This document shows, piece after piece, positions 1-64,000 of a stretch of 64,000 nucleotides of DNA. Origin of the DNA: Pseudomonadota bacterium (GTDB lineage Bacteria > Pseudomonadota > Gammaproteobacteria > Eutrophobiales > Eutrophobiaceae); assembly GCA_013112535.1 (NCBI GenBank), contig JABFGI010000001.1, positions 432,414 to 496,413 on the forward strand. The letters run 5' to 3'. Position 1 is the first letter of the stretch; each line of letters begins with the position of its first letter. Under the pieces are notes generated by a model that saw nothing but the letters and a program-made list of their open reading frames with translations, was not told where the DNA came from and made no database searches. A program made the translations under genes and the position numbers.

Positions 1-112
1 ATGGATCATGCATATTCAATTCAGATGAACCAATCAATCGTGTTAATTGAACACCTTCACCATCCATAGTAACGGTACCTTTAATTTGTTGTTTTATTTT
101 TCTTAGTGTCAT
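1..112 (-). CDS. Pirin family protein, N-terminal 37 residues (runs off the window)
   Basis: The reverse strand from 112 reads MTLRKIKQQIKGTVTMDGEG and continues with VQLTRLIGSSELNMHDP before the window edge. The pattern of a short basic start, then DGxGVxLxRxIGxxEL and a DP motif, is the conserved opening of pirin-like bicupin proteins, which bind iron and act as redox-sensing co-regulators or quercetinases. The metal-binding histidines lie beyond the edge and cannot be checked. It is divergent from the gene at 244, and the Fur-type site at 173-192 lies between them, so both could be iron-controlled. The family call rests on 37 residues only. Confidence 0.7.
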   Translation of the reverse strand, partial: MTLRKIKQQIKGTVTMDGEGVQLTRLIGSSELNMHDP

Positions 113-152
113 TCGCGGATATTACATTATTAAATTTTATATAAGAAATTAT

Positions 153-192
153 TTGACAAGCATTAAAACATAAATGATAATCATTCTCATTA
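153..192 (+). promoter_or_regulatory. Sigma-70 promoter overlapped by a Fur box
   Basis: TTGACA at 153-158 and GATAAT at 176-181 are separated by exactly 17 bases, a near-consensus promoter pointing at the gene at 244. The stretch 173-192 reads aaATGATAATCATTcTCatt, matching the 19-base Fur consensus (GATAATGATAATCATTATC) at nearly every position and covering the -10 box. This predicts iron repression of the downstream gene and possibly of the divergent pirin gene. Confidence 0.8.
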
Positions 193-243
193 GCTTAAAT
201 AGTGATTTGTATAATACATTTAAAAATAATAAGTTAGAAGATA

Positions 244-816
244 ATGGTAAGAAAAATTATAGCTCTGGATAAAGCCTTTTTAGTGGAATGGACACCAAAT
301 GAAGTCTGTGATTTATTAAGAAGTAAATCTATTACTGCCGATAATCTTGTTCAATCAAACAAGTTAACGACTAATAAATTAATCAGAGATTTTTTCTTAT
401 TAGCCTGTCGAGCATCACTTAGTTCATCTCAAAACGATCACAAAAAAGCAGACATATTAAGTAACTACGCAAAAGCCATTAAACAAATCAGTAATGATTA
501 TGAAAATTTATTCGGGAGTATAAAAATGACAGAAGTTGTAACTGAATCAGAAACTAAAAATGAAGTAATGGAAGATTCTGTAATTAATAATATTGACCGA
601 ATGCAAGCCCGTTTATTTTATTTAACAACTCAATTTAGTGTGCATCCCTGTACTCATCTGGCAGGACATATTGTCGAATTACTAACAAGCTTATGTAAGC
701 ATCCTCATATCGAATTATTGCCAGCTCAGCGATATATCTACAGTCAGTCGCTTAACTACTGGCGTTCGCGCTTGATTAATAGCCCAAAACAGGAAAACAG
801 GCAGATATTGCATTAA
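244..816 (+). CDS. Unknown 190-residue protein behind a Fur-type promoter
   Basis: I do not recognise the family. It is a soluble, mostly helical-looking protein with no signal peptide or membrane segment. The N-terminal third has two Cys (CDLL, ACRAS). A charged linker around residues 95-115 leads to a C-terminal helical part with clustered His and Cys (HPCTHLAGH, then LCKHPHIE), which could bind metal. The start follows a consensus promoter and Fur box, so expression under iron limitation is the best clue to its role. It stands alone, followed by about 180 non-coding bases. Confidence 0.75.
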   Translation: MVRKIIALDKAFLVEWTPNEVCDLLRSKSITADNLVQSNKLTTNKLIRDFFLLACRASLSSSQNDHKKADILSNYAKAIKQISNDYENLFGSIKMTEVVTESETKNEVMEDSVINNIDRMQARLFYLTTQFSVHPCTHLAGHIVELLTSLCKHPHIELLPAQRYIYSQSLNYWRSRLINSPKQENRQILH

Positions 817-999
817 TAGCGTACTTAAGCGGTGTTTGATAAAAAGTATTTACCAGGTTGTGGAAAAACCAGTATTAAAATAGAAGAAATATCAGGTGTT
901 TAGCACGTAGGTTCTTTCTAATTGAATTTGGAGTATTATTATTTTTTTAAAAAATAATAATACAAAACAATACCAGAGAAAAGAGAGAGGCTAGTTCTT
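817..999. other. Intergenic region with an AT-only palindrome
   Basis: The stretch 933-963 is a near-perfect inverted repeat made only of A and T apart from its terminal G and C (GTATTATTA, a T run, an A run, TAATAATAC). It sits 37 bases upstream of the molybdoenzyme start. A purine-rich ribosome-binding site (AGAGAGAGG) lies around 981-990. No FNR- or NarL-like box is evident. Confidence 0.5.
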
Positions 1000-3117
1000 A
1001 TGAGTGCGAATCCGAAAGTAGAGACCGCATTTGGCGGTTGTCCCCACGATTGTCCCGATACCTGCGCGATGGTCTTCGATATCGAAGACGGCAAAGTAAT
1101 AGGCGTAAGAGGTAATAAAGACCACCCCATGACACGCGGTGGTCTGTGCGTCAAACTCAAGGATTACGAAAAACGCCATTATCACCCCGATCGAATTCTG
1201 CATCCGATGAAACGCGTCGGCCCGAAAGGCAGCAAGCAATTCGAACAAATTAGCTGGGACGAAGCCATTGGTACCATTACCGATAAATGGAAAGCCCTGA
1301 TAGAAGAATACGGTCCACAATCAATCCTGCCTGTTAGCTACCTTGGCCATCAAGGTTTAGTGCATGGTTTAAACGGCGGCGATGCCTTCTTTAATAAAAT
1401 GGGTGCGACAGTATGTGAACGTACTTATTGTGGTGAAGGTTCCTGTACCGCATGGTTATTAACCGTGGGTCCAACCGCCGGTGTCGATGTCGAAAGTTAT
1501 ATTCATTCAAAATATATTGTTATCTGGGCGTGTAACAGTGTCAGTACCAATCTGCATCACTGGGCGATTGTAAAAGAAGCTCAACAAAAAGGGGCAAAGG
1601 TTGTTGTCATAGATGCGTATAAATCGCGTACAGCAAAACAGGCGGATTGGCACATTGCGCCAAAACCGGCTACCGATGGCGCATTAGCCATGGCGGTCAT
1701 CAACAGCATTATCGAACAAGGTCTGGTCGATCAGGATTATGTTGATAACTACACCGAAGGTTTCGATGATCTAAAAGAACATTCAAAGAAACATACACCG
1801 GAATGGGCAGAAGAAATTACCGGCGTTCCTGCAACCGATATTCGCAAACTGGCAAAAGAACTGGCAACCGAACAACCCGCAGCGATACGTATGGGTGTCG
1901 GTCTGGAACGTCATTACGGCGGTGGTCAAACCATTCGTGCAGTAACCAGTATTCCGGCATTAACCGGCGCATGGCGTCATGTCGGTGGTGGAATCACGCA
2001 ATTCCCGGTTTGGGAACATCCCTACAAGTTTGATGTGATTTGTCGTCCGGACTGGATCCCGGAAGACACACAAGTCGTGAGTATTCTACAACTGGGTCGT
2101 GCGTTATTAGGCGAGCAAAACCTGAAGACGCCAATCAAATCCGTCATGACCTGGAATACTAATCCAGTCACGCAATCACCGGAATCGGATAAAGTTGTGG
2201 CAGGCCTGGAACAGGAAGACGTTTTCCATGTTGCAGCGGATCATTTTATTACCGATACCGCATCCTATGCCGACATCGTCTTGCCCGCATCCATGGGCGC
2301 AGAAATGGAAGACATCATTCTTTCATGGGGACATTTATACCTGACCTACAATGCCAAAAGCGTGGAATCCCCCGGAGAATGTTTACCGAATAATGAAATC
2401 TTCCGTCGTCTGGCTGCAAAAATGGGCTACGACGAGGACCGTTTGAAATGGTCGGATTCAGAATGTCTGGAAAACTTTGTTGATTGGGATTCACCTGCCT
2501 GCGACGGCATTGATCTGGAATACCTGCGTAACAACGGTTTTGCCCGTTTAACGGTAGGAACGAAAGATGATCGTTGTCCGCATAAAGAAGGCAACTTCCC
2601 GACACCGAATGGTAAATGTAACTTTAAAGTAGAAGGCGCAAAGAACTTTGTTGCACCACCGTTCAGACAAATGTACGAAGGCTTTCAACCGGGCGAAGAT
2701 ATCGCGCCGTTACCTGATTACATGGGCGCGAATGAACGACCCGAAACCAATCCGGAACTGGCAAAGAAATACCCATTAAATATCATTACGCCAAAGAGCC
2801 ATGCATTTTTAAATTCATGTTATGCCAACATGAAACAAAAAGCGCAGGGCGAACAATTCGTCATCATTAATCCAGCCGATGCAGAGTCACGCAATATTAA
2901 TAATGGCGATACGGTAAGAGTGTTTAATGATCGCGGTGCGTTTCAAGGTGTCGCGAAAGTGTCTGACGATGTTAACCCGGGTGTCTGTGTTGCAACGCTC
3001 GGTTACTGGCGACAGTTGAACAACGGCACAGTCAATATCACCAGTTCCGCCGAGTTTGGAGACATGGGTCATTCACCCACAGTCTCCGATAACCTGGTGC
3101 AGGTGGAAGCTGCCTAG
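1000..3117 (+). CDS. Molybdopterin-dependent oxidoreductase, DMSO-reductase superfamily (BisC-like)
   Basis: This 705-residue protein has an N-terminal [4Fe-4S] motif with Cys at 14, 18, 22 and 50 (CPHDCPDTC, then GGLCVK), followed by the Mo-bis-MGD catalytic domains and a C-terminal dinucleotide-binding domain (around 590-700, with TPKSHAFLNS and GDTVRVFNDRG). There is no Tat or Sec signal, so it should be cytoplasmic. The likely Mo-ligand region is ERTYCGEGSC near residue 140, with Cys the probable ligand. Length fits the roughly 700-residue soluble group. No partner subunit is adjacent, so electron acceptor and substrate are unknown. It is monocistronic, with a terminator just behind it. 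Its synonymous choices are visibly richer in G and C than those of the accessory genes that follow. Confidence 0.9.
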   Translation: MSANPKVETAFGGCPHDCPDTCAMVFDIEDGKVIGVRGNKDHPMTRGGLCVKLKDYEKRHYHPDRILHPMKRVGPKGSKQFEQISWDEAIGTITDKWKALIEEYGPQSILPVSYLGHQGLVHGLNGGDAFFNKMGATVCERTYCGEGSCTAWLLTVGPTAGVDVESYIHSKYIVIWACNSVSTNLHHWAIVKEAQQKGAKVVVIDAYKSRTAKQADWHIAPKPATDGALAMAVINSIIEQGLVDQDYVDNYTEGFDDLKEHSKKHTPEWAEEITGVPATDIRKLAKELATEQPAAIRMGVGLERHYGGGQTIRAVTSIPALTGAWRHVGGGITQFPVWEHPYKFDVICRPDWIPEDTQVVSILQLGRALLGEQNLKTPIKSVMTWNTNPVTQSPESDKVVAGLEQEDVFHVAADHFITDTASYADIVLPASMGAEMEDIILSWGHLYLTYNAKSVESPGECLPNNEIFRRLAAKMGYDEDRLKWSDSECLENFVDWDSPACDGIDLEYLRNNGFARLTVGTKDDRCPHKEGNFPTPNGKCNFKVEGAKNFVAPPFRQMYEGFQPGEDIAPLPDYMGANERPETNPELAKKYPLNIITPKSHAFLNSCYANMKQKAQGEQFVIINPADAESRNINNGDTVRVFNDRGAFQGVAKVSDDVNPGVCVATLGYWRQLNNGTVNITSSAEFGDMGHSPTVSDNLVQVEAA

Positions 3118-3164
3118 TAAGAACTAAACGAAGTAGACATCAGGGATGAATGATGAAAATAAAA

Positions 3165-3199
3165 GCCGCAGTGATTGAAAAGTTACTGCGGTTTTTTTT
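3165..3199 (+). terminator. Rho-independent terminator of the molybdoenzyme gene
   Basis: Stem CCGCAGT (3166-3172) pairs with ACTGCGG (3185-3191) and is followed by eight T (3192-3199). It marks the end of the molybdoenzyme transcript and the left edge of the accessory region. Confidence 0.9.
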
Positions 3200-3253
3200 G
3201 TGCTTCTGAATATCTATATAGATTGATCCTTAAAGGAAAATTAGGAGCAGGAA

Positions 3254-4993
3254 ATGCATTACATTTCAAAAGTCATCTTAAAAAATTACAAATCAATCAT
3301 CGAAGAAGAATTTCTACTTTCTCCGTATACATCATTAGTAGGTTATAACAATGCCGGCAAATCAAATATTCTCGATGGAATAAAGTGGCTTGTTAGTAAA
3401 AGTAGTCTTGATAAAAGTTGCTTTAATAATGCTGAACAAGAAATTGAAATCATCGGTGATATTGAAGGGGTAAATGAAGAACTTCTTGAGCAATTAACTG
3501 ACAACCATAGAAACTCTATTGCACCATATATTTTTGAGCAAAAACTTAGGATTCGTCGGATACAAAGTGAACCATCACTGAGCGTTAGAAATTTAAATAT
3601 TCAGGTATGGAATGAGGATAATCAAGATTGGTCAAATAATCCTGCAGGTATTGAAAATGCTATAAAACAACTCTTCCCAGAACCAATAGAAATTGGTGCA
3701 ATGGAAGATTCTGCTGAAGATGTTTCTAAATTTAAATCTAGTACTACAATAGGTAAACTTATTGCTGAAGTAATGTCTCCTATTGAAGTAAATCATTCAG
3801 AAGCAATTACAACTGCCTTAAATGGACTTAAAGAAAGATTCGATGCTGATGGACAAGATCGTGCAGAAGAATTGAATCAGTTTGATCAGGATGCCACCGC
3901 TAAGCTTCAGGAACTATTTCCAGGCATTGAAATTAAAATGCATATTCCTACCCCAGAACTAAAAGAAGTATTTAAAAGCGGAACAATAAAAGTATATGAA
4001 AATGAACAAAGAAGAGACTTGTCTGCTTTTGGCCATGGAACACAACGATCTATTCAAATGGCATTGATTCGACACTTAGCCGAAGTACAACAAAATCAAC
4101 AGAATAGAGTAAGCAATACTTTATTACTTATTGATGAGCCTGAACTATATTTGCATCCACAAGCAGTAGAACAAGTACGTTCAGCATTGAAAGCTTTATC
4201 TATAATTGGATATCAAGTTATTTTCAGTACACATTCTCCACAAATGATTCCGTCTGAAGATATAAAATATACTTTACTAATAAGGAAACATTTAGAGCGA
4301 GGCACTTATGCTAGAAAACGTCTTAAGGATGCAATAGACGAAGTTATTGAAAATGCTTTAACACAGTTTGAATTGTTGTTTTCACTTGAAAATGCCAATG
4401 CTATTTTATTTTCAGAAAAAGTAATACTTACTGAAGGAAAGACAGAAAAGAAATTAATCCCACATCTTTTTTCGCACCATCATTCCAAAACACTTGGGCA
4501 AGAAAAATTGGCACTTGTTGGACAAGGCGGTGTAGATAACACATCAAAAGCAATAAGCGTACTTGAAGTAATGGATTTGCCATGCAAAGCTATAGTCGAT
4601 CTTGATTTTGCTTTTAAAGGTGCAGTTACAAACGGTTTAATTGATGCGGAGGATCAGAATCTGAATAGCTGTAAAGATAAGTTTTTAGAAAATGATGAAA
4701 TTGAATTATCAGATGATGGATTGCCTAAAAATGGTGGCGGGTTAACTCCATCACAGGCTTATAAATGGTTAGCTGAACAAAATGATATGCAACAGGCAAT
4801 ACAAGCATTACATCTAATATTGAGGAAAAATAATATTTGGTTGTGGAAAAAAGGTGATATCGAAGTACATTTAGGGCTTAAATCAAAAACTGAACGTGTA
4901 TGGGCGACATATAAACAACGTTTAATTGATGAAAATTTTGAACAAGTTGTTACTGATCCAGAAGTTGTTGAAATGCTCAACTGGATTTCCTAA
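3254..4993 (+). CDS. OLD-family ATP-dependent endonuclease (AAA ATPase + TOPRIM)
   Basis: The 579-residue protein opens with an SMC/RecF-like ABC ATPase: Walker A GYNNAGKSN at 30-38 (Lys36), a Q-loop/signature region near 255-270 (FGHGTQRS), Walker B LLLIDEPELYLHP near 295 and the H-loop FSTHSPQMIP near 325. After about residue 390 comes a TOPRIM nuclease domain with the acidic Glu in VILTEGKTEKK and the DLDF pair near 450. This is the class 1 OLD layout, known from P2 Old and related anti-phage nucleases. No UvrD-like partner (as in Gabija) is present. The neighbour 105 bases downstream is a proteasome-fold protein. A ribosome-binding site (TTAGGAGC) precedes the start. Confidence 0.9.
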   Translation: MHYISKVILKNYKSIIEEEFLLSPYTSLVGYNNAGKSNILDGIKWLVSKSSLDKSCFNNAEQEIEIIGDIEGVNEELLEQLTDNHRNSIAPYIFEQKLRIRRIQSEPSLSVRNLNIQVWNEDNQDWSNNPAGIENAIKQLFPEPIEIGAMEDSAEDVSKFKSSTTIGKLIAEVMSPIEVNHSEAITTALNGLKERFDADGQDRAEELNQFDQDATAKLQELFPGIEIKMHIPTPELKEVFKSGTIKVYENEQRRDLSAFGHGTQRSIQMALIRHLAEVQQNQQNRVSNTLLLIDEPELYLHPQAVEQVRSALKALSIIGYQVIFSTHSPQMIPSEDIKYTLLIRKHLERGTYARKRLKDAIDEVIENALTQFELLFSLENANAILFSEKVILTEGKTEKKLIPHLFSHHHSKTLGQEKLALVGQGGVDNTSKAISVLEVMDLPCKAIVDLDFAFKGAVTNGLIDAEDQNLNSCKDKFLENDEIELSDDGLPKNGGGLTPSQAYKWLAEQNDMQQAIQALHLILRKNNIWLWKKGDIEVHLGLKSKTERVWATYKQRLIDENFEQVVTDPEVVEMLNWIS

Positions 4994-5098
4994 TAGCAAA
5001 AATTTATTTAGAGGGGATGACTCATTTAAATTCGTGATGGCTAATTTTTTATCTTTCCCATAGATTGTAACTTATCTCATAAAAATTAATTTGATTAC

Positions 5099-5905
5099 AT
5101 GACTTTTTGTTTTGCTTGGAAAAATGATAAAGCAGTTTTTCTAGTAGCTGATTCAGCAGTAACTGTTTTTTCGGAACAATCATCCGTAAATGAACAATGC
5201 TCGTCTTTTGGAGAACCTGTAGTCTCAAACAAAAATATTTCTATTTATGATGGCGCTTTAAAAATACTCAAGATTTATGCTAATTGTGCTGTCGCTATAG
5301 CTGGAGATTCAGACTCTGCATACAATATTTATGATTTCTTGTATGAAAATTATGAAGAAGGAATTAATTTAAATGCATTAATTAGTTTAATGGCAAAAAG
5401 TAATTTGCCATTAGAAAAAGGTAAATCTGTGTCATTAATAATAGCAAGGTTAGAGAACAATAAGCCTGAACTCATTTTGTGGGAATCAGAGAAATCTGAA
5501 ACTATATATTCTAACCAGAATTATTTTCATATAGGAAAAACCATTTATGATTTTACTGGCTTTGCTAAAACATCTGTTGATATGTTTAGAAAGCCAATAA
5601 AAGGAGTGATTTTTGATAATAGTAGAATTCTTAACTCTGTAATTGCAATTTATCAAGCTTTGGTGATTTTTTGTCAAACTATGCAAGAAGGTGTGGGAGG
5701 GCTGATAAATGGTTTAATGATTGATTCAGAAGGTGTTAAATGGAATTCTGATACTGAATATATGTTATATGAACATGGTATGAAAAATAACAACTGGATT
5801 ACAGTTGGTGAAAGAGATGAGGGAATATGTTTGTTTTCAAATATTACAAAGAAAAAGTTTACTATATTTAATTCGACTACTGCGGGGTCAGGTCTTGAAT
5901 CTTGA
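5099..5905 (+). CDS. Proteasome-beta-like Ntn-hydrolase protein next to the OLD nuclease
   Basis: The 268-residue protein begins MTFCFAW, then LVADSAVT near 15-22, DGALKILKI near 51-59 and AVAIAGDSDSA near 63-73. This is the order seen in proteasome beta/HslV-type Ntn hydrolases: nucleophile Thr2, Asp18, Lys55 and the glycine loop, with an insertion between Asp and Lys. Self-processing or simple Met removal would expose the Thr. The C-terminus is odd: its last residues AGSGLES are encoded by a dispersed repeat (5880-5935), so the original end was replaced. No ribosome-binding site is obvious upstream. A peptidase or amidase role is inferred from the fold; the substrate is unknown. Confidence 0.65.
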   Translation: MTFCFAWKNDKAVFLVADSAVTVFSEQSSVNEQCSSFGEPVVSNKNISIYDGALKILKIYANCAVAIAGDSDSAYNIYDFLYENYEEGINLNALISLMAKSNLPLEKGKSVSLIIARLENNKPELILWESEKSETIYSNQNYFHIGKTIYDFTGFAKTSVDMFRKPIKGVIFDNSRILNSVIAIYQALVIFCQTMQEGVGGLINGLMIDSEGVKWNSDTEYMLYEHGMKNNNWITVGERDEGICLFSNITKKKFTIFNSTTAGSGLES

Positions 5906-5935
5906 ATAAGTAATTTAAATCAGTGTCGATTGATC
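5880..5935 (+). repeat. Dispersed repeat, copy 1 (TGCGGGGTCAGG unit)
   Basis: About 55 bases beginning TGCGGGGTCAGGTCTTGAAT and ending in TGTCGATTGA recur with few changes at 6371-6428 and partially at 6493 and 8678. This copy supplies the stop codon and last residues of the Ntn-like gene. The second half (ATCRGTGTCGATTGA) resembles the leader of the 161-residue gene family at 11376. Confidence 0.8.
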
Positions 5936-5981
5936 TTAATTGTAATAGCTAAATTAATTCAAAAGAAAGGATTAAAGAACT

Positions 5982-6203
5982 ATGTCTGAAACTGAAAGTA
6001 TTGAAGGGTTGATAGCAATCGTAGGGGTAGCAGGATTTGCTTTCTTCGGCCTTCTAGTAATTCTTTGGATAGTCCTTCCGTTTTTAATAATGGGAACAAA
6101 TAAGCGACTCGATCGTATTATCCAATTATTGAAAGACAATGCCAATGAGCAAAAAGAGACGAGCAAACATTACGAAAAGTTGATATCAGATATTGATAAA
6201 TAA
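5982..6203 (+). CDS. Small single-pass membrane protein with C-terminal coiled coil
   Basis: This 73-residue protein has one strong transmembrane segment (about 10-35, AIVGVAGFAFFGLLVILWIV) followed by a charged helix (about 40-73) with heptad-like spacing. A ribosome-binding site (GAAAGGA) lies about 12 bases before the start. It follows the OLD and Ntn-like genes on the same strand, so it may be a third component or membrane anchor of that module, but the repeat at 5880-5935 separates it and co-transcription is not assured. No named family is recognised. Confidence 0.6.
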   Translation: MSETESIEGLIAIVGVAGFAFFGLLVILWIVLPFLIMGTNKRLDRIIQLLKDNANEQKETSKHYEKLISDIDK

Positions 6204-6264
6204 AAATATTTGACGTCATTTGTTTTGCATAAAATAAACAATTGCATACTAAGAACATTAGTCT

Positions 6265-6396
6265 ATGGATGAAATAATCCCAACAAATCCAGATATTAAA
6301 TCTGACAAGGAATTACTAGAGGATTTGATAATGGATAGTGAACTAGATAGATTAGAATCGCTAACTTCCGCTGCGGGGTCAGGTCTTGAATCTTGA
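6265..6396 (+). pseudogene. 43-codon ORF truncated by repeat insertion
   Basis: The frame reads MDEIIPTNPDIKSDKELLED and ends SAAGSGLES, with the last seven codons supplied by the repeat copy at 6371. The native part is an acidic helical start of an unidentified protein. Its tail is identical to that of the Ntn-like gene at 5099, which shows both were cut by the same element. Probably non-functional. Confidence 0.45.
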
Positions 6397-6428
6397 ATAA
6401 GTAGTTTATATCGGTGTCGATTGACTCG
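6371..6428 (+). repeat. Dispersed repeat, copy 2
   Basis: This is a direct repeat of 5880-5935, about 490 bases away, again starting TGCGGGGTCAGG and including the in-frame TGA that closes the upstream ORF. It is followed by a leader and start remnant of the 161-residue gene family (6429-6492), and a shorter third copy begins at 6493. Confidence 0.8.
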
Positions 6429-6533
6429 ATATAATAAATATACAATAAGTACATGGATTCTGAACATCAAAACCAAATATCAACACAAGAGTTGCGGGGT
6501 CAGGCCTTACATTTGACAATAATGAGTCATTAA
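6429..6533 (+). pseudogene. 5' remnant of the 161-residue gene family
   Basis: ATATACAATAAG then ATG at 6453 reads MDSEHQNQIST. It matches the leader and start at 11376 (MESDHHQAVSK, preceded by ATATACAATAAG). Homology stops at 6492, where a further TGCGGGGTCAGG repeat begins, and the frame then closes at 6533. Only the first dozen codons survive. Confidence 0.55.
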
Positions 6534-6534
6534 A

Positions 6535-6657
6535 ATGAGCGGAAACTGGACAAAATTAGAGTGCGAAATAATAGTTGATGTCTATTTTCAGGTGCTGCTT
6601 AAAGAGCTCTGTAATGAAAAATTTAATAAAGTTGAGTTTAATAAGTGGGCCAGATGA
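6535..6657 (+). pseudogene. Truncated N-terminal domain related to the endonuclease at 6749
   Basis: The 40-codon frame starts MSGNWTKLECEIIVDVYFQV. The order W-(T/S)-x-x-E-x-x-x-x-V-x-x-Y-F, followed by a K-x-N/E-K stretch, also opens the next gene (IWSELEIQNVVKAYFSLL). The frame stops after NKWAR. It is probably the stump of a second protein carrying the same DNA-binding-like N-terminal domain, the rest of which has been deleted. Confidence 0.5.
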
Positions 6658-6748
6658 CAAGTGAGGTTAGATGAGACTTTTCCTAAACTGGCCACAGTCT
6701 TAAATATTTGAATAATAGAATTAGCATTTGCTTGGGTGAATTTAAACC

Positions 6749-7750
6749 TTGAAACAAAGAAATAAAATATGGTCAGAATTAGAAATTCAAAATGTAGTAA
6801 AAGCTTATTTCAGTTTGCTTGATGCCCAACGAAGATTAGAAAAGGTTAATAAGTCTGCAATTTACCGAGAGCTTTCAGAAATTCATCCAGCTCGTAGTCC
6901 TAAATCGTTTGAGTTTAAATTTCAAAATATTAGTGCAATACTTTATGAGGAAAAATTGCCTTATGCGGATGGTTTGCGACCAATGGGGCATTATCAATCT
7001 GCATTAAAAACATACGTATTGGATTACTTAAAATCCACAGGCCGAAAAGGCCAAACACCAGTCGAAATACTAATCGAGAAACTTAAAAGATTACGACATC
7101 GAAATTATTTGCCGATACGGGGTGCAGGTTCTGGTCGGTATGGTCTTACCTTAGAATATTATTTAAGTATCCCTCAGAATAGTTCTAAGGCCGCTGACTT
7201 TATGGGTATTGAGCTTAAAACAAAACACGATAAGAGTTTGCAAACTTTATTCTCACGAGTTCCATCACGCTATTTAGCATGTAAAGATAAAAAACAATTG
7301 TTAGACAAGTTTGGTTATTTAGATGAGAAGCGAAAACGTAAGGCGTTATATACCTCTTTTAATAATACTCCAGATTCACTTGGTTTTTATTTGTCAGTAG
7401 CGAAAAACGATGTGGTGGTCAACAAAAGGCAAATTGAAATTCTTGAATACGATGGTAGTACTCTAGAAGATGCATTACTTTCAAAACACAATGAATCTGC
7501 CTATGTGTCAGTTTCATCTATGCGATCAAAAAACGGTAATCATTATTGCCGCTTTGACAAATTATTATATTGTAAGACACCTTCATTACTTCGTTTTCTA
7601 AATATGGCTGAGGACGGTAATGTTTATCTTGATTTTACTCTGTCTGAAAAAGCAGGACGAGTGAAAGACCATGGTTTTTTATGGAGAGTTCCTCAAGATT
7701 CTATTGAGAAACTATATCTAAGCACAAGGTTGATAGATCTTACCGATTAG
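6749..7750 (+). CDS. MvaI/BcnI-like restriction endonuclease family protein
   Basis: In this 333-residue protein the N-terminal 70 residues form a helical domain often found in front of HNH or restriction nuclease domains (WSELEIQNVVKAYFSL, HPARSPKSFEFKFQNISA). From about residue 125 the MvaI/BcnI signature appears: GAGSGRYGLTLEYYL, then ADFMGIELKTK, whose Asp, Glu and Lys fit the PD-(D/E)xK active site, then LFSRVPSRYL. No methyltransferase is adjacent, so it is either an orphan, a modification-dependent nuclease, or the remainder of a system. The frame opens with TTG; an upstream GTG is out of frame, so TTG is the only available start for the whole domain. Confidence 0.75.
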   Translation: MKQRNKIWSELEIQNVVKAYFSLLDAQRRLEKVNKSAIYRELSEIHPARSPKSFEFKFQNISAILYEEKLPYADGLRPMGHYQSALKTYVLDYLKSTGRKGQTPVEILIEKLKRLRHRNYLPIRGAGSGRYGLTLEYYLSIPQNSSKAADFMGIELKTKHDKSLQTLFSRVPSRYLACKDKKQLLDKFGYLDEKRKRKALYTSFNNTPDSLGFYLSVAKNDVVVNKRQIEILEYDGSTLEDALLSKHNESAYVSVSSMRSKNGNHYCRFDKLLYCKTPSLLRFLNMAEDGNVYLDFTLSEKAGRVKDHGFLWRVPQDSIEKLYLSTRLIDLTD

Positions 7751-7780
7751 CATATGACATTAGAGCCAGAGGAATAAGGA

Positions 7781-7966
7781 ATGGAATTAAAAATCGATGA
7801 TCTAGATTGTTATATTTTAAACGATCAACCTACTACTTGCGGTAAATGCGGGGCTAGAACTAACTTCGAAGAAGTTAGTGAAGAATTGCAAAAGCATGAA
7901 TGTTTGAATCCAGGTTGTGGTTATATATTTATCTCTGTAGAGGATAAATTATTAGTTAGTAATTGA
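7781..7966 (+). CDS. Small zinc-ribbon-like protein
   Basis: The 61-residue frame contains TTCGKCGARTNF and HECLNPGCGY, two Cys pairs about 20 residues apart that suit a single zinc ribbon. A good ribosome-binding site (AGGAATAAGGA) precedes it and it lies 30 bases behind the endonuclease gene, so the two are probably co-transcribed. Its role is unknown; a DNA-binding accessory factor for the nuclease is one possibility. Confidence 0.6.
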   Translation: MELKIDDLDCYILNDQPTTCGKCGARTNFEEVSEELQKHECLNPGCGYIFISVEDKLLVSN

Positions 7967-8044
7967 ACTGCAATGATCCGGGCATATGTAAAAGAGAAAT
8001 GAGTACAATAAGAAGCAGAATACGTTTTCTTAAATTGGCGATAA

Positions 8045-8453
8045 ATGATGACTGATCGATACGCATCAAATGGAAATAAAGAAGGTGAGTATCAACCCGG
8101 TTCTAATGAACTGGTTTTAGTCAATAAACTCGGTATTACTGATGCTGAAGAAATGGAAGGGCTAGAGTTTTGCGATGAACCAGGATGAACTAATATCAGC
8201 AATGGCCATATGCCATGTTGAATTCATTATTACTCATCCTTTTCGCGAAGGTAATGGTAGGTTATGTCGACTACTAAATACTGTTATGGCTTTGCAGGCA
8301 GATATGCCTGTACTTGATTTTGGGTATATAGAAGAAAATAAACCGGAATATATTGCAGCAATTCATGCGGGGCATGATCAAAATTATGAGCCGATGAAGT
8401 TTATTTTTTCCGAGTTGTTGAGTCGCTCTTTGCGAGAATACGACCGGATTTAA
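8045..8453 (+). pseudogene. Fic/DOC family gene with internal deletion and frame break
   Basis: The first frame (8045-8188) reads MMTDRYASNGNKEGEYQPGS and on to EEMEGLEFCDEPG, the standard start of compact Fic proteins. The second (8175-8453) resumes in another frame with AICHVEFIITHPFREGNGR, the intact catalytic Fic motif HPFxEGNGR, and ends normally. The middle of the fold, including the flap that docks the target and the early helices, is missing. The catalytic loop is therefore preserved in a protein that cannot fold as a normal AMP-transferase. It could be a dead gene, or the 92-residue product might be translated from the ATG at 8175. Confidence 0.75.
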
Positions 8454-8589
8454 CATTACGAGAAATATAAGTCGATGCAGGCTTGCCTGTTTCGATGGCC
8501 GTGCTAGATGAAACATTAGTAACGATCTGTGTTCTTGCAGAATCTTTACTGAGAAAGCGGTTAGAATTAGAAAGCGTCTTTGATGCCAT
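8401..8589 (-). CDS. Possible small protein antisense to the Fic 3' end
   Basis: A 62-residue frame starts MASKTLSNSNRFLSKDSART and contains SSSTAIETG, which resembles the (S/T)xxxE(G/N) inhibitory motif of Fic antitoxins, though with Thr after Glu. It overlaps the Fic frame tail to tail by about 50 bases. No ribosome-binding site is clear. It could be an antitoxin-like remnant or a chance frame. Confidence 0.35.
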   Translation of the reverse strand: MASKTLSNSNRFLSKDSARTQIVTNVSSSTAIETGKPASTYISRNVKSGRILAKSDSTTRKK

Positions 8590-9032
8590 AAGCTAATTAT
8601 ATTAGAGCTTAGAGGTTCTATAAAGATTTAATTTACTTAAAGATTTTGTATTAAACCAGAGAAAGGCGATACTTTTCGAGGTCAGATACGAAGTCTTGAA
8701 TTAGTGGTTTATATCGGCGTCAATTGATTTGTCATATTCGGGTCGGGACTACATAAACCATTGATATTAACGCTATGGGGAAAGGTCTTGCCTTTTGCCT
8801 ATTCGGTTGCTCAGGATCAGAATCCTTTAAATTCGTAAATATTTCGTACGTTTTAGCATTTCTAAACTTCTCAGGTGATTGTCTATTTTCACAATTCTTT
8901 GAGTATTTTCTCAAGTTATTGATTTAAATATAAATATAGCCACTAAAATTGATGTAAAAGCTCAAGTTTTAGAACATATTAAAATGATTTTATTAAATAT
9001 ATTTTCATATAAAACAATTATTTAATAAACTA
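8590..9032. repeat. Gene-free stretch with repeat fragments
   Basis: The stretch 8678-8732 is a diverged copy of the 5880 repeat (GAGGTCAG, GTCTTGAATTAGTGG, TATATCGGCGTCAATTGA). The block 8739-8771 (GGGTCG, ACTACATAAACCATTGATAT) recurs at 10371-10405, and 8773-8803 (CTATGGGGAAAGGTCTTGCC) recurs at 11284-11314. The rest is very AT-rich with no convincing frame. Confidence 0.6.
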
Positions 9033-9134
9033 TTTACCCTTAAAAATATTATTAGGGGTAAAATTATATAATTTACTTGTAAAAACAAATATATATATTA
9101 ATATTTACCTCTATATTTATGTTTTGGGGGTAAA
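9033..9134 (+). promoter_or_regulatory. Array of three TTTAC inverted repeats (probable operator)
   Basis: TTTACCC (9033-9039) faces GGGGTAAA (9055-9062). TTTAC TT GTAAA is a compact palindrome at 9072-9083. TTTACCT (9104-9110) faces GGGGGTAAA (9126-9134), and the last arm includes the ribosome-binding G-tract two bases before the ATG. The shared half-site and its position suggest autoregulation or translational masking of the downstream gene. Confidence 0.65.
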
Positions 9135-9136
9135 TC

Positions 9137-10216
9137 ATGTTAATGAAGGATAAAATTAAAGAATTATCTCCTAGTTTGTTTTTGCTTTATGCACAGCTTT
9201 TAGAACAAGTAAATAGTCCTACAGCAGCTACCAAAGACGTCAGCTTTAAGAGAATAGAAGTAGATGGAAAGTTTTATTGGATTCGAAGAGTAAAAATTGG
9301 CAGCACAACTATGGATTTGTCTTTGGGAAGGGAAACAAATGAATTATTAGATGTTATAGAGCAAGAAAAAAAACTTATTGAAGAGGCAGAAAAAGAAAGT
9401 AAAACACGTGAAGATTTAGTCGCTATGTTAATTGCGGGAGGAGCAAATACAATTGATCCTTTGTCAGGCCGTGTTTTAACTTTGCTTGAAAGTGCTGGTG
9501 TATTCGCAGCGGGGGGAGTACTCGTTGGTTCCAATGCATTTAATGTTTATGGAAATATGTTTGGTTATAAATTTCCAATTGAAACAGCAAAAACAGCAGA
9601 TATTGATTTAACAATCTCAATAGGTGTTACAAAGGAGGCTACTGATTTAAAAACAGCGATGATGGAATCTGGATTGGGCTTTCTTGAGGTGCCAGCATTA
9701 AATAGGAAGTCTCCATCAACTTCTTACAAAATTAGAGGTTCTGAAATTAAAGTTGACTTATTAACACCGTTAATTGGTGGTCCAAATACATCAAAACCAA
9801 TATATATGCAGTCATTAAAGTCATATGCCTCACCATTGAGATTTTTAGATTATTTAATTAAAGATCCTATCTCTGCGATAGCCGTATCAGGGAAGGGGAT
9901 ATTAGTTAATATTCCTCAGCCTGCAAGGTATGCCATTCATAAGTTAGTATTATCAAGTAGGCGACCAATAACAATGCAAGTGAAATCAATCAAAGACTTG
10001 AATCAAGCAGCGTGTTTATTAGAAATATTATCGTTGGATCGTCCAACAGAGTTATATCCAGCGCTAATTGATGTGTGCAAAGGGAAAAGTCGTAAGTTTG
10101 AAAATCAAATGCTGGAAGGTTTTCAAAAGATATGTAATGACGGGTTGTTAACAAAAGAGACTGTTTCTTATTTTGAAGAAAATTGGGAAAAGGCAAAAAA
10201 AGAAAAAAGTGTGTAG
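9137..10216 (+). CDS. Nucleotidyltransferase-fold protein (GSLTP/NTP_transf_8-like)
   Basis: In this 359-residue protein the N-terminal part (1-110) has a substrate-contact-like segment (FKRIEVDGKFYWIRRVKIG) and a charged helix. The catalytic core follows at about 125-215: AGGVLVGSNAFNVYGNMFG, then TADIDLTI, which provides the metal-binding DxD pair, and a third acidic position in SEIKVDLLTP. A helical C-terminal domain completes the architecture. Such proteins occur in accessory regions and are suspected toxins or defence effectors, but their target is unknown. The gene sits alone behind a triple inverted-repeat operator. Confidence 0.75.
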   Translation: MLMKDKIKELSPSLFLLYAQLLEQVNSPTAATKDVSFKRIEVDGKFYWIRRVKIGSTTMDLSLGRETNELLDVIEQEKKLIEEAEKESKTREDLVAMLIAGGANTIDPLSGRVLTLLESAGVFAAGGVLVGSNAFNVYGNMFGYKFPIETAKTADIDLTISIGVTKEATDLKTAMMESGLGFLEVPALNRKSPSTSYKIRGSEIKVDLLTPLIGGPNTSKPIYMQSLKSYASPLRFLDYLIKDPISAIAVSGKGILVNIPQPARYAIHKLVLSSRRPITMQVKSIKDLNQAACLLEILSLDRPTELYPALIDVCKGKSRKFENQMLEGFQKICNDGLLTKETVSYFEENWEKAKKEKSV

Positions 10217-10530
10217 GTTTAGTTAAAGCTGTACCAATAAATAAAAAAAGAATCAGAGCACTATATCTTTATCATGGAACTTGAAGTATGACTAAAGCAA
10301 AACGTTTCTTTGCTTATTTCTTGTTGTTCTGTAGTTCTCTAATTTGTTTTACCACGTTGCTCTCAATATTTGGGTCGAACCTACATAAGCCATTGATATT
10401 AATAAATAAATACTAAAAACAACTCCCTTTTAAGCCTTAAACAGGCCATTTCATAGTCAAAAAATAGACTTTAAGCCGTGTTACTAATGAAATTTTGCAT
10501 TAGAGAGTGAGAATTTTTGTGCTTTTTATT
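10217..10530. pseudogene. Gene-free stretch with a 161/235-residue operon remnant and repeat
   Basis: The stretch 10257-10370 matches the junction of the genes at 11376 and 11858. It reads the end of the first (IMELEV and stop) and the first two dozen codons of the second (MTKAKRFFAYFLLFCSSLIC) in the same overlapping arrangement. It is broken at a repeat block (10371-10405) also present at 8739. This is the remains of another copy of the operon. Confidence 0.6.
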
Positions 10531-10532
10531 CA

Positions 10533-10552
10533 GGTATATATCGGTATATACT
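10533..10552 (+). promoter_or_regulatory. Direct repeat overlapping a -10 box
   Basis: GGTATATA occurs at 10533-10540 and again at 10543-10550, and TATACT (10547-10552) makes a plausible -10 box just before the start at 10559. A regulator binding the two direct repeats would block the promoter, as in other toxin-antitoxin operons. The repeat also argues that coding begins downstream, at 10559. Confidence 0.5.
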
Positions 10553-10558
10553 TTAAAC

Positions 10559-11020
10559 ATGATAATTGAGAAAGTCGTCAAATCCCTCATCAAACACAAG
10601 GTTCAATACGCATTAGTAGGTGGCTATGCCGTTGCTTTGCATGGCGCAGTGCGTGGTACGGTTGATATCGATCTTGTCATTGCACTAAATCAACGTTCCT
10701 ATCGTCAAGCAGAGAAGGCATTGAATAGTATTGGTTTAAGATCAAAGTTACCGATCACTGCTGATGATGTCTTTAATTTCCGGGAAGAATATATTACTAA
10801 GCGTAATCTTGTTGCCTGGTCTTTTAGCAACCCTGATAACCCCCTTGAGATTGTCGATATCATCATTACTGAAGATGCAAAACAGATGAAATCAATAACA
10901 AAAACAATCAGAGGAACCAAAATTAAAGTCTCCGCGATTGATGATCTGATTAAGATGAAAAAAAAATCAGGACGTAAACAAGACATTGAAGATATAAAGG
11001 CATTGGAGAAATTAAGATGA
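10559..11020 (+). CDS. Nucleotidyltransferase-like putative toxin
   Basis: The frame is open from 10517, but ATG 10559 is the better start because the upstream part holds the promoter repeat. The 153-residue product carries YALVGGYAVALHGAVRGTVDIDLVI, quoted here in parts as ALVGGYAVALHG and GTVDIDL: the glycine turn and DxD of minimal nucleotidyltransferases, in the layout of AbiEii/DUF6036-type proteins. A third acidic residue lies in LEIVDIII. The gene overlaps its neighbour by four bases (ATGA), so the two are translationally coupled. A toxin role is inferred from context. Confidence 0.7.
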   Translation: MIIEKVVKSLIKHKVQYALVGGYAVALHGAVRGTVDIDLVIALNQRSYRQAEKALNSIGLRSKLPITADDVFNFREEYITKRNLVAWSFSNPDNPLEIVDIIITEDAKQMKSITKTIRGTKIKVSAIDDLIKMKKKSGRKQDIEDIKALEKLR

Positions 11021-11259
11021 AACCCGTTCAATATTTTAATGATGACTATTTGGAGCAATGTAGATCATTTTCAACTGAAGCAATTCTTGAATATTTAGAA
11101 AACTTTCGACTCATGCAGCAACCCAACGATAAAACGCGTTTGATTAGTATTAAAATCCCAGAATCTTTATTAGCAAGTTTTAAAACGAAATCAGCACTTA
11201 ACAATACTAAGTATCAAACACAGATCAAAAAGCTGATGCGCGATTGGCTGGAAAAATGA
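11017..11259 (+). CDS. Ribbon-helix-helix-like putative antitoxin
   Basis: This 80-residue protein has a C-terminal half reading RLISIKIPESLLASFKTKSA and then NTKYQTQIKKLMRDWLEK, matching the beta-strand plus two helices of CopG/BrnA-type DNA-binding antitoxins. The N-terminal half (YFNDDYLEQCRSFSTEAI) would bind the toxin. It overlaps the nucleotidyltransferase gene by four bases. The pair fits a toxin-first type II module. Confidence 0.65.
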   Translation: MKPVQYFNDDYLEQCRSFSTEAILEYLENFRLMQQPNDKTRLISIKIPESLLASFKTKSALNNTKYQTQIKKLMRDWLEK

Positions 11260-11375
11260 GTGGCAACGAACTATAGGTTAGAACTATGGGCTAAGGTCTT
11301 GCCTTTTGCCTATTAACAGTTTAATTAAAAAATCAGTATCGACTGATTTGGTGTGACAGATATACAATAAGATTC

Positions 11376-11861
11376 ATGGAGTCTGACCATCATCAAGCTG
11401 TATCAAAGCCAATCATCAGGAACGGCTACAAATTCCAATTTGAGTTTAATGGTTTGTCATTCCGTGCCGGTGGTTCATCGGTTTCCGGTAAAGAAGCTGT
11501 TTATGTCAATGATGAACTTGTTTCAAGTAAACGTTCTCAATCAACTTTAAGTGAACATGAATTTTCAGTGGATGGAAATAATTATAAGCTCGAGTTCGAA
11601 GTGCTTGATAAATCAAAAGGGGAGTTGGCTTGTCGATTGTATTGCGAGGACAAGTTGGTCAAGTTATTCGCCTCGCATCCAAAACGTTTGTTTTTCACCA
11701 AGCCGCTGTTTGGTATCAGTGTGATTGTCGCTTTATTAATTCATGATGACATTATTACCAGTTTGTCATTAAGCCATGTGTTTAGTTTTATGGCTGTGTT
11801 ACTAGCTATTGAAGTTATATATCCCATGCGGCATATCTGGATCATGGAGCTTGAAGTATGA
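11376..11861 (+). CDS. Unknown 161-residue membrane protein, family copy 1 (intact)
   Basis: Residues 14-100 form a beta-rich soluble domain (YKFQFEFNGLSFRAGG, HEFSVDGNNYKLEFEVL). Two hydrophobic segments follow (about 108-124 and 130-150), so the domain is tethered to the membrane. The family occurs here as two intact copies (also 16799), one frameshifted copy (15001) and short remnants (6453, 10257), which I do not recognise from named families. The copy overlaps the 235-residue gene by ATGA. The segment encoding GNNYKLEFEVLDKSKGELAC is nearly identical in DNA among copies, suggesting recent duplication or gene conversion. Confidence 0.65.
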   Translation: MESDHHQAVSKPIIRNGYKFQFEFNGLSFRAGGSSVSGKEAVYVNDELVSSKRSQSTLSEHEFSVDGNNYKLEFEVLDKSKGELACRLYCEDKLVKLFASHPKRLFFTKPLFGISVIVALLIHDDIITSLSLSHVFSFMAVLLAIEVIYPMRHIWIMELEV

Positions 11862-12565
11862 CAAAAACGAAACGTGCTTTTGCTTACTTCCTGTTGCTCT
11901 GTGGTTCACTGATCTGTTTTATCACGTTGGCCTGGATAGTGAGTTATTTTATAGAGCGTGGTTTTACGCTAGCAGATTTAAAAGCGTCCTTTACTTCTGA
12001 ATTCTTATGGTGGGCTCCGGTCGGTGTGCTTGGTATTCCCGGTATTATCATGATTCATAAAGCCAGGCGTTTGTTGAAGGAAGGTAATATTTCTGCATCC
12101 TCAGTTGGTGAAGTTGCTATCTTGTTTGCCATCATGGGGATTTTAGGAGCGATGGTCTATCCACCTGACAACTTCAGTTTTATTGCGGCGAGTATTATTA
12201 CGGATGGTGTGAAAGCAGTTGAAGAAGTTCAGCGTGATATAGAAGAACATCATTCGTTATATGGACATTTCCCCAATAGTACTGATGATCTTGAGTTTGA
12301 TTTGCCGAATCCTGATGAGTTTAAACATATCCAATCTTTGTCAGTGGGGCAGTCCGGTCGAATAATAATTACGTATGATACACGCGATATCGATTGGCAC
12401 TACAAGTGGTGGCATCGTCTATTTTTACTCGAAAACAATGATCTGACAGACAAAACATTGATCCTTGTTCCTTTAGTTAATGGTAACACCATCACTTGGG
12501 ATGAATGTAATGAAGGCACCGTGCCGCAACACAATCGACACTTTAAATGCTCGGGGCATATGTAA
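11858..12565 (+). CDS. Membrane protein with C-terminal type IV pilin-like domain
   Basis: Three hydrophobic segments (about 8-32, 50-68 and 85-105) are followed by a soluble domain from about residue 110. That domain reads VKAVEEVQRDIEEHHSLYGHF, here split as AVEEVQRDIEEHHS and LYGHFPNSTDDLEF, then SGRIIITYD, LILVPLVNGNTITWDEC and HNRHFKC. The order of a helix with a YGxFP turn, G-x-I-x-I-T-Y, L-x-L-x-P and W-x-C with a final Cys is that of the type IV pilin globular domain with its disulfide. The prepilin cleavage motif is absent, replaced by a multi-pass membrane part. It is coupled to the 161-residue gene; function unknown. Confidence 0.6.
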   Translation: MTKTKRAFAYFLLLCGSLICFITLAWIVSYFIERGFTLADLKASFTSEFLWWAPVGVLGIPGIIMIHKARRLLKEGNISASSVGEVAILFAIMGILGAMVYPPDNFSFIAASIITDGVKAVEEVQRDIEEHHSLYGHFPNSTDDLEFDLPNPDEFKHIQSLSVGQSGRIIITYDTRDIDWHYKWWHRLFLLENNDLTDKTLILVPLVNGNTITWDECNEGTVPQHNRHFKCSGHM

Positions 12566-12583
12566 AATCAATAAAAATGACCA

Positions 12584-12612
12584 TTTTCATATATAGCACT
12601 TAGTGCTATACT
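12584..12612 (+). promoter_or_regulatory. HigBA promoter with 19-base palindromic operator
   Basis: TATAGCACT-T-AGTGCTATA at 12592-12610 is a perfect palindrome lying between TTTTCA (12584-12589) and overlapping TATACT (12607-12612), spaced 17 bases. It is the expected autorepressor site for the toxin-antitoxin operon that begins at 12637. Confidence 0.75.
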
Positions 12613-12636
12613 TATTATTTTCAGTCAAGGAAGACG

Positions 12637-13014
12637 ATGCGTATTTTTAAGACAAAACGATTCCACAAATGGGCTTCTAATGAAGGTCTATCTGATGAGG
12701 TTCTCAGTATCGCAGTAGATGAAATGGAACATGGTCTGATAGATGCTAATTTAGGCGGTAACGTCTACAAGAAACGGATTAGCCTGCAAGATCGGGGTAA
12801 GCGTAGTGGTGTCAGGACATTATTAGCTTTTAAGCAGGAAGAATGTACCTTTTTTATGTATGGCTTTGCAAAAAATGAACGGAGCAATATTAAAGATGAT
12901 GAATTAAAGGCGTTAAAAGCGTATGCACGAGAATTGTTAGGATACAGTGATCGCGCTTTGAATAAAGCACTGCAAGCTAAGAAATTGTTTGAGGTAATAA
13001 ACGATGGCGAATAA
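12637..13014 (+). CDS. RelE/HigB-family toxin (DUF1044-like mRNA interferase)
   Basis: The 125-residue protein starts MRIFKTKRFHKWASNEGLSD, contains GGNVYKKRISLQDRGKRSGVRT (split here as GGNVYKKRI and GKRSGVRTLLAF) and ends with FFMYGFAKNERSNI and a DDELKALKAYA helix. This is the canonical HigB2/RelE pattern, where the KR-GKRSGVR stretch and the following strand form the ribosome-dependent RNase site. It overlaps the antitoxin start by 11 bases. The palindromic promoter upstream supports a complete, regulated operon. Confidence 0.85.
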   Translation: MRIFKTKRFHKWASNEGLSDEVLSIAVDEMEHGLIDANLGGNVYKKRISLQDRGKRSGVRTLLAFKQEECTFFMYGFAKNERSNIKDDELKALKAYARELLGYSDRALNKALQAKKLFEVINDGE

Positions 13015-13315
13015 ATCAAAAATATTAAACGTTGTACACGAATCTGCTAAAGATTTACATGAGATAGGTCTGATGGATGACATGACCATGCGTGAGTTTG
13101 ACGCGTTATGTTTACCACCTGTTAAGCAATACAGTGCCCGACAAATTAAACGCATTCGTTTAAAGCATAAAGCCAGTCAGGCTGTGTTTGCTGCGTTTTT
13201 AAATACAAGTAAATCCACGGTACAAAAGTGGGAGCAAGGGCAGAAAAAACCAAATGGACCATCATTGAAGCTGTTAAATCTTGTTGAGCAAAAAGGTTTG
13301 GAAGCCCTGGTCTGA
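13004..13315 (+). CDS. HigA/NadS-type XRE antitoxin
   Basis: The 103-residue protein has an N-terminal toxin-binding segment (to about 50, DDMTMREFDALCLPPV), then an XRE helix-turn-helix (IKRIRLKHKASQAVFAAFLN, STVQKWEQGQKKP). It should neutralise the HigB-like protein and bind the 19-base palindrome at 12592. It starts within the toxin gene and stops one codon boundary before the next ATG. Confidence 0.85.
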   Translation: MANKSKILNVVHESAKDLHEIGLMDDMTMREFDALCLPPVKQYSARQIKRIRLKHKASQAVFAAFLNTSKSTVQKWEQGQKKPNGPSLKLLNLVEQKGLEALV

Positions 13316-13645
13316 ATGAGTAAGGTTAAACTTGAAAAAAACAGTGGCAATGTGTTTGCAGATTTAGGGTTTGCTGATTCCCAGCAGGAACTTTTAAAAG
13401 CCTGTTTGATCTATGAGATTTATAAAATCATTGAAAAGCGCAAACTTACGCAGCAGCAAGCTGCACAAGTATTAGGTATCAGTCAGTCTTATGTTTCAGA
13501 CCTCAAGCGAAATCGTTCCGGACGTTTTTCAGTGGGGAAACTTATGCAATTTCTTAATGCACTGGATATGGATGTTGAAGTGAAATTAAAAAAACATTCT
13601 GCCAGATCAAAAGATGTTGCTGGCATCAGTGTCAGTACAAATTAA
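13316..13645 (+). CDS. Second XRE regulator in the HigBA operon
   Basis: In this 109-residue protein an HTH (QQQAAQVLGISQSYVSDLKR) sits in the middle, with RFSVGKLMQFLNALDMDVEV behind it, the hallmark of the HTH_37/XRE antitoxin group normally paired with a RelE-like toxin of its own. Here it directly abuts the HigA stop (TGA then ATG) and no second toxin is present. It is either an orphan antitoxin captured by the operon or a third regulatory component. Confidence 0.8.
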   Translation: MSKVKLEKNSGNVFADLGFADSQQELLKACLIYEIYKIIEKRKLTQQQAAQVLGISQSYVSDLKRNRSGRFSVGKLMQFLNALDMDVEVKLKKHSARSKDVAGISVSTN

Positions 13646-13686
13646 ATGGAGTCACAATAAAATTAAAGATGCCAGCAATTAATGAC

Positions 13687-13715
13687 TGGATACCCGTTTC
13701 CACGGGTATGACGAC
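13687..13715. repeat. GGATACCCG palindromic repeat
   Basis: ATACCCGT (13690-13697) pairs with ACGGGTAT (13702-13709) inside a ctggATACCCGtttccaCGGGTATgacg unit. It is a variant of the widespread GTCATTCCCG-type intergenic repeat also seen at 28557 and 38083. Confidence 0.6.
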
Positions 13716-13762
13716 TAAAGGTAACTTAGGGAATCCAGTGAAATAAAGAAAAAGATTTTTTC

Positions 13763-14053
13763 ATGTCAAAGCAACCAAACACGAAAGATATATTTATGAG
13801 CAAGCGTACAAAAATACAAAAGGCTGAAATTAAAAAGCTGGCTGCCATGCCGGATGAAGCCATTGATACTTCAGACATCCCGGAAACAACGGATTGGAGT
13901 AATGCGGTTGTTGGCAAATATTACAAGCCCGTAAAAAAACAGGTGACGTTGCGCCTTGATGCCGACATGCTGGATTGGTTCAAATCTCAGGGAGGGAAGT
14001 ACCAGACGCGTATTAATAAAGTGTTGCGTCGTTATATGGAATCACAACATTAA
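13763..14053 (+). CDS. BrnA-type antitoxin without partner
   Basis: The 96-residue product (or 85 residues from the ATG at 13796; both begin MSK) ends KKQVTLRLDADMLDWFKSQG, then KYQTRINKVLRRYMES, the ribbon-helix-helix of BrnA antitoxins, preceded by the typical DxSDIPETTDW segment. BrnT, the toxin normally encoded upstream, is missing: the preceding 117 bases contain only a palindromic repeat. It may act as a solitary repressor or decoy antitoxin. Confidence 0.8.
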   Translation: MSKQPNTKDIFMSKRTKIQKAEIKKLAAMPDEAIDTSDIPETTDWSNAVVGKYYKPVKKQVTLRLDADMLDWFKSQGGKYQTRINKVLRRYMESQH

Positions 14054-14059
14054 ATTAAA

Positions 14060-14084
14060 GGTGAAAGGTGCCGGAGTGGCTAAA
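14060..14084 (+). other. Possible tRNA-Ser 5' fragment
   Basis: GGTGAAAGGTGCCGGAGTGG and a few following bases resemble the acceptor stem and D-arm of bacterial tRNA-Ser genes. Nothing corresponding to the anticodon, variable or T arms follows; instead, sequence resembling the RND gene end begins. It may be an integration or recombination scar; chance resemblance is possible. Confidence 0.3.
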
Positions 14085-14087
14085 TTT

Positions 14088-14215
14088 AAATCATTACATT
14101 TGATTAGTTGTGCCGATATTTCTATCGTCACTTAAATTTGAATTAATTGAACCAGGTATTTCCCGGGACACTTTCAGTACCATGCTACGAGCAATAATGT
14201 AAAAGACGGAATTCC
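14088..14215 (-). pseudogene. RND-pump 3' end remnant with its hairpin
   Basis: Read on the minus strand, this gives VFYIIARSMVLKVSRE, closely matching the C-terminus of the RND pump at 19098 (VFYVIIRGMVLKASRE). Immediately beyond is GTGCCGATATTTCTATCGTC (14110-14129), one base off the hairpin that follows the real pump gene at 19054-19077. Both the coding end and the terminator were therefore copied from a related RND gene, and the rest is gone. The bases from 14216 to 14327 show no further feature. Confidence 0.7.
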
Positions 14216-14327
14216 GGGGGAGAGTATTACTTAATACTCTAGTATTTTGATAATTAATAATTGTTTATGTCAGTAATTGGATTACCCGTATAATCCATGT
14301 GTTTCAGATCAATATTCAAACCTGACT

Positions 14328-14897
14328 TTATAATATTGACCTGATTAACGCTTCTGTTTCCTCGTATTTAATCGGTCCGCTGCGAATAAAGTAAATCTTG
14401 CTGTTACGATCAATCACGACTGTGTAGGGGAGAACAACAAACCGGTTCCCGAATGACCTCGCCACTTCCTTGACCTTTTCCATGCCGAGTAGTGACGGGT
14501 AGTTCATGGCTGTTTTCATCATGTAGGGTTTGATCTCGTCTGCTTCTTGCAGTGCTATTCCGATAAACTGTAATCCCTGTTCTTTGTATTTTTCCTGCAG
14601 TTGAATAAATTCCGGGATTTCTTTTAAACACGGCATGCACCACGTTGCCCAGAAATTCAGGATTACTATTTTGCCATCCCATTCACTGATTTCACGCATC
14701 ACGCCATTAACATCAGGCAGGTTGAAATTCGGACGAATCGCACCTATCAGGGGTTTAACCGGTTTGACGTAGGGGTTTTTGACAACAGCAGCTTCTTGAG
14801 TCGGCGTACTCTCCGCGACGGATAACGGCGCAGCATTGGCTACATGAAAAGCAGTAACACACATTAGCAAAAGGGAGATTGAAATTGATTTGCTCAT
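14328..14897 (-). CDS. TlpA/ResA-like periplasmic thioredoxin
   Basis: In this 189-residue protein a signal peptide (ISISLLLMCVTAFHVANA) is followed by a low-complexity linker and then a thioredoxin domain from about residue 50: PNFNLPDVNG, KIVILNFWATWCMPCLKEIP with the redox CxxC, GIALQEADEI, and the cis-Pro strand VLPYTVVIDRNSKI. It probably reduces disulfides in the periplasm, for example in cytochrome maturation or a secreted partner. It is monocistronic inside the accessory region. Confidence 0.9.
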   Translation of the reverse strand: MSKSISISLLLMCVTAFHVANAAPLSVAESTPTQEAAVVKNPYVKPVKPLIGAIRPNFNLPDVNGVMREISEWDGKIVILNFWATWCMPCLKEIPEFIQLQEKYKEQGLQFIGIALQEADEIKPYMMKTAMNYPSLLGMEKVKEVARSFGNRFVVLPYTVVIDRNSKIYFIRSGPIKYEETEALIRSIL

Positions 14898-15000
14898 ACT
14901 TTATAGATTGGTACTGAATTCCAGAATTCAATAAAGAGTTGCAACATTATGTTGATCAGTGCCAATTGATTTGTTGTTGTGGCAACTTGATAATGAATTT

Positions 15001-15260
15001 ATGGAGTCCGAACATCATCAAACTGTATTAAAATCAGTAATCAGGAACGGCTACGATTATCGATTCGAGTTTAATGGTTTGTCATTTCGCCCGGTGGCTC
15101 ATCGCTTACCGGTAAAGAAATCGTTTATGTCAATGATGAATTTGTCTCAACTAAACGTTCCCTGTCTACCTTGAGCGAGCATGAATTTTCAGTGGATGGA
15201 AATAATTATAAGCTCGAGTTCGAAGTGCTTGATAAATCAAAAGCGGAGTTGGCTTGTTAA
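15001..15260 (+). pseudogene. 161-residue family copy 2, frameshifted and truncated
   Basis: From ATG 15001 the frame reads MESEHHQTVLKSVIRNGYDY and on to FEFNGLSFRP, then shifts because one base is missing relative to copy 1 (CGCCCGGTGG against CGTGCCGGTGG). In the restored frame it continues to DKSKAELAC and stops where the other copies read on. The membrane segments are lost. Its leader (GCCAATTGATTTG) resembles those of the other family members. Confidence 0.8.
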
Positions 15261-15271
15261 CTAAAGAGGGC

Positions 15272-15300
15272 GGAGTGATTAATTTTTGTTAATTCACTCC
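15272..15300. terminator. Hairpin downstream of glutamate dehydrogenase
   Basis: GGAGTGA (15272-15278) pairs with TCACTCC (15294-15300), with AT-rich extension of the stem. It lies 16 bases past the minus-strand dehydrogenase stop. There is no clean T-run, so it may be a weak or processing hairpin. Confidence 0.55.
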
Positions 15301-15316
15301 GACTATTTTATTTTCA

Positions 15317-16660
15317 TCATGGCCAAATTCCGCGTTCCATTGTTACGTTTGCCAGTTTATCTATCGCCAGGAATACGGCGGCCGTTCTCAAATCTGGTTT
15401 TCCACAAACATTTTGCGTCTGTTCCTTGTCCGGATTTTCCTGTTGTTCATTTAACCGGTGTAACTGGGCTATGACTTTGTCGACGGCGTGTTGCATCTTC
15501 ATTTTGAGTTTGACGTTAACTTCTTCCAGTTCCCATTGTTGATTTTCGATATTTTGCACCCATTCAAAATAACTGACTGTTACTCCGCCGACATTTGCCA
15601 GTATATCCGGGATCACAATCACACCGTTTTCCTGGAGTATGGCATCCGCAGCCGGGGTTAGCGGTCCGTTTGCCGCTTCGACGACCAGTTTTGCTTTAAC
15701 GTTCCCGGCATTTCCCTGGTGAATCTGCCTGCCTAACGCCGCTGGGATCAGAATGTCGCATTCCAGCTCTAACAGTTCTTCATTGGTTATCGTGCGTGTA
15801 TCCGGTAAGCCGACGACTGTGCCATGTTCCTGTTTGAATTCGAAGGCTTGTTCCAGATTCAAGCCGTTATCATTGTCGTTATAGATGCTGCCCTGGGAAT
15901 CGCTGATGGCAATAATACTTGCACCTTGTTCCTTGAATAACCGGGCTACCACCGATCCCACTTCACCGGCGCCCTGTATGGCAACCGTTGTTCCTTTCAA
16001 TGAATCAAAGGGCAGGTTATCTGCCACTGTAATGTAACGTTCCGTGACATAGAGACAACCTCGGCCGGTCGCCTCCGTGCGGCCGAATGATCCACCCAGA
16101 TCAATGGGTTTACCCGTTACCGCAGGCCTGTTGTTTTCGCCTGGATGAAGCTTGTCATAGGTATCGTAGAACCAGGCCATGGTATGTTGATCGGTGTACA
16201 TATCCGGGGCAGGAATATCGATGTATGGGCCAATCATGTCATCCAGTTCGCTCACATAGCGACGGCTGATGCGCCTTAATTCCGCAGTTGATAACAACTT
16301 GGCGTCACAAATTACAGCGCCCTTGGCACCACCGAACGGTATATCGACCAGGGCGCATTTCCAGGTCATCCATGTTGCCAGTGCAATGACCTCATCGACG
16401 GTCACTTCCGGGTGATATCTTACGCCGCCTTTGCCCGGCCCCAATACCTGATTGTGCAGCACCCTGATGCCTTTGAACATGCGTACCGAGCCATCGTCCA
16501 TTTCAATAGGGAAATGGACTTCGATAATACGTTTCGGGGTGGTCAGGAATTCAAGCAAGCCGCGTTTCAGTTCATCGAATTGCATGACGGCACGATCGAA
16601 CTGGCACTTGCTGATATAAAGGGGATTCAGGTTTTCTTCGGTTTGTTGTGTTTCATTCAT
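15317..16660 (-). CDS. Glutamate dehydrogenase (Glu/Leu/Phe/Val dehydrogenase family)
   Basis: The 447-residue enzyme interconverts glutamate and 2-oxoglutarate plus ammonia. The N-terminal domain has GPGKGGVRYHP, then MTWKCALVDIPFGGAKGAV with the substrate-binding and catalytic lysines, and PAPDMYTD with the catalytic Asp. The C-terminal Rossmann domain shows VAIQGAGEVGSV and the NAD-type SDSQGSIYN. It resembles the GudB-type hexameric enzymes, so NAD dependence is likely but not proved. It is a stand-alone gene whose start lies 138 bases from the divergent family copy at 16799. Confidence 0.92.
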   Translation of the reverse strand: MNETQQTEENLNPLYISKCQFDRAVMQFDELKRGLLEFLTTPKRIIEVHFPIEMDDGSVRMFKGIRVLHNQVLGPGKGGVRYHPEVTVDEVIALATWMTWKCALVDIPFGGAKGAVICDAKLLSTAELRRISRRYVSELDDMIGPYIDIPAPDMYTDQHTMAWFYDTYDKLHPGENNRPAVTGKPIDLGGSFGRTEATGRGCLYVTERYITVADNLPFDSLKGTTVAIQGAGEVGSVVARLFKEQGASIIAISDSQGSIYNDNDNGLNLEQAFEFKQEHGTVVGLPDTRTITNEELLELECDILIPAALGRQIHQGNAGNVKAKLVVEAANGPLTPAADAILQENGVIVIPDILANVGGVTVSYFEWVQNIENQQWELEEVNVKLKMKMQHAVDKVIAQLHRLNEQQENPDKEQTQNVCGKPDLRTAAVFLAIDKLANVTMERGIWP

Positions 16661-16798
16661 AATAATGAAAAGTGTACCTTATGAGTTACCAAGTGATCCA
16701 TGACCTGATATTAATTTTGATGGATACCTGTCAAAAACAAAAGGGCCAGTGACAATTACCAGTGATGATTAATATAAGTGTAGTTATATAATGTATCC

Positions 16799-17284
16799 AT
16801 GCAATTCGAAAATGATCAACCAGTATCGTCGCCGGTAATCAGAAACGGTTATGATTTTCAATTCGAGTTTAATGGTTTGTCATTCCGTGGCGGTGGTTCA
16901 CCGCTTTCCGGGAAAGAGTTCGTTTATGTCAATGATGATCTTGTTTCAAGTAAACGTTCAAGGTCGACCTTGAGCAAACATGAATTTTCAGTGGATGGAA
17001 ATAATTATAAACTCGAATTCGAGGTGCTTGATAAATCAAAAGGTGAGTTGGCTTGTCGTTTGTATTACGAGGACAAATTGGTCAAGTTATTTGCTGCACA
17101 TCCGAAACGACTGTTTATCACCAAGCCTTTGTTTGCGATCAGTGTGATTGTCGCTTTATTAATTCATGATGACATTATTACCAGTCTGTCACTGAGTTAT
17201 GTTCTGGGTTTTATGGCGTTGCTAGTCGCTATTGAAGTTATTTATCCACTACGGCATATCTGGATTATGGAACTTGAAGTGTGA
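16799..17284 (+). CDS. 161-residue membrane protein, family copy 3 (intact)
   Basis: This copy matches the gene at 11376 over its whole length, with an N-terminal beta-rich domain (DFQFEFNGLSFRGGG) and two C-terminal membrane segments (FAISVIVALLIHDDIITSLS and a second helix). Substitutions concentrate at the extreme N-terminus and in the last helix. Instead of the pilin-like 235-residue partner, it is followed 56 bases later by a 140-residue anchored protein, so the family swaps partners. Function unknown. Confidence 0.65.
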   Translation: MQFENDQPVSSPVIRNGYDFQFEFNGLSFRGGGSPLSGKEFVYVNDDLVSSKRSRSTLSKHEFSVDGNNYKLEFEVLDKSKGELACRLYYEDKLVKLFAAHPKRLFITKPLFAISVIVALLIHDDIITSLSLSYVLGFMALLVAIEVIYPLRHIWIMELEV

Positions 17285-17340
17285 CAGATTCCTTTAATTA
17301 CGGTTAGAATATTCAAAGTTACAACAAATGAGAATGTGAT

Positions 17341-17763
17341 ATGAAAACTTTAAAATGGCTCGTTGGAATAATGGTGTTGTTAAATCTGGGTTTGGTCGGT
17401 GTGATGTTTAAACATCATGTTCTGGACAAGAATAATGCAATTCCCAATATGGTCGGTACTTGGAAAGGGACGAATGTCACTGTTTCTGATCTAAAGGGTT
17501 ATAAAGAGTGGGGAGAGAAGGTCGTTCATATTACAGAACAACGAGATCGCCGTTTTCGTGGCACGTTTACCTATCCTGATGGCACCAAGAATTTTTTTGG
17601 CGTGGTTTATCCTGACAATAAATCATTTACCTGGGTTGCCAGTAATAGTCGTGGTTTTAATCATGGGCGGATATTGGGCAAGGATCAAATCGCTGCTTGT
17701 TATGTCGAGTCATGGGAGCAGGCAACAGCCGGTTGTGCCACCTTAGACAGGCAGGATCAGTAA
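17341..17763 (+). CDS. Signal-anchored 140-residue periplasmic protein
   Basis: An N-terminal membrane anchor (about 5-24, LVGIMVLLNLGLVGVMF) precedes a beta-rich domain: NMVGTWKGTNVTVSD, RRFRGTFTYPDGTKNFFGVV and GFNHGRILGKDQIAACYVES. The opening V-GTW-G followed by antiparallel strands resembles lipocalin- or avidin-like small barrels, but no family is certain. Two Cys near the end (AACYVES, AGCATLD) could form a disulfide. Probably co-transcribed with copy 3 upstream. Confidence 0.6.
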   Translation: MKTLKWLVGIMVLLNLGLVGVMFKHHVLDKNNAIPNMVGTWKGTNVTVSDLKGYKEWGEKVVHITEQRDRRFRGTFTYPDGTKNFFGVVYPDNKSFTWVASNSRGFNHGRILGKDQIAACYVESWEQATAGCATLDRQDQ

Positions 17764-17858
17764 TATTTACCAAGACTTACGTCAAAGTTACTAAATATTC
17801 AATATAAACCAGGCTAATTTATAGTAATAACGTCAATTATTATTAGCAAAATATAATT

Positions 17859-17882
17859 TAATGTCTATAATAATAGACGTTA
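17859..17882 (+). promoter_or_regulatory. Palindromic operator overlapping the -10 box of the XRE gene
   Basis: TAATGTCTAT-AATA-ATAGACGTTA forms a 24-base inverted repeat with one mismatch and contains TATAAT (17866-17871), with TTAGCA 17 bases upstream (17843-17848). Transcription would begin almost at the ATG at 17882, giving a nearly leaderless message. The site argues against translation from the ATG at 17861, which lies inside it. Confidence 0.65.
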
Positions 17883-18529
17883 TGAATAGAAATGCCCCGA
17901 TATTATTGCCAAAATTGGAATCCCGACTATCAAGAGTTGGTGAACAAATTCGTCTGGCGAGATTGCGCAGAAATTTAGCAGCGTCTGAAATTGCTAAGCG
18001 CTCCGGTCTGTCCAGAGCTACCCTGAATAAAATCGAGAATGGCAATCCAAATGTTTCATTTGGATCGTATTGTTCTGTTTTAAATACTTTGGGGCTTGAT
18101 GAAGATATTGAAAAGCTGGCTGCCAATGACAGCCTTGGTGAAAGTATTGAAGAAAGAAACACATTAAGAAAAAGAGCCTCGAAGAAGCGTAAGGATAAAA
18201 ATTATAATAATAAAATCGATCGACATGCCTTGAGTGAAGCCCGTTCTTTAGCGATGCATCAATCTATTGCTGAACGACTTAAAGAAAATCCGGAAGCTAT
18301 TATTGAAAAAGCAAAATCAAATATACAACAATGGAGTGAATTAAACGGTGCTAACAATCTGGCTAATGCAGAATGGTTGCAAATACTGACAACTTATCCG
18401 CCGAAAAAGATTGCTAAATTAATCAGTTCAAAAAGCGAAGAGGCTTATCGTTTACGTAGTAATTCCCCGTTTCCTGGTGTTTTGTCTGAATCTGAAAGAG
18501 AAGAAATAAAAAACAGGATTAATTTTTAA
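17882..18529 (+). CDS. XRE (HipB-like) antitoxin/regulator
   Basis: Started at 17882 the product has 215 residues. The HTH spans about 18-75: GEQIRLARLRRNLAASEIAK, RSGLSRATLNKIENGNPNVS and FGSYCSVLNTLGL, typical of HipB-like repressors. A basic linker (KKRKDK) leads to a helical C-terminal domain that should hold the partner toxin. The gene overlaps its partner by TAATG. The partner is broken, so this protein survives as an orphan repressor of its own palindromic promoter. Confidence 0.75.
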   Translation: MNRNAPILLPKLESRLSRVGEQIRLARLRRNLAASEIAKRSGLSRATLNKIENGNPNVSFGSYCSVLNTLGLDEDIEKLAANDSLGESIEERNTLRKRASKKRKDKNYNNKIDRHALSEARSLAMHQSIAERLKENPEAIIEKAKSNIQQWSELNGANNLANAEWLQILTTYPPKKIAKLISSKSEEAYRLRSNSPFPGVLSESEREEIKNRINF

Positions 18530-19053
18530 TGAATAGAGAACACCTGGAACATATCATCAGAGCATCTGGAAAGATAATTGACGAAAAAGAATTCTTTGTC
18601 ATTGGTAGTTAATCAATTCTTGGTCAATACCCTGAAGCTCCCGATGAATTACTTGTTTCAAATGAAGCAGACATCATATGTAAAATTAATCCTTCCAAAA
18701 GTGATTTGATTGACGGGGTGATAGGGGAACACTCAAGTTTTCATGAAAGTTTTGGCTATTATGCGCAAGGTGTCGGGTTTGAAACAGCGACATTACCAGA
18801 AGGATGGGAAGAAAGATGCATCGCAATAGAAAATGAAAATACGGGTGGTTGTATAGCTTATTGTATTGAATTGAATGATACCTGCATCAGTAAATATGTT
18901 GCTAACAGAGATAAAGATCATAAATATATTTCTGAATGAATAAAGAGCAATCTTTTAGATAAAAATGTTTTATTAGAAAGGTTGATTTTGACAAGCTTAG
19001 ATGACGCTCAATCAAGCATGATAAAAAAGAAAATTGAACGAGATTTTAATTAG
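18529..19053 (+). pseudogene. DUF6036-like nucleotidyltransferase toxin with two nonsense codons
   Basis: One continuous frame of 174 codons plus TAG is interrupted by TAA at codon 28 (18610-18612) and TGA at codon 137 (18937-18939). Around the first, FFVIGS-stop-SILGQYPEAP shows the nucleotidyltransferase GSQS turn with the Gln codon CAA turned into TAA. Downstream, ADIICKI supplies the DxD-like position, and the normal family end (LDKNVLLERL, then IERDF) follows the second stop. The toxin is dead while its antitoxin frame upstream is intact. Confidence 0.8.
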
Positions 19054-19077
19054 TAGTGCCGATATTTCTATCGGCAC
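19054..19077. terminator. Hairpin at the end of the RND operon
   Basis: AGTGCCGATA TTTC TATCGGCACT, with the perfect stem centred at 19065, lies 21 bases past the minus-strand pump stop. An almost identical hairpin accompanies the RND remnant at 14110. Confidence 0.65.
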
Positions 19078-19097
19078 TTAAGTTTGAATTAGTTGAT

Positions 19098-22000
19098 CTA
19101 AGCACTTTCCCTGGATGCTTTGAGCACCATACCGCGAATGATAACGTAAAAGACCGGCGTTAAAAATAAACCGAGCATTGTTACACCTAACATTCCACTG
19201 AATACCGTTGTGCCTAATACTTGTCGCATTTCGGCACCGGCACCGGTTGCTATCATCAAAGGTACAACACCTAAAATAAATGCTAATGCCGTCATCAGAA
19301 TCGGACGTAGTCTTATTTGTGCAGCTTCGATTGCGGCATCAACATGGTTTTTACCTTCGCGTTCAAGTTGTCTTGCGAATTCAACCATTAAGATCGCATT
19401 CTTACTGGCGAGACCAATTAATACGATGAAACCAATTTGCGTTAAGATGTTGTTATCCATGCCGCGCAAGTAAACACCGGCAAGTGCAAACAGAATACAT
19501 AACGGTACGATTAAAATGATTGTGATTGGTAAGGTCCAGCTTTCGTATTGCGCCGATAACAATAAGAAAACAAACAAAACACTTAATGGAAAAATAATTA
19601 TACCGACATTGCCACCGAGTTTTTCCTGTAATGCAATTTCTGTCCATTCAAAACTGATGCCTGCTGGAAGAATATTCTTTGCCAGTTTTTCCATTTCTAT
19701 TAATGCTTCACCAGTACTTATACCGGGAACACCGGTCCCTTGTAGTTCAGCAGAAGGATAAAGATTGTAACGAACGATTCGATCAGCACCTTGTATCTGG
19801 CTTACTTTTAATATTGATCCCAGCGGCACCATTTCGCCATCACTGTTTTCAGCACGTAAACGCATGATGTCATTCGATTCTAAACGATAGGACGCATCGG
19901 CTTGTGCAATGACCTGATAGGTTTTACCGAACAAATTAAAATCATTAACGTAACTGGAACCCAGAAATATTTGTAACGTTTCAAATACATTTTCTACGGG
20001 TACATTAAGCATTTCAGATCGTGTGCGATCGATATCCAGATAATACTGAGGAGTGCTGGAATCAATCGTACTAAAGACTTGCGTTAGTTTTGGATTTTGA
20101 TTTGCTGCACCGGCAAGTTGCCATGTTGCTGCTTCAAGCGCAGGTAAACCTAAACCACTTTTATCCTGGACGATCATTTTAAAACCACCACCGCGACCCA
20201 TGCCGCGTACAGAAGGCGGTTCAACAACAAAGAATGACGCTTCTTGTATGTTGGTATTTAACGCACCATAAAGCTGACCGGCAACGGCACTGGCAGATTG
20301 TTCTTCTATACCGATGCGTTCTTCAAATGGTTTTAATAAAACAAACATGGCTGCGGAATTACTGGCAGTAGTAAAGGTTGCTGCTGAAAGTCCGGCAATC
20401 GCGACAACATTGGTAATGCCCGGATTTTCTTGCGCAACTTTTGTTGCTTTTTTTACGACTTCATCGGTGCGTTCCAGTGACGCACCTTTGGGTAAATCAA
20501 TGACCGTTATTAAATAACCTTGATCCTGTTGCGGAATAAACCCGCCCGGTACTTTTTGAAACATCATATATGTACCGCCGATTAAGATAACAAAGATGGT
20601 CAGCATGATGAGTGGGCGACGTACAAAGAAAGCAATTAACTTTCCATACTTGTTGCTTCCTGTATCGAATAAGTAATTAAAACCACGGTAAAACAGGTTT
20701 GGTTTTTTAACATTCTCATTGCTTTGGTCATTGCCGTTTTTACGATGTTCAGGTGCTTTAAGCAATAAGCGACCTAATGCCGGGCTTAATGTTAATGAGT
20801 TAAAGGCAGAGATGACAGTTGCAACAGAAATGGTTAAGGCAAACTGTTTAAAAAATGCACCGGGTATACCACCAAGAAACGCACTGGGAAGAAATACTGC
20901 AACAAGTACTAACGCCATCGAGATTAATGCACTTCCGACTTCGGTCATTGTTATTCTTGCCGCATCACGTGGTGCAACACCTTTTTCAAGGTTTCTTTGT
21001 ATGTCTTCAACAACAACGATGGCATCGTCAACAACAATACCGATTGCCAGTACCAAACCAAACAGCGACAAACTATTTAACGAATAGCCCATCGCTGCCA
21101 TAACAGCAAAGGTGCCGATTAATGAAACAGGAATAGCCGAGATAGGGATAATCGCAGCACGCCATGATTGTAAAAAGATAATAATAACGATAACGACCAG
21201 AAAGATCGCTTCGATGATTGTTAAGTAAACTTTTTCAATAGACTGTTCAATAAACTCAGTCGGGTTATAAACGATGGTATATTCAATACCGGGCGGAAAG
21301 TCTTTTGATAAGGTTTCCATGGTATTAATAATTTGATCGGCTGTTTCAAGCGCATTGCTTCCAGGACGCTGAAAGATACCAATGGCAACGGCATTCTTAC
21401 CATTTAAATAACTGTTTCTAACGTAATCTTTACTGCCGATTTCAACGCGTGCGATATCCCCAAGACGCGTTAGCCTTCCATCTTCACCGCGTTTAACAAT
21501 AACGTTACTGAATTGTTCCGGTTCAATAAAACGACCTTGTGCGGTAATCGTATATTGAAATGAATTTTCCAGTGGCATCGGTGGTTGGCCTAACTTACCA
21601 CCCGCGACTTGTACGTTTTGTGAACGTAACGAGTTGACGACTTCGGTTGCTGATAATTGAAATGCTGCCATGCGTTCCGGGTTTAACCAGATACGCATAC
21701 TGTATTCACGCGCACCGAATACAATCAGTTCACCGATGCCGCCAATACGTGCAAGTTGATCTCGTACCTGTAATAGGGCGTAGTTACTAATGTAAAGTTC
21801 GTCCTGACTATTATCGGGTGATAATAAATGCACCACCATCATAAAGTTGGGCGAACTTTTTTGTGCAATGATACCCAATCGTCTTACTTCTTCCGGTAAC
21901 TTTGGTTCTGCTTTTGCAATTCGGTTTTGTACCTGAACTTGTGCTGTATCAAGATCAGTACCTTGTTTAAAGGTTATCGTTAATGACATCGCGCCATCAC

Positions 22001-22256
22001 TGGTTGATTGTGATGTCATGTACAACATATTTTCTATGCCGTTAATTTCCTGTTCGATAGGTGTGGCTACCGTATCCGCAATCACTTGTGGTGATGCACC
22101 GGGGTAGGTGGCATTAACAATAATCGTCGGTGGTGCTATTTCAGGGTATTGAGTAACAGGCAGGCTGCTATACGATAACGCACCAATGATGACGACTAAT
22201 ATTGAGATGACAGCAGCAAAACGTGGTCTGTCGATAAAGAAATGACCAAACTTCAT
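19098..22256 (-). CDS. RND multidrug efflux pump, inner-membrane transporter (AcrB/MexB, HAE1 group)
   Basis: This is a 1052-residue, 12-helix proton-driven transporter. It shows the HAE1 start FGHFFIDRPRFAAVISILVV, periplasmic porter repeats, the TM4 acidic pair in IGIVVDDAIVVVED, the TM10 lysine in LIGLASKNAILMVEFA, and a normal C-terminus. It forms the core of a tripartite pump that expels drugs, bile-type compounds or solvents. The adaptor gene lies six bases upstream on the same strand and a TetR regulator is divergent. No outer-membrane TolC-type gene is in the cluster, so a shared one must be used. Confidence 0.95.
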   Translation of the reverse strand: MKFGHFFIDRPRFAAVISILVVIIGALSYSSLPVTQYPEIAPPTIIVNATYPGASPQVIADTVATPIEQEINGIENMLYMTSQSTSDGAMSLTITFKQGTDLDTAQVQVQNRIAKAEPKLPEEVRRLGIIAQKSSPNFMMVVHLLSPDNSQDELYISNYALLQVRDQLARIGGIGELIVFGAREYSMRIWLNPERMAAFQLSATEVVNSLRSQNVQVAGGKLGQPPMPLENSFQYTITAQGRFIEPEQFSNVIVKRGEDGRLTRLGDIARVEIGSKDYVRNSYLNGKNAVAIGIFQRPGSNALETADQIINTMETLSKDFPPGIEYTIVYNPTEFIEQSIEKVYLTIIEAIFLVVIVIIIFLQSWRAAIIPISAIPVSLIGTFAVMAAMGYSLNSLSLFGLVLAIGIVVDDAIVVVEDIQRNLEKGVAPRDAARITMTEVGSALISMALVLVAVFLPSAFLGGIPGAFFKQFALTISVATVISAFNSLTLSPALGRLLLKAPEHRKNGNDQSNENVKKPNLFYRGFNYLFDTGSNKYGKLIAFFVRRPLIMLTIFVILIGGTYMMFQKVPGGFIPQQDQGYLITVIDLPKGASLERTDEVVKKATKVAQENPGITNVVAIAGLSAATFTTASNSAAMFVLLKPFEERIGIEEQSASAVAGQLYGALNTNIQEASFFVVEPPSVRGMGRGGGFKMIVQDKSGLGLPALEAATWQLAGAANQNPKLTQVFSTIDSSTPQYYLDIDRTRSEMLNVPVENVFETLQIFLGSSYVNDFNLFGKTYQVIAQADASYRLESNDIMRLRAENSDGEMVPLGSILKVSQIQGADRIVRYNLYPSAELQGTGVPGISTGEALIEMEKLAKNILPAGISFEWTEIALQEKLGGNVGIIIFPLSVLFVFLLLSAQYESWTLPITIILIVPLCILFALAGVYLRGMDNNILTQIGFIVLIGLASKNAILMVEFARQLEREGKNHVDAAIEAAQIRLRPILMTALAFILGVVPLMIATGAGAEMRQVLGTTVFSGMLGVTMLGLFLTPVFYVIIRGMVLKASRESA

Positions 22257-22262
22257 AATAGT

Positions 22263-23441
22263 TTATCCTTCTGATGAAGATTCTATTTTTCTTTCTTCGG
22301 GAGAAACCTGCATTCCTGCACGAACACGTTGTAATCCATTAATAACAATACGATCATCTTTACTTAAACCTTGTAGAACGACACGCAGATTACCATGTTT
22401 GTTACCTGTTTTAATTTGACGCCGTGAAACCATATTGCTTTCATCAACGACATAAACAAACTTATTGGTTTGATCCAGGCTTATAGCTGAGTCAGGAATC
22501 ATGACTGCTTCATAAGGACCTTTACCTAATAGTTTTACATCAGCAAACATACCTGGAACTAATAAAAAGTCAGGGTTTTGAACTATTGCACGTCCGCGCA
22601 TAGTTCCCGTAGCCAGATCAAGTTGGTTATCAACAAAGTCCATGCGACCTTCATGGAAATATTCTTCTTCATCCGCTAAACGCAAGTAGACTGGATTCGC
22701 AGTTGTTCTTGATGATTTACGGACACCAGCCATATCCATACGTGTGTAATGTAATACAGCCTGTTCATCTGCTGTGAAGTAAACATATATAGGGTCTAAC
22801 GAAACAATAGTGGTTAAAATATTGGAGTCATTATCACCGGTGGTAACTAGATTACCTTCAGTTATTCTTGTACGACTTATGCGACCAGTAATTGGCGATT
22901 TAATATGTGTAAATTCAACATCAAGTTGTGCCGCAACAACTGCTGCTTTTGCTGCTTGTACTGAGGCTATCGAAGCTGATTTTTGACTTCTTCTGGAATC
23001 AAGTTCTTCTTCAGGCATAACACGTGTTTTAAATAAACGTTCTGCACGGGAGAGATCATTGTCTGCAAGTTGTTGAGTTGCTTTTGCTCTCTCTAACTCA
23101 GCTTTAGCCTGGTCTAATGCTGCTTGATAAGGTCGTGGATCGATGATGTAGAGCAAGTCACCTTTATTGACGATACTGCCTTCAGCAAAGTGAACTGATT
23201 CCAAATAGCCACTAACTCTGGGACGTACTTCAACAGATTTCACAGCATAGAGACGACCCGTAAATTCGTCCCAATCGGTAATTTCTTCCATTACTGGATT
23301 AGCTACTGTGACTTGTGGCGGCATTTGTTCCGGCATTTGTACTTCATCGTTGTCGTTTTCACAGCCTGATAGTGCCGAAAAAAGTAGAAAAAACATAAAG
23401 AAATTGGCTATATGTTTTTGTTTTTTATATGGATATTCCAT
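22263..23441 (-). CDS. RND periplasmic adaptor (membrane fusion protein)
   Basis: In this 392-residue lipoprotein, LLFSALSGC is a lipobox with Cys27 to be lipidated. The barrel-sandwich/lipoyl halves are at about 70-100 (VRPRVSGYLESVHFAEGSIV) and 180-205 (IKSPITGRISRTRITEG), flanking an alpha hairpin (105-165), with beta-barrel and membrane-proximal domains after. It links the pump to the outer-membrane channel. It is first in the operon, six bases before the transporter gene. Confidence 0.93.
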   Translation of the reverse strand: MEYPYKKQKHIANFFMFFLLFSALSGCENDNDEVQMPEQMPPQVTVANPVMEEITDWDEFTGRLYAVKSVEVRPRVSGYLESVHFAEGSIVNKGDLLYIIDPRPYQAALDQAKAELERAKATQQLADNDLSRAERLFKTRVMPEEELDSRRSQKSASIASVQAAKAAVVAAQLDVEFTHIKSPITGRISRTRITEGNLVTTGDNDSNILTTIVSLDPIYVYFTADEQAVLHYTRMDMAGVRKSSRTTANPVYLRLADEEEYFHEGRMDFVDNQLDLATGTMRGRAIVQNPDFLLVPGMFADVKLLGKGPYEAVMIPDSAISLDQTNKFVYVVDESNMVSRRQIKTGNKHGNLRVVLQGLSKDDRIVINGLQRVRAGMQVSPEERKIESSSEG

Positions 23442-23487
23442 TTGATGACGACCTTGTGTAAATATTTAAAAAATATTTTTGATTGAT

Positions 23488-23507
23488 TACTGACCCGTGA
23501 GTCAGTA
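23488..23507. promoter_or_regulatory. TetR-type operator between efflux operon and regulator
   Basis: TACTGAC-CCGTGA-GTCAGTA is a perfect 7+7 inverted repeat located 47 bases from the adaptor start and just before the regulator. It is the expected binding site for the divergent TetR protein. The GTG at 23497 lies inside it, so coding more likely starts at 23515 or 23551. Confidence 0.7.
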
Positions 23508-23514
23508 TTGTAGA

Positions 23515-24189
23515 ATGATTGTTATTTTAAGCAATGAATATTTCATTATTGTGAGACAAGCTAAAAACAAAAATACTGCAACTACCAAGACATTTTGTCG
23601 TCGAAAAGAAGCGCGTCCTTCTGAAATCATGAAGGCAGCATTGGAAGAATTTTCTCTAAACGGTTTTGCAGCGACTAAGTTGAACGATGTTGCGAAACGA
23701 GCGGGCATATGCAAAGGCACGATTTACTTATACTTCAAGTCAAAAGAAGAGTTATTTGAAGAAGTTATAAAGGACCGATTACTTCCAAACCTGGAAAAAA
23801 TGGAATATATCGGTGAGTTATCCAGGGGAAGTGCGAAAGACATATTACGTGAACAATTATCGACAATATATGTTGCTTTATTATCAACCGATGCGCGTCA
23901 TATACCAAAACTGATCATAGGTGAAGGATCCCGGTTTCCTGAATTAACCGAGTTTTATTACAAAGAAATAATTTCACGTCTTTATAATATTATTAATACA
24001 GTTATTAAACAGGGAGTAGAAGCGGGTGAGTTTCGTCAATCTGCATTAAACTGGAAGACTCAAGTAATTATGAGTCCTGTGCTTTCCGCAGTAATATGGA
24101 AAACCGTTTTTGATGAATACGCACCAATGGATTTAGATGCCTATTTAGAAACACACATCGAATTGTTATTACATGGACTGGAAAAATAG
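23515..24189 (+). CDS. TetR/AcrR-family repressor of the RND operon
   Basis: The DNA-binding domain reads EIMKAALEEFSLNGFAATKL, NDVAKRAGICKGTIYLYFKS and KEELFEEVI, the strongly conserved TetR helix-turn-helix. The remaining helical domain (about 90-224) is the ligand pocket. The frame is open from 23497, but that start is inside the operator; ATG 23515 (224 residues) or GTG 23551 (212 residues, closer to family length) is preferred. Divergent from the efflux genes and expected to repress both directions until an effector binds. Confidence 0.9.
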   Translation: MIVILSNEYFIIVRQAKNKNTATTKTFCRRKEARPSEIMKAALEEFSLNGFAATKLNDVAKRAGICKGTIYLYFKSKEELFEEVIKDRLLPNLEKMEYIGELSRGSAKDILREQLSTIYVALLSTDARHIPKLIIGEGSRFPELTEFYYKEIISRLYNIINTVIKQGVEAGEFRQSALNWKTQVIMSPVLSAVIWKTVFDEYAPMDLDAYLETHIELLLHGLEK

Positions 24190-24384
24190 TTTGTTAAAAT
24201 AATAAATAAAACTATATTTCACATTAAAAATATATTATAAATTATTGAATTTAGTATATTAATTTTATATATAAATCAGTTTCATAATATAACAAAATTG
24301 ATATTGCTTGACGTAATGCATAAATGACCAATAATTGAATGCTTAAGGGTTATTCAGTCCCAATTTTGGAATAAAAATAATTAT
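24190..24384. other. AT-rich intergenic region before the Anbu cluster
   Basis: About 195 bases of runs of A and T, with no reading frame, strong hairpin or clear operator. TTGACG (24308-24313 region) is a possible -35 element, but no good -10 box is spaced from it. Confidence 0.35.
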
Positions 24385-25161
24385 ATGACTTACTGTGTCG
24401 CAGTTGCCTTAAAAGCCGGTTTGGTTTTTGTCTCTGATTCACGCACGAATGCGGGCGTGGATAATGTCAGTACTTATAGCAAAATGTATGGTTTTGGTAT
24501 TCCCGGTGAACGCCAGTTTGTTGTAATGAGTTCTGGAAATCTGGCAACAACACAAGCTGTTGTTTTACAAATCAAGCGTGACATAAAGCAAGGTGCAGAT
24601 GAGACTTTGTTAAATGTTGAAAATATTAATGATGCTGCTGAATATATTGGTAACATTAGTCGTACTCAACAGGAAAAGATGACCACCAGTAATGGTAATG
24701 CCAATTTTGAAGCTAACTTCATTATTGGTGGCCAGATCATTGGACATAAACCGGCCTGTTATATGATTTATCCGCAAGGCAATTACATTACAACATCACA
24801 GGATACGGCTTATTTACAAATTGGTGAAGATAAATACGGTAAACCGATTCTGGATCGAATTATCACACCGAAATCAAGTCTTGAGACGGCAACACTATGT
24901 GCATTGGTATCCATGGATTCAACCATGCGAAGTAACCTGACGGTTGGCCCGCCTATCGAAGTAACGATCTATGAAGCAAATAGTTTACAACCTGGACGGT
25001 ATCATCGTTTCGATGATGACAGTGAATACCTGAGGGAAGTAAAACGAACCTGGGATAATTTACTCAAGGAAGCCTTTAAAAAATTGCCACCCGTTGCCTG
25101 GAGTAGCAATTGGGATTATAAAGAAGAAGATGATGACGATAGTTCAGAACAACAGTTTTGA
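24385..25161 (+). CDS. Anbu: ancestral proteasome-beta-like peptidase
   Basis: The 258-residue Ntn-hydrolase begins MTYCVAVALKAGLVFVSDSR. Thr2 is the nucleophile, Asp18 and Lys33 (STYSKMYGF) complete the site, and the SDSRTNAG block is diagnostic for Anbu. VVMSSGNLATTQAVV is the glycine loop. Anbu assembles into open helical or ring particles, and its substrate is not established. The three following genes are its usual companions (transglutaminase, alpha-E, ATP-grasp). The acidic tail (EEDDDDSSEQQF) is unstructured. Confidence 0.93.
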   Translation: MTYCVAVALKAGLVFVSDSRTNAGVDNVSTYSKMYGFGIPGERQFVVMSSGNLATTQAVVLQIKRDIKQGADETLLNVENINDAAEYIGNISRTQQEKMTTSNGNANFEANFIIGGQIIGHKPACYMIYPQGNYITTSQDTAYLQIGEDKYGKPILDRIITPKSSLETATLCALVSMDSTMRSNLTVGPPIEVTIYEANSLQPGRYHRFDDDSEYLREVKRTWDNLLKEAFKKLPPVAWSSNWDYKEEDDDDSSEQQF

Positions 25162-25273
25162 ATTAGAAATTATTACTCCACAACCATATAAAAATTTTAT
25201 TAATTGAATATCTTGATTTGCTGTCTGTTATCAAACAGTGTAGCTTGACGGCATTACATAAGAGATATTTGCA

Positions 25274-28200
25274 ATGGCTATTCGAGTTGCTCTTAAACAT
25301 AATACTGAGTATCAGTTTGATAAGTTGGTATCCTTATCACCGCATGTAGTTCGTTTGCGACCTGCACCACATTCGCGCACACCGATACATTCTTATTCTT
25401 TAAACGTAGAACCAAAAAAACATTTTATTAACTGGCAGCAAGATCCGTTTGGCAATTATCTGGCACGATTTGTTTTTCCGGAAAAAACAAAAACATTAAA
25501 GATTCACGTCGAAGTTATTGCCGAAATGACGGTGATTAATCCGTTTGATTTTTTTCTGGATGAAGAGGCGAGTAATTTTCCGTTTAAATATGAGGAACAT
25601 CTTGCCGAAGATTTGATTCCTTATCTTGAGTTAACCGATAACGGCCCGAAATTAAAAGAATGGCTTACTGGCGTTGACCGTTCAGAAAAGCCAACGATTG
25701 ATTTTCTTGTAGAACTCAATCAACGCTTACAAAAAGATATCAGTTATCTCATTCGTATGGAACCCGGTGTTCAAACCTGCGAAGAAACACTGGAAAATGG
25801 TATTGGTTCCTGCCGTGATACAGCATGGTTACTTGTTCAAATATTGCGTCATCTTGGTTTAGCCGCGCGCTTTGTTTCCGGTTATCTGGTTCAATTAACG
25901 GCAGACATGAAATCATTGGATGGACCTTCCGGGCCTGAAAAAGATTTTACTGATTTGCATGCCTGGACAGAAGTGTTCTTACCCGGTGCCGGTTGGGTTG
26001 GTCTTGATCCAACTTCGGGCATGTTTGTTAGTGAAGGACATATTCCTTTAGCGTGTACACCTGATCCTATTAGTGCTGCGCCTATTACCGGTGCCACTGA
26101 TCCGTGTAATGTTGAGTTTGCTCATTCGAATGAAGTTACACGCATACACGAAGATCCACGCGTCACTAAACCTTACACCGATGCACAATGGAAAAGTATA
26201 TTGGCACTCGGTAATAAAACAGATAGTGATTTAAAGAAAAACGATGTTCGTATGACCATAGGTGGCGAACCTACGTTTGTATCCATTGATGATATGGAAG
26301 GTGCTGAGTGGAATGATGCGGCTTTAGGCGATAAGAAACGCGAACTGGCGGGAAAATTATTTTTAAGATTAAAAGAACAGTTTGCGCCAGGTGCCATGTT
26401 GCATTATGGACAAGGTAAATGGTATCCGGGTGAACCTTTACCGCGTTGGTGTTTATCCTTGTTCTGGCGTAAAGATGGAAAACCGATCTGGAATGACTAT
26501 CAATGGTTAGCGGATGAAACAAAGACTTTTAAGTTTGGTGATAAGGACGCATCAAATTTTATAAAAGACCTGACGGATAAACTCGGTTTAAGTCAGCAAT
26601 ACATTATTCCCGGATATGAAGATACCGGTTATTACCTTTGGAAAGAAGCAAAGTTACCGGATGGCGCCGATCCTGAAAATAATAAAATAAAAGATCCGCT
26701 GGAACGCGCGCGCCTACAAAAATTATTTATCAAAGGTTTGGATGACGTTGCCGGCTACACTTTGCCTATAAAATTTAAAGAAGAAAAAAAGAACAAAGGT
26801 TTCTGGAAAAGCAGTATCTGGCCGTTTCGTAACAAGCATATGTTCTTAACGCCCGGCGATTCGCCAATGGGGTTTCGTTTGCCTCTTGAATCATTACCGT
26901 GGACATTACCAGATGATGTTGAAATAACACCGGAACGTGATCCGTTTGAAGAACGAGATGATTTACCTGAAAAAAGTAAAACGGCGAAGAAAAAAACAAA
27001 GAAGAAAGCAGATAAATCAGATCGTGAAGTTGTGCATACGGCCTTATGTGTCGAAGTACGTGATGGACGTTTACATGTTTTCTTGCCGCCATTGCCGCAT
27101 ATAGAAACTTACCTTGAACTGGTTAATCTTATTGAAGACACAGCCAGCAGTTTAAAACTCCCTGTTGTACTGGAAGGCTATACGCCAGCATGGGATTCCC
27201 GAATTCAAATGTTGCAAGTCACACCTGATCCCGGTGTCATAGAAGTTAATATTCATCCGGCCAGTGACTGGAAAGAACTGGTTAAAAATACCGAGACCAT
27301 TTATCAGGAAGCACGATTGTCACGATTAGGTACAGAAAAGTTTATGCTGGATGGTAAACATTCTGGAACAGGCGGTGGCAATCATATTACGCTTGGTGGT
27401 GCGACACCCGCAGATAGTCCGTTTTTACGTCGACCCGATCTGTTAAGAAGCTTGATAACGTATTGGCAGCATCATCCTTCTTTGTCGTATTTGTTTTCCG
27501 GGATGTTTATCGGGCCAACCAGTCAGGCGCCACGTATTGATGAAGCGCGCGATGATAATTTATATGAACTTGAAATAGCACTAAGTGAATTACCTGATGG
27601 CGATACGGATAAGCCCTGGTTGGTTGATCGTATCTTAAGAAATTTTCTTATTGACCTGACAGGTAATACACATCGTGCGGAATTTTGTATTGATAAACTC
27701 TATTCACCGGACAGTGCCAGTGGGCGAAAAGGATTAGTTGAGTTTCGTGGTTTTGAAATGCCACCACATGAACGTATGAGTTTGTTGCAATTATTATTGG
27801 TCAGAACCCTGGTTGCCCGTTTCTGGAATGAACCTTACAAAAAGCCACTGATACGCTGGGGTACTGAATTACATGATCGTTTTATGTTGCCACATTATGT
27901 CTGGGAAGATTTTAAACAGGTGATTGGTGATCAACGTGAGGCAGGTTATAAATTTGAAATGGAATGGTTTGGTCCATTTAAAGAATTTCGATTCCCGCAT
28001 ATCGGTACGTTGTTCGCATCCAGTATGCAATTAGAACTACATTCTGCATTAGAGCCCTGGCATGTGCTTGGTGAAGAAAGTTCAGGGCAGGGTACAGCAC
28101 GTTATGTTGATTCTTCTGTTGAACGTGTACAGGTAAGTATCAACGGCATGGCAGGTGATCGATATATTGTGACTTGTAATGGTCGCAAAGTGCCATTAAG

Positions 28201-28540
28201 ACCAACTGGTGTTCGTGGAAGTTATGTTGCTGGTGTACGTTATAAAGCCTGGGACCCTCATTCAGCTTTGCATCCTACTATCAAAACACATACGCCTTTG
28301 GTCTTTGATATTGTTGATACAGCGAATCAACATTCTATTGCCGGTTGTACCTATCATGTTTCTCATCCAGGCGGCCGAAGTTATGAAACGTTTCCTGTCA
28401 ATGCAAGTGAAGCTGAATCAAGACGAAGTAATCGTTTCTTGCCGCAGGGGCACACACAAGGAAAGATCGAAGTATCACAAGAAGCACCTCCTGCCGACCA
28501 GCCCTATAGTCTTGATCTCAGAAGACCTGAAAATATTTAA
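25274..28540 (+). CDS. Transglutaminase-like protein fused to DUF2126
   Basis: In this 1088-residue protein an N-terminal bacterial transglutaminase N-domain (1-95) is followed by the papain-like core with Cys (GSCRDTAW, about residue 179), His (DLHAWTEVFLPG, about 230) and Asp (GLDPTSG, about 244). From about 320 comes the large DUF2126 region (MTIGGEPTFVSIDD, GKWYPGEPLPRWCLSLFWR, HSGTGGGNHITLGG). A lysine-rich low-complexity linker lies near 565-580. In the Anbu gene cluster it is proposed to make or break amide bonds in a small peptide product. It follows Anbu by 112 bases. Confidence 0.93.
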   Translation: MAIRVALKHNTEYQFDKLVSLSPHVVRLRPAPHSRTPIHSYSLNVEPKKHFINWQQDPFGNYLARFVFPEKTKTLKIHVEVIAEMTVINPFDFFLDEEASNFPFKYEEHLAEDLIPYLELTDNGPKLKEWLTGVDRSEKPTIDFLVELNQRLQKDISYLIRMEPGVQTCEETLENGIGSCRDTAWLLVQILRHLGLAARFVSGYLVQLTADMKSLDGPSGPEKDFTDLHAWTEVFLPGAGWVGLDPTSGMFVSEGHIPLACTPDPISAAPITGATDPCNVEFAHSNEVTRIHEDPRVTKPYTDAQWKSILALGNKTDSDLKKNDVRMTIGGEPTFVSIDDMEGAEWNDAALGDKKRELAGKLFLRLKEQFAPGAMLHYGQGKWYPGEPLPRWCLSLFWRKDGKPIWNDYQWLADETKTFKFGDKDASNFIKDLTDKLGLSQQYIIPGYEDTGYYLWKEAKLPDGADPENNKIKDPLERARLQKLFIKGLDDVAGYTLPIKFKEEKKNKGFWKSSIWPFRNKHMFLTPGDSPMGFRLPLESLPWTLPDDVEITPERDPFEERDDLPEKSKTAKKKTKKKADKSDREVVHTALCVEVRDGRLHVFLPPLPHIETYLELVNLIEDTASSLKLPVVLEGYTPAWDSRIQMLQVTPDPGVIEVNIHPASDWKELVKNTETIYQEARLSRLGTEKFMLDGKHSGTGGGNHITLGGATPADSPFLRRPDLLRSLITYWQHHPSLSYLFSGMFIGPTSQAPRIDEARDDNLYELEIALSELPDGDTDKPWLVDRILRNFLIDLTGNTHRAEFCIDKLYSPDSASGRKGLVEFRGFEMPPHERMSLLQLLLVRTLVARFWNEPYKKPLIRWGTELHDRFMLPHYVWEDFKQVIGDQREAGYKFEMEWFGPFKEFRFPHIGTLFASSMQLELHSALEPWHVLGEESSGQGTARYVDSSVERVQVSINGMAGDRYIVTCNGRKVPLRPTGVRGSYVAGVRYKAWDPHSALHPTIKTHTPLVFDIVDTANQHSIAGCTYHVSHPGGRSYETFPVNASEAESRRSNRFLPQGHTQGKIEVSQEAPPADQPYSLDLRRPENI

Positions 28541-28556
28541 ATTTGACTTTACTTGA

Positions 28557-28582
28557 GTCATTTCCGCCTGCACGGGAATGAC
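28557..28582. repeat. GTCATT-CCG...CGGGAATGAC palindrome between convergent genes
   Basis: GTCATTTCCG and CGGGAATGAC form an inverted repeat with a one-base bulge, lying in the 62-base gap between the transglutaminase and alpha-E stops. It probably serves as a bidirectional terminator and belongs to the same repeat class as 38083-38106. Confidence 0.65.
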
Positions 28583-28602
28583 AACGTATTAAACTATTTT
28601 TA

Positions 28603-29553
28603 TTATTCCTGTTCGTGAACCAGCTCAGAGTAATCAAACCAGGAATTAGAGACTTGCGTGTGTACCGAGGCCAGGTTTATCTGCAGTTTATCAATGAATT
28701 CATGTAACTCAGAGTCAATGATTGTCGCAGCATCCATTTTATTAATAATCCGTTGTACACGGTTAATGATGCGCAAAGCATGATCATTGTTGGGAAGTTT
28801 TTTAATACAAAGCTTTAGTTCACCAAGACAATGTGCAATGGCACGAGGAAATTCTTCATCTCGCATGAGAAAATCAAGTACATCTTCTCCATTAACTCTG
28901 TCTTGCACATACTGTCGGTACATTTGGTACGCACTCAGTGAACGTAAAACATTCATCCAGAGAATATTTTCATATGCGTCGGGAATGTCTGCACGAGGGT
29001 TAATTAAAAACATACAGCCAATATCCGCTATTCGAGTCGTCATGTCGGCACGCTCAAGGTTGCGACCTATACGAATAAAATTATAAGCATCGCCGTGACT
29101 CATATAACCATGTAATAAACCGGTAATCTGATGACAATAGTGTATAACGTCATCAAGAAATTCATGTCGACCATCACGTTTTAATGCTGCAGTTACATTT
29201 TGTTTGACGTAAAGATTTAATTCGTTGATTTGTTCCCAGGCTTCGCTTGGCATAATTTCACGTGTGATCCTGGCATTTTCTCTAACCATGCTAATTGCAG
29301 AACAAATTGAACCAGGATTTTTTTCTTCTGCTAGCATAAAGCGAATGACATTCTGTTCATTCGCGTGTTCATATTTATTATAAAATTCCTTGTTGGTGCC
29401 GGTGATATCAATCAGACCACCCCAAATCACTTTAATCATCCTTGGTAAATCGAGTAAAAGATTGGCATTAACATTAACGAGTCGCGCTGTATTTTCAGCA
29501 CGTTCCAGATAACGTCCAAACCAGTACATTTGTTCTGCAACTCTGGATAACAT
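28603..29553 (-). CDS. Alpha-E domain protein (Anbu cluster)
   Basis: This 316-residue all-helical protein opens MLSRVAEQMYWFGRYLERAE, the signature of the alpha-E family, and contains HGDAYNFIRIGRNLERADMT, a second copy of the R-x-L-E-R-A motif. The family always travels with the circularly permuted ATP-grasp and is thought to be its partner. It lies five bases behind the ATP-grasp gene, forming a minus-strand operon convergent to the Anbu/transglutaminase pair. Confidence 0.93.
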   Translation of the reverse strand: MLSRVAEQMYWFGRYLERAENTARLVNVNANLLLDLPRMIKVIWGGLIDITGTNKEFYNKYEHANEQNVIRFMLAEEKNPGSICSAISMVRENARITREIMPSEAWEQINELNLYVKQNVTAALKRDGRHEFLDDVIHYCHQITGLLHGYMSHGDAYNFIRIGRNLERADMTTRIADIGCMFLINPRADIPDAYENILWMNVLRSLSAYQMYRQYVQDRVNGEDVLDFLMRDEEFPRAIAHCLGELKLCIKKLPNNDHALRIINRVQRIINKMDAATIIDSELHEFIDKLQINLASVHTQVSNSWFDYSELVHEQE

Positions 29554-29558
29554 AATCG

Positions 29559-31004
29559 CTAATCCTTGTCCGGTGAGATAACCCAGGTGTCTTTACTACC
29601 ACCGCCCTGGGATGAATTAACAACGAGTGAACCTTTGACTAATGCAACGCGTGTTAAACCGCCAGCCGTCACATAGGTGTTATCGCTTTGTAATGTAAAT
29701 GGACGCAAATCGACATGTCTTGGTTCAATAGCGTTATCACACAACGTTGGAACTGTTGATAATGAAATAACCGGCTGAGCAATATAGTTTCGAGGGTTCG
29801 CTTTAACTAAAGCAGCCATATCTTTTTGTTCTTTCTTTGTTGAATGCGGACCAACTAACATGCCGTAGCCACCGGATTCGTTTGCAGGCTTAACGACAAG
29901 GTTTCCGATGTTGGCAAGCACATGTTTGAGTTCTTTTTCATTATCACAGGAATAACTCGGTACATTCGGAATTATCGGATCCTGATCAAGATAGTATTTG
30001 ATCATGTCGGGGACGTAAGTGTAGACGACTTTGTCATCAGCAACGCCAGCACCGGGTGCATTCGCCAAAGCAACATTACCTTTTTTCCATGCTCGCATTA
30101 ACCCAGGTACACCCAATGCGGAATCTTTATTAAATACTTCCGGATCGAGAAACAGATCATCAATACGTCGATAAATCACATCAACACGTGATAAACCTTC
30201 AATTGTTTTCATATATACACAGTCATCATCAGCAACAACGAGATCAGAGCCTTCAACCAGTTCCGCTCCCATTTGTTGGGCGAGGAATGAATGTTCAAAA
30301 TAAGCTGAATTAAATATACCGGGAGTCAAGACGACGACTTCAGGATAATCCAGTGGCCTCGGCGAAATTGAGCTTAAGGTATCAAACAGGTTAGTCGGGT
30401 AATCGCTTAGAGGAACAATATTGTAATCTTCAAATAATTCGGGAAAAACACGTTTGGTGACTTTACGATTTTCCAGCATATAAGATACACCGGAAGGGAC
30501 ACGTAAGTTATCTTCGAGTACATACATCGTCCCGTCTTTGTCTCGAATTAAATCACTGCCACAAATATGTGCCCATGCACCAAAAACGGGCTTCATGCCT
30601 CGGCATTCTTTTCTGTAGTTTTTAGAACTCTTCAAGAGTTCTCTAGGTATGATTTTATCCTTGATTATTTTCTGTTCATTGTAAATATCATCAATAAAAT
30701 GATTAATGGCGAGCATTCTCTGCTGCAAGCCTTTTTCTATACGTCTCCATTCCCGGGAAGGAATAATTCTGGGAATAATATCGTAGGGCCACTCTCGGTC
30801 AATATTTTCACCTTCACTGTACACAGTAAACGTAATGCCCATTGTTTTGATAGCCAGATCGGCAGCTTGTTTGCGTTTATTGATCTCTTCGTTACTCAGG
30901 CTCTTAAGGTATTTAAGTAATCTGCCCGCACTAGAACGTGCCTGGAGACGGGGAGTCAGGAGTTCATCATAAAGACCGTGAATTTTGTAATTTTTAAAAT
31001 TCAT
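29559..31004 (-). CDS. Circularly permuted ATP-grasp amidoligase-like protein
   Basis: In this 481-residue protein the characteristic blocks are LEDNLRVPSGVSYMLENR, VVLTPGIFNSAYFEHSFLA, NAPGAGVADDKVVYTYVP and VVKPANESGGYGMLVGP, the last giving the ATP-binding lysine and glycine loop. The C-terminal RHVDLRPF and SLVVNSSQGGGSKDTWV complete the permuted fold. By family precedent it ligates an amino acid or peptide using ATP. It is the first gene of the minus-strand pair. Confidence 0.93.
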   Translation of the reverse strand: MNFKNYKIHGLYDELLTPRLQARSSAGRLLKYLKSLSNEEINKRKQAADLAIKTMGITFTVYSEGENIDREWPYDIIPRIIPSREWRRIEKGLQQRMLAINHFIDDIYNEQKIIKDKIIPRELLKSSKNYRKECRGMKPVFGAWAHICGSDLIRDKDGTMYVLEDNLRVPSGVSYMLENRKVTKRVFPELFEDYNIVPLSDYPTNLFDTLSSISPRPLDYPEVVVLTPGIFNSAYFEHSFLAQQMGAELVEGSDLVVADDDCVYMKTIEGLSRVDVIYRRIDDLFLDPEVFNKDSALGVPGLMRAWKKGNVALANAPGAGVADDKVVYTYVPDMIKYYLDQDPIIPNVPSYSCDNEKELKHVLANIGNLVVKPANESGGYGMLVGPHSTKKEQKDMAALVKANPRNYIAQPVISLSTVPTLCDNAIEPRHVDLRPFTLQSDNTYVTAGGLTRVALVKGSLVVNSSQGGGSKDTWVISPDKD

Positions 31005-31062
31005 TAGTTTAACAACTAAAATAGTTGTCTTATTTAATCATAATTTTAAAAATTAGTCTTTA

Positions 31063-32175
31063 TTATGCTGATTCCGAGAAAAAATGACCTTTGCGTTTAT
31101 TATAATTAACGGTTAGAAATTGAATGCCGCTTGTTTGTAGTTTTTCCGTTCCGAGCCCATTAATTGTAATAGTATAAGTTACGATTCCAACGGCTTTAAA
31201 ATCTTCTCCATCCAGTTTTATAATTTGATCTTTGTTTAATAATTTTGAAGACATAAGTTGCAAACCGGTTGGCGAGATATCAGAAATTGTGCCGATTTGT
31301 TTTTTACCAGGCCAATAATCATAAAAGCTAATCACTTGATCTTTGACTATACGGATAAGGTCTCGACGTTGTTGTTCTAGAAAAGAATCAGAAGGCGGAA
31401 ACAGAGGACTATTACATTCGTTACATAACGCTGCGGTATGTACACACGGACTTTGATCATGCGGTGTTTTACAGAATGCACAATATTGGGTAATAACAGG
31501 TTGATAATAAGTATTGTTTTGATTAACTGATGTAGAGTTAAGGTATGAATTTGTAATGTTTTTTACGTTCACCTGTTTTTTTTCTATCGATACTGTTTTG
31601 CTTTTTATCTTAGTCAGCGTTGTATCATGTTTATTTGTCAATTTACTTATAGCATAGGCATGGCTACGTTGAGATAGCAGTTTGTCATAGATTACCCGTT
31701 TTTCCGGGTTACTGAGAATGGTATAAGCTTCATTTAATAAATCTTTAGGGGTATCCGGGTTTTTTGATAACGTCAAATAACTAGTTTTAATGATATGTTG
31801 AGGTGAGTCCGGTTGAATATTAAACATGCGATAAAAGTTTCTTTTATTACCATGTTTGTCACTTCTGCCAGAACTGTTTTCTATGTGCAAATTACTGTCA
31901 AGATTGCCACGCGACAATGCTTTTAAATCATAACATTGTAATAATTCTCTATCGTAGTCAGCCCGTTTCACCGGATCACGTAAAGTATTGTAAGCTTCGT
32001 TAATGACACTGGCATTCCAGTGTTTACCGCCCAGATCCGGATGCAAGCGTAATTTCTGCAACAGGGTTCGGTAATTATTCTTGATTATTTCGAGCGAAGC
32101 ATCTGGCTGTACGTTAAGCGTACGATAGAAATTCCGTCTTTCTCCATTGTTTGGATTTTTATTATAGTGCATCAA
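31063..32175 (-). CDS. DnaJ-DnaJ-zinc-PilZ fusion protein
   Basis: This 370-residue protein contains two J-domains. The first (about 14-80) has an intact HPD motif (LRLHPDLGG), while the second (about 113-170) has NPD in its place and probably cannot stimulate an Hsp70. A linker follows, then a Cys cluster (YCAFCKTPHDQSPC, ALCNEC; about 230-260) likely to bind zinc. From about 270 a PilZ-like domain appears (RRDLIRIVKDQ, ISDISPTGLQLMS, GIQFLTV). The R-x-x-x-R and SxxG-type ligands for cyclic di-GMP are only partly matched. It is divergent from the pseudopilin and GGDEF-EAL genes. Confidence 0.75.
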   Translation of the reverse strand: MMHYNKNPNNGERRNFYRTLNVQPDASLEIIKNNYRTLLQKLRLHPDLGGKHWNASVINEAYNTLRDPVKRADYDRELLQCYDLKALSRGNLDSNLHIENSSGRSDKHGNKRNFYRMFNIQPDSPQHIIKTSYLTLSKNPDTPKDLLNEAYTILSNPEKRVIYDKLLSQRSHAYAISKLTNKHDTTLTKIKSKTVSIEKKQVNVKNITNSYLNSTSVNQNNTYYQPVITQYCAFCKTPHDQSPCVHTAALCNECNSPLFPPSDSFLEQQRRDLIRIVKDQVISFYDYWPGKKQIGTISDISPTGLQLMSSKLLNKDQIIKLDGEDFKAVGIVTYTITINGLGTEKLQTSGIQFLTVNYNKRKGHFFSESA

Positions 32176-32364
32176 ATATCTTTCGGCTGAAAACGGTTAA
32201 TCTTGATTCTTTTTTATCAGTTTAGTCTAAATTAAACGTCTAAACATATTGAAGTATTTGTCGATAGTTTGATGTGAGATAAACACATTCCTGAACAGTA
32301 TATTTATATTATAGAAGGCTTCAATTAATTGATTAATTAAAAATTATAAGCTATTGAAATTAAA
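32176..32364. other. Divergent promoter region of the c-di-GMP locus
   Basis: A 189-base AT-rich spacer between the DnaJ-PilZ start and the pseudopilin start. No palindrome stands out. It must hold promoters for both directions. Confidence 0.4.
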
Positions 32365-32838
32365 GTGAATAATAATAGAACTATACTTATCAGTCGCCAT
32401 AAAGCGTTTACTATTATTGAATTTGGCGCAGTGCTTGTAATTATTAGTTTATTTGTTATAACCTTTTCGCCGGCCATGCTGAAGATGGCAGACAATGCCA
32501 AAACAAGCATTGCTATTGATGAAATTGAAGACATCCAGATTAATATTGATGAGTTTTTTAAAGAAAAAGGCCGTTATCCTGATTCGCTAGAAGAAGTTTT
32601 TGGAGAAGTACCTCTAGATGAATGGGGTAATCCTTATCAATATCTGAACCTGAGTACCGTAAAAGGAAAAGGAAAACGACGCAAAGATAAGAACCTGGTA
32701 CCGATAAATTCAGATTATGATTTGTATAGCATGGGGCCAGACGGCAAATCAGTCTCGCCATTAACCGCTAGTGCCAGTAAAGATGATATAGTCAGGGGCA
32801 GAAATGGAGCATTTATTGGTATAGCAACTGACTATTAG
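32365..32838 (+). CDS. GspG-like pseudopilin
   Basis: The 157-residue protein has a short leader and the prepilin motif KAFTIIEFGAVLVIISLFVI, where Glu at mature position 5 is kept but the residue before the cut is Ala rather than Gly. A long N-terminal helix follows, then GRYPDSLEEVFGEVPLDEWG with PYQY and YDLYSMGPDGK, the Ca-binding loop region of major type II secretion pseudopilins. No other secretion gene is near, so it is an orphan. It sits 15 bases before the GGDEF-EAL gene and is probably co-transcribed with it. Confidence 0.8.
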   Translation: MNNNRTILISRHKAFTIIEFGAVLVIISLFVITFSPAMLKMADNAKTSIAIDEIEDIQINIDEFFKEKGRYPDSLEEVFGEVPLDEWGNPYQYLNLSTVKGKGKRRKDKNLVPINSDYDLYSMGPDGKSVSPLTASASKDDIVRGRNGAFIGIATDY

Positions 32839-32853
32839 TTTCAAATTATTTTA

Positions 32854-35673
32854 ATGTTTTCAAAAATAAATCATAAACACAGGTTTTCTCGTCAAATATT
32901 TCTTCAATATTTTATTTCGGCAATCGTCCCTGTTCTGGTTTTAAGTTTTCTTTCCTATTTATCTATTTCTGAATTATTAAATAAAAACGCGAGTCGACAA
33001 ATCTATGCTGAAAGTCGTGCGATTGGCCTCACATTATTTGATCGTTTTTTAAATTTGGAAAACAACCTGCAATTTGCCAGTAACTATATAGAAAAGAAGG
33101 AGGAGTTAACTCAGTATCTTTGGCTAAATAAAATGTTTCATAATATTTATATCGTTGAGAAAGGTGTTGTTGTTGACCTCATCTATGGGACTGACCCTGT
33201 TGATTTTAGTTTTTCTGCAGAACAGAAAACACATATGGAAAACCGGCGTCTTATCGACTTTAGTGTGGTAGATAACCAGTTTCAATCTTATTTGGTTCAA
33301 CCTGTCAGCGTTAAAGATGAAAAGTATTTAATCGCTGAAATAAATGATGATTATTTATGGGAGATGTCTGTTAAAGGTAACGATTCATTTTGCGTCTTAA
33401 TCAATAAAAAATATTTGGTTTTTTGTTCTGAAAATAGAGAAGTATTTGAAAAGAATATTTTTGATAACAAAGGTCAGTTACGAAATGCTGAAATATTTGA
33501 TGAATCCGAATCTCAAAATATTAGTTTAAACGATAGAGAATATGTGGTTAACGTCTGGGATCTTTTTTTACAGCCTCAATTCGGTGTTGATAGTTTCTTG
33601 ATTGTTTATTTTATTGAAAAAAACGAAGCTTTCTTTGATTACGATTATTATAAAAGTGTTTTCCCTCAAACGATATTGATTACATTATTGTTTGTTTATT
33701 TGCTAAGTAGTGTGCAGATGAGGCGTTCATTAGTGCCGCTATCAAAATTAACGCAAGGAGTAAAAAAGATAAGCAAAGGGAAATTTGGAGAAAAAGTTAA
33801 TATCGAAAGTCATAATGAGTTTGAAGTTCTGGGAAATGCATTTAATGAAATGTCGAACCGGATTAACAAGCAGTTTATCAAGATAGATACACTTTCGAAG
33901 ATAGACCGGCTGATATTATCAACTTCCGATCTGGAATATATCGTACAGGTTTTAATTGAAAATATTCCCGCTCTTATAAATAGTAAAAAAGCTTCGATCT
34001 TGATTTTTGATGCAGATTCAAAATATTGTGCAACTAATTATTATTTTAATTATCAGCCTTCTCCGGATATTCATAAAACTAATATTATTCTGAGTAAAAT
34101 TGAATATGATGAAATCGATAATGCAGACAGTGTTTTAAAAAGGAAGAATGACAGTAGCGAACCGTATCTTGATACTGTAAAAAGTGATGAAACATCTTCT
34201 CTTATAATCTGCCCGATTAAAAACACGGAACTCTTGCTCGGGGCTATTATTGTTGCAGTAGATTCAGATCATTATGATGATTCTTATACTGAAGATTTAT
34301 CAGAGTTGTCTGATCGCGCCGCTGTTGCTATTTCTAACGCCCAATGGGAAAAGAAACTGTTCCAACAGGCGCATTACGATGCTTTAACTGAATTACCTAA
34401 TCGTTATTTATTTAAAGACAGGCTTGAACAGGCCATAGAGCGTGCGAAGCGCAACAGTTTAAATGTTGCTGTGCTTTTTATTGATCTTGATCGTTTTAAA
34501 AGTGTTAATGATTCACTTGGGCATGCAGTCGGTGATAAATTACTGGCAGAAGTTTCGACTGTATTATTAAAATGTGTGCGCACCTATGACTCGGTTGCAC
34601 GTTTCGGTGGTGATGAATACACTATTATTCTCTCTGATATTCAGCCTGATATAGTCGAAGTAAAAACGAAGCAGTTAGCAGATCGAATACTTGAAATGAT
34701 GTCTGAACCTATCATTATCGATGAACGCGAATTTTATGTGACGCCGAGTATCGGTATATCAATCTATCCAAGAGATGCCACTAATTTTGATGATTTACTT
34801 AAAAATGCAGATACAGCAATGTATAAAGCAAAAAGTCTGGCTTCAGGTAATTACCAGTTTTACCAGACTATGCAAAACAAGGAAACACTGGCAAGAATGG
34901 AACTGGAAAATGATCTACGACATGCTGCTGAAAAAGATCAATTGGAATTATATTTTCAACCGAAAATAAATCTTCATGACGATAATATATATGCTGTAGA
35001 AGCACTGATCAGGTGGAAACATCCTGAGAAAGGAATGATACCTCCTGATATTTTCATTCCATTGGCAGAAGAGACGGGCTTAATAACAAGTATAGGTTAC
35101 TGGGTCATGCAACAAGCCTGCTCAATAAACAAAAAATGGCAAGCAAAAGGTGTCGATTTAAATACTGCGGTTAATATTTCAGCGGATCAATTTAGACACG
35201 CAGGATTATATGATAAAACAATGAAGATTCTTCGTGAAACGGATGTTAGTGCTAAAAACATTGAATTCGAAATTACTGAGTCCATAACAATTGAAAACTT
35301 TGGAAAAACGATTGAGTTATTAAATGATTTTAAACGAGCTGGCCTTGGACTTTGTATTGACGATTTTGGTACTGGTTACTCTTCGATGACGTATTTGCAA
35401 AAAATCCCCATCAACAAGTTAAAAATCGACAAGTCTTTTGTAGATAATATTGCGCATGACAAGGATGCTGCTTCAATAATTGGAGCAATTATTGCGTTAG
35501 CTCATAATCTTAAGCTGAATGTCGTAGCAGAAGGTGTTGAAACAAAAGCACAATACGAATATCTTTGTGAACTCAATTGTGATGAAGTGCAAGGCTATTA
35601 TTTAAGCAGACCTTTGCCTGAAGCAGAAATTTTGAACTTTATAATAAAACATAATAAAAAGTATGTTTTATAA
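32854..35673 (+). CDS. Membrane GGDEF-EAL protein with CACHE-like sensor, HAMP and GAF
   Basis: In this 939-residue protein, a transmembrane helix (about 15-38), a periplasmic sensor (40-265), a second helix (270-290) and HAMP (290-340, LVPLSKLTQGVKKISKGKFG) precede a GAF-like domain (350-490). The GGDEF domain (about 500-665) keeps FGGDEY and DSLGHAVGDKLL, and the EAL domain (about 680-935) keeps EALIRW, EITES, DDFGTGYSS and KIDKSFV. Both catalytic sets look intact, so it could make or degrade cyclic di-GMP according to the signal. It is downstream of the pseudopilin gene. Confidence 0.92.
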   Translation: MFSKINHKHRFSRQIFLQYFISAIVPVLVLSFLSYLSISELLNKNASRQIYAESRAIGLTLFDRFLNLENNLQFASNYIEKKEELTQYLWLNKMFHNIYIVEKGVVVDLIYGTDPVDFSFSAEQKTHMENRRLIDFSVVDNQFQSYLVQPVSVKDEKYLIAEINDDYLWEMSVKGNDSFCVLINKKYLVFCSENREVFEKNIFDNKGQLRNAEIFDESESQNISLNDREYVVNVWDLFLQPQFGVDSFLIVYFIEKNEAFFDYDYYKSVFPQTILITLLFVYLLSSVQMRRSLVPLSKLTQGVKKISKGKFGEKVNIESHNEFEVLGNAFNEMSNRINKQFIKIDTLSKIDRLILSTSDLEYIVQVLIENIPALINSKKASILIFDADSKYCATNYYFNYQPSPDIHKTNIILSKIEYDEIDNADSVLKRKNDSSEPYLDTVKSDETSSLIICPIKNTELLLGAIIVAVDSDHYDDSYTEDLSELSDRAAVAISNAQWEKKLFQQAHYDALTELPNRYLFKDRLEQAIERAKRNSLNVAVLFIDLDRFKSVNDSLGHAVGDKLLAEVSTVLLKCVRTYDSVARFGGDEYTIILSDIQPDIVEVKTKQLADRILEMMSEPIIIDEREFYVTPSIGISIYPRDATNFDDLLKNADTAMYKAKSLASGNYQFYQTMQNKETLARMELENDLRHAAEKDQLELYFQPKINLHDDNIYAVEALIRWKHPEKGMIPPDIFIPLAEETGLITSIGYWVMQQACSINKKWQAKGVDLNTAVNISADQFRHAGLYDKTMKILRETDVSAKNIEFEITESITIENFGKTIELLNDFKRAGLGLCIDDFGTGYSSMTYLQKIPINKLKIDKSFVDNIAHDKDAASIIGAIIALAHNLKLNVVAEGVETKAQYEYLCELNCDEVQGYYLSRPLPEAEILNFIIKHNKKYVL

Positions 35674-35712
35674 GTTATATTAAACCAGAACAAATACAGT
35701 AGAGAAATAAAC

Positions 35713-36636
35713 ATGAGTTATGTTGTTGCGGCGATGTATAAATTTGTCCGCCTTCCCGATTACGAAACCATCCAGCCACAACTGTTGGAATTTTGCCGGT
35801 CGCAAAATATCAAGGGAACGCTGCTCCTGGCAGAAGAGGGGATTAATGGTACTGTCACGGGCTCAAGAGAATCGATCGATGCTTTATTAAACTATCTTAA
35901 ATCTGATAAACGTCTGGAAACGCTTGAACATAAAGAGTCCTTATCAGATGAATTACCGTTTCATCGTATGAAGGTGAAGTTAAAAAAAGAAATCGTGACC
36001 ATGGGGCAGCCGAATATCAAACCGATAGAAAGTGAAGATGTCAGGGTCGATCCAAAAGACTGGAATGCATTGATTAGTGATCCGGAAGTATTAGTAATAG
36101 ACACTCGAAATGAATACGAATATCAAATTGGTTCATTTAAGAATGCGATCTCGCCAGATACAATTAATTTTCGTGAATTTCCCGCTTATGTAAAACAGGA
36201 GCTTGATCCGGAAAAAAATAAAAAAGTGGCGATGTTTTGTACAGGTGGTATACGCTGTGAAAAAGCGAGTGCCTATATGTTGGAGCAGGGCTTTGAAGAA
36301 GTTTATCAATTAAATGGTGGTATTCTTAAATACCTTGAGGAAGTTACCGAAGATGAAAGTCTTTGGGAAGGCGAGTGTTTTGTTTTTGATTCCCGAGTTT
36401 CTGTTGATCATCAATTAGCCGAAGGTAGTTATAATCAATGTTTTGCCTGTCGACGTCCTGTGTCAGAAGAAGAAATGCAATCAGATCACTATATTGTTGG
36501 CGTCTCTTGTCCGCGCTGTGTTGAAGAAACGACTGAGCAACAACGGCAAAACTTCGCTGAACGACAAAAGCAGGTTGAACTGGCAGAACAACGACATGAA
36601 AAACACATAGGTGAAAAAGTACAAGTTAAAAATTAA
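35713..36636 (+). CDS. trhO: tRNA U34 hydroxylase TrhO (rhodanese-like)
   Basis: In this 307-residue protein an N-terminal acylphosphatase-like domain ([18 protein letters not shown]) precedes the rhodanese domain with the active-site loop [17 protein letters not shown] (Cys near 179), followed by a Cys-rich tail ([17 protein letters not shown]) typical of the family. It forms 5-hydroxyuridine at tRNA position 34. The two genes that convert this base further, cmoA and cmoB, lie just downstream. Confidence 0.93.
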
Positions 36637-36704
36637 TACACACTTTCGCCATGTACGCCTACGTGGAAACAACATGTTAACTTGGTAGTGGTTATAAAAT
36701 AATT

Positions 36705-37352
36705 ATGAAAGCATATCCTGTACTCTATTCTTTCCGGCGTTGTCCTTATGCCATGCGTGCACGTATGGCGATATCTAAAGCTAATATAAAATGTGAACTT
36801 CGTGAAGTAGTGTTGAAGGACAAACCTGAATCGATGTTGTTACTATCGGATAAAGGCACAGTGCCTGTATTGTTGACACCAGATAAAGAAATAATAGAAC
36901 AAAGTACGGAAGTAATGCATTGGGCATTAAACCAGAATGATCCGGATAACTGGCTTAATGAAGATGCATCACAAAGTCAGTATTTAATTGATTATAATGA
37001 TAATGAATTTAAACATTTTTTAGATCGCTATAAGTATCATGTTGGTTATCCTGAACACTCACAAGTATATTATCGTGAAAATGCTGAAAGCTTTTTAAAA
37101 TTAATAGAAAAACAGCTGTGTGAAAATAAGGGTGTAGCGTTATTAGGTAATCGCATTACATTTGCCGATATAGCCATATTTCCATTCATACGGCAGTTTT
37201 CAAAAGTAGATATTGATTGGTTTCAGGCAAGTCCTTATGAGTTACTTAAAAAATGGATCGCTAATCTTGAAAAAAGTGAACTATTTCAAAACTGCATGAA
37301 AAAATATGCGCAATGGCAGCCTGAACAAACACCGGTTTATTTTCCTGTATAA
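36705..37352 (+). CDS. Glutathione S-transferase family protein
   Basis: In this 215-residue protein the thioredoxin-fold N-terminal domain reads PVLYSFRRCPYAMRARMAIS with Cys13 in the Grx-like position, a TVPVLLT cis-Pro and EQSTEVMHWAL for glutathione contact. The helical C-terminal domain has GNRITFADIAIFPFIRQF. The Cys rather than Ser or Tyr suggests thiol transfer or reductase activity. It is placed between trhO and cmoA and separated from cmoA by only three bases, so it is in the same transcript. Confidence 0.88.
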   Translation: MKAYPVLYSFRRCPYAMRARMAISKANIKCELREVVLKDKPESMLLLSDKGTVPVLLTPDKEIIEQSTEVMHWALNQNDPDNWLNEDASQSQYLIDYNDNEFKHFLDRYKYHVGYPEHSQVYYRENAESFLKLIEKQLCENKGVALLGNRITFADIAIFPFIRQFSKVDIDWFQASPYELLKKWIANLEKSELFQNCMKKYAQWQPEQTPVYFPV

Positions 37353-37355
37353 AAA

Positions 37356-38066
37356 ATGAAAGACACGATATATAAAGAAACGAGTGAACCGATTAAACCT
37401 TTTGAGTTTAATCAACGTGTCGTTGATGTGTTTCCCGATATGATCGCACGTTCAGTACCCGGTTATCCTTTAACAATATCTATGATGAGCGTCATGGCAA
37501 ATGATTATATTCAGGAGGGAAGCCATGTTTATGATCTAGGCTGTTCGTTAGGCGCGGTGAGTCTTGCAATACAGCAAGGCCTGAAAGAAAAGCAATGTAA
37601 AATTATTGCGGCTGATAATTCTAAAGCGATGATTGATGATTGTGTTAAGAATATTTCATGTGAGCATATTGAATTTGTACAAGACGATATTCTAAATATT
37701 GAAATCAGAAATGCCTCTCTCGTAGTAATGAATTTTACATTGCAGTTTATTCCATTAGAGCAACGCAATGCTTTGCTGAAAAAGATTTGTCAAGGTTTAT
37801 TACCCGGTGGCGCATTGATTTTGTCTGAGAAAATAAAATTTGATAATAAAGCAGAAGATAAAACAATGAATCAGTTACATCATGCTATGAAAGAATTAAA
37901 CGGTTATGACAAGCTTGAGATCGCAAGTAAACGTGAAGCATTGGAAAATGTATTAGTCCCGGAAACAATTGATACTCATCTACAACGGTTGAACGACAGC
38001 GGTTTTGATAATGTCTTTATGTGGTTAAAGTGTTTTAGTTTTGCCTCACTTGTTGCGATTAAATAG
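37356..38066 (+). CDS. cmoA: Carboxy-SAM synthase CmoA
   Basis: This 236-residue class I methyltransferase-fold enzyme converts SAM and prephenate to carboxy-SAM. The family blocks are FEFNQRVVDVFPDMIARSVP and GYPLTISMM, motif I HVYDLGCSLGAVSLA, then AADNSKAMIDDC and VVMNFTLQFIP. The product is used by CmoB, encoded 83 bases downstream, to complete the cmo5U34 modification of tRNA. Confidence 0.95.
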   Translation: MKDTIYKETSEPIKPFEFNQRVVDVFPDMIARSVPGYPLTISMMSVMANDYIQEGSHVYDLGCSLGAVSLAIQQGLKEKQCKIIAADNSKAMIDDCVKNISCEHIEFVQDDILNIEIRNASLVVMNFTLQFIPLEQRNALLKKICQGLLPGGALILSEKIKFDNKAEDKTMNQLHHAMKELNGYDKLEIASKREALENVLVPETIDTHLQRLNDSGFDNVFMWLKCFSFASLVAIK

Positions 38067-38082
38067 AGATAAAGTCTCAGTG

Positions 38083-38106
38083 TTATTCCCGCCTATGCGG
38101 GAACGA
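38083..38106. repeat. ATTCCCGC palindrome between cmoA and cmoB
   Basis: GTTATTCCCGC and GCGGGAACGAT flank a short loop. It is a member of the intergenic GTCATTCCCGC-type repeats found also at 28557 and (variant) 13687. Confidence 0.6.
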
Positions 38107-38149
38107 TATCTTGACTGTACATCGGTAAATATAATTTAAGATCATAATA

Positions 38150-39121
38150 ATGGATTTCAAAAAATTATTAGCCACACTTAACAATAATAATATGACTTAC
38201 TGGTCAAGTTTACTTGGCGCACAGTTATTTGAATATTTCTCCAATATTAATCACGGCGACTATCCAAGATGGAAAGCCGCAGTCGATAATTTACCCGTTA
38301 TTCCTGAGATCACGTTCAATTTTAATTCAGACAGTGTTGTTATTGGTAAGGAATCGGAATGTAGTACAGAACAACATCAATTCATTAAAGAACAATTAGA
38401 AGAACTTATTCCCTGGCGTAAAGGGCCGTTTAATCTGTTTGGCATAGATATCGATACCGAATGGCGTTCCAATTGGAAGTGGGACAGATTAAAAGATCAG
38501 ATTAAACCTTTGGAAAATAGAATAGTTCTGGATATCGGTTGTGGTAATGGTTACTACGGCTGGCGTATGTTAGGCGAAAGAGCCAAATATGTTGTCGGTA
38601 TTGATCCCACCTTATTATTCTTTATGCAATTTCTGGCAGTGAAGAAATATCTACCCGATGCGAATATCGATATACTTCCTTTTGGAGTACAGACATTACC
38701 AGAAACGCCTTTAGACTTTGATACTGTTTTTTCCATGGGCATGATTTATCACCGTCGCGAACCGATGCAACATTTAAAACAGCTGATGAACTGTTTAAAA
38801 TCGGGTGGTGAGCTTGTTCTGGAGACCTTAGTTATAGATTCGGATAAAGCCAAAGTACTTATCCCTAAAGGCCGTTATGCCAAAATGAATAATGTCTGGG
38901 CAATTCCCAGTTGCCCATTATTAATCGAATGGGCTGAAGAGCTTGGTTTAAAAAACGCCAGAATTATTGATGTAACAAGAACGACAGTCGAAGAACAACG
39001 TAAAACAGATTGGATGAGATTTGAATCTTTAAGCGATTTTTTAGACAAACAAGATAACAATAAAACCATTGAAGGGCATCCGGCGCCGACGCGTGCTATT
39101 CTTGTAGCAGAGAAACCGTAA
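38150..39121 (+). CDS. cmoB: tRNA U34 carboxymethyltransferase CmoB
   Basis: In this 323-residue protein the conserved WRSNWKWDRLKDQIKPLENR, motif I LDIGCGNGYYGWRML, GIDPTLLFFMQF and FSMGMIYHRREPMQHL blocks identify CmoB, which moves the carboxymethyl group from carboxy-SAM onto 5-hydroxyuridine-34. Together with TrhO and CmoA the complete route from U34 to cmo5U34 is present in one 3.4 kb stretch. Confidence 0.95.
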   Translation: MDFKKLLATLNNNNMTYWSSLLGAQLFEYFSNINHGDYPRWKAAVDNLPVIPEITFNFNSDSVVIGKESECSTEQHQFIKEQLEELIPWRKGPFNLFGIDIDTEWRSNWKWDRLKDQIKPLENRIVLDIGCGNGYYGWRMLGERAKYVVGIDPTLLFFMQFLAVKKYLPDANIDILPFGVQTLPETPLDFDTVFSMGMIYHRREPMQHLKQLMNCLKSGGELVLETLVIDSDKAKVLIPKGRYAKMNNVWAIPSCPLLIEWAEELGLKNARIIDVTRTTVEEQRKTDWMRFESLSDFLDKQDNNKTIEGHPAPTRAILVAEKP

Positions 39122-39166
39122 TATTCTATACAGGCGCAGTAAATGGATGCCAAAACAGGATTAATT

Positions 39167-40279
39167 ATGAATAAACAATCGTCTTACTTTCTCTCACTGA
39201 TGCTCTTCAGTATTGCATTATCCGCTGAAACATTTACCTCTGAAAAACATAACTTCACAATAGAAACTGTGGTTGAAGGACTGGAACATCCCTGGTCGGT
39301 CGATTTTCTACCCGACGGACGCTTTCTTGTTACAGAAAAGCCCGGAAGATTAAGAATTGTATCGAATGGACAATTATCCGACCCGGTATCAGGATTACCA
39401 AAGATAAAAGAAAAAGGACAGGGCGGTTTACTCGATATTGCACTGGATCCGGATTATGCGAATAACCAAATAATCTATTTAAGCTATTCAGCAAAAGGCA
39501 AGGGCGGAGTCGGCACCGAAGTTGTTAAAGGCAAGTTAGTTGGTAATGAATTAAAAGATGCACAGGTTATTTTTAAACTCACACCAAAAACAAGTAAAGG
39601 ACAACATTTTGGTTCGCGTTTATTGTTCGCAAAAGATAGCAGTTTATTTATTACCTTAGGTGATCGCGGTGATAAAGATCGCGCACAGGATCTAAATGAC
39701 CATGCCGGATCATTAATCCATATTAATAAAGATGGTTCCATACCAGAAGATAATCCTTTCGTTAATAACCCCAATGCAAAACCGGAAATTTATACTTACG
39801 GTAATCGTAATATGCAGGGTATCGCCATGCATCCGGAAACAGGTGATATCTGGACTATAGAACACGGCCCACAAGGCGGAGATGAACTCAACTTGATGAA
39901 AGCGGGTGTAAATTATGGCTGGCCTGTTATTACCTATGGTGTGAATTATGTCATCGGTACAAAAATTGGCGAAGGCACAGAAAAAGAAGGTATGGCTCAA
40001 CCCATACACTATTGGGTACCATCAATCGCAACATCAAGCTTGCTGTTTTATACGGGCGATAAATTTCCAAACTGGAAAGGCAATGCCTTTGTCAGTTCAT
40101 TAAAGTTCGGTCAACTGGCAAGGCTTGAAATACAAGATAATAAAGTTATTAAAGAAGAGCGATTAATCAATGGTAAAGTAGGGCGAATAAGAGAAGTGCA
40201 GCAAGGACTGGATGGTTATATCTACATGATCACTGATGAGTCAAATGGACGCTTACTTAGAATTAAACCTTTAGAATAA
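39167..40279 (+). CDS. PQQ-dependent soluble sugar dehydrogenase (aldose type)
   Basis: ATG 39143 is in frame, but ATG 39167 has an AGGA site seven bases ahead and a signal peptide directly after it (SSYFLSLMLFSIALSAETF), giving 370 residues. The six-bladed propeller motifs GLEHPWSVDFLPDGRFLVTE, GQGGLLDIALDPDYA, HFGSRLLF, GDRGDKDRAQDLNDHAGSLI and EHGPQGGDELN carry the PQQ and calcium ligands. It oxidises aldoses in the periplasm. A near-identical piece of its 3' part reappears at 41029, inside a chimeric gene. Confidence 0.92.
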   Translation: MNKQSSYFLSLMLFSIALSAETFTSEKHNFTIETVVEGLEHPWSVDFLPDGRFLVTEKPGRLRIVSNGQLSDPVSGLPKIKEKGQGGLLDIALDPDYANNQIIYLSYSAKGKGGVGTEVVKGKLVGNELKDAQVIFKLTPKTSKGQHFGSRLLFAKDSSLFITLGDRGDKDRAQDLNDHAGSLIHINKDGSIPEDNPFVNNPNAKPEIYTYGNRNMQGIAMHPETGDIWTIEHGPQGGDELNLMKAGVNYGWPVITYGVNYVIGTKIGEGTEKEGMAQPIHYWVPSIATSSLLFYTGDKFPNWKGNAFVSSLKFGQLARLEIQDNKVIKEERLINGKVGRIREVQQGLDGYIYMITDESNGRLLRIKPLE

Positions 40280-40331
40280 AATAAAAACGAAATTATTATT
40301 TCAGTATAATTTATTATTATATAAATATAGA

Positions 40332-40892
40332 ATGCGATTTTATTTTTTAGTCATCATTTTTCTTTCTACTACGGCAAGAGCAGAACTCTTGCTCGATACA
40401 AAATATATTTATTATTCAGTGTCTTCATCATCGAAACATGGCTTATTAGATAAATTAAATACGGCTACACCTATTAAACAAGGTGGGGATAACTTTCATG
40501 GTCGCACTGATTCGAAAATAAGCTGGTATTTTTGGTGGAAATCAACAAGTAATAAATGTCAGATTAATAAGGTAAAGGTTAATCTGGAAATAATCTTCAC
40601 AATGCCAGAACTGGAAAATTCAACTAACGAAGTCCGTGAAGTATGGAAGCGTTGGTATCCAAAGTTGCTTCAGCATGAAAAAGGTCATGAACGTAATGCT
40701 TTAAATATTGCGAAAAAAATTGAAAAAGGAATTTCACAGCTTCCAGTATATTATAATTGTAAGATGCTTGAAAATGCTGCTAATAAGTTAGGTGATGACT
40801 TGTTAGATAAGCTTCATCAAATGGATAAAGACTATGATAGTCTAACTAATCACGGCGAAACTGAAGGCGCATGCTTATCTTCTCATCTTTAG
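40332..40892 (+). CDS. Secreted DUF922-family putative Zn-dependent protease
   Basis: In this 186-residue protein a signal peptide (RFYFLVIIFLSTTARA) precedes a domain with GRTDSKISWYFWWKS, NKVKVNLEIIFTMPEL and QHEKGHERNALNIAKKIEKG. The HEKGHE sequence provides an HExxH-like metal site. This arrangement matches DUF922, predicted to be a periplasmic metalloprotease. It is followed by the chimeric gene and transcribed with the sugar dehydrogenase strand. Confidence 0.8.
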   Translation: MRFYFLVIIFLSTTARAELLLDTKYIYYSVSSSSKHGLLDKLNTATPIKQGGDNFHGRTDSKISWYFWWKSTSNKCQINKVKVNLEIIFTMPELENSTNEVREVWKRWYPKLLQHEKGHERNALNIAKKIEKGISQLPVYYNCKMLENAANKLGDDLLDKLHQMDKDYDSLTNHGETEGACLSSHL

Positions 40893-40925
40893 TAAAAGAA
40901 ATTGTATTTAGAATAACTATAAAAT

Positions 40926-41240
40926 ATGTCACGAGTAAAAGTAGTTGTTGACGATTACGGTTTTTTTGGTATTGGAACTTTAAATAATACGGATAAAATT
41001 AATATCGGTACGTTTGACAAATTATCAAAATGGAAAGGCAATGCCTTTGTCAGTTCATTAAAGTTCGGGCAACTGGCAAGGCTTGAAATGCAAGGTAATA
41101 AAGTTATTAAAGAAGAGCGATTAATCAATGGTAAAGTAGGTCGAATAAGAGAAGTGCAGCAAGGATCGGATAGTTATACCTATGTGGTCACTGATGAATT
41201 AAATAGCCAGTTGTTAAGGCTTATTCCTGCGGAAATTTAA
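40926..41240 (+). pseudogene. Chimeric gene: SPOUT methyltransferase start fused to sugar dehydrogenase end
   Basis: The first 28 codons (MSRVKVVVDDYGFFGIGTLN) follow the start of the methyltransferase at 42341, and codons from about 36 (WKGNAFVSSLKFGQLARLEM) follow the dehydrogenase C-terminus at about 40074-40270. The second part is almost identical in DNA to its parent, the first more diverged. The frame is open for 104 codons across the junction. It lacks the catalytic parts of both parents, so it is presumably non-functional or a newly formed small protein. Confidence 0.85.
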
Positions 41241-41340
41241 AGCTTCAATAGGTAAATATTAATATTTTCAATAATATAGAAGAAATCTAGTAATACTAAT
41301 ATAATCATTTGTATTCATTGGCATGAATAATGTATTTCTG

Positions 41341-41362
41341 TTTAGCAATGGGTATTGCTAAA
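41341..41362 (+). promoter_or_regulatory. Palindrome abutting the diguanylate cyclase start
   Basis: TTTAGCAAT-GGGT-ATTGCTAAA forms a perfect 9-base-arm palindrome whose last A is the A of the ATG. It could be an operator or an RNA hairpin that limits ribosome access. Confidence 0.5.
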
Positions 41363-42276
41363 TGATTAATTCATACGATTTTTTACATCTTGTTCTCGAT
41401 TCTATTACCGGGCATATAACTGTAATCAATGAAGAAGCTGACATTGTTTACGTTAATAAAAGCTGGAATGAATTTGGATTAGATAATTCATGTCACATTG
41501 TTCCAAAATGGGATGGCGTGAATTACCTTGATGAATGTGATAAAGCTGCTGCCAAGGGTGATGATATAGGAGGTCAGGCTGCTGCTGGAATTCGCGAGGT
41601 GATGAATAATGAACAGCGATTATTTTATTTGGAATATCCTTGTCATAGCCCCGACGAACAACGGTGGTTTATGATGCGTGTTACACCCTTCTCTATGCAA
41701 GGGAATAAATATTATGTGATTATTCATCAAAATATAACAGAAAGAAAACTGGCTGAAGAAAAGGTAGAAGCTATATCACGCCTTGATGGCCTTACCGGAA
41801 TATCAAATCGCAGGTGTTTCGATGAATTTTTTCATCAAGAGTGGAATCGTTGTTCAAGACTAAAATCACCAGTATCGTTTGCCATAATAGATGTTGACTA
41901 TTTCAAAAAGATCAATGATACCTATGGACATCTTGCAGGAGATGATTGTCTTATAAAACTTGCGCAAGTTTTAGAAAAGTATACTAAAAGACCTGGTGAT
42001 ATGTGTGCTAGATATGGCGGTGATGAATTCGTGATTGTATTCGGTCAGACTTCATTGGATATATCTTCTGATTTAATTAATAATGTTTATAAAGAAATTT
42101 GTTTGCTGAATATTCCCAATGAGAAATCTCCAATATCTTCTACTGTAACAGTAAGTATTGGTTTAGCAGATATGACTCCTGGTAAAGTGAATAACGAAAA
42201 TAAACTCATAGATAAAACAGATAAGATGTTATATTCAGCAAAAGAAAATGGAAGAAACCAGGTATTCATGTCATAA
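41362..42276 (+). CDS. PAS-GGDEF diguanylate cyclase
   Basis: In this 304-residue soluble protein an N-terminal PAS domain (about 8-125, ITVINEEADIVYVNKSWNEF and a PAC end VIIHQNITERKLAEEK) precedes the GGDEF domain (about 135-300) with DVDYFKKINDTYGHLAGDDC and ARYGGDEFVIVF. It should synthesise cyclic di-GMP in response to a PAS-bound ligand. The I-site RxxD is not obvious. It is a single gene between the chimera and the methyltransferase. Confidence 0.9.
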   Translation: MINSYDFLHLVLDSITGHITVINEEADIVYVNKSWNEFGLDNSCHIVPKWDGVNYLDECDKAAAKGDDIGGQAAAGIREVMNNEQRLFYLEYPCHSPDEQRWFMMRVTPFSMQGNKYYVIIHQNITERKLAEEKVEAISRLDGLTGISNRRCFDEFFHQEWNRCSRLKSPVSFAIIDVDYFKKINDTYGHLAGDDCLIKLAQVLEKYTKRPGDMCARYGGDEFVIVFGQTSLDISSDLINNVYKEICLLNIPNEKSPISSTVTVSIGLADMTPGKVNNENKLIDKTDKMLYSAKENGRNQVFMS

Positions 42277-42340
42277 AGCTGCTTTAAAAGTGTAAAACGT
42301 TATTTCGTTTTTTTATATAGATTTCTAAAAAACAATAAAA

Positions 42341-42808
42341 ATGTCCCGAGTTAAAAACATTAAGGATGATTACGGTTTTTTTGGTATTGGAATAATAAAC
42401 AATACTGATGAAATTAATATAGGTACACTCTGGCGTTCGGCTTTTATTCTGGGCGCGAGTTTTATTTTTACAGTTGGCAAGAAATATAAGCTTGAGGGAA
42501 GTGACGTTACCAAGTCGTGGACCAAGATTCCTCTATATCATTATCAAACCTTCGATGAATTAAAACAAAACCTGCCTTTTTCTACTCAATTAGTGGCTGT
42601 GGAAATGGGGGATGAGGCTATGCCTTTGGGTGAATATACTCATCCAGATCGCGCAGTTTATCTTTTAGGTAATGAAATCAGTGGCTTATCAGATCAGATT
42701 GTCTCGCAGTGCCAGTCTTTAATTAAACTTCCCGGAGAATATTCACTGAATGTCGCAGTGACGGGAAGTATTGTCATGTATGATCGCTTCAATAAAAATA
42801 ATTCATGA
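42341..42808 (+). CDS. TrmH/SpoU-family RNA 2'-O-methyltransferase
   Basis: In this 155-residue minimal SPOUT enzyme, motif 1 is NTDEINIGTLWRSAFILGA, motif 2 YLLGNEISGLSDQI and motif 3 SLNVAVTGSIVMYDR, which form the trefoil knot and SAM pocket. Length fits single-domain TrmL-like proteins. In motif 3 the usual S-L-N-V-A-x-A-x-x is nearly kept. A degraded copy of its start is found in the chimeric gene at 40926. The target RNA is not established. Confidence 0.85.
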   Translation: MSRVKNIKDDYGFFGIGIINNTDEINIGTLWRSAFILGASFIFTVGKKYKLEGSDVTKSWTKIPLYHYQTFDELKQNLPFSTQLVAVEMGDEAMPLGEYTHPDRAVYLLGNEISGLSDQIVSQCQSLIKLPGEYSLNVAVTGSIVMYDRFNKNNS

Positions 42809-42826
42809 GTTTCTATAAATAATAAA

Positions 42827-43210
42827 GTGAAGGAATGTAATCAATGCGGTAAGTGTTGCACCAAGTATGGTAACGGCCGATTATCTGCTACGACTGGCGA
42901 AATTGAATTATGGGATATTTTTAATCCTGATATTTATCGTTATGTTAAAGATGGAAAAATCTGGATGGATCCAAAAACGGGTGAACAATTAGCGCAGTGT
43001 CCGTGGCTAAGAAAAGTGCCTGATAAAAATATTTATACTTGTGATATTTACTATGATCGCCCTGATGACTGCAAACATTATCCTGTGACGATTGAACAAA
43101 TGATTACTGATGAATGTGAGATGTTGGAAGAAAAGGATTTATCTAAAGTTAAGCAAGCGCAACAAAAGCTAGATAATCTTATGGCAGATAGCCGACCACC
43201 TTTTGAATAA
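42827..43210 (+). CDS. YkgJ-family cysteine-cluster protein
   Basis: A 127-residue protein starting at GTG with CNQCGKCCTKYG, followed by CPWLRKVPDKNIYTCDIY and DDCKHYP. This is the CxxCxxCC family (YkgJ/UPF0153), predicted to bind zinc or an iron-sulfur cluster. Its function is unknown. It lies 18 bases after the methyltransferase gene and 17 before the oxygenase gene, in one transcript. Confidence 0.85.
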   Translation: MKECNQCGKCCTKYGNGRLSATTGEIELWDIFNPDIYRYVKDGKIWMDPKTGEQLAQCPWLRKVPDKNIYTCDIYYDRPDDCKHYPVTIEQMITDECEMLEEKDLSKVKQAQQKLDNLMADSRPPFE

Positions 43211-43227
43211 GAAATATTAATAGAACA

Positions 43228-44373
43228 ATGCAACTACTCGGCGGCATAAGTCGTGAAAAATTTTTAAAAGAATATTGGCAAAAGAAACCATTGTTAATAC
43301 GGCAAGCTTTTTCTGATTACCAGTCTCCAGTCTCGCCTGAAGAACTTGGCGGTTTAGCCTGTGAGGAAGAAGTGGAGTCTCGTATAATTCAGGAAAAAGG
43401 GGGTGAACAAGCATGGCAACTTCGGCATGGTCCTTTTATTGAATCTGATTTCACTTCTTTACCTGAAACACATTGGACCTTGTTAGTTCAATCCGTAGAT
43501 CATCATGTACCTGAACTTGCTTGTTTGCTTGATAAGTTTGACTTTATTCCAACATGGCGCATTGATGATCTGATGATCAGTTTTGCTCAAGCACAGGGTA
43601 GTGTTGGACCGCATATTGATAACTATGATGTTTTTTTACTTCAAGTACAGGGTGAACGTCATTGGTATATTAATGAGAATGATTATGCTGATGATGATTT
43701 TATAAAAGATTCGGAATTACGAATACTGAAAGAATTTGAATCAACACAAGACTGGTTATTAGAACCGGGTGATATGCTTTATTTGCCGCCGGGTGTGGCG
43801 CACCATGGTGTTGCCGTTGATGATTGTTTAACGTTTTCTATTGGATTTCGTGCCCCGACTAGAAATGAATTGTTGATTGCCTATACTGAAAAAAATGACG
43901 ACGCCATTGCTGATGCTTTTTATTCTGATCCTGATTTATCTTTGCAGACAAGCCCCGGAGAAATAAAGAAAGAACATATAGATATTGTTCAAGCGCTAAT
44001 GCGGTTATCAAATGTTGACAAAGACGAATTCAGTAGTTGGTTTGGGTGTTTTATTACCGAGAAGACTAATGAACTGGAGCATGAAAATAAAGAATTTGGC
44101 GAGCATGAATTTTGGGAACAATATAAACATTTCGGAAAGTTGACGCGTAATGGATACATTCGTTTATCCTATATAGGGAATAATGAATCGATCAGTTTAT
44201 TTGTAGCCGGGGAAGAATTTGTTTTATCAGATAGTTATTTATCTTTAGCGAGGTATCTTTGCGAGAATCACTCTGTTGATTATAATCGTGTCATACAGTA
44301 TTGCGATGAAACTGCTGCTTCAGAGTTACTTTTTAAACTATACAACAATAATTATTTGTTTTTCGATGAATGA
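43228..44373 (+). CDS. roxA: Ribosomal protein uL16 3-hydroxylase RoxA (YcfD type)
   Basis: In this 381-residue JmjC-type 2-oxoglutarate/iron oxygenase, the first ligand pair is SVGPHIDNYDVFLLQVQGER (His and Asp near 128-130), and the distal His lies in LPPGVAHHGVAVDD. The C-terminal winged-helix-like region is present (FWEQYKHFGKL, RLSYIGNN). In E. coli the enzyme hydroxylates Arg81 of uL16. It overlaps the following acetyltransferase gene by eight bases. Confidence 0.92.
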   Translation: MQLLGGISREKFLKEYWQKKPLLIRQAFSDYQSPVSPEELGGLACEEEVESRIIQEKGGEQAWQLRHGPFIESDFTSLPETHWTLLVQSVDHHVPELACLLDKFDFIPTWRIDDLMISFAQAQGSVGPHIDNYDVFLLQVQGERHWYINENDYADDDFIKDSELRILKEFESTQDWLLEPGDMLYLPPGVAHHGVAVDDCLTFSIGFRAPTRNELLIAYTEKNDDAIADAFYSDPDLSLQTSPGEIKKEHIDIVQALMRLSNVDKDEFSSWFGCFITEKTNELEHENKEFGEHEFWEQYKHFGKLTRNGYIRLSYIGNNESISLFVAGEEFVLSDSYLSLARYLCENHSVDYNRVIQYCDETAASELLFKLYNNNYLFFDE

Positions 44374-44797
44374 AACCGGTTTTAAAATTAAACAAGTCAA
44401 ATGGCAGGATATGAAAAGTCATTTATGTCATATTCGAACAGTTGTCTTTATCGAAGAACAAAATGTCCCTGAGAATATGGAATGGGATTCGTACGATGAC
44501 ACATGCGTGCATGTCATTGCTGAGATGAATGAAGAATATATTGCTACAGGTCGTTTACTGGATTCAGGGCAAATAGGACGTATGGCTGTATTAAAACCTT
44601 ACCGAAAGCTGGGTGTTGGTAGCGCCTTGCTGGAAAGGCTATTATCCATTGCTGAATCAAGAAAAATGAAATCAGTTTTTCTTAATGCACAGATTGATGC
44701 TGTCGATTTTTATAAGAAATTTGGTTTTAAAGAAGAGGGTGATGCCTTTGACGACGCGGGTATTCTCCACAAAAAGATGAATAAAGCATTCTGCTAA
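44366..44797 (+). CDS. GNAT-family N-acetyltransferase
   Basis: The reading frame is open from 44276, but the first ATG giving a normal GNAT fold is at 44366, overlapping the roxA stop; this yields 143 residues. The ElaA/YjcF-like pattern is RTVVFIEEQNVPENMEWDSY, the acetyl-CoA loop IGRMAVLKPYRKLGVGSALL, and DFYKKFGFKEEGDAFDDAGI. The substrate is unknown. It is translationally linked with roxA. Confidence 0.85.
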   Translation: MNETGFKIKQVKWQDMKSHLCHIRTVVFIEEQNVPENMEWDSYDDTCVHVIAEMNEEYIATGRLLDSGQIGRMAVLKPYRKLGVGSALLERLLSIAESRKMKSVFLNAQIDAVDFYKKFGFKEEGDAFDDAGILHKKMNKAFC

Positions 44798-44809
44798 GCG
44801 AACAAAATT

Positions 44810-45226
44810 ATGAAACAGGAACTAATAATTTTTCCAGTTATAGCTTTAGCAGCACTGACATTTGGAGTTGGTATCTGGCTTGGAATATTACGGTTTAGAA
44901 CAGTTAAAAGCGGTGATGTAAAGCCTTCGTATTATAAATTAAACCGGGGTGCAAAAATCCCGGAATATCTATTAAAAGTTAATAATAATTATAATAACTT
45001 ACTGGAAATTCCAGTGCTTTTTTATATTGTTTCATTATTAATTTATGTGACAAATAATACAGATTGGCTGTTTTTATTATTGTCCTGGTTGTTTGTGGTG
45101 ACAAGATATATTCATAGCTATATTCATACTACATATAATAATGTCATACATAGAAAAAATATTTTTTTACTAGGTGTTGCTATTTTGATCTTTGAATGGA
45201 TTAGTCTGGCGTTTGAACTTATATAA
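44810..45226 (+). CDS. MAPEG-family membrane protein
   Basis: This 138-residue protein has four transmembrane helices (about 5-25, 62-80, 82-100 and 118-136). The segment KVNNNYNNLLEIPVLFYIVS is the MAPEG motif (N-x-x-E-x-P-x-x-F), and VVTRYIHSYIHTTYNN is the second conserved block. Related proteins bind glutathione or act in detoxification; no activity can be assigned. It is last in the run of plus-strand genes. Confidence 0.85.
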   Translation: MKQELIIFPVIALAALTFGVGIWLGILRFRTVKSGDVKPSYYKLNRGAKIPEYLLKVNNNYNNLLEIPVLFYIVSLLIYVTNNTDWLFLLLSWLFVVTRYIHSYIHTTYNNVIHRKNIFLLGVAILIFEWISLAFELI

Positions 45227-45304
45227 TACGACTGGCTATTCCAGAATAAATATGGAACAGCCAGCCTGTGTTGTTTAACTATATATAAAATACTTTAAAA
45301 AGTA

Positions 45305-45586
45305 TTAATCTTCTCTACTGGTTATTTCCAATAGATGATAACCAAATTGTGTTTTTACCGGGCCGTGGACAGTGTTAAGTTCGCCGCTGAAAACGACTTC
45401 ATCAAATTCTTTTACCATTTGACCCGGTCCAAATTCACCCAGATCGCCACCATTTCGGCCGGAAGGGCAGGTTGAATGTTCTTTTGCTGCTTCACCAAAA
45501 TCGGTTCCGTCTTCAATTTTTTGTTTTAGTGATTCACACTCTTCTTCAGTGTTCACCAAAATATGACGTGCTGTTGCTTTACTCAT
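45305..45586 (-). CDS. Small parvulin-type peptidyl-prolyl isomerase
   Basis: A 93-residue single-domain parvulin: ATARHILVNTEEECESLKQK, GTDFGEAAKEHSTCPSGRNG, GDLGEFGPGQMVKEFDEVVF and GPVKTQFGYHLLEI, with the active-site His8 and Cys. It has no signal peptide, so it is cytoplasmic like E. coli PpiC. Encoded downstream of phaC with a hairpin between. Confidence 0.93.
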   Translation of the reverse strand: MSKATARHILVNTEEECESLKQKIEDGTDFGEAAKEHSTCPSGRNGGDLGEFGPGQMVKEFDEVVFSGELNTVHGPVKTQFGYHLLEITSRED

Positions 45587-45682
45587 GATCTAGACCTCTA
45601 TCGAATAGGAAAAAATATAAAATAAATATTTAGAATTATTTATAAACTAATGTAGCAGTTTAACTGTTTTAAGGATTGAAAT

Positions 45683-45708
45683 CAGTATCGACTTGATAGC
45701 CGATACTG
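45683..45708 (-). terminator. Hairpin between PHA synthase and parvulin genes
   Basis: CAGTATCG (45683-45690) pairs with CGATACTG (45701-45708) across a ten-base loop, 22 bases past the phaC stop. There is no T-run on either strand, so termination is uncertain. Confidence 0.45.
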
Positions 45709-45729
45709 AAATATTATGCTGAAGTTTAT

Positions 45730-47493
45730 TTAATCCTCTACGATTCTATGTTTTACATAGCTTCCAGGTGCATCTTCAAGTGGCTTTAGTTTTTTGCCAG
45801 GTTTTCGTGCAGGTACTTTTTTGCCAGCCTGTTTTTTGACCCATTTTTGCCAATCGGGCCACCATGATCCTTCAGTATAATTTGCATTTTCCAGCCAGTC
45901 GTCGGCTTGTTCTTCAATGGTGTTGTTAGTCCAATAACCATATTTGTTTTTCACTGGTGGATTAATAATTCCAGCAATATGTCCTGAACCACCAAGAACA
46001 AATCTAGTCGAACCCGACATTAGTTTTGCACCTGAATAAGTCGACTTCCATGGTGTGATGTGGTCATCTTTTGTTGATATAAAATAAGTTGGATTTTTAA
46101 TTTTACTCAAATCGATAGGTGTACCGTCAAGTTCAATACCACCAGGTTCACGTAACAGGTTATTTAGATAGCAGTTGCGTAAATAGAAACTATGCGTCTT
46201 TTCCGGTAAACGTGTTGAATCTGAATTCCAGTAAAGCAGGTCAAAAGCAGTCGGTTCTTTGCCCATTAGGTAATTATTAATAAAGAACGGCCAGATTAAA
46301 TCGTTTGAACGAAGCATATTAAATACCGATGCCATAGATGAACCATCCAGGTAGCCTTCTTTTTCCATAGTGGCATCCAGCGCATCGAGCTGTTCATTAT
46401 CAATGAAAATACCAAGGTCACCCGGCTCTTCAAAATCTACCATTGTAGTGAAATAAGTGCATGATTTAATTGGTTTGCGTCTTTTAGTAGCAAGGTAGGC
46501 ATTGGTGGCTGCAAGCAAAGTACCGCCAATACAATAACCAATTGTATTTGCATTGTTAACACCAGTTTCTTCTTTAATCTTATCCAGTGCTGTTAGCACG
46601 CCTTTTAACATATAGTCTTCAAACTCGGTGTCTGCATAAGACTCATCAGGGTTTTTCCAGGAAATTATGAAAACAGTATGGCCTTGATCAACGGCCCACT
46701 GAATAAAACTGTTTTCTTTTCTTAAATCCAGAATGTAATACTTGTTAATCCAGGGCGGTACGATGAGCAAGGGTGTTTCAAAAACAGTTTTTGTAGTAGG
46801 CGTGTATTGTAAAAGTTGCATCAACTCGTTTTGAAATATAACTTTACCCGGTGTGGTCGCCACATTTTTACCCACCTCAAAAGAAGCATAGTCTGTCATT
46901 CGAGGTGTTAATAATTTACCTTTGCCACGAACAATGTCATCTACTAAGGCTTTTGCACCATTTACTAAATTTTCACCTTTTTTATCAATAGTTTCTTTGA
47001 TAACAGCAGGGTTAGTTGTTATAAAATTAGTTGGCGACATCGCATCAAGAAACTGTTTGGTATAAAAATCAATTTTAAGATTGGTATGCTCATCTTCGTA
47101 TTGGCTATTTTCTGTCGATTTGAGCACTGCTTTGGAAAGTATCAGGTAAAGTTGTTTTATATGATCAAAAACAACATTTTCATTCCAGTCTTCGTCAGAA
47201 AATCGTCTGTCTGATTTATCAGGAGTCGTTACCGGTTTCGCTTCAAGACCGACACTTTTTAATGTCGAATATTTATTGAGATGAAGCAATTGATTAAATA
47301 ATTCAAGATTATGGTAGGTATAAGCAATATTTTTTTCAAAAAGGCTTTTGCAATTTTTCACAAAACTTGAATTAAAAACAAAAGGATTAGCCTGACTCAT
47401 CGCATCCAGACTTGAATTTATAAATTCATTTGTCATGGATATATTAGATTGAGCCGCTTTTTCAAAATGTTCATTTATTTCATCTAAGCACAT
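45730..47493 (-). CDS. phaC: Class I poly(3-hydroxyalkanoate) synthase
   Basis: This 587-residue enzyme polymerises hydroxyacyl-CoA into storage granules. The lipase-like box is GYCIGG with catalytic Cys near 320. The catalytic Asp is in STKDDHITPW and the His in GSGHIAGIINPP. PWINKYYILDLRKENSFIQW and GHTVFIISWKNPD are the usual PhaC blocks. Length is right for class I. No phaA, phaB or phasin gene is adjacent, so precursors come from elsewhere. Confidence 0.95.
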   Translation of the reverse strand: MCLDEINEHFEKAAQSNISMTNEFINSSLDAMSQANPFVFNSSFVKNCKSLFEKNIAYTYHNLELFNQLLHLNKYSTLKSVGLEAKPVTTPDKSDRRFSDEDWNENVVFDHIKQLYLILSKAVLKSTENSQYEDEHTNLKIDFYTKQFLDAMSPTNFITTNPAVIKETIDKKGENLVNGAKALVDDIVRGKGKLLTPRMTDYASFEVGKNVATTPGKVIFQNELMQLLQYTPTTKTVFETPLLIVPPWINKYYILDLRKENSFIQWAVDQGHTVFIISWKNPDESYADTEFEDYMLKGVLTALDKIKEETGVNNANTIGYCIGGTLLAATNAYLATKRRKPIKSCTYFTTMVDFEEPGDLGIFIDNEQLDALDATMEKEGYLDGSSMASVFNMLRSNDLIWPFFINNYLMGKEPTAFDLLYWNSDSTRLPEKTHSFYLRNCYLNNLLREPGGIELDGTPIDLSKIKNPTYFISTKDDHITPWKSTYSGAKLMSGSTRFVLGGSGHIAGIINPPVKNKYGYWTNNTIEEQADDWLENANYTEGSWWPDWQKWVKKQAGKKVPARKPGKKLKPLEDAPGSYVKHRIVED

Positions 47494-47533
47494 AGTTAAC
47501 CTGCGTAATGACTAAGTTATTAATTATTAGACT

Positions 47534-47562
47534 ATTATATGCAAAATTGTGCAGTGCAACAA
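47534..47562 (-). promoter_or_regulatory. Promoter of phaC
   Basis: On the minus strand, TTGTTG (47562-47557) and a consensus TATAAT (47539-47534) are 17 bases apart, about 40 bases ahead of the phaC start. Confidence 0.6.
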
Positions 47563-47818
47563 GGTTTTTAACGAGTATGATAATATCGTCTGATTCAGAT
47601 AAATATGAAGCGTAAAATTGCACTATATTTTCCTTTTTTTTCAGATATATACAGACAGGTAATGAAGTATATGTTTGTGGTTTGCTAAATTCCCCAATAC
47701 CTGGTTAAAACAGTCATATTTATCAGCCCATCAATCCATTGATGATGTTTTAGCATATGTACGTGCAAAACGTGCAATGTGATTTAATAAGAATAAAGCA
47801 GAAGATTTATAAATAATG
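47563..47818. other. Gap between phaC promoter and propeller-TlpA gene
   Basis: The stretch is AT-rich with scattered short repeats such as ACGTGCAAAACGTGCAATGTG near 47761-47782 (two ACGTGCAA units). No open frame or strong hairpin is visible. Confidence 0.4.
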
Positions 47819-49471
47819 TCATTTAAACCTGTTTTGTAATATTAGATGATTTAAAGGGCCACTATGAGCCGATCTCTTTCCATCAGCCGCATATAAATAA
47901 CTTCGTGGTAATTCTCCAAACCAGTTATTATCAATACTGGAACGTAGTGATTCAGGAATCGAATCGAATAGCCAGTTTTCTTCGTTTTCCAGACCAAACT
48001 CTTTCAGTGTTGAGATTATTTCCGAAGTAAACTCAGCGTTATCAGTTGATACCAATACTAACTTGGGACTGTTTTTTTGTGTTACCAATGTAGAAAGGTA
48101 TTCCAGTTCTTTGAAACAGGGTGGACAGTCTAATGACCAAAGTACTAATACAAACTCGGTATTCTCATGTTGCTTTTCTATCTGAACTAGACTTTTTTTA
48201 TTAAAGGGAATAAGTGACAAAGTTTTACTTTTTATTTTTTCGTCTACTGAAATTAGTTGAAAACCTTTTGTTTCCGTCCACCAGGAAATAAATATTTTGT
48301 TTTCATGAGAAAAAAGAAGAGGGTGGTCAGACCCTGCTGTGGTTGTTATTAATGTGATAGTTTCTGACCAATTGTCACCATTGTCATTTGATATTTTAAA
48401 CTGAAGTTTTGTTTGTTCCTGTTCAAATACTTTCCATACAAATAATATTTGTTGGTTATTAACAAGAATTTGCGGGCGTGATGCGGTTGCAGAAGAATCA
48501 ATAGTAACCTGTTTCTCAAGTTTCTGATTGTGTTGGTTATATCTTCCATAGAACAAGCCACCACGATCAGGTAAACCGGTAAACCAGGCTAGATGTAATT
48601 CATCATTAGTGCCAATAGCCATATCTGGCCCATGATGAGGGCAGCCTTCAACTTTCCAGTTATCAAAAGTGACCCTGTTAATTACGGTTTCCGTGCTATC
48701 CAAATTTATTATGGCATGGTCTCTTATCATACCTGCATAAATGTGACGCCATAAAGCTATTGCATTGCCTTGTTGATTAAAATCAATACTAATGCGACAG
48801 CATTCACAACTGCTGTCGGCTATTTTACTGTTTTTAGAAAAACTTAATCCTTTGTCTGACGAAACAGCATGGTATATTGCTGCGCCAGTGTACTTGTTTC
48901 CTGATTTTTTTGCTGCAACCAGGTCGCGCTTGTCTAGCCAGGTCAAATGTATTCTGCCATCAGGACTAACAGCCATAGTTTCAAAACGATGACTGGTTAA
49001 TAAATTATCGTCATTAACAGTGATTGGTTCTGAAAATGATTTACCATTATCTATAGAACGACTAAATCTAATATCTCCTGAAAAACGACCTTCAGTCTTT
49101 TTCACCCAGGAGATATAGATTTCATTTTCTTGTCCGAAAGCAATTTTTGGCCGATTTTCTCCATCAGCATAAATTTTTTCCGGTAGTGAGTTAATCGTTG
49201 TTGCCAACGAGTAGGACTCTGCAAAATCTGAAGATGAAACTAATTTAATATATTCACCATCAACATAGACAATCCATAATATACCCTGATTATCAAAGCC
49301 AGCAGTTGGTGTTTTGCCACAATCAGGATTAGAGACAGCTTCTGTTGAGTGACAGAAAGCCGGTTGTCCTGCCTTCTTATGGGCATGAGGCGCGGCAATG
49401 CAGTGTTGCATTGCCGCTACCAGTAGAGATAAACAAAGTATGATGTGCTTAATGTTTGATAAATTATTCAT
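47819..49471 (-). CDS. Sialidase-like Asp-box propeller fused to a TlpA-type thioredoxin
   Basis: In this 550-residue protein a signal peptide (IILCLSLLVAAMQHCIAA) is followed by a His-containing segment and a beta-propeller with Asp boxes (SIDNGKSFSEP, SSDKGLSFSKN, SNDNGDNWSET). From about 425 a thioredoxin domain (EFVLVLWSLDCPPCFKELEY) carries a CPPC redox pair. True sialidase Arg triads are not apparent, so glycosidase activity is unlikely. Five bases downstream of a TonB receptor in the same operon, it may handle metal or disulfide chemistry in the periplasm. Confidence 0.75.
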   Translation of the reverse strand: MNNLSNIKHIILCLSLLVAAMQHCIAAPHAHKKAGQPAFCHSTEAVSNPDCGKTPTAGFDNQGILWIVYVDGEYIKLVSSSDFAESYSLATTINSLPEKIYADGENRPKIAFGQENEIYISWVKKTEGRFSGDIRFSRSIDNGKSFSEPITVNDDNLLTSHRFETMAVSPDGRIHLTWLDKRDLVAAKKSGNKYTGAAIYHAVSSDKGLSFSKNSKIADSSCECCRISIDFNQQGNAIALWRHIYAGMIRDHAIINLDSTETVINRVTFDNWKVEGCPHHGPDMAIGTNDELHLAWFTGLPDRGGLFYGRYNQHNQKLEKQVTIDSSATASRPQILVNNQQILFVWKVFEQEQTKLQFKISNDNGDNWSETITLITTTAGSDHPLLFSHENKIFISWWTETKGFQLISVDEKIKSKTLSLIPFNKKSLVQIEKQHENTEFVLVLWSLDCPPCFKELEYLSTLVTQKNSPKLVLVSTDNAEFTSEIISTLKEFGLENEENWLFDSIPESLRSSIDNNWFGELPRSYLYAADGKRSAHSGPLNHLILQNRFK

Positions 49472-49476
49472 AATGA

Positions 49477-51678
49477 TTAAAAACTTAATTTTCCTTCAAC
49501 AAAGTAAGTTCTTTGAGGCCAGGGATGATGAACAAAAGCTTTTTCGTTGTTGATATTTTCGACTCCGGCTGAAAGCTTAACGATGTCATTGACTTCGTAT
49601 TTTGTTTTTACATTAACAAATAAGTATTCATCCTGTGCAGCAAAAACATTATCAGCAATATCAGAATTATCCAGTTGGCCAAAACTGTTACTGGCATACT
49701 TTAAACCCGTACTGAAATCCCATTTTGATGTGAGATGGTAAGTTGCCAGTAAATTAACACGCCACTTTGGTAAACGTGGAAACTGCTTGCCTACTATTGT
49801 CGGATCAAATCTGTTTTTTGTTACTTCAGCATTGGTATAAGCAATATTCGATCGTATATCTAATGGGATATTAAAAACTGACGATTGATTATAACTAAAC
49901 TCAGCACCTTTTGTTGTAACTTCATCAATGTTCAAAAATGTTGTTGTGTTTGTTGTTGGTTCTGTCTGATTGAAAATGACATCGTCAATTATTTCGTAAT
50001 AAAGATTTAATGATATCAATCCATCAGGAATTTCATGGTGGATAGAAAAATTATGATGGACACCATCTTCCTGTTTTAATTTTTCATTTGCTATCGTTGT
50101 TCCAAGTGTATCGTCTTCATTTTCAAACAACTCTTCAACTAAAGGAAAACGGTATGCCCTGGCTAACGAATAGCGAAATGACCATGGGCCATCTGGATTA
50201 AAGCCGAGTGCAAATTTAGGTGAAAACTCATCTTCAGTTCGATCTGCGAAAAAATCGGTACCTTTCTGTCCATCTTTGCTTTGCCACATTTCATAGCGAG
50301 CGCCAAGTACGACATCCCACAAGGGATAGAATTCCCATCCATATTCAGAAAAAACGGCATGAGTGAGTGTTTGACCTGCGCTAGGATTATTATTGCGGAT
50401 CGTACCTTTTACACCATTTCTAAAGTCTCCCACTGCATTATATTCTGCAACTTCTAATTGATAGTGGTCAAAGTGATAGCCCAATGACAAACGCATATCT
50501 TTTTTGTTGAATAAATTGTCAGAAGTGAATTTTATGTCGAATGTTTGCCAGCCGGTGTCATCAAATTCTCTAACACGTCCTGCTGTCGGATTTATAGTTA
50601 AACTTGTATTAGAACGTAAACGTTCATCTTTTATTAATTCAAAAATACTAAAATTAGTCGTGACATCCCAACCTGTACTAGCAATAGGCCCTGTTAATTC
50701 GCCACCGATTAATAATGTTTCACGTTCCTCATATGAGACTCGAAATTTTGAACTGTTTAAGCTAAAGTCTTCAGCACCAGTAGCATCACGGAGATAGGTT
50801 TTAGCACTATCTGCATCTCGATCACGATTTTCATAAGCTAATGTCAAACTGGTAAACCAGTCTCCCATGTCATAACCTAATTTTATTTTTGTTAAATCAG
50901 TGGCTATTTCTTCAGCGCCACTATCACCATAATAAGCTCTCGTATTACCAAGTTCGTCTGGACCAATTATTGCACCAGTGCTACCCGCAGGTATGGCTGT
51001 TGTTGCTGCGTCAAAAAATGACATTGGTTGACTTTTATTTTCCAGGTGGTTGTGAAACAGGTAGACACTTAAGTCACCAAATTTATTTCCGACGGAAACA
51101 AATTCTTTATGGCCAAAATAAGTATCATCATCACCTAAAAATTCAAAGTCCTGTAAAAAACTTGATGCTTCTGCATTGAATTCAAATTTTTCCGGAAAAC
51201 GTGTTTTTATATTGATGACACCGCCCATTGCATTGCCACTGTATAATGCTGAAAAAGGGCCATAAATCGTTTCTACTGATGTTGCTTCATCCGGAGAAAC
51301 CAAAGACCAACGTGGTGAACCTGAATATTGAGTTTGTAAATGGTAATGAAGAGGTAGTCCATCGGCATAGACCATAGTTCTGGCCGTCTGAAACATATTC
51401 GATCCACGCATGCCAACAGTACCATTAGGATCGCCGATATAACGACGACGAACAATAACGCCGGGTTCATATTTAAGAAAATCTTCAATGGTAGTTACGT
51501 TGATATTTTCAGCTTCAACGGCAGAAATGGTTGAAACAGGATTGGTGAAACGTAATTCAGGATTGTCTGATTGTTGACCGGTAATCACCATGTCATCTAA
51601 CACGGCATCATGTTCGGCCAGAGCAGGTGGCAGGTAACTTAAAAAAATAAAAACACATAAAACTTTGGATATATACAT
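49477..51678 (-). CDS. TonB-dependent outer-membrane receptor 1
   Basis: This 733-residue receptor has a signal peptide (VLCVFIFLSYLPPALAEHD), a TonB-box-like DDMVITG, a plug domain (INVTTIEDFLKYEPGVIVRR, GMRGSNMFQTARTMVYADGL, NAMGGVINIKTRF) and a 22-strand barrel ending in FVEGKLSF. It is likely to import a metal, metallophore or similar ligand. The operon places it next to a copper-associated DUF2946 protein and another receptor, so copper or a copper chelate is a reasonable guess. Confidence 0.9.
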   Translation of the reverse strand: MYISKVLCVFIFLSYLPPALAEHDAVLDDMVITGQQSDNPELRFTNPVSTISAVEAENINVTTIEDFLKYEPGVIVRRRYIGDPNGTVGMRGSNMFQTARTMVYADGLPLHYHLQTQYSGSPRWSLVSPDEATSVETIYGPFSALYSGNAMGGVINIKTRFPEKFEFNAEASSFLQDFEFLGDDDTYFGHKEFVSVGNKFGDLSVYLFHNHLENKSQPMSFFDAATTAIPAGSTGAIIGPDELGNTRAYYGDSGAEEIATDLTKIKLGYDMGDWFTSLTLAYENRDRDADSAKTYLRDATGAEDFSLNSSKFRVSYEERETLLIGGELTGPIASTGWDVTTNFSIFELIKDERLRSNTSLTINPTAGRVREFDDTGWQTFDIKFTSDNLFNKKDMRLSLGYHFDHYQLEVAEYNAVGDFRNGVKGTIRNNNPSAGQTLTHAVFSEYGWEFYPLWDVVLGARYEMWQSKDGQKGTDFFADRTEDEFSPKFALGFNPDGPWSFRYSLARAYRFPLVEELFENEDDTLGTTIANEKLKQEDGVHHNFSIHHEIPDGLISLNLYYEIIDDVIFNQTEPTTNTTTFLNIDEVTTKGAEFSYNQSSVFNIPLDIRSNIAYTNAEVTKNRFDPTIVGKQFPRLPKWRVNLLATYHLTSKWDFSTGLKYASNSFGQLDNSDIADNVFAAQDEYLFVNVKTKYEVNDIVKLSAGVENINNEKAFVHHPWPQRTYFVEGKLSF

Positions 51679-51769
51679 AACAATAAATTCTCTAAATTAA
51701 TTTAATTAAAACGCACGCGCGTAATGAATAGTTCTGAGAACAGAACTAACAAATAAAACAGTACTTAAA

Positions 51770-52177
51770 TCAACTTATAGAGAATGGTGGGCCACGGATA
51801 TCGTGGTTATTGTTAAAATCTTGTTGGAATAGTTGTGTTTGATATTGAGTTTTCTGTAGTAGCTGTATCGTTATTATGTTCGCAGGTTCAAACAGTGTAT
51901 TTATAACGAGTAAACTACTGGTTGACCAATGACTACAAACTGGTGAGATATGAAGTTCACCTGAAGCCTCATCATTACTATGATGATGATCATGCTCAGA
52001 GTCTTCGTCCTTCTGAACGGTATACGAGACGGGACCTTCACAGAGTATTAACCCCAGTCCATCTTCAGCTGAAGCACTGACCATATATCCCTGCGCCACA
52101 AAAGAGCGCAGGAATATTGACAGGCTTAAAAGCCAAATTAATCTAACTAGATTTTTTTTCCTGCGGAAAAAATACAT
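51770..52177 (-). CDS. DUF2946-type protein, copy 1
   Basis: This 135-residue protein has an N-terminal anchor (LIWLLSLSIFLRSFVAQGYM), then LILCEGPVSYTV, a His-rich stretch (DSEHDHHHSNDEA), VCSHWSTSS and a C-terminal IRGPPFSIS. The LxxCxGP, His-rich loop, CxxW and final R-x-PP motif are features of the DUF2946 family linked to copper loci. It pairs with receptor 2 upstream, 12 bases apart. It is paralogous to 54404-54850. Confidence 0.8.
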   Translation of the reverse strand: MYFFRRKKNLVRLIWLLSLSIFLRSFVAQGYMVSASAEDGLGLILCEGPVSYTVQKDEDSEHDHHHSNDEASGELHISPVCSHWSTSSLLVINTLFEPANIITIQLLQKTQYQTQLFQQDFNNNHDIRGPPFSIS

Positions 52178-52189
52178 CGTAATTATTTA

Positions 52190-54313
52190 TCACCATTCAT
52201 AAGATAATGTGGCAAATACATTACGTCCTTGACCCGGTAAACGACTGCCAACGGGAACAGCACCACCACTATTACGATTAAAACCACTGAGATGGTTGGT
52301 GTAATTTTTATCAAGCAAATTACTAACGCCGGCATTAATAGTAATGTCATACGTCGGTTTCCACTTGCCTGAAATATTCATCAGTATATATCCAGGTGTT
52401 GAGTCATTATTTGATCTTGATTCGCTTGTTACAATTGTGTCGGAAATATCATGTTGTTCAGCAACAAAAACTCCTTCAACAGTTGCAGACCAACTTGAAC
52501 GTTCATGTGTTAATGCAATCGTAGAATTTAATGGCGCGATACGATAAAGGTTGTCATCAATATCTCGACGCTTTCCACGAACATAACTGATTACACCATC
52601 AAGGTGCCATCTTTCATTGAATGAATAACCCCAGTTAGCATCTGCACCATAAAATTCAGCATCGACATTGGTAAAGACCAGAGGTGTTGTTTCACTATTT
52701 AATGTTGCTACTGTTATTGCGGCTGCATTAGTAGAGGCAGTACCTTGTATGTAATCATCAACAGAACGGTAATACACACGAGGTGCGACATAATAATGAT
52801 GATGATGCCAGTCTAAACCCAGTTCGATTTGATGAGACACTTCCGGATCCAGGTTGACGTCACCAATATAACCATTGCTATCGCCTAAACCGGCATTGAC
52901 TTCCAATGGTATCCACATGTATCGCTCGACATAGTATGGCGAACGTGTTTTGCGGGCAAGGCCTAACTCTACAGTAAGGTGATCGTTAGCTTCAAAATTA
53001 AGTTCCGCTACCCAGTCAACATTATTGTCTTCCTGACTTCGATCTGAAGTATTAAATGCTGTGCTCAATGCAGCAGTTGGGCCGGCTGTTCCTGCTGGTG
53101 TTACTATAGCTGACACATCATCTGCATCCATTTCAACACGTGTGTAACGAACACCTAATTCAATACCGGTACGTTGTGTTAATTGTTGCGTTGTTTCGGC
53201 AAAAAAACTGTAGCTGTCATTCTGCACATTGTTAAAGTTAGTAACAAAAAATGAGGCTTGATCCGGATCAAGTACAGTTGAGTCATGTTGGTTAAATGAA
53301 GTATCAAAACCAACAGACAGGTTGCCTCTGGCCAGCGGTAGAGAGCCTTTTAAGCTATAAACAATGCTATCGCTGGTTGCATTGACTAATCGACGATCAG
53401 TTGTGCCACCTGGTGTAAAAAAATCTGGTGCTGGACGTAAGGTGAAATTATCCATTTGATGGCCAACGTCTGTGTAATTGATACTGGTTTCAATTTTTAC
53501 GTTATTCCATTGCGTATTATATTTTGCGTTAAAAAGCTCGGTGTCGAGAAATACGATATCTAGCGGTAATGATGGATTGCCGCTTCGACCTGTGTCCTGA
53601 TGACGAAAGTTTAAAGCAAGTTCATGTTGTCCCCGTCTATATCCATATCCTAATCCGTAATTGTCCCTTTCATGTTTAGTACCATTGATTTCACCTTCAC
53701 CAAAATCAATATCGCTTGCTTCATCTCTTGCACCTAATAAATGAAAACGGTGAGTGTCATTTGAGTAGCCTAATAGGCCGCCAAGATTATAACCATCATC
53801 GACACTATGAACACTGGCTTCTATATCTCCATGGAATTCAAATTCATCATTACTCGTAAACTTGCTTGTTTTCGTATTCGCTTTTACATAACCGCCAATA
53901 CCGGTGCCTGAACTTACTGGTGCGATACCGCGGCTGACTTCCATTGAATCCAGTAAAGTTGATGGTAAATAATGTAAAGGGGGATCCATCCAGTTTGGTC
54001 CACCAGAGTTGAGATACATACCATCAACCCTGACATTCATTCGAGTTCCAAACATGCCGCGATATTGAGTTTGGCCGCTAAGTGGACCATTATCATTAAA
54101 GCTTCCGCCAGGAACTTTGCTCATTAACGCTGAAGTGTCACTGATGCCTGAACGTATGGCGTCAACTTCTATATGTGTAGGATTGAATCCGGTGTCGACT
54201 TCTCCAGACACGGTTACATCGGACAGGATCTCGGGATGATCTGCCAATACGGGTGATACAGTAAAAATTGCGTATAAAAAGGTACATACGACAAAATAAT
54301 TTGATTTACACAT
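52190..54313 (-). CDS. TonB-dependent receptor 2 (OprC-like, putative copper)
   Basis: This 707-residue receptor has a signal peptide (VVCTFLYAIFTVSPVLA), TonB box DVTVSG and a plug with DTSALMSKVPGGSFNDNGP, QYRGMFGTRMNVRVDGMYLN and GPNWMDPPLHYLPSTLLDSM. The MDPP-x-x-Y block is distinctive of OprC/NosA copper receptors. OprC-type proteins carry a Cys four residues before this Met, and here it is Gly, so the metal site may differ. The barrel ends NVFATLSYEW. Genes on both sides encode DUF2946 proteins. Confidence 0.85.
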   Translation of the reverse strand: MCKSNYFVVCTFLYAIFTVSPVLADHPEILSDVTVSGEVDTGFNPTHIEVDAIRSGISDTSALMSKVPGGSFNDNGPLSGQTQYRGMFGTRMNVRVDGMYLNSGGPNWMDPPLHYLPSTLLDSMEVSRGIAPVSSGTGIGGYVKANTKTSKFTSNDEFEFHGDIEASVHSVDDGYNLGGLLGYSNDTHRFHLLGARDEASDIDFGEGEINGTKHERDNYGLGYGYRRGQHELALNFRHQDTGRSGNPSLPLDIVFLDTELFNAKYNTQWNNVKIETSINYTDVGHQMDNFTLRPAPDFFTPGGTTDRRLVNATSDSIVYSLKGSLPLARGNLSVGFDTSFNQHDSTVLDPDQASFFVTNFNNVQNDSYSFFAETTQQLTQRTGIELGVRYTRVEMDADDVSAIVTPAGTAGPTAALSTAFNTSDRSQEDNNVDWVAELNFEANDHLTVELGLARKTRSPYYVERYMWIPLEVNAGLGDSNGYIGDVNLDPEVSHQIELGLDWHHHHYYVAPRVYYRSVDDYIQGTASTNAAAITVATLNSETTPLVFTNVDAEFYGADANWGYSFNERWHLDGVISYVRGKRRDIDDNLYRIAPLNSTIALTHERSSWSATVEGVFVAEQHDISDTIVTSESRSNNDSTPGYILMNISGKWKPTYDITINAGVSNLLDKNYTNHLSGFNRNSGGAVPVGSRLPGQGRNVFATLSYEW

Positions 54314-54403
54314 TTGGTTGCTCTCGATGTTGTCAATATTTATTACAGCACCTGTTAGACAGGCGTATAAACCTGAACAAGCAGGATAAAATTAATTTAA
54401 GAT

Positions 54404-54850
54404 TTAAATTATCTTTAGAGCAGGAGGTGCGCGAGCAGTACGAGTGTAATTTGTTGAACGAAGTTTAAAATGACTTTCGTAGACAACAATTTCATCAGAC
54501 AGAAAAAAGTCAGGTGTATTGAGGAAACTTGTGTCAGCTAGCAGGGAAAAACTACTGGCAGACCAAAAACTACAGCTTGATACAGGATGATCTTGTGTAG
54601 CGTGATCTGGTTTCTCATTATTATGATTGTTGTTATGTCCGTTGTGATGTTGTGCATGATCATCAAGACCAGAAATAGCATTTATAGCTGCCGGGCCTTC
54701 ACAAATAATAATTGAAAATAGATCGCCATTTTCCGGATTGGTATCCAGCATATAGCCTACTGCGACAATTGATCGCAGTAACATACCGATGGCTAAAAAA
54801 GCAGTCAGCTTTCTGTAAGTGATTAATTTACGAAAATATTTCATGTGCAC
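54404..54850 (-). CDS. DUF2946-type protein, copy 2
   Basis: The 148-residue product has an anchor (LTAFLAIGMLLRSIVAVGYM), FSIIICEGPAAINAI, a His/Asn-rich stretch (HAQHHNGHNNNHNNEKPDHA), SSCSFWSASSF and ends ARAPPALKII. It is the same layout as copy 1, with a longer metal-binding-like loop. It is the first gene of the minus-strand metal operon, so its expression probably depends on the promoter before 54850. Confidence 0.8.
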   Translation of the reverse strand: MHMKYFRKLITYRKLTAFLAIGMLLRSIVAVGYMLDTNPENGDLFSIIICEGPAAINAISGLDDHAQHHNGHNNNHNNEKPDHATQDHPVSSCSFWSASSFSLLADTSFLNTPDFFLSDEIVVYESHFKLRSTNYTRTARAPPALKII

Positions 54851-55067
54851 GGAGTATAATTAAAACCATAGTTTCCTACAAATATCCCTCTATCTTTGAT
54901 AGAAAAAAATAATTCTGGATTAATTTACCCTTAAAATATTGGCTGGAGAAAGAAAAGATCGGCTTTTCAATTACTTATTTAGTTTTTCCATAAAGTAAGT
55001 TAATCAGCAGTATTCTTTGTAAAAAAATAAAACCTGCAGAATAAAAATGTTGTTCTATACTTAGTTT
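54851..55067. promoter_or_regulatory. Upstream region of the metal operon and candidate sRNA promoter
   Basis: The stretch is AT-rich. TATACT (55056-55061) is a good -10 box on the plus strand, with no consensus -35 at the right spacing. The minus-strand promoter for the DUF2946/receptor operon must lie in the left part, but no Fur- or CueR-like box is clear. Confidence 0.4.
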
Positions 55068-55143
55068 TAAGAGACATTAGTGCTCTCCTCATGCCACTAT
55101 CAGTGGCACAGACCCCCGCGTGATTTGCCCACGGGGGTTTCTT
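55068..55143 (+). ncRNA. Candidate small RNA ending in a strong terminator
   Basis: No plus-strand gene precedes this region, yet it contains TGCCACT ATC AGTGGCA (55092-55108) and CCCCCG (55113-55118) pairing with CGGGGG (55132-55137), followed by TTTCTT. Upstream are the -10 box TATACT at 55056 and an unpaired GTGCTCTCCTC stretch complementary to ribosome-binding sites. A 75-base transcript that pairs with mRNA leaders is a plausible reading. It could instead be an unusual leader or a terminator for an unseen transcript. Confidence 0.45.
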
Positions 55144-55176
55144 AATGTACAACTTACCGTAAATAATAAAGCGTGA

Positions 55177-55980
55177 TTAATTGTTTTGTCTAAAACAAAT
55201 CAGCGTAAAATCATCCGGATGGCAACGTCGATCGGGAAGGGGTTGCAACATATTTTCCTGACATTGCGAAATAAGCTCATTAACACCTTCAAGCATAGGG
55301 CCTTTACGAATATATTCACATATTTCATCCTCGTAAAGGTTGTCAGATAAGCCATCACTGGAAAGTATTAATGTATCTTGTGGTGCCAGTTCAATAATAG
55401 GGCCAATATTGATATGCATATCGGCACAACCAACATAATTTGATATTAAGTTACGTTCAGGGTGGCGCATTGCGCTTTCAGCATTGATGGCGCCGCAAAT
55501 TAACGCATATCCTATTGGAGAATGCGAAAGGGACTGGTGTTTAATATTGCCGTGGCTGGTCGTTAATAATATTAATGAATCACCAGCATGATAGGTTCTT
55601 AATTTATTGCCCGTCAATTCTGCTATGGAAACGGTAGTACCTGCGCCAGTTTTTAAATCCATTATTTTCTGATTGGCATTATCAATACCATCCAGTATTG
55701 CTTCCCGAATACTGACACTATTGTTATTTAATGATTCTATCAAACATTCGATTACAGTCTGAGAAGCTTGTTCTCCAGCAGGCATGCCACCTAAACCATC
55801 GGCAACAACTAAAACTGTTGTTTCTTTATCAACAGGAATAACACCCAGGGCATCCTCATTAGGCGACTCTTTGCTTGGTGAACGATTAGAGAAACATGCA
55901 ACTTCACCGTGTGTCAATGTAATACTACTTGCTTCTTCATCAGTCGCATTAAATCGCGTAATAATTTTTTCATTATTCAT
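55177..55980 (-). CDS. PP2C-type serine/threonine protein phosphatase
   Basis: In this 267-residue protein the metal-binding acidic motifs of PP2C appear in order: NEDALGVI near 41, VADGLGGMPAGEQAS near 60, GAGTTVSIAEL, AGDSLILL, SSDGLSDNLYEDE and HPDDFTLICF. The sequence is complete. Its start overlaps the stop of the upstream kinase gene (TAATG), so kinase and phosphatase are made together and presumably act on the same targets. Confidence 0.92.
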   Translation of the reverse strand: MNNEKIITRFNATDEEASSITLTHGEVACFSNRSPSKESPNEDALGVIPVDKETTVLVVADGLGGMPAGEQASQTVIECLIESLNNNSVSIREAILDGIDNANQKIMDLKTGAGTTVSIAELTGNKLRTYHAGDSLILLTTSHGNIKHQSLSHSPIGYALICGAINAESAMRHPERNLISNYVGCADMHINIGPIIELAPQDTLILSSDGLSDNLYEDEICEYIRKGPMLEGVNELISQCQENMLQPLPDRRCHPDDFTLICFRQNN

Positions 55981-56708
55981 TAGTTATCCCACTGCATGTT
56001 TTCGATATATCGGCATAATTTACCGGCACTGTTAAATTTTTTTAAAGCGATTGAATGTTTTAAACCGCAACAGATATCTTTTACTGCCTGAGGTTGTTTC
56101 GCATAATGTTTTTGTCCGCCTAATGCATCATAAAAAAGTCGAATTAAATCCATAACATCACTCTTTATATTAGCACCTTTGGAGTCTTTCCATTGAAACA
56201 TATCGATTAATTTTAAATTGTAATTCAAGCCGACATCTTGAACGATGATATTACCGGCGTGTAAGTCACCATGGTATTCGCCAATATCATGAATGTGTTC
56301 CATTCCTCTGGCTAAATCATAAAGTAAATGCAAAGCCTGAAATGGATGAAGTCGTTTGCCCGGTTGTTGTTTTAAATAGTCGTCCAGTAATTCTCCTTCA
56401 ACATATTCAGAGACTAAAAAAGAAATCGGCGTTCTTTTAAAAACGATAGTTTCCTGTGTTGAGTATTGAATAACGATCGGACATTTTCTTAATGAATGTA
56501 ATTTGCGCGCATAAAACTTTAAAGATTTGTCTTTTATATTTCGTTGTGGGAAAAAGAATTTCGCTGTGTGTTCAATGCCTGTGCTTAATTCGCGAATTAA
56601 ATAAACTTCAGCTTCCCAGCCTGCACCGAGTAATCGTTCAATGACGTATTTTTTTGCGATAATTCTTCCCGGTTGAAAGTCAAACGCATTAATATCAGTA
56701 GACGCCAT
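55980..56708 (-). CDS. Hanks-type serine/threonine kinase (short, cytoplasmic)
   Basis: This 242-residue kinase domain has the glycine loop LLGAGWEAEVYL, ATP lysine HTAKFFF, catalytic loop EYHGDLHAGNII and a DMF in place of DFG (LKLIDMFQW). No transmembrane or PASTA domain is present. The catalytic loop HGDLHAGN resembles bacterial atypical kinases and lacks the usual Lys of HRDLKxxN, so activity is likely but unproven. Coupled to the PP2C gene by a one-base overlap. Confidence 0.85.
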   Translation of the reverse strand: MASTDINAFDFQPGRIIAKKYVIERLLGAGWEAEVYLIRELSTGIEHTAKFFFPQRNIKDKSLKFYARKLHSLRKCPIVIQYSTQETIVFKRTPISFLVSEYVEGELLDDYLKQQPGKRLHPFQALHLLYDLARGMEHIHDIGEYHGDLHAGNIIVQDVGLNYNLKLIDMFQWKDSKGANIKSDVMDLIRLFYDALGGQKHYAKQPQAVKDICCGLKHSIALKKFNSAGKLCRYIENMQWDN

Positions 56709-56736
56709 AAACGTAATTTATATATTTTTATGATGA

Positions 56737-58401
56737 TTATGTTTTTAAACGTTTGTACTTCATTCTTTTCGGTTGCGCATCATTACCTTTACGTTTAATA
56801 AAATCTTCGTGGTATTCACTAAAGTCACCCTCGATAAATACAGTTTCACCATCATCTTCAAATGCCAGTATATGTGACGCTATACGATCAAGAAACCAGC
56901 GATCATGTGAAATAACCATGACACAACCAGGAAAGGCGAGGATGGCTTCTTCCAGAGCACGTAAGGTTTCGATATCCAAATCATTGGATGGCTCGTCTAG
57001 TAATAAAACATTCGCACCTTGTTTCAGGGTATGAGCTAAATGTAAACGACCACGTTCACCACCTGAAAGATCGCCGACATGTTTTTGTTGATCTGTTCCT
57101 TTAAAGTTAAAACGTCCAACATAAGCACGAGAATTGATTTCGTAACTGCCAATCGCAATATTATCAAGTCCATCAGAAATAGCTTCCCAAACGGTTTTCT
57201 TGTCATCAAGCGTTTCGCGACTTTGTTCAACAAAAGCAACCTTAACCGTTTCGCCTATATTCACCTCGCCGCTATCCGGTTTTTCAGTGCCAGTAATCAT
57301 GCGGAAAAGTGTAGATTTACCGGCTCCGTTACCACCAATGATCCCAACTACTGCGCCTTTGGGAACAGTAAAACTCAAATCGTCATATAAAACATGGTCG
57401 CCGAAAGCTTTACTGACATCATGTAGCTCAATAACCGAGTCACCCAAACGTGGTCCAGGCGGGATATAAATTTCATTGGTTTCGCTGCGTTTTTGATAGT
57501 CCTGCGAGGTTAATTCTTCAAATCTGGCCAGCCGGGATTTGCTTTTGGCATGACGACCTTTGGGTGCAGTACGCACCCATTCAAGTTCCTGCTTAATCGC
57601 CTTTTGTCTTGCTGATTCCGCTTTTTCTTCAGTTTCAAGCCGTGCTTCTTTATTCTCCAGCCATTGCGAATAATTACCTTCAAATGGAATGCCTTCGCCG
57701 CGATCCAGTTCAAGAATCCAGCCAGCAACATTATCGAGAAAATAACGATCATGTGTCACCGCAACAACAGTGCCGCTAAAGTCCGCCAGAAAACGTTCCA
57801 GCCAATAAACGGACTCTGCATCAAGATGGTTAGTCGGTTCATCCAATAACAACATATCGGGACGAGATAATAATAAACGACATAAAGCCACACGTCGTTT
57901 TTCGCCACCGGAAAGATTATCAATGTCGGCATCCCATGGCGGTAATCGTAAGGCATCAGCCGCTATTTCGAGTTTATTTTCCAGATTTTCAGCATCCCAT
58001 GCGGCAACAATGCTTTCGTATTGTTCCTGTTTTTTCGCCAAAGCATCAAAATCTGCTTCAGGATCAGCATAAGCCGCATAAACCTCGGTTAACCCGGCCA
58101 GGGCATCCAATGGTTCACGTAAGCCATCCTCGACGTTACCACGCACATCTTTATTTGAATCCAACTGTGGTTCCTGTGGTAGATAGCCGACTTTAATGTC
58201 CGGCATGGGGTAAGCTTCGCCGATAATTTCAGTATCTAAGCCGGCCATAATCTTGAGCAAGGTGGATTTACCAGCGCCGTTTAAACCTAAAACACCGATT
58301 TTTGCACCTGGAAAAAAGGAAAGATAAATGTCTTTTAAAATTTGTCTTTTTGGCGGGACAATCTTGCCAACGCCATTCATGGTGTATACGTATTGAGCCA
58401 T
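56737..58401 (-). CDS. ettA: Energy-dependent translational throttle protein EttA (ABC-F)
   Basis: In this 554-residue cytoplasmic protein two ABC domains carry Walker A GLNGAGKST and GGNGAGKST, signatures LSGGEKRRVALCRLL and LSGGERGRLHLAH, and Walker B LLLDEPTNHLD and LLLDEPSNDLD. Between them is the P-site tRNA-interaction linker (about 240-300, TAPKGRHAKSKSRLARFEEL). Length and start (MAQYVYTMNGVGKIVPPKRQ) match EttA, which gates the first peptide-bond step according to the ATP/ADP ratio. Confidence 0.96.
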   Translation of the reverse strand: MAQYVYTMNGVGKIVPPKRQILKDIYLSFFPGAKIGVLGLNGAGKSTLLKIMAGLDTEIIGEAYPMPDIKVGYLPQEPQLDSNKDVRGNVEDGLREPLDALAGLTEVYAAYADPEADFDALAKKQEQYESIVAAWDAENLENKLEIAADALRLPPWDADIDNLSGGEKRRVALCRLLLSRPDMLLLDEPTNHLDAESVYWLERFLADFSGTVVAVTHDRYFLDNVAGWILELDRGEGIPFEGNYSQWLENKEARLETEEKAESARQKAIKQELEWVRTAPKGRHAKSKSRLARFEELTSQDYQKRSETNEIYIPPGPRLGDSVIELHDVSKAFGDHVLYDDLSFTVPKGAVVGIIGGNGAGKSTLFRMITGTEKPDSGEVNIGETVKVAFVEQSRETLDDKKTVWEAISDGLDNIAIGSYEINSRAYVGRFNFKGTDQQKHVGDLSGGERGRLHLAHTLKQGANVLLLDEPSNDLDIETLRALEEAILAFPGCVMVISHDRWFLDRIASHILAFEDDGETVFIEGDFSEYHEDFIKRKGNDAQPKRMKYKRLKT

Positions 58402-58784
58402 AAGAATCTAGTGGTAAATAATGAAGTTCAAAGCAGATTATCGGTAATACAGATTAACTAAGCAATATCAATCTGATTTATTAATTTTAATAAGAATTAA
58501 CCACCTGTGTAAAAACTTCCTTTTAATACTTCAATACCATGATATTTAATTATGAGTACATCGCCTTTACTAATGATGGGGAAGGTGATGTCTTCATCAC
58601 TCCAATGATCAAACTCTGCCTCTTTATTACGTTTAACCTTAACTTTTGCAAAAACTTCTCCATTAAAACTTATTACCTCAATAGAGTAATCATGAATATA
58701 TCGTCGGCGCAGGTCAGGGCAGTGCTATAGATAATATATCTGTAACGGGAACAGGCTGCTTTGATTCTTTCTGTCAGTTATATT
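58402..58784. other. Gene-poor stretch with degenerate coding remnants
   Basis: On the minus strand 58497-58724 is open without a start and reads, in part, YSIEVISFNGEVFAKVKVKR and ITFPIISKGDVLIIKYHGIE, which looks like protein-coding composition. On the plus strand 58707-58790 reads IDNISVTGTGCFDSF, resembling the tail of a surface or secreted repeat protein. Both lack starts and are probably decayed fragments. Confidence 0.4.
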
Positions 58785-59336
58785 TTAATTGATATGTTCG
58801 GCACCATTTATCATTTTTAAAGCAGTATCGCCAATATCGACAGAATCATCATTTGTCAATATCGTAAAAGTTGCAAACAAATCGCCAATATGAATCATGC
58901 CTTGAGTCATGTATTTATATTCACCCGGCTTAGGTGCTTTGTCAGTTGTTGAATAGTAATAACCTTTATTGCCTGTATTTTTGAATTCATGCTTTTTGAT
59001 AGAGCCTTCAACAGCTTGCTCCCTTGCATGTTCGGCAGCAATATCAATTAATTGTTTTGTATCTTCAAGACTGGGTAAGCTTACGCCTTCTCTATAAGCC
59101 CACATAGGAGATAATAAAATATGAAATGATGTTCCGTTCAATGGTGTAAAGGTTACCGTTGGAGGCAGGTGCTTAAGTTGTTGTTCAGTTTTGTCTCTCC
59201 ACGAATCAGGAACAGTAAGTTGCAGGCTGCCATTATTGAACAAGGTATAATTTCTTATTGATGTTTCATTGGCCATTACCTTATTAGGAACAATACTAAA
59301 GACAAATAAAATAGTTATGTATTTAATATAATTCAT
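58785..59336 (-). CDS. Periplasmic hypothetical protein (about 180 residues)
   Basis: A signal peptide (YITILFVFSIVPNKVMA) precedes a domain with YTLFNNGSLQLTVPDSWRDK, FTPLNGTSFHILLSP, and YMTQGMIHIGDLFATFTILT. The pattern of strands around an xVPxxW-x-D start resembles PsbP/DcrB-like folds, but I cannot assign a family. It follows the DUF4405 gene by 18 bases on the same strand, so the two are likely an operon. Confidence 0.7.
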   Translation of the reverse strand: MNYIKYITILFVFSIVPNKVMANETSIRNYTLFNNGSLQLTVPDSWRDKTEQQLKHLPPTVTFTPLNGTSFHILLSPMWAYREGVSLPSLEDTKQLIDIAAEHAREQAVEGSIKKHEFKNTGNKGYYYSTTDKAPKPGEYKYMTQGMIHIGDLFATFTILTNDDSVDIGDTALKMINGAEHIN

Positions 59337-59354
59337 AGAAAAAATAAGCAGGTT

Positions 59355-59747
59355 TTATTTGTTTCTCCTTTCATGTGGACGGTTGAATTTTTCTTCTCCG
59401 CCACTTTCGACTGGAGATATAAAAGGACTAACTAAAAATAATATTAGTACGGTAAGCCCAATGAAGCCGGCAACTATTCTATATCCGGTTTCTCGCGAGG
59501 TTTTGCCCGATAATGCAGCTTTTATAAATTTTAAGTGTAAAAAAAGGTGGATAGTAATGATGCATAAAAAGACGATAGAAATGTAAAAATGAATATCTCC
59601 CCACTCATGGCGAGTAAGTCCCCAAATGGATGCATTTCCGCTTTTTGGAGGTAATGAGAATTTAATCAGCGTGCCAGTAGAAATTAAGGCAGCCAAACCG
59701 ATAAATGACATCAGGTCGATTAACTTTATGAGTCCAGATTTATTCAT
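59355..59747 (-). CDS. DUF4405-like membrane protein (possible haem protein)
   Basis: In this 130-residue protein there are three hydrophobic segments: about 8-28 (LMSFIGLAALISTGTLIKF), 52-74 (HFYISIVFLCIITIHLFLHL) and 88-110. The block GLTRHEWGDIHFYISIVFLC and the later HLFLHLKF provide paired His residues, as in DUF4405 or cytochrome b-like four-helix proteins. Basic tail (RPHERRNK). Encoded just before the periplasmic protein at 58785. Confidence 0.75.
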   Translation of the reverse strand: MNKSGLIKLIDLMSFIGLAALISTGTLIKFSLPPKSGNASIWGLTRHEWGDIHFYISIVFLCIITIHLFLHLKFIKAALSGKTSRETGYRIVAGFIGLTVLILFLVSPFISPVESGGEEKFNRPHERRNK

Positions 59748-59961
59748 AGGATAGTTCGTGTTTATATAATTGATAACCTATTATAGTTGCAGATTGGTAA
59801 CAATGATAAGATCTCTATTTATCGGAGTTAAAGTAGCTTATAGATTATAGAAAGTCCATATGCAAGGTTTGTAATAGTTATTATTAGTGATATTTAAGAA
59901 ACAATACTAACCATTAATATAAATTCAGGTGTTTTTAGTTTAGTAGAGCTAACGCTTGTTT

Positions 59962-60738
59962 TCAGGCGGCTAGTTGTTGGTGCTTTCCATTTTTGAATAT
60001 TTTAAACTCACCTTTTTTCATGCAATACCATTTTTCGTCTTCTGTTAAGGCATGAGAAGCGATTAGAGTCATGACGTCGTTTTTCGACAGGTGATTACTA
60101 AAGTCGATAACATCACCCGTATCAATCAAACGCGCTTTTCCAAATGGGTATTGACGGGTGACCCAACACATTCTATTACTGCAATATGCGTACATGTACT
60201 TCGAATCACTCAAGAGAAAATTGAAAACGCCATATTGATTTATTTCATTGGCTAAGGATTGTATTAAAGACCAAAGTTTCTTTTTTTTATCTGGCCGATT
60301 TGGAAAATGTTTGCGAATTTTATCCATCATGTAACAGAAAGCATATTCACTATCGGTAGTACCTCGGGGAGTATAGAACTTTAGATTTTTTTTCTTAATG
60401 TGCTTTAGTTGACCATTATGTGCAAATACCCAGTCACAACCCCAAAGTTCTCTACTAAAAGGGTGCGTGTTTTCCAGGCAAACGCGGCCACGATTAGCTT
60501 GTCGAATATGACTAATGATCATTTTGCTTTTAATAGCAGAGGTATGAAAAAAATGTGCAACTTCTGATGAATAGCTTGGGTTAGGATCGTGAAATGAACG
60601 AATGCCACGGCCTTCATATAAGCTGATTCCCCAACCGTCTTTGTGAATACCCGTATTTCCGCCTCGTTGTCTTAATCCAGCAAAGCTAAATCGTATATCC
60701 GCGGGAATATTTGCACTTAATCCTAATAATTCACACAT
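59962..60738 (-). CDS. Class II glutamine amidotransferase (YafJ/GATase_4 type)
   Basis: In this 258-residue Ntn-hydrolase, Met removal exposes Cys2 (MCELLGLSANIPADI). HKDGWGISLYEG, SHIRQANRGRV, ENTHPFSRELWG and WVFAHNGQL form the glutamine-binding pocket, followed by TPRGTTDSEYAFCYMMDKI. It releases ammonia from glutamine or hydrolyses a gamma-glutamyl amide. No synthase partner is adjacent, so its acceptor is unknown. Confidence 0.92.
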   Translation of the reverse strand: MCELLGLSANIPADIRFSFAGLRQRGGNTGIHKDGWGISLYEGRGIRSFHDPNPSYSSEVAHFFHTSAIKSKMIISHIRQANRGRVCLENTHPFSRELWGCDWVFAHNGQLKHIKKKNLKFYTPRGTTDSEYAFCYMMDKIRKHFPNRPDKKKKLWSLIQSLANEINQYGVFNFLLSDSKYMYAYCSNRMCWVTRQYPFGKARLIDTGDVIDFSNHLSKNDVMTLIASHALTEDEKWYCMKKGEFKIFKNGKHQQLAA

Positions 60739-61010
60739 TAAATAAAAATACTATAGGTTAACGTTATTATAATTTTTGGAAAGAAGCCCAAAACTGTATA
60801 AGAGTTATCGGAAATTATTGATTATTATTGAGTAATAATAATTGCAATATAATCAGTTGGTTATGAGGCTTTCTGATTGAGGCATTAATTAACGTTGCTA
60901 ATTTAATGACCTGTTTAAGGCATAGTATCGCCGTAATCCTGAGTTATTCGATGAAATGTTTGTCGCTAGTCTGGTTTTCTACATCGACACATGGTGAATA
61001 AATAATATTT
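60739..61010. other. Intergenic region, 272 bases
   Basis: AT-rich, with TTATTGAGTAATAATAATTG around 60824-60843. I see no gene, strong terminator or clear binding site. Confidence 0.35.
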
Positions 61011-62492
61011 TTAAAGCGCTAATTTTAGTCTTGATATGCCATCACGTATTTGTTCCTCGGTGGTAGAAGAGTAACCGAATAAGATTGTACGTTCTTTATA
61101 GCCCTTTTTACCAAAGTCATAAGCCGCAGCGGCAGGTAAAGAGTAAATACCAATTCCAGCATCCTGTGCGATTTGTTGTACTTTTGTTGCTTCAGGCAGG
61201 GATTCTGGCAAGTGCCAGACCAAATGCATACCTCCCTCTAATCCGGATAATTTCACATCGCTAAAGTTATTTTTTAGTTCTTGTATCAGGCAATTTCGTC
61301 TATTTAAATAAGTTCGCCTGATACAACGTAAATGTTTAAGGTAGGCACCACTTGTAATAAATTCCATCATAACGGATTGATCTAACCAGGCATGACCATT
61401 ATCCATCAGTGCTTTTGCTGTTCTAGCTGTATCTACCAGCTCTTCCGGTAAGACCAAATACCCCATTCGCAAAGCTGCACCAATCGATTTTGAAAATGTT
61501 CCCATATAAATTACATAGCCATGCTTGTCTTGCCCGGCAACGGCTGTTAAGGGTGAACCTTGATGTCGAAAATCGCTATCGTAATCATCCTCAATAATAT
61601 AGGCGCCTGTACTTCTGGCCCATTCAAGTAATCGAATTCGTCGTTCGAGAGGTAAAGTTGCTCCCAGCGGATACTGGTGTGAGGGCGTAACATAAGCTAA
61701 CGCTGTTTTTTTATCGGGTAATTGGTTTACATCAAGCCCGTCATCATCAACTGGTACAGGGTGTAATTCCGCGCCATAACTTTCTAAAACGTAAGCAGCA
61801 CCTTGATAACAGGGGCATTCCATTACCACTGGAGTACCTTGTTTAATAAATATTCGTGAGACAACATTGAGCGCCTCTTGAATGCCATTCACTATTATAA
61901 TTTGTTCAGGATTACAACTAATACCCCTTGCAGGCCGTAGATGATCAGCAATTGCTTTACGCAATTCGTAAATGCCTGCGGGGTCATGATACTCCGTCAT
62001 GCTTGGTCCTGAATGCGATAGTTTTTTTAATGTAAGTTGGCGCCAGGTACTGATTGGAAAAGATTGTGGATCTGGTCTTCCTACCCAGAAATCAATGTTA
62101 AGTTTGTCTCTGTGAGGGTTAAAAAGAGCCTGATTACGCCCTTGAAAGGCAACTGGATATCTTTTTAATCGGGCTTTTTCGTTGTCTTTTAATCGCTTTA
62201 CTGTCTTTCTGGATTTTTTGTCAACCAACATTAACGAATCTTCCGGAAGATTCGGATTAACAAATGTACCAACAGTTTTTTGAGAATATAAATAGCCTTC
62301 TGCAATTAATCGATCATAGGCAAGGATAATTGTATTTCGAGATACACCTAATTGTTCATTCAATATGCGGGTTGACGGCATTAGCATGCCGGATTTTAAT
62401 TGACCACTTAAAATTTGTTCACGTATCGATTCGAAGATCTGATTTTGTAGCGACTGATCACAATTAGAATCCAGTTTTATTGATATTTGCAT
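61011..62492 (-). CDS. MocR/PdxR-type GntR regulator with aminotransferase domain
   Basis: This 493-residue protein has an N-terminal winged helix of GntR type (QILSGQLKSGMLMPSTRILN, VSRNTIILAYDRLIAEGYLY) and, after a linker, a fold-type I aminotransferase domain (WRQLTLKKLSHSGPSM, EDDYDSDFRHQGSPL, the PLP lysine in GTFSKSIGAALRMGYL, and HLVWHLPE). Such proteins sense PLP or amino acids and usually control vitamin B6 or amino-acid genes. No obvious target lies beside it. A minus-strand promoter must lie between 62493 and 62573. Confidence 0.92.
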   Translation of the reverse strand: MQISIKLDSNCDQSLQNQIFESIREQILSGQLKSGMLMPSTRILNEQLGVSRNTIILAYDRLIAEGYLYSQKTVGTFVNPNLPEDSLMLVDKKSRKTVKRLKDNEKARLKRYPVAFQGRNQALFNPHRDKLNIDFWVGRPDPQSFPISTWRQLTLKKLSHSGPSMTEYHDPAGIYELRKAIADHLRPARGISCNPEQIIIVNGIQEALNVVSRIFIKQGTPVVMECPCYQGAAYVLESYGAELHPVPVDDDGLDVNQLPDKKTALAYVTPSHQYPLGATLPLERRIRLLEWARSTGAYIIEDDYDSDFRHQGSPLTAVAGQDKHGYVIYMGTFSKSIGAALRMGYLVLPEELVDTARTAKALMDNGHAWLDQSVMMEFITSGAYLKHLRCIRRTYLNRRNCLIQELKNNFSDVKLSGLEGGMHLVWHLPESLPEATKVQQIAQDAGIGIYSLPAAAAYDFGKKGYKERTILFGYSSTTEEQIRDGISRLKLAL

Positions 62493-62573
62493 AAACGTCC
62501 CCTACATGAGTATGCATAACATATAAACAAACATTGGTTCTAATATATCAGGTTTTAATTGAATATAAAAAAC

Positions 62574-63662
62574 TCAGTTAATAAGTTGGTAGATACTAAG
62601 ATATGCTCCCCAGTCTGATTGGTAAACTAATTTTGTTTTATCAAAAGATTTATCTAACGAAGATGTAAAAGGTAGTAATCGTACCAACAGGGAATCTTCA
62701 AATGATTTATCTGTGATACGCCAAACGCGGTTAAATTTTTCTGACATTGGTTGGACTAAATAACTGCCGGTTCCATTTCCTTCTTTAGCCCATTCTTTTA
62801 CTTTGGAAATACTATTATGTAAATCAGCAGCAGCAGGGAACAGTTTTGTTTCTAATGGTAAACCTTTGCCTGCCAAAGTAGCTATTTCCTGTACATGCGC
62901 CAGATCGTCACTGCTAACCAATATATAAGTATTTTTGTCTATGGGTAAGACTTTTTGTAATTCAGAAATAGCTGTATCCATATCTTGCAATAAGAATTGA
63001 CTATATTTGGATAATGTTTCATTAGTATCAAAACCACCAGCGACAGACTCCCATAAAGCCTGCTCTTCTTTTGATTGATAGGCATTTTTAGCCGGTCCCT
63101 TTATCCATGTTTCGCGTCCGGTAAAGAGATGTATTCTTTGAGCATTATCCCAGTATGAAACAAATAATGATTGTTCATCGGTGTATTTTTTTATTGCTTC
63201 GGAAGTCTTCAACCACTTTTCATAACGAAACTGTGCAGGCTTGTCAGTAGTGACAGCTTTTTTAGCTTTTTCTTCAATAGAGTCTTCGTCAGAAGACTTT
63301 TCTTCAGGTAAATAAATTATGGCTTTTTTTTCTTGACCCTGGTTATCTGTGTATTTAGCCACAGTCAGGTCATAGCTGGCGTTATCATCAAGTGAAATAT
63401 GATAGGTACCAATTTCATTAATCTGAAAAGAGGGATTTATAGAAGAGACCTGTGTTGTATCTGTGCTTGTCGTTAATTTAAAAAGTTCATTTATACTATT
63501 CTTAGAAGCAAGATTTTCAGTTGCCACGATATCATCATTGGCTATTTGATTAGTCTGGTTTGAATTTACTATATAAACCAGTCCTGAAATAAGCAATGCA
63601 AGGGCAATGCCTGATAATATGGAAGTTTTTATGAAAGCGTTTTGTTTTTTAATATTCAGCAT
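62574..63662 (-). CDS. haoB: HaoB-like membrane-anchored protein
   Basis: In this 362-residue protein one N-terminal membrane helix (ILSGIALALLISGLVYIVN) anchors a large periplasmic part containing TYILVSSDDLAHVQEIATL, LFPAAADLHNSISKVKEWAK and a C-terminal WRITDKSFEDSLLVRLLPF. Placement just downstream of a hydroxylamine-oxidoreductase-like gene is what identifies it as HaoB, a protein of unknown function encoded beside haoA in nitrifiers and several other gammaproteobacteria. No haem motif (CxxCH) is present. The call is mainly from context. Confidence 0.65.
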   Translation of the reverse strand: MLNIKKQNAFIKTSILSGIALALLISGLVYIVNSNQTNQIANDDIVATENLASKNSINELFKLTTSTDTTQVSSINPSFQINEIGTYHISLDDNASYDLTVAKYTDNQGQEKKAIIYLPEEKSSDEDSIEEKAKKAVTTDKPAQFRYEKWLKTSEAIKKYTDEQSLFVSYWDNAQRIHLFTGRETWIKGPAKNAYQSKEEQALWESVAGGFDTNETLSKYSQFLLQDMDTAISELQKVLPIDKNTYILVSSDDLAHVQEIATLAGKGLPLETKLFPAAADLHNSISKVKEWAKEGNGTGSYLVQPMSEKFNRVWRITDKSFEDSLLVRLLPFTSSLDKSFDKTKLVYQSDWGAYLSIYQLIN

Positions 63663-63725
63663 TTTTGTATCAGGATAAATTGATTTTTGTTTCAGAGAAA
63701 TTCTGAAATCGAGGCTCCATCTTCA

Positions 63726-63745
63726 GGGTAACATCCTTGTCACCC
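63726..63745 (-). promoter_or_regulatory. Hairpin between haoA and haoB
   Basis: GGGTAAC (63726-63732) pairs with GTCACCC (63739-63745) with one G-T wobble and a six-base loop, in the 110-base gap. Without a T-run it is more likely an attenuation or RNA-stabilising hairpin than a full terminator. Confidence 0.45.
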
Positions 63746-63772
63746 TTTTGTATGGATTAATGAAAAACTAGC

Positions 63773-64000
63773 TTATTTACTAAGTGCTTCTACCTTCTTC
63801 TTCAAGGCGTCCATTTCTCTGATACGCGTATTCTCATCCTGAATTTCAGCATAGCGACGCATCAGCCTTGCCCAGCCTTCAGAGTAGGTGAAACCACCGG
63901 GATTAACATGGAACAAGCCTTTGTAATGCTTGATCAAATCATGTTCCCACATCTCTGCATAGGTACGATCGACATATGATGGATTATTTCCTTTAGCAAA
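63773..64000 (-). CDS. haoA: Hydroxylamine oxidoreductase-like multihaem protein, C-terminal 75 residues (partial)
   Basis: The minus strand from the window edge reads, in part, YVDRTYAEMWEHDLIKHYKG and LFHVNPGGFTYSEGWARLMR, ending KKKVEALSK and TAA at 63773. The HYKGLxHVNPGGFTYxEGW block is the conserved C-terminus of octahaem hydroxylamine oxidoreductases. The haem-binding CxxCH motifs are outside the window. There is no C-terminal membrane helix, so this is the soluble form. HaoB is the next gene. Confidence 0.8.
   Translation of the reverse strand, partial: FAKGNNPSYVDRTYAEMWEHDLIKHYKGLFHVNPGGFTYSEGWARLMRRYAEIQDENTRIREMDALKKKVEALSK

Follow-up and report, generated by a model that had tools for sequence, protein, structure and literature searches.

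A chimeric open reading frame flanked by its two parent genes, and its probable origin in a local tandem duplication

Introduction

Chimeric open reading frames are known to form at the join points of tandem duplications in bacteria. Such frames consist of the 5′ part of a downstream gene followed by the 3′ part of an upstream gene, with the co-oriented parents on either side. We describe here a frame of this make-up in a gammaproteobacterium; the named genomes nearest to it are uncultured and of Thiotrichaceae type. It is unlike the join-point frames of tandem duplications in two respects: unrelated genes stand between the copies and their parents, and within the copy of the upstream gene there is a tract that resembles gene conversion. 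Our search of the literature on chimeric bacterial genes and on tandem duplications found no direct match.

Other described systems share some features of the locus. In an insertion with long target duplication (Nobusato et al. 2000, as presented in PMC1643837), a gene is inserted between direct repeats of a gene end, and the order of dehydrogenase 3′ end, DUF922 gene and dehydrogenase 3′ end reported below is of the same form. The present locus differs in having two interleaved repeats and a direct join without inserted DNA, and in lacking restriction-modification genes. By homology-facilitated illegitimate recombination (PMC3240628; discussed in PMC5361080), foreign DNA with partial gene ends could be added at a variable locus; however, no donor was found for the present locus, and its join shares only 3-4 bases. 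Finally, interlocus gene conversion between duplicates (reviewed in PMC3924818) is recognized by a short near-identical tract with diverged edges, as found here, although in this case one of the partners is a fragment and conversion would keep no gene working.

Make-up of the chimeric frame

The stretch of DNA that was analysed, the window, is 64,000 nucleotides long, and all positions are window coordinates. The upstream dehydrogenase gene is called D, the downstream methyltransferase gene M, and their partial copies inside the chimera D′ and M′; all four pieces lie on the + strand. The features of the locus are:

39143..40279, + strand: upstream parent D, a GSDH-family (PF07995) sugar dehydrogenase of 378 aa (Pfam GSDH, E=1.3e-137); single full copy in the genome
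40332..40892, + strand: DUF922 gene, between D and the chimera (Pfam PF06037, E=1.9e-38)
40906..41011, + strand: M′, copy of the start of M with about 20 nt of leader (80% over 100 nt against 42328-42426)
40926..41240, + strand: chimeric open reading frame, 104 codons, ATG to TAA
41009..41017, + strand: junction zone M′::D′, from sequence comparison
41009..41240, + strand: D′, copying the 3′ end of D as far as roughly the stop codon (220 nt, 86%)
41031..41165, + strand: apparently homogenised tract within D′ (scan statistic)
41362..42276, + strand: PAS-GGDEF gene, between the chimera and M (Pfam GGDEF, E=1.4e-44; PAS_4, E=2.1e-6)
42341..42808, + strand: downstream parent M, a SpoU/TrmH-type RNA methyltransferase of 155 aa (Pfam SpoU_methylase, E=8.1e-19)

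Both parts of the frame match their neighbours far above chance. A repeat search paired 41009-41228 with 40051-40270 for D′ (spacing 958) and 40906-41011 with 42321-42426 for M′ (106 nt, 76%, spacing 1415), and the local alignment scores of 341 and 118 compare with maxima of 61 and 53, respectively, in 200 shuffles. Over the coding part of M′, which is about the first 86 nt of the frame, 69 of 86 nt are identical to M, and the match extends roughly 20 nt 5′ of the ATG into the leader of M. At the junction, the bases TAC are common to D and the M of this genome, and TACG is common to D and the M of its relatives. Across the whole genome, D and M each have one further match, which is partial and is the chimeric frame itself.

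The sequence-only reading had described this frame as a chimera of its two flanking genes, built by local duplication and open over 104 codons. That description is borne out: its coordinates are correct to within a few bases, and extended identity is found over both pairs of segments that it had named (41029-41236 with 40074-40279, and 40926-41012 with 42341-42430). Misassembly was considered and rejected, because the D′ edges and M′ hold bases that are absent from both parents and because the contig is 674 kb long.

The chimera covers only positions 264-332 of the 332-position GSDH model (PF07995), that is, the last 69 positions rather than a full propeller domain. It has no Pfam match to the SpoU/TrmH methyltransferase family (PF00588), and hence no complete SPOUT fold with the C-terminal motifs, and an NCBIfam search placed it in no family. 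The N-terminus of D, judged by eye, resembles a signal peptide. Promoter-like sites in the region are no more numerous than in shuffled sequence.

Mosaic divergence from the parents

The divergence of D′ from D is strongly uneven. Within 41031-41165 the two differ at 4 of 135 sites, compared with 30 of 87 (34%) in the surrounding D′ sites, and none of 200 permutations gave differences as clustered as these. The same contrast is seen at third codon positions, with 3/45 differing in the tract and 13/29 outside it (p=0.00025). A sharply bounded near-identity that includes silent sites is the expected mark of a gene conversion tract. The contrast is far weaker when D is compared with its orthologues in relatives, for example that of the closest relative, G003 (15/45 third positions in the tract region, 15/29 outside), but the tract region is somewhat more conserved between D and its relatives, so that rate variation may explain part of the contrast. 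M′ differs from M at 17 of 86 sites (20%). The corresponding figure for D′ outside the tract is somewhat higher (p=0.04), and the ages of the two copies are therefore only roughly equal.

A derived-base test, using sites at which G003 and a second close relative, G004, agree with each other and differ from the parent, gives a similar picture. In the tract, D′ carries the parent's derived base at 11 of the 12 sites; the D′ edges and M′ jointly carry it at 4 of 11 (p=0.009). The tract thus has a young appearance and the D′ edges and M′ an old one, which is most simply explained by a single old duplication and a later conversion patch. On this comparison of sites, 41031-41165 would represent gene conversion between D and D′, with D as the putative donor.

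Relatives and variability of the locus

The M′::D′ fusion is absent from 57 other genomes, in which only the separate parents are found; a DNA search of the genus and searches of a genome collection and of viral contigs also gave separate parents only. In G003, D is followed by M in the same order and on the same strand, about 2.7 kb away, with NYN/PIN7 and BrnT-CopG genes between them. No trace of the chimera is seen in G003, even though the apparent age of M′ is close to that of the split between the two genomes. In most other congeners checked, D adjoins a peptidyl-prolyl-isomerase-like gene and M is located elsewhere.

The gene content of the interval from D to a ycgN-like gene differs between close relatives. 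In G003 it comprises NYN/PIN7, a BrnT/CopG toxin-antitoxin pair and katG, and in G004 it comprises EamA, a peptidase and a 5′ fragment of the ycgN-like gene. The last is an observation in its own right: a 5′ fragment of the CxxCxxCC gene (locus L039 of G004, 4053-4133) lies 5′ of the full gene, within the variable interval after D.

Two genes now separate the chimera from its parents. None of the 11 congeners has the DUF922 gene, for which 39 other genomes gave one distant match. The N-terminal part of the PAS-GGDEF protein has a match in just 1 of 19 other genomes, at 53% identity, and neither between D and M nor between D and the ycgN-like gene does G003 or G004 have a match to PAS-GGDEF. 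No DUF922 or GGDEF relative was found next to D or M in the congeners. Since congeners have neither gene at this place, each appears to have been inserted later, one per gap, into a region of variable content.

Origin of the chimera

The best explanation of the locus, and in our judgement a reasonably probable one, is a single old local tandem duplication with later insertions, drift and a conversion patch; it is better supported than two events, but is not proven. The gene order is D - M′::D′ - M in one orientation, with the 5′ part of M abutting the 3′ part of D and the parents outside, as at the join of a tandem duplication. One event is favoured because all four pieces are co-oriented and the start of the downstream gene stands against the end of the upstream gene. 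In this scenario, D and M would once have been adjacent, and the segment copied by one tandem duplication would have begun within the 3′ part of D and ended a little way into M, giving the present order and, by chance, an in-frame reading frame at the join. Later, the unrelated DUF922 and PAS-GGDEF genes would have entered the two gaps between D and M sequences, so that the copies came to lie 0.9 and 1.4 kb away from the parent genes. The chimera would since have drifted without clear protein constraint, and a recent conversion would have made a 135-bp stretch of D′ D-like again.

The gaps flanking the chimera hold different genes without homology (alignment of 41200-42341 with 40240-40926 gave no significant match), and so the duplicated unit cannot be followed through. 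For a duplicated spacer to have existed, both genes must have arrived afterwards; that neither is present here in congeners leaves room for this.

An alternative, which we regard as unlikely, is the additive integration of DNA from a diverged relative (D′-GGDEF-M or D-DUF922-M′), with homology on one side and an illegitimate join on the other, whether by homology-facilitated illegitimate recombination or as an insertion with long target duplication. The copies would then have been diverged on arrival. The variability of the interval after D would suit such a history, as would the repeated thiC 3′ end that spans an inserted gene pair elsewhere in the same genome (see below), and M′ is marginally nearer the M of G003 (73/86) than its own M (69/86). 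However, no donor with such an arrangement was found among relatives or in the genome collection, and even at its edges D′ carries D-specific derived bases at 4 of 9 scorable sites.

Two separate local duplications, with the start of M copied first and the end of D later copied onto M′, are likewise unlikely. The sequence-only reading had proposed two duplications of different age on the grounds that the dehydrogenase part is much closer to its parent. That part is indeed closer overall (86%, and 97% in the tract, against 76-80% for M′), but the excess is confined to the 135-bp tract, and over the whole of D′ (34/222) the difference from M′ is not significant (p=0.39). Outside the tract D′ is as diverged as M′ or more so, and the two ages appear to have come from averaging over a mosaic. 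Two independent events would also have had to meet end to end, on the same strand and in frame, whereas the order fits a single tandem join.

Open frame and coding constraint

Under the single-duplication account, the openness of the frame could be a matter of luck. Both pieces come from coding frames, so that a join in frame, a 1 in 3 chance, is automatically open. In simulations of random substitutions alone, 39% of frames were stop-free after 20 changes and 17% after 40. Between D and the G003 orthologue, differences at codon positions 1/2/3 split 9/4/30, whereas M′ has 5/3/9 and the part of D′ beyond the tract 10/7/13; in that part, positions 1 and 2 together exceed position 3. This pattern suggests relaxed constraint, and the chimera shows neither clear protein-level constraint nor conservation between species. 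A product, if made, would lack most of both folds and the dehydrogenase N-terminus, and is therefore unlikely to function. A selected new gene, expressed and kept as a small fusion protein with an unassigned role in this species, is very improbable: the open 104-codon frame and the partly copied M leader would accord with it, but openness is expected of an in-frame join, the codon pattern is relaxed, and the fusion has neither a counterpart in any relative nor an NCBIfam family.

The chimera is thus a probable pseudogene, a decaying join-point frame. Of the "gene birth or decay" put forward by the sequence-only reading, birth is the less fitting option: the relaxed codon pattern, and a frame that chance would often leave open, agree better with decay or with a by-product drifting neutrally. 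We regard the chimera as a genome scar of a common type, in which nothing points to a new function, and by itself it touches no long-standing open question. It would nevertheless show, in an easily read natural case, how an in-frame chimeric frame can come from a single local duplication, and how a later conversion patch can mimic an age difference between copies. In annotation the frame would appear as a hypothetical protein or partial dehydrogenase, and a pseudogene flag would be worthwhile.

Other repeats

No second interleaved double repeat was found in the approximately 0.8 Mb of the genome scanned, part of which was masked. A single repeat is present at L081:8719-10026 (G000:C1:312719-314026), where the gene identified from its sequence as thiC has its 3′ end repeated 1.15 kb downstream (~155 nt, 88%). 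The repeats enclose an inserted pair of small genes that are toxin-antitoxin-like by eye and have no Pfam or NCBIfam match; the insert was not seen in congeners. The arrangement is like the insertion with long target duplication of PMC1643837.

Several smaller repeats also lie in the window. Paralogous 161-aa genes at 11376-11861 and 16799-17284 are 84% identical over 475 nt, with a truncated third copy at 14990-15257, and 10263-10359 is a further fragment that copies 11833-11929. Another copy, of 110 nt at 80% identity (14099-14207 and 19045-19154), overlaps the end of the RND efflux pump gene; the two members are about 5 kb apart. Finally, the motif GGGTCAGGTCTTG(C) recurs between small cassettes at 5885-5898, 6376-6389 and 6497-6510, and also in intergenic regions of L038 and L039; the window holds 5 near matches to it, where 0.13 are expected by chance.
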